Below are positions 1 through 32,361 of a stretch of 32,361 bases of DNA, piece after piece. The DNA comes from Erysipelotrichaceae bacterium (GTDB taxonomy: Bacteria > Bacillota_I > Bacilli_A > Erysipelotrichales > Erysipelotrichaceae). Numbering within the stretch: the first letter of the stretch is position 1; each line of letters begins with the position of its first letter. The notes under the pieces are model-generated. The model saw only the letters and a program-made list of their open reading frames with translations, ran no database searches and was not told where the DNA came from. The position numbers and the translations under genes are program-made. The stretch covers positions 1 through 32,361 of the forward strand of contig JARKSP010000004.1 in the NCBI GenBank assembly GCA_029974225.1, given 5' to 3'.

Positions 1-145
1 GAACCCATAGCCTCAACCTCACTAAAGTAGATAAACCACAATTAAAGTATAAGAGTAAACATGGTTTCTACTTAATTCTATCAAAGGTTAGAAAGGAATG
101 TTATTTACGTATGACAAGGTACGTATTTATCATACAAGGTATAAT

Positions 146-1555
146 ATGAGGAAATTTGATACTAAGGTTCAACACATTAAATACAGAGTATTGAAAGAGG
201 TTGCCGCTTTAGCATGGCAAGATAAACTCTTTGAGAATATTTTAGATATTCCAGCTACGATTATTCCCGGAAAGACATCAACAATGCGCTGCTGTGTCTA
301 TAAGGAAAGAGCCATTCTATCGGAACGTGTAAAAATTGCCATGGGCGGAGATAAGAAGAATCCGAATGTTATAGAGATAATCCAGATTGCCTGTGACGAA
401 TGTCCTGATGCCGGCTATGTCATTACCGAAACCTGTCGAGGATGCCTGGCTCACCGCTGTGCAGAAGTCTGTAAAGTAGGAGCGATCAGATTTGATGCCA
501 ACCATGTGGCCCATATCGATAAATCAAAATGTGTCGAATGTGGTCTGTGTGCCAGAGTCTGTCCTTTTGCGGCCATTATCAACAGAGTAAGACCTTGTCA
601 GGCTGCCTGCAAAGTCAAAGCTATTTATTTCAATGAAGAAAACGCTGCAGTGATTGATGATGATAAATGTATTCAGTGTGGCGCCTGTGTCTATCAGTGT
701 CCTTTTGGCGCCATTGATGATAAATCCTATATTCTAGAGGTAATTGACTTTATCAAAAATAAAAATGATGATTATAAAGTTATTGCCAGTATTGCTCCTT
801 CAATAGCTTCACAGTTTACCTATGCTAAGCTTGGGCAGGTTGTCACCGGGCTTAAAGAGCTGGGATTTGATATGGTAGTAGAGACCGCTCTAGGAGCTGA
901 TATTGTGGCCGACAGTGAGTCTGAAGAGCTGATAGAGAAAGGTTTTCTAGCTTCAAGCTGCTGTCCGGGATTTGTCAGCTATGTCGAGAAAAACTTCCCA
1001 GAGCTGGTTGAGCATATTTCTCATAATCTTTCCCCAATGGCAGCTTTAGGCCAGAGGCTCAAAGAAAAAAATCCAAATGATAAAGTTGTCTTTATTGGAC
1101 CATGTACAGCTAAAAAACAGGAATTTTTAAAAGAGGAGGTCAGACCTTATATCGATACTGTTATCACTTTTGAAGAGTTACAGGCTTTATTTGATTCTAA
1201 GGATATTGATATTGCTTCTCTGGAAGAAACAGCATTAACAGATGCTTCTTATTATGGACGTGTCTTTGCCAGAAGTGGCGGTTTAACCGAAGCTATGGCT
1301 CAGGGTATCAAAGAGCATAACAGTGACTTTGATTTTAAACCACTGGCCTGTGATGGAATTGAAGCATGCAGAATCGCATTGCTGAAGAAAAAGAACAGAG
1401 TTTTAAATGAGAACTTTATTGAAGGCATGGCCTGTGAAGGTGGCTGTATCGGTGGAGCCGGCTGTTTGACCCATACCGATAGAAATAAGATGATTATCGA
1501 CAGATATGGCAGGCAGTCACCGCATAAGACAATTACTGAGGCGATAAACAAATAG
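146..1555 (+). CDS. Monomeric [FeFe] hydrogenase (group B-like)
   Basis: Predicted iron-only hydrogenase catalysing reversible H2 formation or oxidation with ferredoxin-type electron carriers in the cytoplasm. The N-terminal part has cysteine-rich ferredoxin segments (CDEC, CRGCLAHRCAEVC, CVECGLCARVC, CIQCGACVYQC). The C-terminal part has the three H-cluster signatures: SSCCPGF, GPCTAKKQE and MACEGGCIGGAG. The frame is open from an ATG at 98, but that ATG has a ribosome site only 1-2 nt away. ATG 146 starts the family-typical MRKFDTKVQ N-terminus and has AAGG about 6 nt upstream, so I chose 146 (469 aa). A TATAAT at 140-145 directly abuts this ATG and cannot serve a gene starting there. Assignment to group B rests on the N-terminal sequence and overall length as I remember the family. 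The direction of catalysis cannot be told. The next gene follows after 16 nt. Confidence 0.88.
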   Translation: MRKFDTKVQHIKYRVLKEVAALAWQDKLFENILDIPATIIPGKTSTMRCCVYKERAILSERVKIAMGGDKKNPNVIEIIQIACDECPDAGYVITETCRGCLAHRCAEVCKVGAIRFDANHVAHIDKSKCVECGLCARVCPFAAIINRVRPCQAACKVKAIYFNEENAAVIDDDKCIQCGACVYQCPFGAIDDKSYILEVIDFIKNKNDDYKVIASIAPSIASQFTYAKLGQVVTGLKELGFDMVVETALGADIVADSESEELIEKGFLASSCCPGFVSYVEKNFPELVEHISHNLSPMAALGQRLKEKNPNDKVVFIGPCTAKKQEFLKEEVRPYIDTVITFEELQALFDSKDIDIASLEETALTDASYYGRVFARSGGLTEAMAQGIKEHNSDFDFKPLACDGIEACRIALLKKKNRVLNENFIEGMACEGGCIGGAGCLTHTDRNKMIIDRYGRQSPHKTITEAINK

Positions 1556-1571
1556 AACGGATGGTTGAGGA

Positions 1572-2867
1572 ATGAAAAAACTATTTGTATTTATGATTGA
1601 TGCCTTGTGTGCCAGCGACATTGAAAAGATGAAAGAAATGCCAAACTTTGCCCGAATTATCAATGAAGGCTCTTATGTCGCTTCACTGGAACCGGTTTGG
1701 CCAGCTTTGACCTACAGCTGTCATACATCAATTGTCACTGGAACCTATGTTGACCGGCATTCAATCTGTAATAATGAGATAATGGAAAGAGGATGCCGAC
1801 CCGGAGATGTCTGGTATGGCTACAAAAGTCAGATTAAAGACCCGACTATTCTGGATTATGCCAGAGAACAGGGCCTAACGACGGCTTCGATTGCCTGGCC
1901 GGTAAGTGCCGGGGCCGATTATACCTATAACTGGCCAATGATTGTTCCTTACAGATACCGCGACTATGATGCGGAAAAGTATCTTTCTGGTAATGCTACC
2001 GATAATCTGATGCAGAAATATTTCTGGAAGTATGGCCTGCATCAGAAAGGACCGGATGCCGATCTGGACAGGCTGACTATGAGTGTAGCGCCAGATCTGA
2101 TTAGAGATTTTGGCCAGCCTGATGTAATGTTTGTCAAAATGTGTGATTTAGATACGCAAAGACACACCTATGGAGTTTATTCTGATGAAGCCTACATCCA
2201 GTTAAGAAGACATGATCTGCAGCTGGGAGTGCTTTTGGAATCGATTCAGAGATATGGTGATTATGAGAATACTAACTTTGTCATCATGGGCGACCATGGT
2301 CAGACGGATATCGAGGATGTTTTAAACATTAATATTCTGTTAAAACAGGCCGGTTTTATTCGAGTCGACGAAAACAATGAGGTTATCGACTGTGACTGCT
2401 ATGCCCATTCAATGGCCTTAACCTGCAGTATTGAACTGAAAAATCCTGATGATGAGGTGATGGCGAAAAAAGTAAAGGATTTTCTTTTGTCATTAAAGGA
2501 TGATCCGGATATTCAGCTAAGATATGTTTATGATAAAGACGAAATGAAAGAGCATTTCCGTGTAGCGGGACCATTTGACTTCATCATTGAATCAAATCGT
2601 AACATATCCTTTTCGGATCGCCTGAACAGGGAGACAATCTGGATTTCAACTGAACCTGGCGACCATAAAATCGGCAAGGCAACTCATGGTTCCAGAGGTG
2701 ATCGCAAGGAAACAACGCTTTTTATTGCCAGTGGACCGGCAGTAAAAAAAGGTGTGGTTATTGAAAAGGCCAGTATGGTTGATGAGGCTGTTACGATGGC
2801 TAAAATGATTGGCTTCGATATGCCGAATACTGATGGCCGAATTCTATCTCAGCTGTTAGCTGATTAG
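1572..2867 (+). CDS. Alkaline phosphatase superfamily: type I phosphodiesterase/nucleotide pyrophosphatase
   Basis: Zn-dependent phosphodiesterase/pyrophosphatase of the ENPP branch of the alkaline phosphatase superfamily, 431 aa. Expected metal and catalytic residues are visible in order: Asp10 in FMIDAL, the nucleophile at about Thr47 (PALTYSCHTSIVTG), Asp194 and His198 (CDLDTQRH), Asp241-His242 (GDHGQTD) and His372 (ATHGSRG). There is no signal peptide, so it should be cytoplasmic, unlike many ENPP enzymes. Its substrate (nucleotide, phosphonate or lipid head group) cannot be inferred. It lies 16 nt after the hydrogenase and is probably co-transcribed with it. A hairpin terminator follows the stop. 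Start ATG 1572 is preceded by TTGAGGA. Confidence 0.85.
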   Translation: MKKLFVFMIDALCASDIEKMKEMPNFARIINEGSYVASLEPVWPALTYSCHTSIVTGTYVDRHSICNNEIMERGCRPGDVWYGYKSQIKDPTILDYAREQGLTTASIAWPVSAGADYTYNWPMIVPYRYRDYDAEKYLSGNATDNLMQKYFWKYGLHQKGPDADLDRLTMSVAPDLIRDFGQPDVMFVKMCDLDTQRHTYGVYSDEAYIQLRRHDLQLGVLLESIQRYGDYENTNFVIMGDHGQTDIEDVLNINILLKQAGFIRVDENNEVIDCDCYAHSMALTCSIELKNPDDEVMAKKVKDFLLSLKDDPDIQLRYVYDKDEMKEHFRVAGPFDFIIESNRNISFSDRLNRETIWISTEPGDHKIGKATHGSRGDRKETTLFIASGPAVKKGVVIEKASMVDEAVTMAKMIGFDMPNTDGRILSQLLAD

Positions 2868-2882
2868 GAATTATAAAGATTT

Positions 2883-2915
2883 AAGGAACGGGATATCAAT
2901 CCGGTTCCTTTTATT
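2883..2915 (+). terminator. Intrinsic terminator after the phosphodiesterase gene
   Basis: AAGGAACGGGAT pairs with ATCCGGTTCCTT (12 positions, one G-G mismatch) around a short loop and is followed by TTTTATT. It lies just after the stop at 2867 and before the next promoter. Confidence 0.75.
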
Positions 2916-2929
2916 ACATGCAATTTACA

Positions 2930-2956
2930 TTGCAAAATTTATAACTATGGTATAAT
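2930..2956 (+). promoter_or_regulatory. Promoter for the glycosyltransferase
   Basis: TATAAT at 2951-2956 is preceded by TATGG, a perfect TRTGn extended -10. The best -35 is TTGCAA at 2930-2935, with a short 15-nt spacer. The predicted start of transcription is near 2963, giving a leader of about 66 nt. Confidence 0.65.
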
Positions 2957-2965
2957 AATATTGGT

Positions 2966-2982
2966 GATAAACAATGTTTATC
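2966..2982. promoter_or_regulatory. 17-bp palindrome just downstream of the predicted transcription start
   Basis: GATAAAC-AAT-GTTTATC is a perfect 7-3-7 inverted repeat starting a few bases after the predicted +1 of the glycosyltransferase promoter. It could be a repressor operator, or a hairpin at the 5' end of the mRNA. No regulator is identified. Confidence 0.45.
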
Positions 2983-3028
2983 GTCGTTGTTAAGTAAAAA
3001 GCGGACATTAGAATTGGAGGTGTGATAG

Positions 3029-4108
3029 ATGAAAACATTGATTCTAAGCTGCAATTTTGGACAGGGTCACAACAGTTGCGGGTTAGCAATAAAAGAATAC
3101 TATGAAAGTCAGAATATCGAATGTGAAATGTTAGATTCACTAGCGTTTATAAATAATCTTTTTGCCGAGATACTTAGCAAAGGGCATATCAGCATCTGCA
3201 ACTATGCACCATTTATTTTTGATAAAGGCTATAAAATGGCCGAGAACCATCAGAATTTCTTCAAGGGAGATTCTTTGGCCTTAAAACTGATAAGTAAAAA
3301 ATGTGAAGATTTATATTATTATATTGTCGACAACAATTACAGTCAGGTAATCTGCACCCACGTATTTGCGGGGATGATGATGACAAAAATAAAAAATGAA
3401 TATGATTTGAAATGTAAAACCAGTTTTGTGTTTACTGATTATACCTGCCATCCAGGTTCTAAATACCTGAACGTGGACTATTTCTTTGTGCCTAGTAATT
3501 TTTTAAACGAGGAATTACAGCAGATAGGTATAGCTGAAGAAAAGGTCATTACCAGTGGAATTCCGGTTAAAGACAAGTTCTATAAGAACTATAATTTAAG
3601 AGATGATGGTAAATAGAATATTCTGATTTCTACCGGCTCTCTTGGCGGTGGACCACTAAAAAAAGTTGTCTCAGCCTTATTGAACGATGTTAAAGACGGT
3701 CATATCAGAGTTGTCTGCGGCAAAAATGAAAAACTGAAAAGAAAACTACAGAAAGAATTTGAAGATAATCCGCGTGTTGAGGTACTTGGATATATCAACA
3801 ATATCGATAAACTTATGGATGAAGCGGATGTGTTCATAACCAAACCTGGCGGTATTTCTACTACTGAAGCAGTAAACAAAATCTTGCCAATGTTATTCAT
3901 TAATATTCTTGGAGCTTGTGAAGATTACAATAAACAGTATTTTGTTGACTTGGGCTGTGCCAAAACTCTCGATGATATAAAAGATCTTTCAAAAGAATGC
4001 TATAACCTGCTGAATAACGAAGAAGAATATAAAGAGATTATGGACAATCTGAAAGGCTTGAAAAAGTATAACAGTGCTAAGATAATTTTTGAAACAATGG
4101 CCGAATAG
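3029..4108 (+). pseudogene. MGDG synthase/UgtP-like glycosyltransferase (GT28) interrupted by in-frame TAG
   Basis: Family of diacylglycerol glycosyltransferases that make membrane glycolipids at the inner membrane face, often the anchor of lipoteichoic acid. The N-terminal half has the donor/acceptor fold start with GQGHN at residues 11-15. The C-terminal half has the donor-site signature TKPGGISTTEA. A TAG at 3614-3616 (codon 196) interrupts the gene. Immediately after it the same frame continues with NILISTGSLGGG, the expected interdomain segment, so the total of about 359 codons is normal length and no indel is involved. No ribosome site precedes the second half, so as read only a non-functional N-terminal half would be made. 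A nonsense mutation or a sequence error are both possible. The ribosome site TTGGAGGTG precedes ATG 3029. Confidence 0.8.
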
Positions 4109-4120
4109 CCATTGTTTTTT
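4092..4120 (+). terminator. Intrinsic terminator overlapping the glycosyltransferase stop codon
   Basis: AAACAATGGC (4092-4101) pairs perfectly with GCCATTGTTT (4108-4117) around a 6-nt loop, followed by T residues. The TAG stop (4106-4108) lies in the loop and at the base of the right arm. Confidence 0.75.
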
Positions 4121-4128
4121 GTTATAAT
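4120..4128 (+). promoter_or_regulatory. Possible extended -10 promoter for the lipoprotein gene
   Basis: TGTTATAAT fits TGn-TATAAT. No convincing -35 lies 15-18 nt upstream, where the terminator hairpin sits. The start of transcription would be near 4135, giving a leader of about 14 nt. Confidence 0.35.
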
Positions 4129-4148
4129 ATATAAAAGAGGTGCTCATG

Positions 4149-5255
4149 ATGAAAAAAATATATAAATACCTTTCTTTACTGCTGCTGGCAGTTTTAATCT
4201 TAAGTGGCTGTGATCTGCTGAAGAAAAAAGAAGAACCGGTTGATCCCCATTATGAATCCGGTTTGACTCAGCAGGAATTGTTTTCCTATCTGAATAAAGA
4301 GCTAGGCTATCGAGAAGACAAGGCTGACAGCTATATTTATTTTTCTTTCTATCTGGATTATCAGGTAGTATATTCATTTTCCAATGAAGATATAAAATAT
4401 AATGGCACTGTTATTGATTTTGAGTATAGCGGGGAAAACCACTTTGCGGTAAGCTGTCAGTTTGATCCCGAAGAAAATCAGAATTTTGCCAGTTTTGTCA
4501 AAACTTTTGACATTTTCTTTGACTCGCTGCACCCTGAAAGGATGGAAATTACCTTTGATGATAATACCTATCATCTGATAAATGACACCGGCTATGATTA
4601 CGGCGGTCTGCTATTGGAACTGAAGGCATACCAAAACTTCTACATTGATTTCAGTGATGTAAGCTTATATATCTGTTTTCATCTGGACAATCAGTTTTCT
4701 TATGATAATAGTGCAAAGATTATAACCGGAACAATCGATAATATTACTTATCTTGGTCAGGATGTCTATGATCTGAATGTCCGATTTGCTGAAGGAGATA
4801 AACAGTATCATAATTCCTTTCTGATTGTTTACTCTAATGCTCATCCAGACAGGATTTTTATCGAACTGCCAGATTATGGAGTAGTCGAAATGAAAGCTGA
4901 CAGAGGTTATGATATCGTTGAAATACTAACGATTTTAACCAACGATGGGCCGTTTCGGGAAATAAATGGCAATAATATCAGAATGTTTGATGCCAATAAC
5001 TGCTACTATAGCAAAACAAATGTCAATGGCGATTATCTGCTTAATGGTTTGATAACCTTATTCGACTACCAGGGGAAAGGGTATTATAAAATGACTGTTA
5101 TGTTTTCCGGTACTGGAGATTTTGAAAATCAGACAGCGAATTATAATATCGAAGTGACCTTCAATTATAATGAAGAGGAAAAAATCCTGAAGGTTAAAGA
5201 GTATGATATCTCCAGAATGATTGAAGAAAACTATCTGTTCAAGGCTAAAAAATAG
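4149..5255 (+). CDS. Predicted lipoprotein of unknown function
   Basis: About 368 aa with a classic prelipoprotein signal: MKK, then a hydrophobic stretch (YLSLLLLAVLIL), then the lipobox LSGC, so the mature protein should be lipid-anchored outside the membrane. After a Lys/Glu-rich linker come three related segments of about 100 residues, each with aromatic- and Asp-rich strands. Phrases such as YIYFSFYLDYQVVYSF, SLYICFHLDNQFSYD and YYSKTNVNGDYLLNG suggest internal repeats of a beta-rich module. No family is recognised. ATG 4146, ATG 4149 and an upstream GTG at 4140 are all in frame. AAAGAGG at 4134-4140 is 8 nt from 4149, so I chose that; 4146 is nearly as good. It sits between two terminators and is probably monocistronic. 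Confidence 0.75.
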   Translation: MKKIYKYLSLLLLAVLILSGCDLLKKKEEPVDPHYESGLTQQELFSYLNKELGYREDKADSYIYFSFYLDYQVVYSFSNEDIKYNGTVIDFEYSGENHFAVSCQFDPEENQNFASFVKTFDIFFDSLHPERMEITFDDNTYHLINDTGYDYGGLLLELKAYQNFYIDFSDVSLYICFHLDNQFSYDNSAKIITGTIDNITYLGQDVYDLNVRFAEGDKQYHNSFLIVYSNAHPDRIFIELPDYGVVEMKADRGYDIVEILTILTNDGPFREINGNNIRMFDANNCYYSKTNVNGDYLLNGLITLFDYQGKGYYKMTVMFSGTGDFENQTANYNIEVTFNYNEEEKILKVKEYDISRMIEENYLFKAKK

Positions 5256-5275
5256 AAGCTTCGGCTTCTTTTTTA
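5254..5275. terminator. Bidirectional terminator between convergent genes
   Basis: AGAAGC-TTCG-GCTTCT forms a stem with a UUCG tetraloop, followed by TTTTTT on the + strand. Read on the - strand, the same stem is followed by TATTTTTTAG. It lies between the + strand lipoprotein stop (5255) and the - strand gene stop (5273-5275). Confidence 0.8.
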
Positions 5276-5578
5276 GGATATTTTTTCTAATACGGATATT
5301 TTTCTTTTTCCATTTTCATCGAAATATATTAATGTAATAGCATTGTTTTGATAATACAGATCTTCAATCATTCCTTTTTTATGTTCAGTTTCTGAAAAGA
5401 TAAGATCTCGGCAGGTAATTCCCAGTCCGGTTTTTTTATTTTCAATTACATAAGAAGAGATATAAGTGATAAATCCATGGCATGGATACTGCATTATTGG
5501 GGCGGATAAAGAAAATCTTTTGTCATTTATTTTTAGAAAAAAAGATTCAGACCGATAACGACCATTTAATTCATACAT
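5273..5578 (-). CDS. Small protein of unknown function
   Basis: The only gene on the - strand. The frame is open to 5656, but the ATG at 5578 (reading MYELNGRYRSESF) has AAAGGA about 9 nt upstream, so the likely product is 101 aa. It has no signal peptide or membrane segment. The composition looks like a small mainly-beta cytosolic protein, ending YFDENGKRKISVLEKIS. No family is recognised. It converges on the lipoprotein gene, sharing a terminator, and diverges from the polymerase operon. That isolated, properly bounded position argues that it is a real gene rather than a chance frame. Confidence 0.6.
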   Translation of the reverse strand: MYELNGRYRSESFFLKINDKRFSLSAPIMQYPCHGFITYISSYVIENKKTGLGITCRDLIFSETEHKKGMIEDLYYQNNAITLIYFDENGKRKISVLEKIS

Positions 5579-5641
5579 AATATTAATTCCTTTATAGAAT
5601 AACTTTAGCACAATATCATTTTTCCTGAAAGTATCCCTTGG

Positions 5642-5656
5642 TTGAATTAAATTCAA
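5642..5656. promoter_or_regulatory. 15-bp palindrome in the divergent region upstream of the polymerase operon
   Basis: TTGAATT-A-AATTCAA is a perfect 7-1-7 inverted repeat lying just upstream of and overlapping the -35 region of the polymerase promoter, between divergently transcribed genes. It does not match the Bacillus LexA box (CGAAC-N4-GTTCG). Operator function is inference. Confidence 0.4.
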
Positions 5657-5668
5657 TTGTGGTATAAT
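5642..5668 (+). promoter_or_regulatory. Promoter of the Y-family polymerase operon
   Basis: TATAAT at 5663-5668 is preceded by TGTGG, a perfect TRTGn extended -10. TTGAAT at 5642-5647 is a possible -35 with a 15-nt spacer. Transcription should start near 5675, right at the ribosome site AAAAGGGGAG, leaving a leader of about 14 nt before ATG 5689. Confidence 0.65.
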
Positions 5669-5688
5669 TAGAAAGAAAAGGGGAGTAT

Positions 5689-6966
5689 ATGATTAAAAAA
5701 GCGTATTTATGTATCGATTTAAAATCCTTCTATGCTTCAGTGGAATGTGTGGAAAGAGGGCTGGATCCGATGAAGGCCAACCTGGTTGTCGCGGACAGTG
5801 AAAGAACAGACAAGACCATATGTCTGGCAGTCAGTGTAAATATGAAAAAGTTAGGGGTTAGAAACAGATGCCGGCTCTTTGAAATTCCCAAAAGCATTGA
5901 TTATATCATCGCTACACCGAGAATGCAGAAATATATCGACTACTCCTGTGCGGTCTATGATTTATATCTGGATTACTTTTCCAAGGACGACATCTATGTC
6001 TATTCCATTGATGAGTGTTTTATTGATATAACTTCCTATCTGAACATCTATAGGAAGACTCCCAAAGAGATGGCCAGGTTTCTATTGGAAGAGATAAACA
6101 GAAGAATAGGTATCAGAGCCAGCTGTGGAGTAGGGACAAATCTGTATTTAACCAAGATTGCCTTGGATATTACAGCTAAAAAAGCCGGAGATTTTATTGG
6201 CGAGCTAGATGAGGAAAGCTTTAAGGAAACGTTATGGAATCATCAGCCTCTGACCGATTTCTGGCGCATTGGCTCAGCCACCCAGAGAACGCTCAATGAG
6301 ATGGGTATTTATACGATGGGTCAGATTGCCTGGGCTAATCAGGATCGGCTGTATGAAACCTTTGGCATTGATGCTGAACTTTTGATAGATCATGCCTGGG
6401 GTATTGAGCCGGTTACGCTTGCTGATATCAGGGAATATAAGCCAAAAAGCAATTCTTTCTCTCAGGGTCAGGTTTTAGCCCGGGATTACAGTTATCAGCA
6501 GGCAGAAGTAATCGTTAAGGAAATGATGGATTTACTTGCGCTTCAGCTGGTAGAAAAACAGCTGTATACCTCAAATATTTCGCTAATGATCGGCTACAGT
6601 AACAGATATAATCTGCCTTATTCCTCAGGAAGCATCACACTGGATATGGATACCAACAGTGATACTGTTCTGATTGAAAATGTCGTTAAGCTGTATCGAC
6701 GCCTGGTCAGAAAAGCGGCGATGATAAGAAGAGTCAGCATTTCCTGTAATAAACTGACCAGTACACCGGTTGATTATGTTCAGGTTAATCTTTTTGATGA
6801 AGTAGATACTAAAGATCTTGAAAAAGATAATGCTGCCCAAAAGGCAATTATTGAAATCAAGAAAAGATTTGGCAAAGATGCAATTTTAAAAGGGATGAAT
6901 TTTGAAGAGGGAGCAACTACCAGAGAAAGAAATCATCAGATTGGAGGACATAAGAGTGGCAAATAA
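5689..6966 (+). CDS. Y-family translesion DNA polymerase (UvrX/UmuC-type)
   Basis: Error-prone polymerase of the DinB/UmuC superfamily that copies past damaged template bases. Palm-domain metal ligands are visible: Asp10 in CIDLKSFYASVE, and Asp108-Glu109 in YSIDECFID. The helix-hairpin-helix and little-finger regions follow. QVNLF at 365-369 looks like a beta-clamp binding motif, and the tail FEEGATTRERNHQIGGHK is typical of Bacillus UvrX/YqjW. At 425 aa it is full length for that branch. The next gene starts inside its 3' end and encodes YolD, the usual partner of UvrX-type polymerases, which supports UvrX rather than DinB. Its promoter is an extended -10 with a palindrome at the -35. No LexA-type box was seen, so SOS control is unproven. 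Confidence 0.9.
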   Translation: MIKKAYLCIDLKSFYASVECVERGLDPMKANLVVADSERTDKTICLAVSVNMKKLGVRNRCRLFEIPKSIDYIIATPRMQKYIDYSCAVYDLYLDYFSKDDIYVYSIDECFIDITSYLNIYRKTPKEMARFLLEEINRRIGIRASCGVGTNLYLTKIALDITAKKAGDFIGELDEESFKETLWNHQPLTDFWRIGSATQRTLNEMGIYTMGQIAWANQDRLYETFGIDAELLIDHAWGIEPVTLADIREYKPKSNSFSQGQVLARDYSYQQAEVIVKEMMDLLALQLVEKQLYTSNISLMIGYSNRYNLPYSSGSITLDMDTNSDTVLIENVVKLYRRLVRKAAMIRRVSISCNKLTSTPVDYVQVNLFDEVDTKDLEKDNAAQKAIIEIKKRFGKDAILKGMNFEEGATTRERNHQIGGHKSGK

Positions 6967-7294
6967 ACCAAAAAACAGAATGAGTGTAGCTAACAGAGCC
7001 AAACAGTTTATGCCATTTAGTGCTCTAAGCGGATTTGAAGAAGCTCTGCAGCAGGTGGAAAGGAAAAGAGAAAGAGTAGAGAAAATCGAGCTGTCACAAT
7101 CGCAAAAAGAAAGATTGAACAGCATTATTAGAAGCCTAAAGCTAAATGATGAAATAAAAGTTGAGTATTACGATGGAAATAAGTATCAATTTATCACCGG
7201 ACTATTTAAAAAAGTGGATGAAATATACTATAATATTCATGTTGGGAAAGAAAGAATTGATATTGCATCGATTAAGGAAATTGAGGTTTATTAG
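6956..7294 (+). CDS. YolD-like protein
   Basis: Small partner protein of UvrX-type polymerases. It contains the YolD hallmark NRAKQFMPFSALSGFEEAL, followed by a charged helix and an SH3-like beta segment (IKVEYYDGNKYQFITG). The frame is open back to 6902, but GTG 6956 has TTGGAGG ending 8-9 nt upstream and gives the natural N-terminus ANKPKNRMS, so I chose it (112 aa). It overlaps the polymerase by 11 nt and the next gene by 1 nt, indicating translational coupling. The molecular role of YolD is poorly known; association with translesion polymerases is the family observation. Confidence 0.85.
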   Translation: MANKPKNRMSVANRAKQFMPFSALSGFEEALQQVERKRERVEKIELSQSQKERLNSIIRSLKLNDEIKVEYYDGNKYQFITGLFKKVDEIYYNIHVGKERIDIASIKEIEVY

Positions 7295-7848
7295 TGAGTG
7301 TTATCAGCAAAACAACAGAGTTGGATAAATATCTGATTAAACCATATCTGAATAAAGACAGCATTACAGTCGATATGACTATCGGCAATGGTAATGATAC
7401 TTTGTTTCTGGCCTTAAACAGCAGAAAGGTATATGGTTTTGATATTCAGCAGCAGGCCATTGATGTGACCAGAGAACGGCTGCAGGCAAACGGTTTAAGT
7501 AATTTTGAACTTATTCTGGACTGTCACAGTGAAATAGACAGATATCTCAGTGAAGAAATAGATGTCTTCATTTTTAATTTCGGCTACCTGCCAAAAGCTG
7601 ATAAAACTATAACCACAACCGCTAAGACAAGTCTTGTCGCTTTAAAAAAGGCTATGGCGTTGCTGAAAGTGGATGGACTGATCTGTATGACCCTGTATTA
7701 CGGCCACAAAAATGGGGAGACTGAAAGAGAAGTCATACTGGATTTTGTTGAAAAACTAGATTACAGTAAGTATTATGTTTTATATCTTAAACCATTAAAT
7801 CAGAAAAACAGACCACCGGAAATGGTGCTGGTTACCAGAAAGAAGTGA
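7294..7848 (+). CDS. mnmM: SAM-dependent tRNA methyltransferase MnmM (YtqB family)
   Basis: Class I methyltransferase of 184 aa. MnmM (formerly YtqB) makes mnm5s2U from nm5s2U at the tRNA wobble position in Bacillota. The SAM-binding motif I is VDMTIGNGNDTLFLA near the N-terminus, an acidic residue closes strand 2 (YGFDIQ), and the family signature NFGYLPKADK is followed by the Thr-rich segment TITTTAKTS. The start is GTG 7294, overlapping the YolD stop by one base, with TTGAGG 7 nt upstream. Placement in a translesion polymerase operon is unexpected. The family assignment is firm; the exact tRNA substrate follows from the family. Confidence 0.85.
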   Translation: MSVISKTTELDKYLIKPYLNKDSITVDMTIGNGNDTLFLALNSRKVYGFDIQQQAIDVTRERLQANGLSNFELILDCHSEIDRYLSEEIDVFIFNFGYLPKADKTITTTAKTSLVALKKAMALLKVDGLICMTLYYGHKNGETEREVILDFVEKLDYSKYYVLYLKPLNQKNRPPEMVLVTRKK

Positions 7849-7851
7849 ATT

Positions 7852-8559
7852 ATGAAAAGGGTTTTAGCGTTATTTGTTATTCTGCTACTGACGGGATGTT
7901 CATCTTTGCATGAACATCAGTTTTCTGATGCCAATTATCAGCAGCCTGCTATCTGTACTATCTGTCAGAAGGAAGCTGGTTTTCCTTTAAGAGCGGATTT
8001 CAGCATATATGATATTGTGGTTAATATGGAGATTGGAAAAAGTTATCTTTTGGATACCGTCTGCAAGGATGACCGGACAGTATCTACCAGCGCAAAAGTT
8101 GAAGTAGTTGAATACATTAGTGATTATCAGAATGAAAACTATGTTCAGAAGGCCGATTACCAGTGGAAGAGAGTGGTTATCAGACTTTCATTTGATGATG
8201 ATAAAGTGGTTGAAAATGGAGTTGCAATCAATTATCTGACAACTAACTATTACAATATCAGACAGTTTGTCTCCACCTATAATTATAATTTTGATAAAGC
8301 CTGTTATGAGTTTACGGTCAATTACTATGGTGTTGACTACTCGCAGTGCCAGCTGATAATATCCGCTACCGATGTTGAATGGCAAAACAGTGAAGAGGGA
8401 TATATCAAGGAGTATCTCCTTACCTTTGATTTTCTTGTTCCGACTGGCTTTGATGGAATTGTTGTCGGGGTTAGAAATGCCGCTATAGATGCCAGCGGTT
8501 TCTCATATTTTTATGAATATTATGATAGTGAGCAGTTTTTGCTGTTTAGATTGGACTAG
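7852..8559 (+). CDS. Predicted lipoprotein with a His/Cys motif
   Basis: 235 aa. The signal peptide MKRVLALFVILL ends in the lipobox LTGC (Cys16), so it should be lipid-anchored on the outer face. Residues 20-44 (HEHQFSDANYQQ, then PAICTICQKEAG) carry His20, His22, Cys35 and Cys38. They resemble the short 'HxWxxATCTxPKTCxxCGxxEG' motif found in many Bacillota surface proteins; a metal or structural role is inference. The rest is beta-rich and unrecognised. The start is 3 nt after the mnmM stop with only a weak ribosome site, so translation is probably coupled. The next gene begins 3 nt after its stop. Confidence 0.78.
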   Translation: MKRVLALFVILLLTGCSSLHEHQFSDANYQQPAICTICQKEAGFPLRADFSIYDIVVNMEIGKSYLLDTVCKDDRTVSTSAKVEVVEYISDYQNENYVQKADYQWKRVVIRLSFDDDKVVENGVAINYLTTNYYNIRQFVSTYNYNFDKACYEFTVNYYGVDYSQCQLIISATDVEWQNSEEGYIKEYLLTFDFLVPTGFDGIVVGVRNAAIDASGFSYFYEYYDSEQFLLFRLD

Positions 8560-8562
8560 CTT

Positions 8563-10620
8563 ATGAAAATTACTTATCTGGTTGATGATTGTGAAGAAAT
8601 AACTGTAAAACCCAGAATTGATAATAGATTGCTTGGGGTTTTGTTAATCCCGGCAGTAATTTTCTTTCTGGAATTATGTACCAGATTATTCTGCTTCGGG
8701 TTTACTTTTGGCAAAGCAATTATTTATATTCTGCTGTTTTCGCTATCACTTGGCCTTTTGCTGAGTGGTGTGGTGATGCTTTTTAAAAGAAGAAACCTGC
8801 TGATTGGTCTGTTTTTGTCAGTTTTGATCCTCTATTACGGATTTAATATAGTCTATTATTCTATTTTCCATACCTTCTTTAGCTGGTCAACTGTATTCAT
8901 GGCCGCAGATGTTACAGATTTTTATCGTGAAGCAATTGCTGGAGTTATTGACGCTTCGCTGCAGATAATAGTTATTTTCATTCCGCTGGTGTTATTTATC
9001 TTATACCGAAAAAAGGTGGAACTGTTTGAGCGTTTCAGCAAACCGCACATCTTAAACTTTGTTTGCGCAGCTGCGGCGGCTGTTCTGATTTTATCTCTTC
9101 TTTTGCCGGTGGAAGCAAACAGAAAACAGATTCAGGCGTTACAGCTGAATTACTCTGAGGTAGTTAAAAGTTTCGGTCTGGCGATTGCCAATATTGAGGA
9201 AGGCAGAGAACTGATATTTGGAGCTCCGGAAATCGAAATTAAAAACCCTTATGAAGTAACGATTACCTTGACCAATCAGAGTGATGTAACCTTAAACATT
9301 GAGCGACTTATTTTCTATAACACTTTAAATATTGATTTTGATAAACTGATTGAGCAGGCTCCAAACAGCACCATCAGAAACATGCATGAATATTTTGCTT
9401 TGAATCCGGCCAGTGACAAAAACGAGTACACAGGCTATTTCGCAGGTAAAAACCTGATCTTTTTAACCTTAGAGGCCTTTTCCGATAAGGTTATTGTTCC
9501 TGAACTGATGCCGACCTTATATAGGATGGCCACGGAAGGTTTTGTGTTCACCAATTTCTATAGCGGTCAGTGGGGTGGCTCAACCGCTTCAGGAGAGTAT
9601 GCCAATTTAACGGGCAATTTATATACTTCTGCAGCCTGTTTGAGAAATTCAGCGAACAAATACAATTACAGTGCGATGGGAAATATGTTTAAGAGGAGTG
9701 GTTATTATACCTATGCCTATCATAACTGGTATGGCAGATATTATGATCGTGACAAGTCTCATCCAAGCTATGGCTATACCTATAAAGCTTATGGTATGGG
9801 ATTGGAAATCACCTATTATTGGCCAACCAGTGATTATGAAATGGCGGTAAAAACAATTGATGAATATATCAACTGCGACAAGCCGTTTCATGTTTACTAT
9901 TTAACTCTTTCAGGACATACCAATTATACCTGGAGTGGTAACAATATGGCTTCCCGACACAGAAGCGAGGTCCAAAACATCGGTTTCACCAATGAGAATG
10001 TCAAAGCAATCATTGCCTGTAACCTGGAAGTGGAAAATATGCTGGCCTATCTGATTGAAAGGCTGGCTGAGGCCGGCAAGCTGGAAGATACCGTCTTTGC
10101 GATGAACTGTGATCATTATCCTTATGGTTTGCCAGATGCTGCTTTGGCACAACTATATGGATTAGAGGAAAAAAACATCCGTTCTAATATAGAATTATAT
10201 AAAAATCAGTTTATCCTATGGTGTGCCAGTATGGAAAAGCCGGTAATTGTTGATACTCCGGCTGCAGCCTATGATATTGTGCCGACTTTAGCTAATTTAT
10301 TCGGTCTGGAATATGAGTCAAAAGTTATCACAGGAACCGATATTCTATCTGAAAAAGAAAACATTGCGATTATCAACACTAACACCGGTGCTGGGGGAAA
10401 CTGGAACTGGAAGACCGAGCAGGGGACCTACTATTCGGTAAGTAAGAAATTTGTCAAAAGTGATGACTGTACTTTAACGGATGACGAAATTGAAGGTTAT
10501 GTGGTTTCGGTAAATAATAAAGTCAGTGCTATGAGCAAGTATTCAATCTATATTCTCGATTATGATTACTATAGATATCTTTTTGACAGTAACGGAAAAC
10601 CGCGATATAGCAAAGAATAA
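8563..10620 (+). CDS. LtaS-type membrane sulfatase-fold phosphoglycerol transferase
   Basis: 685 aa with the LtaS layout. About five transmembrane segments (roughly residues 22-45, 50-74, 78-100, 131-149 and 163-183) are followed by an extracellular alkaline phosphatase/sulfatase-fold domain. Catalytic residues align with LtaS: Glu304 (LTLEAFSD), nucleophile Thr341 (GGSTASGEY), a His-rich segment (AYHNWYGRYYDRD) and Asp517-His518 (NCDHYPYG). LtaS-family enzymes polymerise or transfer glycerol phosphate from phosphatidylglycerol. Here the exact polymer is unknown, and paralogues of this kind also decorate other glycans. No ribosome site is evident; it starts 3 nt after the lipoprotein stop, consistent with coupling. 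The lipoprotein next door may be an accessory factor (inference). Confidence 0.85.
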   Translation: MKITYLVDDCEEITVKPRIDNRLLGVLLIPAVIFFLELCTRLFCFGFTFGKAIIYILLFSLSLGLLLSGVVMLFKRRNLLIGLFLSVLILYYGFNIVYYSIFHTFFSWSTVFMAADVTDFYREAIAGVIDASLQIIVIFIPLVLFILYRKKVELFERFSKPHILNFVCAAAAAVLILSLLLPVEANRKQIQALQLNYSEVVKSFGLAIANIEEGRELIFGAPEIEIKNPYEVTITLTNQSDVTLNIERLIFYNTLNIDFDKLIEQAPNSTIRNMHEYFALNPASDKNEYTGYFAGKNLIFLTLEAFSDKVIVPELMPTLYRMATEGFVFTNFYSGQWGGSTASGEYANLTGNLYTSAACLRNSANKYNYSAMGNMFKRSGYYTYAYHNWYGRYYDRDKSHPSYGYTYKAYGMGLEITYYWPTSDYEMAVKTIDEYINCDKPFHVYYLTLSGHTNYTWSGNNMASRHRSEVQNIGFTNENVKAIIACNLEVENMLAYLIERLAEAGKLEDTVFAMNCDHYPYGLPDAALAQLYGLEEKNIRSNIELYKNQFILWCASMEKPVIVDTPAAAYDIVPTLANLFGLEYESKVITGTDILSEKENIAIINTNTGAGGNWNWKTEQGTYYSVSKKFVKSDDCTLTDDEIEGYVVSVNNKVSAMSKYSIYILDYDYYRYLFDSNGKPRYSKE

Positions 10621-10626
10621 GAATTA

Positions 10627-10644
10627 AATTATCAATTGATAATT
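10627..10644. promoter_or_regulatory. Operator-like palindrome, copy 1, upstream of the Panacea gene
   Basis: AATTATCAATTGATAATT is a perfect 18-bp palindrome. A second copy differing at one base lies with its centre 25 bp downstream. It is the likely binding site for the HTH protein encoded immediately downstream (inference). Confidence 0.65.
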
Positions 10645-10651
10645 ATTTCAA

Positions 10652-10669
10652 AATTATCTATTGATAATT
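10652..10669. promoter_or_regulatory. Operator-like palindrome, copy 2, overlapping the -35 box
   Basis: AATTATCTATTGATAATT differs from copy 1 only at one central base; outer A/T pairing extends it to 10650-10671. Its right half contains the TTGATA -35 at 10661-10666, so occupancy would block the promoter. The T-run after it could also give a weak terminator for the upstream operon. Confidence 0.65.
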
Positions 10670-10688
10670 TTTTAATTTGTGTTATATT
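10661..10688 (+). promoter_or_regulatory. Promoter of the Panacea/HTH gene
   Basis: TTGATA (10661-10666), a 16-nt spacer and TATATT (10683-10688), with TGTGT immediately before the -10 (TRTGn extended -10). The predicted transcription start is about 10694-10696, coinciding with the ATG at 10696. Confidence 0.65.
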
Positions 10689-10695
10689 ATATTTG

Positions 10696-11622
10696 ATGAC
10701 AGAAAACAGGAACCATTATGTATTAAAAAAAAGAAAAACAGAAAAGACTTTCAGAGGAGTACAGGTACAATATAATGAAAATTATTATATCAATCCCAAT
10801 ACCAATGAGGAAGTCTACTTTAGAAGTGCAGAAAAAGAAAATGCCAAGGAACTGGTTGAAGCCTATAAAAAACAGGTTGGCCTGCTTACTTCTAAAGAAA
10901 TAAAAGAAATCAGAAAAAAATACAGGTTAACCCAGCGAGAATATTCCTTTGCCCTTGGTTTGGGAGAGATTACTGTTCATCGTTTTGAAAAAGGTTCAAT
11001 ACAATCGGATGCTGATAATCAGCTGATGATTCTCTCGACTAATCCCAAACACTTTATTAATATGTTAGATGATAACAGAGAGCGTTTTAATAAAGAAAGA
11101 TATAACAAGATTCGCAGGGAGCTAGTTGATAAAATTGCCCTGGGTAAGCATCGGATAGTAAAAATGGATGTTGATGAAATGAGAAAATACAGCATTGTTA
11201 CGACTGACATTGAAGATATTGTTGTTTATATAGTCAATAACTACAATGCTTCAACCATTGATGAAACAACCCTCAATCACTATAAATTACATAAATTTCT
11301 CTATTTTCTGCAGGGGTTAGCACTTTATATCTATAGAAAACCAGTTTTTATTGAAGATATATATACCTCAAAGATAGGACCATATGTTAAAATGTTAAAG
11401 GTGAAGTATGGCGGCAGTGAAGTTAATGTTGAAAAAGAGAAGGTCTATCTCAATACGGCTACTCACAAATTAATCGATCTGATTCTGGAGGAATACGGTA
11501 AATATGACAGCAGCTATCTGTGCAAGCTGACTTTAGAGGAATTCCAGTTCAATGGAAGAGAAGAAAAAATAAGCACTGAACAATTAAGAAATTACTTTAC
11601 CAGAGTATATGAACAACAGTAA
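10696..11622 (+). CDS. MqsA-like HTH protein fused to a Panacea (DUF4065/SocA-like) domain
   Basis: 308 aa. Residues about 15-60 resemble the N-terminal region of MqsA-type antitoxins (TFRGVQVQYNENYYINPNTNEE) but lack the CxxC zinc knuckles. Residues 63-115 are an MqsA-type HTH (LTSKEIKEIRKKYRLTQREY, then GLGEITVHRFEKGSIQ). Residues about 170-305 are a Panacea domain with the signature YKLHKFLYFLQG and later SKIGPYV. Panacea proteins are antitoxins that neutralise many unrelated toxins. Neither neighbour is a recognised toxin: LtaS-like before it, a 5'-nucleotidase 10 nt after it. The open frame reaches TTG 10636, but that stretch contains the operators and promoter. ATG 10696 has no ribosome site and coincides with the predicted +1, so the mRNA may be leaderless. 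Autoregulation through the two palindromes is likely. Confidence 0.8.
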   Translation: MTENRNHYVLKKRKTEKTFRGVQVQYNENYYINPNTNEEVYFRSAEKENAKELVEAYKKQVGLLTSKEIKEIRKKYRLTQREYSFALGLGEITVHRFEKGSIQSDADNQLMILSTNPKHFINMLDDNRERFNKERYNKIRRELVDKIALGKHRIVKMDVDEMRKYSIVTTDIEDIVVYIVNNYNASTIDETTLNHYKLHKFLYFLQGLALYIYRKPVFIEDIYTSKIGPYVKMLKVKYGGSEVNVEKEKVYLNTATHKLIDLILEEYGKYDSSYLCKLTLEEFQFNGREEKISTEQLRNYFTRVYEQQ

Positions 11623-11632
11623 GGAGAAAACT

Positions 11633-13096
11633 ATGAAGAATATCAAAAAACTGACGATATTGCATTCCAATGATCTGCATGGAGATTTTCTGGCCGAGCA
11701 TGTCGACGAGCAGCTGGTCGGTGGAGTTTCACTGTTATCCGGTTATATCAACAAGGTCAGAGATGAAAACAAGAATGTCATCTATGCTATTGCCGGTGAT
11801 ATGTTCAGAGGTTCGGTAATTGACTCTGAGTATAAGGGGATTTCCACCATTGAAATCATGAATGCCTTAGCTCCAGATGTTGTCACAATCGGTAATCATG
11901 AAGTGGACTATGGCATTGCTCATCTGCTGTTTATTGAAAAATGTGCCAAATTCCCTATTATCAACGCCAATATGTACATCAAAACCAATGAATCCAGACT
12001 GTTTAAACCTTACGAAATAATTGAACTTGATGGAATGAAAATCCTCTTTATTGGAATCGTTACTGAAAGTGTTCTGCATTCAGCTAAGCAGGAAGGACTG
12101 ATTGGAACAATTATCAATACTGAAGATGCCGCTAAGGAAGTGGGAAAAATATGCAATGCCTTTAATGGTATTGATATTGACTTTACGGTTCTGCTGACAC
12201 ATATCGGTTTTGAAGAAGACAAAAAACTGGCTCAGATGCTGAAACCTGAATGGGGAGTGGACGTAATTATCGGCGGTCACACGCACACTGTATTAGAACA
12301 GCCGGAAATTGTTAACGGTATTCCGATAGTTCAGGCTGGAACAGGTACTGATGCAATCGGCCGCTTTGATATCGATATTGATACGGACAATAACTGTATT
12401 GATTCATTCACCTGGCAGTTTGTTCCTATCACTGATAAAAACTGTCCGAAAGACTATCAGATTGCGGATATTATTATGGGTTTCAAGAGTATTACCGATT
12501 TAAAATATGGTCGGGTGGTATCAAAATTCAAACATATACTGACGCATCCAAAAAGAAATCAGGAAACGTCATTAGGAAATCTGGTTGCTGATATAATCAG
12601 AGAGTCCTTAGGGCTTGATCTGATGCTCTTTGGCTCAGGGTCTATCAGATGTACAGAACTGGGACCGATTGTAACTTACGGCAAGCTGGCTGAGTGCTTC
12701 CCTTATGTCGGAAAAGTATATCAGATAAACGTTACCGCTGATCAGTTAAGAAAGATGCTGCTTCATGTCTTTAGAGATGAAGCCTGGCAGGGACATACAG
12801 AATTCTATCAGTTTTCCAAAGGAATCAGGATGATTTACTCAAAGTCAAAAAGAGAGTTTAATCTGGCCAAATTAAGAGGTAACGATCTGACGGGAGATAA
12901 GGTATACAGAATCGGAATTCAGGAATTTCACTATATGAACTTTAATGAATTCTTTGGCCTGGATATTAGCGAAACCTATATCAACGGCAAGCCAAGAATT
13001 GTCAGTACCAGTGATTTTGATGTAATAAATGAATATCTGTCTTCACACAACATTATTGATAAGACTGTCGAAGGTCGCTTAATTGTTGTTGAATGA
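11633..13096 (+). CDS. Bifunctional metallophosphatase/5'-nucleotidase family protein
   Basis: 487 aa. The N-terminal calcineurin-like metallophosphatase domain has the metal-binding blocks HSNDLHGD, GDMFRGS, GNHEVDYG, THIGFEED and GGHTHT. The C-terminal 5'-nucleotidase substrate domain contains ETSLGNLVADIIRE and FGSGSIR. Family members hydrolyse nucleoside 5'-phosphates, UDP-sugars or cyclic nucleotides. Unlike UshA/YfkN it has no signal peptide, so it is predicted cytoplasmic. The frame is open from ATG 11609, which overlaps the Panacea gene. ATG 11633 has AAGGAG 6 nt upstream and was chosen. It follows the Panacea gene by 10 nt and probably shares its transcript, which would place it under the same operators (inference). 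Confidence 0.85.
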   Translation: MKNIKKLTILHSNDLHGDFLAEHVDEQLVGGVSLLSGYINKVRDENKNVIYAIAGDMFRGSVIDSEYKGISTIEIMNALAPDVVTIGNHEVDYGIAHLLFIEKCAKFPIINANMYIKTNESRLFKPYEIIELDGMKILFIGIVTESVLHSAKQEGLIGTIINTEDAAKEVGKICNAFNGIDIDFTVLLTHIGFEEDKKLAQMLKPEWGVDVIIGGHTHTVLEQPEIVNGIPIVQAGTGTDAIGRFDIDIDTDNNCIDSFTWQFVPITDKNCPKDYQIADIIMGFKSITDLKYGRVVSKFKHILTHPKRNQETSLGNLVADIIRESLGLDLMLFGSGSIRCTELGPIVTYGKLAECFPYVGKVYQINVTADQLRKMLLHVFRDEAWQGHTEFYQFSKGIRMIYSKSKREFNLAKLRGNDLTGDKVYRIGIQEFHYMNFNEFFGLDISETYINGKPRIVSTSDFDVINEYLSSHNIIDKTVEGRLIVVE

Positions 13097-13102
13097 TATA
13101 TT
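13094..13102 (+). promoter_or_regulatory. Possible extended -10 before the SPFH operon
   Basis: TGATATATT fits TGn plus TATATT. No -35 is convincing. It lies over the stop of the preceding gene and would give a leader of about 22 nt. The operon may instead be read from the Panacea promoter. Confidence 0.3.
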
Positions 13103-13131
13103 GAAAATTAATAAGTAAAGGAGATGTATTT

Positions 13132-14280
13132 ATGGGACTTATTAGAGCAGGTTTACGTGCCATTTCAGGCACAATGAGAGATCAATGGAAGGAATTCTTC
13201 TATTGCGAAGGTTTAGACGATGATGTATTGGTTGTCAAGGGAACAAAGCAGGTTAGTGGCTTGTTCGCATCAAACAGAGGACATGACAACATCATCTCAA
13301 ACGGTTCAGGTATCGTTGTTAACGAAGGACAGTGCATGATCATTGTTGATAATGGTCAGGTTGTTGAAGTCTGTGCTGAACCAGGTGAATTCACTTATGA
13401 CACATCAAGTGAACCATCATTATTCCATGGTGACTTAGGTGATGCAATTATCAAAACACTGGAAACAATCAAAAACCGTTTTGAAATGGGCGGAGAAGTA
13501 GGAAAGGACCAGAGAGTTTATTATTTCAATACCAAAGAATTATTAGACAATAAATTTGGAACTCCTAACCCAATCATGTTTAGAGTGGTTGATTCAAAGG
13601 TAGGACTGGATCTGGATGTTTCTATCAGAATGGCTGGTGTCTATTCTTACAGAATCGCTGATCCGGTATTGTTCTATACCAATGTTTCTGGCAATGTCGC
13701 TAATGTTTATACCAGAGCGGAAATTGACAATCAGCTGAAGAGTGAATTTCTGTCTGCCTTACAGCCAGCAGTTGGAAAACTGAGTGCTTTAGAGTTAAGA
13801 CCTAACGAAATTGTTAACCACAATTTAGAGTTAGAACAGTATTTAAATCAGGCATTATCAACAAAATGGGGTCAGTTAAGAGGTCTTGAAGTTGTAAATG
13901 TCGCTATTTCAACTGTCACTTTACCAGAAGAAGATGCTAAGGCTATTAAAGATGCTCAATTTGAAAGCAGATATGCTAATGAAGATCTGGCAAGAGCAGC
14001 AGCAGTTGGTGCTCTTAAAGATGCTGCCAGCAATCCTGGCGGAGCAATGACCGGTATTGTTGGTATGGGTGCTGTAGGCGGCGCTGTCGGTGGCCTGGAA
14101 GGCCTGTTTAAAGGCAAACAGGAGACTGCAGGTGGCTGGAAATGCGAATGCGGAAAAGTAAATGATGGTAACTTCTGTTCTAACTGTGGCAAGCCAAAAC
14201 CAGCAGCTGGCTGGAAATGTGCCTGTGGAACAGTGAATGAAGGTAACTTCTGTTCAAATTGCGGTAATAGAAGGCCTTAG
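13132..14280 (+). CDS. SPFH/band-7 protein with two C-terminal zinc ribbons (YdjI-like)
   Basis: 382 aa. Residues about 30-290 form an SPFH-type domain of the YdjI/virion-core-like branch (start MGLIRAGLRAISGTMRDQWKE, later a long helix LPEEDAKAIKDAQFESRYA). An Ala/Gly-rich segment follows, and then two tandem zinc ribbons with Cys338/340/349/352 and Cys363/365/374/377 (CxC...CxxC). SPFH proteins scaffold membrane microdomains. In Bacillus, YdjI sits with YdjG and YdjH in a PspA-linked membrane-stress operon. Homologues of both appear downstream here. Ribosome site AAAGGAGATG. By eye, its frequent TCA, TTA and GGT codons differ from its neighbours and may indicate high expression (inference, not counted). 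The two ribbons are an internal duplication. Confidence 0.85.
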   Translation: MGLIRAGLRAISGTMRDQWKEFFYCEGLDDDVLVVKGTKQVSGLFASNRGHDNIISNGSGIVVNEGQCMIIVDNGQVVEVCAEPGEFTYDTSSEPSLFHGDLGDAIIKTLETIKNRFEMGGEVGKDQRVYYFNTKELLDNKFGTPNPIMFRVVDSKVGLDLDVSIRMAGVYSYRIADPVLFYTNVSGNVANVYTRAEIDNQLKSEFLSALQPAVGKLSALELRPNEIVNHNLELEQYLNQALSTKWGQLRGLEVVNVAISTVTLPEEDAKAIKDAQFESRYANEDLARAAAVGALKDAASNPGGAMTGIVGMGAVGGAVGGLEGLFKGKQETAGGWKCECGKVNDGNFCSNCGKPKPAAGWKCACGTVNEGNFCSNCGNRRP

Positions 14281-14293
14281 AAGGAGGTTCTGA

Positions 14294-15157
14294 ATGGGAT
14301 TATTTGATAAAAAATATTGTGGAGCCTGTGGTAATCAGATCAAATTCCTAGGTGGAAGAAAAGTTGATGATGGTTTAATCTGTAAGGATTGTAACAATAA
14401 ACTTTCTCCATATTTTACAGGAAGAAGAAAAACCAGCTTAAATGATATTAAGGAACAGCTAGCTTACAGAGAAAATAATGCCAAAGAACTATTATCATTT
14501 AATGCGACCGCAGTAGCAGGAAAAGGTCCTAAGGTATATGTTGATGGCAATAAGGGGAAGTTTATAATTTCCAGAACCAGCGATTATATCAAGGAAAACT
14601 GCGACATTATTGATTTAAGCAGCATCATTGCCTTCAATACCAAAATTGATGAGGACAAGGAGGAAATCTTTGATGTCAATGAAGAGGGCAAGAATATTCC
14701 GTACAAACCGCCAAAATATGAATATGAATATGATTTTAAGGTTGAAATGACTTTGAATCATCCTTACATTGATGAAATCAGTTTCTCTTTAGTCGGTATT
14801 AAGCCTACCGATGTCAATTCTGCAGATTTCAAAGAAAAAGAGAAAATCCTGGACGATATTTCAGAGATTCTGATTGGCAAAAGAGGAGTCATAGACAAAA
14901 GCAGTATTTCAGTTGTGGAAAATGCCAATGCTAGTACTCCGGGGCATTTTATCAATGTCATAAGAGGTATTAAAAAACCAGCAAGCGATGGCAGCTGGTA
15001 TTGCCCAAAATGCGGAACAGCTAATACGGCAAACTTCTGCATGCAATGTGGAACGCAGAAACCGGTAGTAGCTGCTAAATTCTGTCCGAACTGCGGTTAC
15101 AGATTTGAAGATGGCAAAACGGTAAAATTCTGTCCACAATGTGGTAAGAAGATTTAA
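14294..15157 (+). CDS. Zinc-ribbon protein (DUF4428-like N-terminus, two C-terminal zinc ribbons)
   Basis: 287 aa, apparently soluble. The N-terminus has a treble-clef-like motif with Cys9, Cys12, Cys30 and Cys33 (YCGACGNQIK...LICKDC) resembling DUF4428. The middle 60-230 is a PH-like or beta-rich region with VDGNKGKFIISRTSDYI and a conserved-looking acidic stretch. The C-terminus has two CxxC...CxxC ribbons (Cys237/240/249/252 and Cys264/267/280/283). It follows the SPFH gene by 13 nt with ribosome site AAGGAGG. Sharing C-terminal zinc ribbons with the SPFH protein suggests a common docking partner (inference). The biochemical role is unknown. Confidence 0.75.
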   Translation: MGLFDKKYCGACGNQIKFLGGRKVDDGLICKDCNNKLSPYFTGRRKTSLNDIKEQLAYRENNAKELLSFNATAVAGKGPKVYVDGNKGKFIISRTSDYIKENCDIIDLSSIIAFNTKIDEDKEEIFDVNEEGKNIPYKPPKYEYEYDFKVEMTLNHPYIDEISFSLVGIKPTDVNSADFKEKEKILDDISEILIGKRGVIDKSSISVVENANASTPGHFINVIRGIKKPASDGSWYCPKCGTANTANFCMQCGTQKPVVAAKFCPNCGYRFEDGKTVKFCPQCGKKI

Positions 15158-15160
15158 CCG

Positions 15161-15646
15161 ATGAGGAAATTTATAGGAGGTTTTTTGGCAATGCTAATAT
15201 TTTTCGAACTGTTAGGTTGCCAAAAAACACCTAACGTTACCGATGATGATGTTGTCTGTTTGAGAATCTCATGCACCCATATGGCCTTTAGCTATTCCTA
15301 TAATTTCAAGATAGGCATTAAAGACGATGTGGTATTATTCAGCTGTGACTGTTCGATTGATAAAGAAAACCATAATGACACCAGGGTATCCTGTGAAAAT
15401 GTGGAAATCGATAATCAATATTTTAGGCAGCTGCTGGAGATACTTAAAAAAAACAATGTCACAGAAACAGTAAGAAAACACAAGAAAAAGATTAACTTAT
15501 TCTTTGTGCCAGATAAAACAGAATACAGTATCAGTTTAAACTTTAAAAATGATGTGCAGCTGAGTGCTGATTTACATTTTGAAGAAGTGTACACATTTTT
15601 GAAGCAATTAGCTAGCTTATATGCTACGGAGGTTACTAATGAGTAA
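15161..15646 (+). CDS. Small predicted lipoprotein
   Basis: 161 aa. MRKFIGGFLAMLIFFELLGC is a short prelipoprotein signal with lipobox LLGC (Cys20); the mature part is outside the membrane. The ATG at 15161 lies 3 nt after the previous stop and lacks a good ribosome site. A GGAGG at 15176-15180 lies inside the signal-peptide codons and could favour ATG 15191, but that start would remove the basic n-region, so 15161 is preferred. The mature domain contains several Cys residues (FSCDCSIDKE, VSCENVEID) and a basic stretch. No family is recognised. It overlaps the next gene by 8 nt. Confidence 0.68.
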   Translation: MRKFIGGFLAMLIFFELLGCQKTPNVTDDDVVCLRISCTHMAFSYSYNFKIGIKDDVVLFSCDCSIDKENHNDTRVSCENVEIDNQYFRQLLEILKKNNVTETVRKHKKKINLFFVPDKTEYSISLNFKNDVQLSADLHFEEVYTFLKQLASLYATEVTNE

Positions 15647-16715
15647 TTTAAAACAGTACAAGTGTCCCAGCTGCGGTGGTCCGATTAATTATGATATAGC
15701 AAGCGGAAATCTTAAATGTCCATATTGTGATTCAGAATTTGATATCGAAACCCTGAAGGGATATGATGAAGATTTAAGAAAGACGGTTGAAGAAGAATTA
15801 AACTGGCTGGATAAGCCCGGTTTAGACTGGACAGAGGAAGAGGAGTCGAAACTGCGTCATTATGTATGTGACAGCTGTGGCGGAGAGATTATTGCCGATG
15901 TCAATACCGGAGCTACCAGGTGTCCTTACTGTGGCAATCCGGTTATCGTGCCGCAGAAGTTCAGCGGCACTTTAAGGCCTGATCTGGTTGTACCTTTTAA
16001 AGTCAGTGATAAACAGGCCCAGGAAGCTTACAGAAACCATCTGAAAGATAAACCTTTGTTGCCTAAGTATTTTAAAGATGAAAATCGTATAAATGAAATA
16101 AAAGGAATCTATGTTCCGTTCTGGCTGTATGATGCAGAGGTTGATATGGCGGCCAGATATCGAACAACAAGGTCGAGAAGCTGGTCTGACTCAAACTACA
16201 TCTATACTGAAACCAGTTATTTTTCAGTTTTCAGGGAAGGTGAGATTGGCTTTGATAATGTACCGGTAGATGGTTCGACAAATATTGACAATGCTTTAAT
16301 GGAATCAATTGAACCATTTGATATAAGTGAAGCAGTAGACTTTAAGACTGCTTATCTGGCAGGCTACCTGGCTGATAAATATGATATTTCAGCTGAGGCC
16401 AGTCAGGAGCAGGCCAACCAGCGTATCAGAAGAAGTGCTGAGAGCGCTTTAGCGACCACTGTTAGAGGTTATGATGGCATTGCTCTGGAGAGTATGAACA
16501 TGTCCTTGAACAATCACACCATTAAGTATTGCCTGTTACCTGTTTATATCTTGAATACCACTTATAAAGGAGAAAAGTTTACCTTTGCGATGAATGGTCA
16601 GACCGGAAAACTGGTGGGGGATTTACCAATCGAGAAAAGTTCCTATGCTATGTACTTTGCGATAATCTTTCTGGTAGTATCAGCGATAGCTTTCATCATT
16701 CAGATGTTTTTATAG
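15639..16715 (+). CDS. YdjG-like double zinc-ribbon membrane protein
   Basis: 358 aa. Two N-terminal zinc ribbons (Cys9/12/27/30 and Cys77/80/95/98; CPSCGG...CPYCDS and CDSCGG...CPYCGN) precede a large beta-rich domain containing VPFWLYDAEVDM and LPVYILNTTYKGEKFTFAMN. One C-terminal transmembrane helix lies at about 336-357 (YFAIIFLVVSAIAFIIQMFL). This is the architecture of Bacillus YdjG, a membrane protein of the ydjFGHI operon thought to recruit PspA. The open frame begins at ATG 15621, but ATG 15639 has ACGGAGGT 6 nt upstream and was chosen. The ribbons should face the cytoplasm, with the tail anchoring the protein (inference). Confidence 0.83.
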   Translation: MSNLKQYKCPSCGGPINYDIASGNLKCPYCDSEFDIETLKGYDEDLRKTVEEELNWLDKPGLDWTEEEESKLRHYVCDSCGGEIIADVNTGATRCPYCGNPVIVPQKFSGTLRPDLVVPFKVSDKQAQEAYRNHLKDKPLLPKYFKDENRINEIKGIYVPFWLYDAEVDMAARYRTTRSRSWSDSNYIYTETSYFSVFREGEIGFDNVPVDGSTNIDNALMESIEPFDISEAVDFKTAYLAGYLADKYDISAEASQEQANQRIRRSAESALATTVRGYDGIALESMNMSLNNHTIKYCLLPVYILNTTYKGEKFTFAMNGQTGKLVGDLPIEKSSYAMYFAIIFLVVSAIAFIIQMFL

Positions 16716-16727
16716 GAGGTTAGTAAA

Positions 16728-17594
16728 ATGAAGAGAATTATTAGATTATTATTAGTTGCATTTGTGCTTACCTTAACCTTTTTGCCGGTATTTACTAAAG
16801 TAAAAGCTGAGCATCCTGAACGAGTAATCGACGAAATGGGATTATTAACTGAAGAGGAAAGACAGGAGCTAGAAGATTTATGTGATGAAGTATCTGAAAG
16901 ACAGCAGGTAGATGTGGTTATTGTTATCTCTGATAAATTCACCTATGACAATATGGTGCAGGAGGCTGACGATTACTATGACTATAATGGCTATGGCTTA
17001 AGACATGATCATTCCGGAAGTCTGCTATTGGTGGGCAAAGACTCCGAAGGCTACTTTGTCTATATCTCTACTTGCGGATATGGAATCTACTGCTATTCGG
17101 ATTATGGTATTGATCATTTAATTGATACAATTGTTGCCAGCTATGATGAGGGCAACAATTGGTTTAACGGTTTAAAAGAATATATTAACAGATGTGATGA
17201 GTTGATTGACATGGCTAATGAAGGAAAGCCATATGACATTTATTTTGATGATCCAGAGCCAGAACCTGAGCCTGATCCTATGGTTGAAACAGCAAAATCA
17301 GCTGGTATATCAGCTGGTTTGGGAGGCATTGCCGCCTTAATTGGAACAACTATCCTGAAAGGCAAGAATAAGAGTGTCTATCACAAGCATGAAGCTAGAG
17401 ATTATGCCAGACCTGGTTCATTCAAATGTTACAACAATCGAGATTTATATTTATATTCCAGAACGACAGCCGCACCACGCCCTAAGCAGACATCCAGCGG
17501 CGGCGGAGGCGGCGGAGGAGGTTTTCGAGGTGGCTCGAGTACTCATACATCCAGTTCTGGCAGAAGCCATGGAGGAGGAGGCAGAAGACTATAA
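16728..17594 (+). CDS. TPM-domain membrane protein (YdjH/YgcG-like)
   Basis: 288 aa. Signal peptide (residues 1-27, likely cleaved after VKA); extracellular TPM domain from about 30 to 165 starting RVIDEMGLLTEEERQELED; an acidic Pro-Glu linker (176-184); one membrane helix at about 191-211. A basic cytoplasmic tail ends in Gly-rich and Ser/His-rich stretches (SSGRSHGGGGRRL). TPM domains are proposed phosphatases and are also found in photosystem and membrane-stress proteins. Bacillus YdjH has the same design. The gene follows the YdjG-like gene by 12 nt with ribosome site TAGGAGG. The glycine tract (about 17500-17525) is G+C-rich triplet DNA within an A+T-rich gene. Confidence 0.85.
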   Translation: MKRIIRLLLVAFVLTLTFLPVFTKVKAEHPERVIDEMGLLTEEERQELEDLCDEVSERQQVDVVIVISDKFTYDNMVQEADDYYDYNGYGLRHDHSGSLLLVGKDSEGYFVYISTCGYGIYCYSDYGIDHLIDTIVASYDEGNNWFNGLKEYINRCDELIDMANEGKPYDIYFDDPEPEPEPDPMVETAKSAGISAGLGGIAALIGTTILKGKNKSVYHKHEARDYARPGSFKCYNNRDLYLYSRTTAAPRPKQTSSGGGGGGGGFRGGSSTHTSSSGRSHGGGGRRL

Positions 17595-18077
17595 ATGGAA
17601 AAAACATTTACTTATGATAGATTACCTCAGAATGTTGAGGAGCTAAAAGCCCTTTCTGATTTACGTGATGCTTTTGAAGTTGCCAGTTTAGTTGTACTGG
17701 TTTTGGCAGCTTATGAGCATGATGTTGAAGAAATGATAAAAATGTACGACTACATCAACGGTCCTGTTGATGTAAGCAAGTATCAGCGACAGTTTATCGA
17801 TGACCGACTGAAAGGAAAAGAATACGTGGCAAGAAGTTATTTCAATGGTACTTCACCAAAAAATAACTATACTCCAGATATTCCTTATGCCGTTACGGTC
17901 AGAGACAACCCTTATTCTTATGATGCAGAAGGGTTTGTAACACTTTTTATCACTTCCAGCGGTGCGGACAGTGATAGAAAAGTACAGTTAAGAAAAAAAG
18001 GAGATCAGTATTTCCTGTGGGAATGCTATTTATGGCCTGACATTAGAATTCCGGTCAAAGATGATCCCTGGGCTTAA
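17595..18077 (+). CDS. DUF6935-like soluble protein
   Basis: 160 aa, no signal or membrane segment. The N-terminus LPQNVEELKALSDLRDAFEV and the conserved-looking C-terminal block RKKGDQYFLWECYLWPDIRI plus KDDPWA match a family I recall as DUF6935, common in gut Bacillota; its function is unknown. The start abuts the TPM stop (17594/17595), and the purine-rich end of the TPM gene supplies GGAGGAGG about 13 nt upstream. It is the last gene before a strong terminator, so it belongs to the SPFH/TPM operon by position. The family name is from memory and should be confirmed. Confidence 0.7.
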   Translation: MEKTFTYDRLPQNVEELKALSDLRDAFEVASLVVLVLAAYEHDVEEMIKMYDYINGPVDVSKYQRQFIDDRLKGKEYVARSYFNGTSPKNNYTPDIPYAVTVRDNPYSYDAEGFVTLFITSSGADSDRKVQLRKKGDQYFLWECYLWPDIRIPVKDDPWA

Positions 18078-18085
18078 CAACTTGT

Positions 18086-18111
18086 AAAAGCGATAGAAAT
18101 ATCGCTTTTTT
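18086..18111 (+). terminator. Intrinsic terminator closing the SPFH/TPM operon
   Basis: AAAAGCGATA-GAAA-TATCGCTTTT is a 10-bp perfect stem with a GAAA (GNRA) tetraloop, ending in TTTTTT. Confidence 0.88.
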
Positions 18112-18159
18112 AGTGGCAAAACAGAAAAAAGTAATAACGTATTTTTTAAAAAACTGTAT

Positions 18160-18165
18160 TATAAT
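18160..18165 (+). promoter_or_regulatory. Possible -10 box for nfnAB
   Basis: A perfect TATAAT lies 34 nt before ATG 18199, downstream of the terminator. No good -35 is at the right spacing, so this is tentative. Confidence 0.4.
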
Positions 18166-18198
18166 AAAAAGAGGGATAAATGTAATCAGGAGGATTTT

Positions 18199-19053
18199 AT
18201 GTATAAAATTTTGTCAAGAAAAGCATTGAACAGTTCCGTTACAATGCTTGAAGTATTAGCACCATTGGTAGCTAAAAAAGCTAAACCTGGTCAGTTCATT
18301 ATATTAAGAGTTGACGAAGATGGTGAAAGAATTCCATTGACCGTAGCAGGCACAAATCCGGAAACCGGAGCTGTAAAAATTATTTTCCAGGTAGTAGGTG
18401 GAACTACTGAAAAATTAAATCATCTGCTGGAAGGTGAATATATTCAGGACTTTGTTGGTCCGCTTGGTTCACCTAGCCAGCTTGAAGGGCTAAAAAAAGT
18501 GTGCATTGTCGGTGGAGGGGTAGGCTGTGCTATTGCCTTACCGCTTGCTGAAGCTTTGAATGCTAAGGGTGCCCATGTGACAAGTATCATTGGTTTCAGA
18601 AATAAAGATATTCTGATTTTAGAAGATGAATTCAATGCCTGCTCAGATAAGCTGATTGTTACTACTGATGATGGCAGTTACGGTTATCATGGCAATGTAA
18701 CAATGCCTTTGAAAGAGATTCTGGAATCTGGTGAGACATTTGATGAAATCATAACGATCGGACCAATCATTATGATGAAGTTTGTGGTAGCTACGGCCAA
18801 GCAGTTTAATGTTCCGTGTACAGTAAGTATGAACCCTATTATGATTGATGGTACCGGTATGTGTGGCTGCTGCCGATTGACTCTTAATCAGGATGGTAAA
18901 AGAATCACCAGGTTTGCCTGCGTTGATGGACCTGATTTCAATGGTTATGAAGTTGATTTTGATGAAGCATTGTCCCGCTCAGGAATGTATGCGGATTTTG
19001 AAAGACATGCCCGTGAAAAGACCTGTAATTTGTTCAAGAAGGAGGTTCAGTGA
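18199..19053 (+). CDS. nfnA: NfnA-type FAD/NAD-binding subunit (NADH-dependent ferredoxin:NADP+ oxidoreductase)
   Basis: 284 aa sulfide/dihydroorotate dehydrogenase-like FAD/NAD-binding protein. The ferredoxin-reductase-like N-terminal FAD domain includes PGQFIILRVDEDGERIPLT. The NAD-binding glycine motif VGGGVGC is at 104-110. A C-terminal [2Fe-2S] region has Cys222, Cys224, Cys225 and Cys241 (GTGMCGCCRLT...FACVDGP). With the adjacent NfnB it would form the cytoplasmic flavin-bifurcating enzyme linking NADH, ferredoxin and NADPH. Ribosome site CAGGAGG. It overlaps the GTG that precedes NfnB. The same fold occurs as PyrK, but the neighbour settles it as NfnA/SudB type. Confidence 0.85.
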   Translation: MYKILSRKALNSSVTMLEVLAPLVAKKAKPGQFIILRVDEDGERIPLTVAGTNPETGAVKIIFQVVGGTTEKLNHLLEGEYIQDFVGPLGSPSQLEGLKKVCIVGGGVGCAIALPLAEALNAKGAHVTSIIGFRNKDILILEDEFNACSDKLIVTTDDGSYGYHGNVTMPLKEILESGETFDEIITIGPIIMMKFVVATAKQFNVPCTVSMNPIMIDGTGMCGCCRLTLNQDGKRITRFACVDGPDFNGYEVDFDEALSRSGMYADFERHAREKTCNLFKKEVQ

Positions 19054-19055
19054 TT

Positions 19056-20462
19056 ATGGCAATTATTCCTAATAAAAATCCTATGCCGGTTCAGGATGCT
19101 GAATCAAGAAGCAGAAATTTTGAAGAAGTTGCTTTAGGTTATAGTGAAGAAGCCGCCGTGGCAGAAGCGGAAAGATGCATTAACTGCAAAAACAGACCCT
19201 GTGTTGCCGGCTGTCCGGTTAATATACAGATACCTGAATTCATTATGAAAATTAAAGAACGGGATTTTGAGGGCGCATATCAGATTATTGCGGAATCTTC
19301 TTCTTTACCAGCAGTCTGCGGCCGTGTCTGTCCGCAGGAAACTCAGTGTGAGGGCAAATGTACCTTAGGCATCAGATTTGAACCGGTAGGTATTGGCAGA
19401 CTAGAGCGTTTTGCAGCTGACTATCATCTTGCAAATGTCAAAGAGGCTCCAGTCAAGCCTGAACCAAATGGCAAGAAGGTTGCGGTTGTAGGTTCAGGGC
19501 CTGCTGGCCTGACCTGTGCCGGTGATTTAGCTAAGAAAGGCTACGATGTAACAATTTATGAAGCTTTGCACCTGGCTGGCGGGGTATTAGTCTATGGTAT
19601 TCCGGAATTCAGATTGCCGGTTGATATTGTAAGTCAGGAAGTTGATGTGCTAAAACAGTTGGGGGTAAAAGTTGAAACCAATGTTGTTATCGGCAAAACC
19701 TTAACAATTGATGATTTGTTTGAGATGGGCTTTAAGGCAGTGTTTATCGGTTCTGGAGCCGGTCTACCTAACTTTATGAATATTCCCGGAGAAGGATTAA
19801 AAGGAGTCTACTCAGCTACTGAATTTCTGACCAGAGCTCATCTGATGAAAGCAGATCTGTAAAGTAGTGATACACCAATTTCTAAGGGAGGTAAGGTGGC
19901 TGTGGTCGGTGGCGGCAATGTAGCCATGGATGCGGCCAGAACAGCTTTAAGACTAGGAGCGGATAAGGTTTATATCGTCTATCGTCGTTCAATGGAAGAA
20001 CTTCCGGCCAGAAAAGAAGAAGTAGAACATGCTCAGGAAGAAGGAATCGATTTCAGATTGCTGAATAATCCGGTTGAAATACTAGGTTATCGCAATCCGG
20101 ATAATCCTAGAGATCCTAAAAATGGCTGTGTTGAAGCTATCAGATGTATCAGAATGGAACTGGGTGAGCCGGATGAAAAAGGAAGAAGAAGACCTGTCGC
20201 TATTCCCGGCAGCGAGTTTATCTTAGATGTTGATACAGTGATTATGGCTATTGGCACCTCACCAAATCCATTAATTAAAAACACTACTGAAGGCTTGGAA
20301 GTTAACAGATGGGGTGGAATCATCGTTAATGAAGAGAACCTTACCAGTAGAGAAGGAATTTATGCTGGCGGAGATGTTGTTACCGGTTCCGCAACAGTTA
20401 TTTCAGCTATGGGTGCCGGAAAAATTGCTGCTCAGGGAATTGATGATTACCTGAGTAAATAG
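19056..20462 (+). pseudogene. nfnB: NfnB-type (GltA-like) subunit interrupted by in-frame TAA
   Basis: FAD/NADPH-binding iron-sulfur subunit of the Nfn complex, homologous to the glutamate synthase small subunit. The N-terminal [4Fe-4S] region has CINCKNRPCVAGCP (41-53) and CGRVCPQETQCEGKC (88-102); the FAD motif VAVVGSGPAG is at 142-151. The NADPH Rossmann motif VAVVGGGNVAMDAA begins at codon 281. A TAA at 19860-19862 (codon 269) interrupts it, but the frame continues directly with SSDTPISKGG and total length (about 468 codons) is normal. AAGGGAGGT at 19884-19892 followed by GTG 19902 (9 nt) could restart translation of the C-terminal half. ATG 19056 was chosen because AAGGAGGT ends 9 nt upstream. 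Sequence error, pseudogene and true split gene remain open. Confidence 0.82.
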
Positions 20463-20472
20463 GCAGAAATAT

Positions 20473-20506
20473 AGTGTATGTAAAAATAATAACATACACT
20501 TTTTTT
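20473..20506 (+). terminator. Intrinsic terminator after nfnAB
   Basis: AGTGTATGT (20473-20481) pairs perfectly with ACATACACT (20492-20500) around a 10-nt A-rich loop, followed by TTTTTT. Confidence 0.85.
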
Positions 20507-20537
20507 GTCCTCATAATATCAGCAAAGGGCTTTATTT

Positions 20538-20548
20538 TATGCTATACT
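20538..20548 (+). promoter_or_regulatory. Extended -10 promoter of the scpA operon
   Basis: TATGC-TATACT is a perfect TRTGn extended -10, with no clear -35. The predicted start is near 20555, leaving a leader of about 13 nt that contains the ribosome site. Confidence 0.55.
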
Positions 20549-20567
20549 TTAAAAGGTGAGGTAGAGT

Positions 20568-21284
20568 ATGGAGTTTTTTATTACGATTGAACAGTTTGAA
20601 GGACCGTTGGACCTGATGCTTCATCTTATTAAGGAAAAGGAGTTAGATCTTTTTGATCTGGACATAAATATTTTAACTGACCAGTATATTGAATATCTGC
20701 ATACGATGGAAAAAATGAGACTGGATATAGCCAGTGAATATCTGGTGGAGCTGGCTAGTCTGATAGAATATAAAAGCAAAAAGCTGCTGCCCAGCGAAGT
20801 GGCAGAACTGGATGACAACTATCAGCAGCAACAGGAAATTGATCTGGTCAAGCGTCTGATAGAATATAAAAAATATAAGGAAGTAACCGCCAGACTGGAT
20901 GATTTATATCAGCAAAGAAGCCTGAAATTTGATAAGCCACAGTCAGAAATAGTCAATCAGTGGATAGAAATCAACGATAACTACGAAAGTACCAGCGCTT
21001 ATGAGCTTATTAAGGCAATGAACAGATGTCTTAAAAGATTTCAGCTGGCTCAGCCTTATGAAGTGAATATCACACAGAAAAGAATCAGTATTGATGATCG
21101 AAAAAGGCAGCTTAAAATCAACATGAAGAAGTTTGATGAGATTTTCACCTTGAGCAATACTATGTATGACTGCAAAGATCTGTATGAGGTGGTAATAAAT
21201 TTTCTGGCGATTTTAGATCTGGTTAATGAGAATGTTTTATCTTTTACCGTAAAAGATGATGAAGTATATTTTAAGAAGGTGTAA
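20568..21284 (+). CDS. scpA: Segregation and condensation protein A
   Basis: 238 aa kleisin that bridges SMC heads in the bacterial SMC-ScpAB condensin. The N-terminal signature FEGPLDLMLHLIKEKELDLFDLDI and the LASLIEYKSKKLLP segment identify the family. The C-terminal winged-helix part ends with FLAILDLVNENVLSF. It is full length and heads an overlapping operon with scpB. The short region before ATG 20568 contains GTGAGG as a modest ribosome site. Confidence 0.93.
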   Translation: MEFFITIEQFEGPLDLMLHLIKEKELDLFDLDINILTDQYIEYLHTMEKMRLDIASEYLVELASLIEYKSKKLLPSEVAELDDNYQQQQEIDLVKRLIEYKKYKEVTARLDDLYQQRSLKFDKPQSEIVNQWIEINDNYESTSAYELIKAMNRCLKRFQLAQPYEVNITQKRISIDDRKRQLKINMKKFDEIFTLSNTMYDCKDLYEVVINFLAILDLVNENVLSFTVKDDEVYFKKV

Positions 21285-21286
21285 TT

Positions 21287-21832
21287 ATGAAGGATTTAAA
21301 ACCTATTATTGAAGGAATATTGTTTGTCAGTGGTGATGAAGGTGTCAGCCTGGCTCAATTATCAGAAGTTCTGGTTATCAATGAAGAGACTCTGATTGAT
21401 ATGATGGACAGCTACATAACCGAATTCAACGGTGATGAAACCAGAGGCATTGAAATAATGAGCTATGGTAAAAGGTATAAGCTGGTTACCAAGGCAATAG
21501 CTCATGAATATTGTCAAAAACTGTTTGAAGATACATCCAGCAAACAGTTTTCGCAGGCCGCTCTGGAAACCCTGGCAATTATTGCCTATAAACAGCCGGT
21601 TACCAGAATAGAAATAGAAGAAATCAGAGGAGTCAGCTGTGATATGATGATTCGTCGCTTACTGGCTAGAAATCTGATAAGAGAAGCGGGAAGACTGGAC
21701 AGCATCGGAAAACCATTTTTGTATGAAGTGACAGAGGATTTTATGGATCTCTTTTCGCTTGCTTCCTTAAGTGAGCTGCCAGAGCTGCCGGAATATCAGA
21801 CTGTAACTGAAGAAGGGGAGCTGTTTTACTAA
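21287..21832 (+). CDS. scpB: Segregation and condensation protein B
   Basis: 181 aa tandem winged-helix protein that dimerises and binds ScpA. The family signature AALETLAIIAYKQPVTRIEI is followed by EIRGVSCDMMIRRLLARNLI. It begins 3 nt after scpA and ends at TAATG, sharing its last base with the next gene, so translation of the three genes should be coupled. Confidence 0.93.
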   Translation: MKDLKPIIEGILFVSGDEGVSLAQLSEVLVINEETLIDMMDSYITEFNGDETRGIEIMSYGKRYKLVTKAIAHEYCQKLFEDTSSKQFSQAALETLAIIAYKQPVTRIEIEEIRGVSCDMMIRRLLARNLIREAGRLDSIGKPFLYEVTEDFMDLFSLASLSELPELPEYQTVTEEGELFY

Positions 21833-22563
21833 TGGAAAGATTGCAGAAAGTAATTGCCAAGGCAGGAATTGCTTCAAGAAGAAAAGCAGAGGAGCTGATC
21901 TTGCAGGGCAAGGTAACAGTAAATGGAGAAGTCTGTACGACTTTAGGAACTCAGGTTTCCAATAAAGATGTGATAGCTGTTGAAGGAAAGGTCATAAAAA
22001 AAGAAGAATTGGTCTATTATCTGCTGAATAAACCAAAAAAATACGTCTGTACTGTCAGCGATGAACACAAAAGAAATAAAGTTGTTGACTTAATTGATTG
22101 TCAGGAAAGAATTTTTCCGGTTGGCAGATTAGATTATGATTCTACGGGCATGCTGATTTTAACTAATGATGGTGATTTTGCCCAGATGCTGGCTCATCCA
22201 AGATTTCAGATTCCTAAAACCTACCGTGTTACCGTAAAAGGAATACTGGATAAAAAAGAACTGATGAGACTGCAAAACGGTGTTGTTCTTGATGATGGAA
22301 TCAGGACTTTGCCAGCTAAGGTAAGTATGACCTCCTATGATTATAAAACCGACAGATGTGTTCTGGAAATTACTATTTTTGAAGGAAGAAACAGGCAGAT
22401 CAGAAGGATGATTGAAGCGGTAGGTAAAATTGTATCGAAGCTGCATCGCACACAATATGGCTGTATCAAAGATGATAATCTCGCCATGGGAAGTTACCGT
22501 CGTTTAAGACCCCATGAGATTAAAACTATGAAAAAGATGGCTAATGAAGGATTCAGTGAATAA
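21832..22563 (+). CDS. rluB: RluB/RsuA-family rRNA pseudouridine synthase
   Basis: 243 aa. The N-terminal S4 RNA-binding domain (RLQKVIAKAGIASRRKAEEL) is followed by the RsuA-family catalytic domain, with the active-site aspartate in GRLDYDSTGMLILTNDG and the motif EGRNRQIRRMIEAVG. Gene order after scpAB is the standard Bacillota arrangement in which this enzyme is annotated RluB (23S rRNA, position near 2605). RsuA/RluB/RluE specificity cannot be separated by eye. Confidence 0.88.
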   Translation: MERLQKVIAKAGIASRRKAEELILQGKVTVNGEVCTTLGTQVSNKDVIAVEGKVIKKEELVYYLLNKPKKYVCTVSDEHKRNKVVDLIDCQERIFPVGRLDYDSTGMLILTNDGDFAQMLAHPRFQIPKTYRVTVKGILDKKELMRLQNGVVLDDGIRTLPAKVSMTSYDYKTDRCVLEITIFEGRNRQIRRMIEAVGKIVSKLHRTQYGCIKDDNLAMGSYRRLRPHEIKTMKKMANEGFSE

Positions 22564-23273
22564 TGAGACAGTATTTTATTGATAAAAGAATCGATATAGG
22601 TGAGACTGTTTATTTTGATGAGAAACAGTCTCATCATATTAAGAACGTTTTAAGAATGGAAAACGGCGATATTATCAGGGTTGTTGATAAAGACAATGCT
22701 GTTTTTCTAGTGGAGATCAGTATAGAGCCAAACGTTTCGGCAAAAGTTCTGCGGCCGATTGCTGAGTTTTCTGAAGAGTCTGATATCATCTTCTGTGCCG
22801 CACTGATAAAAAAGGATAAGTGGGAATTTCTACTGCAGAAGGCTGCGGAACTGGGAGCGACAAAGATAGTTCCTCTGATAACCAGTCGCACGAATTTTAA
22901 GATGGCTGAAGAAAGACGGGATAAAAGAGTGGAAAGATGGAATAAGATTACCTTGGAAGCCTGTCAGCAGTCTAATCGTGTAAGCAGATGTGAAGTCGAA
23001 AAACCGATAAAATTAAAGGAGATCACCAGATTCTTATCAGAAAATAACATCGTTGCATACGAAGGTGAAAAGGATGTCTTCTTAGCGAATCTGATTGATG
23101 AAAAGTCTATCACCTTTGTTATCGGACCGGAAGGCGGACTGACTGAAGAAGAAATAGAATACCTTAAGCTGCTTGATTTCCGCTCTGCCAGTCTGGGTAA
23201 AAGAATTTTAAGAGCGGAAACTGCCGGTTTATATGTCTTAGCGGTTATTGATGCTAAAAGGAACAGTCTATGA
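22563..23273 (+). CDS. rsmE: 16S rRNA m3U1498 methyltransferase RsmE
   Basis: 236 aa SPOUT-class methyltransferase acting on 16S rRNA. It has the trefoil-knot motifs FVIGPEGGLTEEEIEYL and SLGKRILRAETAGLYVLAVI and the early block KKDKWEFLLQKAAELGATKI. It starts at TAATG shared with the pseudouridine synthase stop and overlaps mtaB by 4 nt (ATGA). Confidence 0.93.
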   Translation: MRQYFIDKRIDIGETVYFDEKQSHHIKNVLRMENGDIIRVVDKDNAVFLVEISIEPNVSAKVLRPIAEFSEESDIIFCAALIKKDKWEFLLQKAAELGATKIVPLITSRTNFKMAEERRDKRVERWNKITLEACQQSNRVSRCEVEKPIKLKEITRFLSENNIVAYEGEKDVFLANLIDEKSITFVIGPEGGLTEEEIEYLKLLDFRSASLGKRILRAETAGLYVLAVIDAKRNSL

Positions 23274-24547
23274 AATTTGCTATATGTAATCTGGGTTGTA
23301 AAGTAAATAATTTTGAGGCTAACTGGTATGCGATGAAATTAAAAGAAAGATATCAGCAGGTTGACTTTAAGCAGTTTGCTGATATCTATGTGATTAACAG
23401 CTGTACGGTTACCAATATGGCTTCATCGAAGAGCAGACAGATGATTCGCAAAGCCAGAAAGCAGAATCCTCAGGCTGTCATTGTAGCGGTTGGCTGCTAT
23501 GTTCAGATGGAAACGGGCAGGGTCGATGCTTTTAAAGAGTGTGATATTTTAATTGGTTCAAAGGATAAGATTAAACTGCCCCAGCTGCTTGAACAGTTTT
23601 TAACTGACAGAAGGAAAATTAATATTGTTGAAAAGTTTGAACAGACTGTTTTTGAAGAAATGTTTATTAAGGATTTCAATCAGACCAGAGCCTATCTGAA
23701 AATCCAGGATGGCTGTAACCAGTTCTGCGGTTACTGCATTATTCCCTATGCCAGAGGAAGAGAAAGATGTCTGAATATCGATAGCATTATCAGACAGGCC
23801 AGACAGCTGACTTCTGTCGGTCACAGGGAACTGGTTCTGACGGGTATTCATACCGGAAGATGGACTGACCAGGGGCTGGACTTAGCTGATTTAATTGAAA
23901 AGCTTCTAGAAGAAGTCAAAGAGCTGGAAAGACTGCGAATTTCGTCTATTGAAGTGACGGAAGTCAGTGATAAACTGATAGACCTGATGTTAAAAGATGA
24001 AAGAATTGCCCGACATCTGCATATTCCTGTGCAAACAGGAGTTGACCGGCTTCTTAAATTAAATAATCGCCCTTATAGTGCGGAGTATTTTTATCAGAGA
24101 ATAAGGGAAATTAAAGGCAGAGTTACAGATATCTCTATTTCCAGTGATGTTATTGTCGGCTTACCAACAGAAACGGATGCTGATTTTGCCAAGACCAAAG
24201 ACTTTATTGAAAAGTGTGAACTGTCATTTTTACATATCTTCCCCTATGCCAGAAAAAGAGTCACTGCGGATTCTGCGTTAAAAGAGCAGGTTGATGAAAC
24301 GGTAAAAAAGCAAAGAGTTGCCTGTTTGACTAATTTAAGTGATAGATTATATAATAAATATATTGATGGATTTGTGGGGAAAACCGTTAGTGTTCTGTTT
24401 GAAAAGCAGGAAAACGGTATATTTATTGGTCATTGCAGCCAGTACATTATTGTAAAAATTAAAAGTGAAACTGACTGCACCAATAAGTTAAAAGATGTTT
24501 ATGTTGACTCTGTCCAGGGACAGACTTTATGGGGACATATTATTTAA
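23270..24547 (+). CDS. mtaB: tRNA t6A37 methylthiotransferase MtaB
   Basis: 425 aa radical-SAM enzyme converting t6A37 to ms2t6A37 in tRNA. The N-terminal UPF0004 domain provides Cys10, Cys45 and Cys76 for one cluster (NLGCKVNNFE, NSCTVTNMASSKSRQ, VGCYVQ). The radical-SAM CxxxCxxC is Cys149/153/156 (GCNQFCGYC), and a C-terminal TRAM-like segment follows. The NSCTVT and SKSRQ pattern is typical of MtaB rather than MiaB or RimO. The gene overlaps rsmE by 4 nt. Confidence 0.93.
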   Translation: MKFAICNLGCKVNNFEANWYAMKLKERYQQVDFKQFADIYVINSCTVTNMASSKSRQMIRKARKQNPQAVIVAVGCYVQMETGRVDAFKECDILIGSKDKIKLPQLLEQFLTDRRKINIVEKFEQTVFEEMFIKDFNQTRAYLKIQDGCNQFCGYCIIPYARGRERCLNIDSIIRQARQLTSVGHRELVLTGIHTGRWTDQGLDLADLIEKLLEEVKELERLRISSIEVTEVSDKLIDLMLKDERIARHLHIPVQTGVDRLLKLNNRPYSAEYFYQRIREIKGRVTDISISSDVIVGLPTETDADFAKTKDFIEKCELSFLHIFPYARKRVTADSALKEQVDETVKKQRVACLTNLSDRLYNKYIDGFVGKTVSVLFEKQENGIFIGHCSQYIIVKIKSETDCTNKLKDVYVDSVQGQTLWGHII

Positions 24548-24556
24548 GGGGATTAT

Positions 24557-26020
24557 ATGGTTATTAGTAATATTTTTGAAAACGCACCAGCTATTGAAAT
24601 TAAAGATATTATGACTGATTCAAGGGTAAAGATGGAAGAAGCCATCTTTTTCTGCATTATAGGTTTAGTTAATGATGGTCACAATTTCATTGCTCAGGCT
24701 ATAGAGAATGGAGCAATCTGTATCGTTCATTCCAGAGAATTAGACAAATATTATGAAGGAATTACCTATTTAAAGGTTGGTGATACCTTAACAGCCTTAA
24801 ATCAGTTTGTCTGTGCCTATTATGGTGATGTAACAAAAGATATGACAGTTTATGGTGTTACAGGAACCAATGGCAAAAGTACTGTCGCCTGGGTTATCCG
24901 TTATCTGATTTCCCGCTTTAAAAAGTGTGGTTATATCGGTACCATGGGCTATATGTGGGATGATACCGTTAACGACACCTTTTTAACAACACCTGATGTT
25001 GAAGTTCTGCATAAGATGTTAAAGGAAATCTATGACCATGGCTGTCGAGATATTTCTATCGAGGTTTCTTCACAGGGTCTGGATTTAAGAAGAATTGATG
25101 CTGTCAAGTTTGATTATGTGATTTTCACCAATTTAACTCATGATCATCTGGATTATCATGGAACAATGGAAAACTATTATCTGGCCAAGGAAAAGATGTT
25201 TAAGATTGTCGGACCTGAGCAAACCGGCATCATAAATATTGATGACAGTTATGCTGAAAGGATAATTAAAGCCGCCAAGTGTAAAACGGTTACTTTCGGC
25301 ATCGATAATAAAGCTGACTATAAAGCCAATAAGGTCAGACTGTTTAAAGATCATACAGAATTTGAATTGGAATGTAAGGGCAGGACTTATCAGATTAATA
25401 CCAATCTGGTGGCAAAGTTCAATGTTTCCAACCTGCTGGCTGCTTTGGCTGCACTGGCAGAAGCCGGCTATGATATTGCTGAGCTGATACCATATTTAGA
25501 TAACATTCCTCAGGTTATGGGAAGAGTACAGATAATTGACTGCGGTCAGAACTTTAATGTCATTGTAGATTATGCTCACACGCCAGATGGATATGAAAAA
25601 ATCTATGAATACATAAATTCAATTACCGAAAAAGGTAAAAGAATTATCACAGTCTTTGGAGCACATGGAGCTAGAGACTACAAGAAAAGGCCGATGATCG
25701 GGAAGATTGCCGATGAAAACAGTGATGTCCTGATTTTAAGTGCTGAAGATGACCACTGGGAAGATCCATATGAAATCTGCAAGGAGATTGCTGGCGGGAT
25801 AACCAAGAATTCCTGGGCCTATATAGCTGATCGATATGATGCCATCAGACAGGGCATCGAACTGGCTAATGAAGGAGATACAGTCTGTATCCTGGGCAAG
25901 GCAGCTGAGCAATACTTTAAAATCGGGGATGGAAAAGTATATTGGATGGGTGATGATAATGCAGCCATCGATATCTTAAATAAATATATAAAAGGAGAGA
26001 ACAATAATGAAAATCAATAA
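24557..26020 (+). CDS. murE: UDP-MurNAc-tripeptide synthetase MurE
   Basis: 487 aa Mur ligase adding the third residue of the peptidoglycan stem peptide. The ATP-binding loop is [14 protein letters not shown]. Further Mur motifs include [26 protein letters not shown] at the start of the central domain, [17 protein letters not shown], and [20 protein letters not shown]. Where meso-diaminopimelate enzymes carry DNPR, this protein has DDHWEDP, so the added amino acid is probably not mDAP; L-Lys is a guess. Ribosome site AAGGGG. It overlaps deoC by 14 nt and follows mtaB by 9 nt, an unusual place for murE, which is often in the division cluster. Confidence 0.9.
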
Positions 26021-26672
26021 GTACATTGATCATACGCTGTTAAAGCCAACAGCTACCACTGAACAGATAAGACAGTTATGTCTGCAGGCAAAGGAGCATG
26101 ATTTTGCTTCAGTATGTGTCAATACCTGCTATGTACCTTTAAGCAAGGAGCTATTAAAGGATACGGATGTCAGGGTCTGCTGTGTTGTCGGTTTCCCGCT
26201 GGGAGCTATGGCAACTGTTGCCAAAGCCTTTGAAACCGAACAGGCAGTCAAAGATGGAGCAACTGAAATTGACATGGTTATCAATATCGGAGCAGCTAAA
26301 GAGGGTAACTGGAAATATGTTGAGGATGATATCAGAGCAGTGGTTAAGGCAGCTAACGGCAATATCGTTAAAGTTATTATAGAAACCTGTCTTTTAACTG
26401 ATGAAGAAAAGGTCAGAGCCTGTGAATGTGCTCTGAAAGCTAAAGCACATTTTGTTAAAACTTCAACCGGCTTCTCAACAGCCGGAGCTACAGTTGAAGA
26501 TGTCAGACTGATGAGGAAAACAGTGGGCGATAAATGCCTTGTTAAGGCGGCAGGCGGAGTCAGAAACCTAAAAGATGCCAATATGATGATTGAAGCTGGT
26601 GCTGACAGATTAGGCTGTTCTGCCGGTTTGCAGATAATGGAAGAATACAACCAGAACAAAACAAAAAAATAA
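26007..26672 (+). CDS. deoC: Deoxyribose-phosphate aldolase
   Basis: 221 aa class I aldolase cleaving 2-deoxyribose 5-phosphate to glyceraldehyde 3-phosphate and acetaldehyde in deoxynucleoside catabolism. The Schiff-base lysine is Lys151 in [11 protein letters not shown], with Asp89 (EIDMVINIG) and Lys180 (LVKAAGGVR) as the proton relay. The phosphate-binding end reads RLGCSAG. ATG 26007 lies inside the murE 3' end with GGAGAG upstream, so translation should be coupled. A cytidine deaminase gene lies 1.7 kb downstream, but in another unit. Confidence 0.93.
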
Positions 26673-26686
26673 GCCGATAGAATTTA

Positions 26687-26702
26687 AATATCACATATTT
26701 TT
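26687..26702 (+). terminator. Weak hairpin after deoC
   Basis: AAATAT-CAC-ATATTT followed by T residues. The 6-bp A/T-only stem is weak, so termination here is uncertain; it could equally be a protein-binding dyad before the rpsU promoter. Confidence 0.3.
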
Positions 26703-26712
26703 CACATTTCCA

Positions 26713-26741
26713 TTGCAAAGTCAATTTTTATGGATTATAAT
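26713..26741 (+). promoter_or_regulatory. Promoter of rpsU
   Basis: TTGCAA (26713-26718), a 17-nt spacer and a perfect TATAAT (26736-26741). This is the best sigma-A type promoter in the window and fits a ribosomal protein gene. Confidence 0.75.
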
Positions 26742-26779
26742 TAATAAGGTTTACACTGATTCAGAAGGGAGGGTAGAAC

Positions 26780-26956
26780 ATGGCAAAAGTAGTAGTTAAA
26801 GACAACGAACAGCTTGATGATGCTTTACGTCGTTTTAAAAGACAAGTATCTCGTAATGGTACCCTTGCTGAAGCTCGTAAAAGAGAATACTATGTAAAAC
26901 CAGGCGTTAAACGCAAATTAAAACAAGAGGCTGCACGAAAGGCTAGAAAGAAATAG
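26780..26956 (+). CDS. rpsU: 30S ribosomal protein S21
   Basis: 58 aa basic protein of the small subunit platform. It starts [20 protein letters not shown] and ends with the Lys/Arg-rich tail [15 protein letters not shown] typical of bS21. ATG 26780 follows the ribosome site AAGGGAGG. The codons favour CGT for Arg, unlike neighbours rich in AGA, consistent with high expression. It has its own promoter and terminator, so it is probably monocistronic although phoH follows closely. Confidence 0.95.
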
Positions 26957-26977
26957 TGGTTCAAAACCACTTTTTTT
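26955..26977 (+). terminator. Intrinsic terminator of rpsU
   Basis: AGTGGTT-CAA-AACCACT with seven T residues; the left arm begins inside the TAG stop codon. Compact and strong looking. Confidence 0.85.
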
Positions 26978-26980
26978 GTA

Positions 26981-26986
26981 TATAAT
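26981..26986 (+). promoter_or_regulatory. Possible -10 box for phoH
   Basis: TATAAT sits directly after the rpsU terminator. No -35 is apparent because the upstream DNA is the hairpin. The predicted start near 26993 falls on the ribosome site AACGGAGG. Confidence 0.4.
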
Positions 26987-27009
26987 TAATATAACGGAGG
27001 TTGTATCTA

Positions 27010-27936
27010 TTGAAGAATATTGTATGTGATTTGAATTACCTTGATCATGAAACCCTGGCGCTGGTTTTAGGAGACGAAGACAGAAACATTCGACTAATGG
27101 AAAATTATTATAATGTCAAAATAGAAGTTGAGCGTTCTGTTGTTTACTGTGATGATGATTCCAAAGTTAAAATACTCAAGAAAGTATTTGAAGCCTTAAT
27201 TTCGGAATGTCAGAGCAATGGTTACATTGATACCCAGGATGTCAACAGCATCTTAAATGACAACTATTACAAAGAGTTTATTGCCAATGGCATTGGTTTG
27301 AAGAAGTTTTATTTAAGAACCAAGGGTCAAAAGGATCTGTATCAGGCTTTTGAAAATAATGTAATCACGATTGCGGTTGGACCGGCGGGAACAGGAAAAA
27401 CTTTTTTGGCGGTTGTCTATGCCTACAATATGCTGAAAAAGGATCTGATCAAAAAGATTATTATCACCAGACCGGTAGTTGAGTCAGGTGAATCACTGGG
27501 GTTCTTACCAGGTGATCTGAAAGAGAAAGTTGATCCGTATCTAAGACCTATTTATGACTCTTTTGATGCTTTAATATCTTCGGAAAATACCGCTAAGCTC
27601 ATTGAAAAAGGTATTTTAGAAATAGCTCCACTGGCTTATATGCGTGGAAGAACCTTAAATGATGCCTGCATTATTCTGGATGAGGCTCAGAATACCATTC
27701 CCAGCCAGATCAAAATGTTTATGACTCGTTTGGGTTTTAATTCTAAAATGATTATAACTGGCGACATTACTCAGATTGATTTGCCTAAACCTAAGAATAG
27801 CGGTCTTATAGAAGCTATCAGGATAGTCAGAGATATAAGTGAAATTGAGGTTGTATATATGTCTAACAAAGATGTTGTCAGACATCCAGTGGTTCAGAAG
27901 ATAATTGATGCTTATGAAAAAGCAGAAGAAAAATAG
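27010..27936 (+). CDS. phoH: PhoH-family ATPase/RNA helicase-like protein
   Basis: 308 aa. P-loop ATPase with Walker A GPAGTGKT at 124-131 and Walker B IILDEAQN at 221-228, plus ITRPVVESGESLGFLPGDL between them. PhoH/PhoL proteins are linked to RNA processing with YbeY, which is encoded next. The frame can be read from TTG 27001, but that leaves no space after the ribosome site ending at 27000. TTG 27010 has 9-nt spacing and gives MKNIVCDLNYLDHE. Use of a TTG start is therefore firm even if the position were argued. The ybeY gene follows after 3 nt. Confidence 0.9.
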   Translation: MKNIVCDLNYLDHETLALVLGDEDRNIRLMENYYNVKIEVERSVVYCDDDSKVKILKKVFEALISECQSNGYIDTQDVNSILNDNYYKEFIANGIGLKKFYLRTKGQKDLYQAFENNVITIAVGPAGTGKTFLAVVYAYNMLKKDLIKKIIITRPVVESGESLGFLPGDLKEKVDPYLRPIYDSFDALISSENTAKLIEKGILEIAPLAYMRGRTLNDACIILDEAQNTIPSQIKMFMTRLGFNSKMIITGDITQIDLPKPKNSGLIEAIRIVRDISEIEVVYMSNKDVVRHPVVQKIIDAYEKAEEK

Positions 27937-27939
27937 ATT

Positions 27940-28395
27940 ATGGAATTAAATGTCATCAATAGAACCAGACGAAAAGGTTATGTTAATTATCGAAAAGACT
28001 TTGAAAAGATTGTATTGAAAACAATTGAAGTGCTGGATATAAATCAGGATATCTGTTTAAGTGTTATTTTCACTTTAGATAAGAAAATGCACAGTCTTAA
28101 CAGGGAATACCGCAATGTTGATAATACAACCGACGTACTTTCATTTGCCTTGAATGACTATCAGAATGATGATTATTTTGAAATCGAATTAGGTGATATC
28201 TTTATCAACATCGATGCAGCCATCAGACAGGCAAAAGAATATAACCATTCTGTAAGAAGAGAAATCTGTTTTCTGTTTACTCATGGTTTGCTTCATCTCT
28301 ACGGTTTTGATCATATCAGTGCCGAAGAGGAAAAAGAGATGATTGAATATCAGAAACTTATCTTGGATGACATTATTCCAAGAGACGATAAGTAA
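27940..28395 (+). CDS. ybeY: Endoribonuclease/rRNA maturation factor YbeY
   Basis: 151 aa single-strand endoribonuclease acting in 16S rRNA 3' maturation and ribosome quality control. The zinc site H-x3-H-x5-H is present as HGLLHLYGFDH (His115, His119, His125), along with the DVLSFAL segment. It starts 3 nt after phoH, and is followed closely by cdd and era, the conserved Bacillota order. Confidence 0.94.
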   Translation: MELNVINRTRRKGYVNYRKDFEKIVLKTIEVLDINQDICLSVIFTLDKKMHSLNREYRNVDNTTDVLSFALNDYQNDDYFEIELGDIFINIDAAIRQAKEYNHSVRREICFLFTHGLLHLYGFDHISAEEEKEMIEYQKLILDDIIPRDDK

Positions 28396-28405
28396 AGGAG
28401 ATTTT

Positions 28406-28804
28406 ATGCAACAGGAAAAATTAATAGAATTAGCCTTTAAAGCTGCGGATAATGCCTATTGTCAATATTCCAATTACCAGGTTGGAGCCTGCTGTCTGTG
28501 CAAGGATGGCAGTTATTTTCTGGGGGCTAATATTGAGAATGCTTCATATGGAGCTACTAACTGTGCTGAACGCAGTGCTGTTTTTGCCGCCTACAGTAAC
28601 GGTTATCGCAAAAATGATATTGAAGCTCTATGTATTGTTACTTATGGCAAAAGAGTTGGTGCACCTTGCGGTATCTGTAGGCAGGTCTTGTGTGAACTGT
28701 TAAATCAGGATACTCCGATAATACTGGCTAATGAAAAGGAAGTTATCGTAACCGATATCAATGAACTGCTGCCAATGCAGTTTACCCAGGAGGATCTATT
28801 ATAA
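28406..28804 (+). CDS. cdd: Cytidine deaminase
   Basis: 132 aa, the length of homotetrameric Cdd enzymes that deaminate cytidine and deoxycytidine in pyrimidine salvage. Zinc ligands and the catalytic Glu are Cys53-Ala-Glu55 (NCAERSAVF) and Cys88/Cys91 (PCGICRQ). The open frame extends back to 28343 inside ybeY, but ATG 28406 has AAAGGAG about 6 nt upstream and the normal MQQEKLIELA start. Era begins one base after its stop. Confidence 0.94.
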   Translation: MQQEKLIELAFKAADNAYCQYSNYQVGACCLCKDGSYFLGANIENASYGATNCAERSAVFAAYSNGYRKNDIEALCIVTYGKRVGAPCGICRQVLCELLNQDTPIILANEKEVIVTDINELLPMQFTQEDLL

Positions 28805-28805
28805 T

Positions 28806-29690
28806 ATGAGCTTCAAAAGTGGATTTGTGGCGATAATAGGAAAACCCAATGTGGGAAAAAGCACACTGTTAAACACAATTATGGCTAAAAAGATTGCAAT
28901 AGCCACCCCTAAACCTCAAACAACCAGGGATAATATTCGTGGTATTTTGACAACTGATGATGCTCAGATTATCTTTATTGATACTCCTGGAATACATAAA
29001 CCTAAATCACGACTGAATAAAATGATGGTTCAAAGTGCCTACAGTGCAGCTAAAGAGGCGGATATCATTCTGTTTTTAATTGATGCAACCAAGGGTTATG
29101 CTAAAAGTGATGAAATTATTGCGGAAATCATTAAACACATCGACAAGCCAAAAATGCTTATTATCAACAAAATAGATAAACTTACCACTAAGGAACTGAT
29201 TGAGTTTCTAGAAAAGATAGATACTGCCGATTTTGATGAAATCGTGCCCTTAAGTGCTTTAAGAAATAGAAATGTCGATGAGTTAATCAATACTATCAGA
29301 TCGTATTTACATGATGATATTAAATATTATCCAACTGAAATGATTTCTGATTATCCTGAAGAGTTCATGATAGCCGAAATTATCCGGGAAAAAGTATTGC
29401 TTAACACTTCTGAGGAAATACCTCATTCCATCGCTGTGGTAATTGAAAAAATGGAAACAAAAAAGGATTTGATAGTTATTAATGCAAAAATAGTATGTGA
29501 AAGGGAAAGTCAGAAAAAAATAATTGTTGGTCGCCAGGGTGCGATGATAAAAAAGATTGGTTCTTTTGCCAGAGAAGAACTGGAAGTAAGGCTGCAGAGC
29601 AGGGTGTTCTTAGAAACATTTGTGGCAGTGGAAGAAAACTGGCGTAATAAGAATCATCAGCTTAAACAATTTGGTTACTGGGATAAATAG
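28806..29690 (+). CDS. era: GTPase Era
   Basis: 294 aa essential GTPase binding the 3' end of 16S rRNA for 30S assembly. G1 GKPNVGKS (12-19), the switch region TTRDNIRGI, G3 DTPGIHKPKS and G4 NKID are present, followed by a C-terminal KH domain (KKIIVGRQGAMIKKIGSFAR). An upstream in-frame ATG at 28761 lies inside cdd. ATG 28806 gives the usual MSFKSGFVAIIG and has GGAGG 11 nt upstream. The recO gene starts immediately after its stop. Confidence 0.95.
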   Translation: MSFKSGFVAIIGKPNVGKSTLLNTIMAKKIAIATPKPQTTRDNIRGILTTDDAQIIFIDTPGIHKPKSRLNKMMVQSAYSAAKEADIILFLIDATKGYAKSDEIIAEIIKHIDKPKMLIINKIDKLTTKELIEFLEKIDTADFDEIVPLSALRNRNVDELINTIRSYLHDDIKYYPTEMISDYPEEFMIAEIIREKVLLNTSEEIPHSIAVVIEKMETKKDLIVINAKIVCERESQKKIIVGRQGAMIKKIGSFAREELEVRLQSRVFLETFVAVEENWRNKNHQLKQFGYWDK

Positions 29691-30413
29691 ATGAATGATC
29701 TGGTTAAGGGAGTTGTAATCAACTCTATCGAGTATAAAGAAAATGATGCCATAGTAACGGTACTGACTGAAGAATTTGGTAAAGTTGCATTATATGTCAA
29801 GGGATATAAAAAAATAACCAGCAAAAATGTCTATGCTACTCAGCTTTTTGATCATAGCAGTTTTTTGTTTGATTTTAATCCCCATAAATCAATTCAGATT
29901 CTCAAAAGTGCCAATCTGCTTAGTCAGTTCAGCAATATCAAAACAGATTATGAGAAAATTGCCGCAGCTTCCGTTATCTGTGAGATTGCCGGCGGAATAG
30001 AAGAAAATATATATAATCTGCTTTATCAGACCTTAAACCGGTTGAATGATAATGAACAGATTTATCTGGTTTTAAACGTCTATCTGGTAGCAATACTCAA
30101 TATTCTGGGCATTTCTCCCTTTGTGGATGGCTGTGTTAACTGTGGCAGAACAGACAATATAGAATCAATTTCGATTAATGAGGGCGGATTCCTCTGCAGT
30201 CACTGTAACCGGGAGTTCAATGACGAGATTTTTGATTTGGAATTTCTAAAAAAATTCAGAATAACTAATAAAGCATCATTTGATGTTTTTGATAAGCTGA
30301 TAACTTTAAATTTAAATGATTTTAAATTAACTGATCTTTTAATGCTTATCCTGATTACCTATTCAGGCATATATCTGAAAAGTTATCAGAGTTTGAAAAA
30401 TTTGAATCATTAG
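29691..30413 (+). CDS. recO: DNA repair protein RecO
   Basis: 240 aa recombination mediator that helps load RecA on SSB-coated DNA. The N-terminal OB-fold (VKGVVINSIEYKENDAIVTVLTE) and a helical region are followed by a zinc-finger CVNCG...CSHC. It abuts era (29690/29691), as in many Bacillota. Confidence 0.92.
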   Translation: MNDLVKGVVINSIEYKENDAIVTVLTEEFGKVALYVKGYKKITSKNVYATQLFDHSSFLFDFNPHKSIQILKSANLLSQFSNIKTDYEKIAAASVICEIAGGIEENIYNLLYQTLNRLNDNEQIYLVLNVYLVAILNILGISPFVDGCVNCGRTDNIESISINEGGFLCSHCNREFNDEIFDLEFLKKFRITNKASFDVFDKLITLNLNDFKLTDLLMLILITYSGIYLKSYQSLKNLNH

Positions 30414-30414
30414 G

Positions 30415-30443
30415 TTTACTTTTGTTAATAATAAACGTATATA
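30415..30443 (+). promoter_or_regulatory. Possible promoter before glyS
   Basis: TTTACT (30415-30420), 17 nt, then TATATA (30438-30443). It is a weak match. No T-box leader structure fits in the 63-nt gap. Confidence 0.35.
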
Positions 30444-30476
30444 TTAAGATGAAAGAATAGAAATGAGGGATTATTT

Positions 30477-31862
30477 ATGTCTAAATATACATTCGAGCAG
30501 ATTGTCAATCACTTAAGAACATCAGGCTTTGTTTATCAGGGTTCTGAGATCTACGGAGGGTTGTCAAATACCTGGGATTTTGGCCCGTTAGGTATGAATC
30601 TAAAGAAAAACATTAAAAACGCCTGGTGGAAAAAGTTCATTCAGGAAGATGTCAATAATGAAGGAATTCAGTCAGCGATTCTAATGAATCCGGAAGTCTG
30701 GGTGGCGACAGGACATGTGGCGAATTTCTCAGATCCTTTAATTGACTGTCGAAAATGTAAAACCAGATATCGCGCCGATCAGCTGATAGAAAACCAGGCT
30801 AGGGGAAAAGTCAAGGTTGAATCAATGTCTAATGAGGATATGGTTAATTATATAAATGAAAATAAGATTGTCTGTCCTAACTGCGGTCAGCTGGACTATA
30901 CGGATATCAGAAAGTTTAATCTGATGTTCAAGACCTTTCAGGGGGTGGTTGAAGACAGTCAGAGCACCATTTATCTGCGACCTGAAACAGCACAGGGTAT
31001 GTTTGTCAATTTTAGAAATGTCCAAAGATCCATGCGAAAGAAGCTGCCGTTCGGTATTGGTCAGATTGGCAAGGCTTTTAGAAATGAGATTACTCCTGGC
31101 AACTTTATCTTTAGAACCAGGGAGTTTGAACAGATGGAGCTGGAGTTTTTCTGCACTCCCGGTGAAGATGACAGCTGGTATGCCTACTGGAAGAAGTATT
31201 GTCTGGACTGGCTGAAAAATCTGGGTATCAGAAATGAGAATTTAAGATTTAGAGACCATACTCCTGAAGAACTGGCTTTCTATTCTAAAGGAACCTGTGA
31301 TATTGAGTTTAAATTTCCTTTCGGCTGGGGAGAGGTATGGGGGATTGCCAATAGAACGGATTATGATTTAAAACAGCATATGAATCATTCAAAGGCTGAC
31401 TTGAGTTATTTTGACCCCTTTAGCAATGAGAAATTTGTACCTTACTGTGTGGAACCTTCTGTTGGAGTTGAAAGACTGTTTTTAGCCTTTATCTGTGATG
31501 CCTATGATGAGGAAAACATCGGTACTGAAGAAAAAGAGGATATCAGAATAGTAATGCATCTGCATCCGGCTCTTGCTCCTGTCAAGGCAGCTGTATTACC
31601 GCTAAGTAAGAAATTATCAGATAAGGCTTTTGAGATCTATAAAAACCTGGCCAGGTCACTTGATGTACAGTATGACGAGACTGGTTCAATAGGAAAACGT
31701 TATCGCCGACAGGATGCAATAGGCACTCCTTTATGTATTACAATCGATTTTGATACTGAACCAAATGGTACAGTAACAGTAAGAAACAGAGATACTATGG
31801 AGCAGGAAATAATCAGAATAGAAGATTTAGAAAGCTATATTGCTGAATATATTAAATTTTAG
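30477..31862 (+). CDS. glyS: Glycyl-tRNA synthetase (dimeric, eukaryote-like GlyQS type)
   Basis: 461 aa class II synthetase charging tRNA-Gly with glycine. Recognisable blocks are [34 protein letters not shown] (motif 2 region), [21 protein letters not shown], and [12 protein letters not shown] (motif 3). A zinc-binding insertion carries [11 protein letters not shown] and CPNCGQ. The C-terminal anticodon-binding domain ends [18 protein letters not shown]. The position between recO and dnaG is the typical Bacillota arrangement. Ribosome site TGAGGGA. Confidence 0.95.
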
Positions 31863-31870
31863 GAGAGAGA

Positions 31871-32361
31871 ATGAGAATACCGACAGAAATAATCAATGAT
31901 ATTAAAAGTAAAGCTCCCATCCAGGATATTATTGGCAGTTTTATTCAAACCATCAAAAAAGGAAACAATTATGTTGCTTATTGTCCTTTTCATGATGACA
32001 ATAATCCGTCATTGCATATTTCTGTAGATAAACAGATTTTCAAATGTTTCTCCTGTCCGCCAGAAAATAAAAGTTCAGGTGATGTGTTTTCCTTTGTGAT
32101 GAAATACAAACATCTGAACTATGTTGAAGCAGTCAGATTGGTCGCTGAAAAAATCGGTTATAATTATGACTTTGGTGTTGCAAAAACTAATGTGTTTGAG
32201 GAAACCATCACTCATAAACTGATGAAGGAAGCGGTAAACTACTGTCAGTACGAACTGAAATCACAGGAGGGCAGGTTCTACCGGGATTATTTAAATAAAA
32301 GAAATATTGATGACAATATCATAGAGAGATTTCAGATAGGCTATAATCCCAAGGATGACAG
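31871..32361 (+). CDS. dnaG: DNA primase DnaG (5' part, cut by window end)
   Basis: First 163 codons of the replicative primase that lays RNA primers at the fork. The N-terminal CHC2 zinc domain has Cys38, His41, Cys59 and Cys62 (CPFHDDNNPS...FKCFSC). The loop after the last ligand is PPENKSS before GDVFSF, about four residues longer than the usual GAG-GN/D-VF form. The catalytic TOPRIM domain lies beyond the window. ATG 31871 has AGGAGAG just upstream, 8 nt after glyS. A primary sigma factor gene usually follows (family expectation, not seen). Confidence 0.93.
   Translation, partial: MRIPTEIINDIKSKAPIQDIIGSFIQTIKKGNNYVAYCPFHDDNNPSLHISVDKQIFKCFSCPPENKSSGDVFSFVMKYKHLNYVEAVRLVAEKIGYNYDFGVAKTNVFEETITHKLMKEAVNYCQYELKSQEGRFYRDYLNKRNIDDNIIERFQIGYNPKDD

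Follow-up and report, generated by a model that had tools for sequence, protein, structure and literature searches.

The closest described relatives of the gene studied here are the MqsR:PanA toxin-antitoxin systems (ZBD-HTH-Panacea), for example MqsR_D2:PanA of Bacillus fungorum, which share with it the order N-terminal MqsA-like domain, HTH, Panacea (PMC10440598). In these systems the HTH has been described as an autoregulator; in B. fungorum it is the zinc-binding domain, not Panacea, that neutralises MqsR, and Panacea has been proposed to act as a sensor (PMC10440598). Antitoxins co-opted as transcription factors are a recognised kind of regulator, reviewed in PMC8987985. A second point of comparison is the envelope-stress operon pspA-ydjGHI of Bacillus subtilis, in which YdjI, YdjG and YdjH serve as membrane anchors for PspA (PMC8581546, PMC9239133, PMC11237479). 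We analysed a stretch of 32,361 nucleotides from an Erysipelotrichaceae bacterium (the window) that carries an HTH-Panacea gene with twin palindromes at its promoter (Table 1). The gene probably encodes a domesticated former antitoxin, with its Panacea motifs lost, that serves as the autorepressor of a putative SPFH membrane operon.

Table 1. Features of the regulator locus and of the genes downstream, in coordinates of the window
Feature	Position	Strand	Basis or remark
Distal operator palindrome AATTATCAATTGATAATT	10627..10644	.	Perfect; 7/7 congeners; sister MqsR/PanA loci have the identical operator once
Proximal operator palindrome AATTATCTATTGATAATT, holding the -35 box	10652..10669	.	Repeat comparison, congener conservation
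Promoter TTGATA-N16-TATATT, TG before the -10	10661..10688	+	-35 within the proximal palindrome
Putative autorepressor, toxin-less MqsA-type HTH + Panacea protein, 308 aa	10696..11622	+	Profile matches, AlphaFold2 model
HTH recognition-helix region, residues 84-104	10945..11007	+	Best-conserved part of the protein
Divergent Panacea domain, residues ~172-306	11209..11613	+	AWxxGPV and THxExPW stretches lost
UshA-like 5'-nucleotidase, 10 bp after the regulator	11633..13096	+	Profile match
SPFH/Band_7_1 protein with C-terminal zinc ribbons (YdjI type)	13132..14280	+	After the regulator, directly or past the nucleotidase, in 7/7 congeners
DUF4428 + double zinc ribbon protein	14294..15157	+	
Small putative lipoprotein	15161..15646	+	
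Double zinc ribbon membrane protein (YdjG type)	15621..16715	+	
TPM-domain protein (YdjH type)	16728..17594	+	
DUF6935 protein, closing the putative operon	17595..18077	+	
Hairpin AAAAGCGATA-GAAA-TATCGCTTTT + T run, likely operon end	18086..18111	+	Read from the sequence; unlisted by the terminator scan

A preliminary description of this DNA had begun the gene at 10627-10636. Within the open reading frame 10636-11622, the ATG at 10696 is the likeliest start; the -10 box ends seven bases 5' of it, and given this proximity the regulator message is likely to be nearly leaderless. The same description had joined an MqsA-type HTH without the usual zinc knuckles to a Panacea domain, and this architecture was borne out. 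The NCBIfam profile of MqsA family antitoxins (TIGR03830) was passed with 67.0 bits (cut-off 61.8), and no cysteine is present in residues 1-45, so that the two CxxC zinc knuckles of the MqsA family are absent. The Pfam MqsA profile gave 27.5 bits (cut-off 30). SocA_Panacea (PF13274) scored 25.0 bits at residues 198-282 against a cut-off of 25.7; in a six-frame search Panacea rose above the cut-off (28 bits), and it was matched by all 23 relatives at E<=0.01. A confident AlphaFold2 model of the protein (pLDDT 90.6, pTM 0.71) has a hairpin of two strands at the N-terminus, then an HTH (63-126), and a helical domain at the C-terminus. The HTH superposes closely on HigA2 (Z 10.1, 1.2 A over 64 residues). 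In the structure comparison the best match was E. coli MqsA (YgiT; 3gn5), which aligned with residues 4-124 (Foldseek E 5.7e-4); when the two structures were compared, Z was 8.8 and the rmsd 11.2, the matching domains being differently placed. For the Panacea half (residues 170-304) a chain of a DarTG complex, 7yk3_B, was alone in covering the domain (Z 8.0, rmsd 4.2) and was set aside as too weak. PADLOC gave zero matches for the four proteins tested. The protein encoded at 10696-11622 also matches PHROG 10390 (function unassigned) over almost its full length (E 1.6e-23), which indicates that phages carry the same HTH-Panacea architecture.

Upstream of the gene, the preliminary description had reported two near-identical 18-bp palindromes with centres 25 bp apart, and our repeat comparison confirmed them, with 91% identity across 23 nt. 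Its statement that they overlap the -35 region holds for the proximal palindrome, which contains TTGATA (10661-10666, with the -10 box TATATT at 10683-10688), but not for the distal one. The operator core ATTATCNATNGATAAT has two exact sites in the 1.57-Mb genome of the window, both at the regulator promoter. Among 273 genomes of the family, the twin arrangement was found in six, all of the regulator's genus, and a control pattern in 0; the seventh congener has a degenerate palindrome pair. The twin palindromes are not due to chance. All seven congeners have a TTGATA-N16-TATANT promoter, which scored 10-11 points where shuffled sequence averaged 8.5-8.9, and in each of them a conserved palindromic operator of autoregulatory look overlaps the gene's own promoter. 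The cooperativity that had been expected of the twin palindromes does not follow from geometry, since 25 bp corresponds to about 2.4 helical turns. When 395 genomes of the class were scanned, four contained the exact 20-bp operator; two of these are members of the genus, a third has it at a sister toxin-antitoxin locus, and in the fourth (G461) the site lies inside a helicase gene and was dismissed as chance. A wider regulon was likewise rejected, as scans allowing two mismatches yielded counts little above a reversed-pattern control; the sole near-match in the genome of the window (C97:15868, ~33 bp before a RapZ-like gene) had no counterpart among the congener matches.

Palindromes of this kind could also act in RNA, as a terminator or attenuator, rather than as operators; they can form AT-rich stem-loops, and the second is followed by a T run. 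Each stem, however, has one G-C pair, the -35 box lies inside the proximal palindrome in all seven congeners, and the spacing of 25-26 bp has been kept across the genus although the flanks diverge. Moreover, the identical site stands before the toxin genes of a sister clade (see below) although the upstream genes differ. We consider a role as RNA hairpins very improbable. As operators, the palindromes would each be bound by a dimer of the HTH, and occupancy of the proximal site would cover the -35 box and repress the regulator's own promoter.

Orthologues of the regulator were present in all seven genomes of the genus, the six others being 37-82% identical to the window protein, at one chromosomal place and on the same strand, in the order mnmM - regulator - (5'-nucleotidase) - SPFH - zinc ribbons - TPM. 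The seven species share one insertion event: the regulator-SPFH linkage is one evolutionary observation, not seven. No toxin gene adjoins the regulator in any of the seven genomes. The preliminary description had offered the LtaS-like gene and the 5'-nucleotidase as overlooked partners, and this proposal was not upheld. Four genomes have the LtaS-like gene between mnmM and the regulator, and in three it is missing there; the nucleotidase follows the regulator in five and is absent in the two most divergent congeners, where the SPFH gene comes directly after the regulator at 60-63 bp. What the suggested neighbourhood survey did reveal, in place of the neighbours first named, is a conserved cluster downstream, composed of the SPFH, zinc-ribbon and TPM genes. 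The gap from the regulator to the next gene is 10-17 nt or 60-63 nt; in L037 and L038 a small hairpin without a T run lies between the regulator and the SPFH gene. Elsewhere in the genome of the window (G000) an MqsR homologue was not found, the metagenome-assembled genomes of the set being 80-99% complete. Two candidates for a toxin elsewhere were rejected: in G003 the MqsR-like match is the C-terminal part of an unlinked gene (L075 1465-2205, G003:C27; 246 aa) without an adjacent MqsA-type gene, and in G002 the match was marginal (E 0.008). On the other side of mnmM, two congeners only (L034 3895-5854 and L035 4214-6173) carry a two-gene insert between it and a YolD-like gene; the products, of 432 and 222 aa, are by eye Mur-ligase-like and glutamine-amidotransferase-like.

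GTDB genome contigs were then scanned for the nearest relatives outside the genus, which proved to be from uncultured Bacilli and Candidatus Onthousia (L059-L066). The full-length proteins are 32-35% identical to the regulator, and the sister-clade antitoxins are also without zinc cysteines. Wherever the upstream region of a full-length sister locus is complete (L060, with L061 as its near copy, and L062, L063, L064 and L066; L059 is cut by the contig end), a gene of 106-109 aa precedes the antitoxin. By sequence its product matches the MqsR profile weakly; its AlphaFold2 model (pLDDT 92) has as best Foldseek match E. coli MqsR 3hi2 (probability 1.00, TM 0.64-0.73). Upstream of this toxin gene lies AAAATTATCAATTGATAATTTT, the identical palindrome in single copy, and it sits just upstream of the -10 box, like the proximal site in the window. 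Among the more distant, zinc-bearing relatives, palindromes are either different or missing. In the tree the genus (support 99/96), the sister clade (98/99) and the zinc-bearing relatives (98/95) were each recovered, and genus and sister were joined (98/95) with the zinc-bearing relatives outside. Since the zinc-less genus and sister group jointly, apart from the zinc-bearing relatives, the loss of the zinc site is older than that of the toxin.

Because the same palindrome stands singly before the sister toxins, loss of the toxin gene and doubling of the operator most probably took place in the genus ancestor and left the antitoxin directly behind the old autoregulated promoter. The regulator gene accordingly descends from the antitoxin of an MqsR/MqsA-Panacea (PanAT-type) operon. 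Support is good for this ancestry, for the loss of the toxin and for the identity of the operator. Among the fates that had been considered for the toxin, loss is thus the one that agrees with an MqsR-fold toxin behind the same operator in the sister loci. That homologues always come with a toxin is true of the sister clade, whereas all seven species of the genus are toxin-less, and the comparison indicates that the toxin-less state is old and fixed in the genus, not a local rearrangement. At L065 9962-10420 a sister antitoxin is cut to its N-terminal and HTH part (152 aa), without toxin, Panacea domain or upstream palindrome, perhaps through independent decay. A Y-family DNA polymerase gene followed by a YolD-like gene (window 5689-7294) recurs as the same pair at L041 148-1826, close to a zinc-bearing MqsR/PanA pair. 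At L049 119-1315 (G028:C363) a DUF4428/zinc-ribbon protein resembling that of window 14294-15157 is encoded ~4 kb from a zinc-bearing PanA gene, which is probably a coincidence.

Identity in the recognition-helix region was 82% in deep genus pairs and 70% between genus and sister, and in Panacea 35% and 31%, respectively. The stretches AWxxGPV and THxExPW were kept in all six sister sequences and lost in all seven genus proteins; their counterparts in the window protein are YTSKIGPYV and LTLEEFQFNG. In every domain of the regulator, pN was 0.03-0.19 versus a pS of 0.33-1.0, and w was 0.03-0.13 where computable, synonymous sites being saturated in most pairs. The regulator is under purifying selection in every domain. 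On the sequence evidence, this pattern of conservation agrees with selection for DNA binding and with retention of Panacea for a task different from its original one.

Downstream, the gaps between the genes of the putative operon are <=35 bp. In a promoter scan before the SPFH gene, the best site was at chance level in 7/7 congeners, while the regulator promoter stood out. A simple scan of this type can miss real promoters, and since it was also unimpressive before most SPFH genes of the outgroup, we take the result as supporting rather than strong evidence. A shared switch over the SPFH, zinc-ribbon, TPM and DUF6935 genes is suggested because they lie close behind and no promoter of their own is recognisable. 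We infer that the switch which controls the regulator most likely also sets, by read-through and co-transcription, the level of this membrane-maintenance operon, and control of the SPFH operon by the regulator seems to us reasonably likely, even if the linkage could reflect ancestral synteny alone. In other genera the SPFH-zinc-ribbon-TPM cluster occurs without an MqsA/Panacea regulator, which is thus not a required partner. In G046, of the same order, PspA, SPFH, YdjG-like and TPM genes stand in a row; PspA (PF04012) was detected in 0/7 genomes of the genus and in 9/14 control genomes. Beyond the cluster, a glutamate-synthase-small-subunit-like gene (Fer4_20 + Pyr_redox_2; window 19050-20462) is interrupted by one in-frame TAA (position 19860), and its counterpart in L033 is one uninterrupted frame, the split being either a real nonsense change or an assembly error. 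A second gene (window 3029-4108) is divided by one in-frame TAG, at position 3614, and is likewise uninterrupted in L033.

The regulator might instead be a self-limiting relic, that is, a solitary antitoxin repressing only itself while the downstream genes have promoters of their own, and persisting because it does no harm or because it guards against MqsR toxins that arrive from outside (anti-addiction). There is precedent for solitary antitoxins (PMC3874152), and this reading would agree both with the location of the two exact operator sites of the genome at the regulator's own promoter and with the existence of the cluster without a regulator in other genera. Yet the gene has been kept in 7/7 species with purifying selection, it has lost the Panacea stretches of its toxin-paired relatives, unlike a protein still selected for neutralisation, and no promoter-like site rises above chance before the SPFH gene of the genus. 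We regard a relic as unlikely. It is less likely still that the protein has remained an antitoxin and swapped partners, its toxin now being a non-homologous gene elsewhere or downstream, such as that for the DUF6935 or the DUF4428 zinc-ribbon protein. Panacea antitoxins do pair with many unrelated toxins (PMC8832971, PMC10440598), and the zinc-ribbon genes travel with the regulator. Against such a swap, the SPFH, YdjG-type and TPM genes are antitoxin-free in other genera and therefore improbable as addictive toxins, no gene forms a two-gene toxin-antitoxin layout with the regulator in all seven genomes, and the search of the window's genome for an MqsR homologue was negative.

If the regulator is a domesticated antitoxin in control of the SPFH operon, its divergent Panacea domain is a candidate sensor that might respond to a ligand, to the state of the membrane or to a product of the operon. 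This role for Panacea is put forward tentatively, and more speculatively the doubled operator may replace the regulatory contribution that the toxin makes in toxin-antitoxin systems. Equally tentative is the fuller picture, in which an SPFH/TPM membrane-stress operon without PspA is governed by a toxin-free Panacea-HTH protein, a one-component sensor-regulator. Should the sensor reading be true, the locus would offer a natural case for studying Panacea sensing apart from any toxin. The dropping of the toxin, with HTH, Panacea and operator kept, indicates that regulation was separable from neutralisation in this lineage, and makes the sensor proposal for Panacea (PMC10440598) testable in a simple reporter system. 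In our literature search no report of a toxin-free Panacea regulator was found, which is not proof of absence. What appears new is that the case involves Panacea, that the duplicated operator can be traced, and that the protein, as a candidate regulator, is linked to a YdjI/G/H-type operon lacking PspA.

Compared with the MqsR:PanA systems, the sister loci are alike in having an MqsR-fold toxin directly upstream, whereas the window locus has no toxin and no zinc cysteines, has lost the Panacea stretches and carries a doubled operator; its gene is moreover fixed at one chromosomal site with the SPFH operon behind it. Unlike E. coli MqsA (YgiT; 3gn5), the regulator is without zinc site and toxin and has gained a Panacea domain, and its operator is AATTATCNATNGATAATT. 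The downstream genes resemble the B. subtilis pspA-ydjGHI operon in that genes for a band-7 protein with zinc ribbon (YdjI), a membrane protein with two zinc ribbons (YdjG) and a TPM protein (YdjH) occur together in the window; they differ from it in the antitoxin-type regulator at the head, the extra DUF4428 and DUF6935 genes and the lack of a detectable PspA in the seven genus genomes. Finally, as in the co-opted antitoxins reviewed in PMC8987985, an HTH antitoxin has parted from its toxin and been kept as a probable regulator. Unlike in those cases, Panacea has been retained and the ancestral operator, here duplicated, can be traced to a sister clade whose members still bear the toxin, so that the domestication of this antitoxin can be followed from relatives in which the ancestral arrangement persists.
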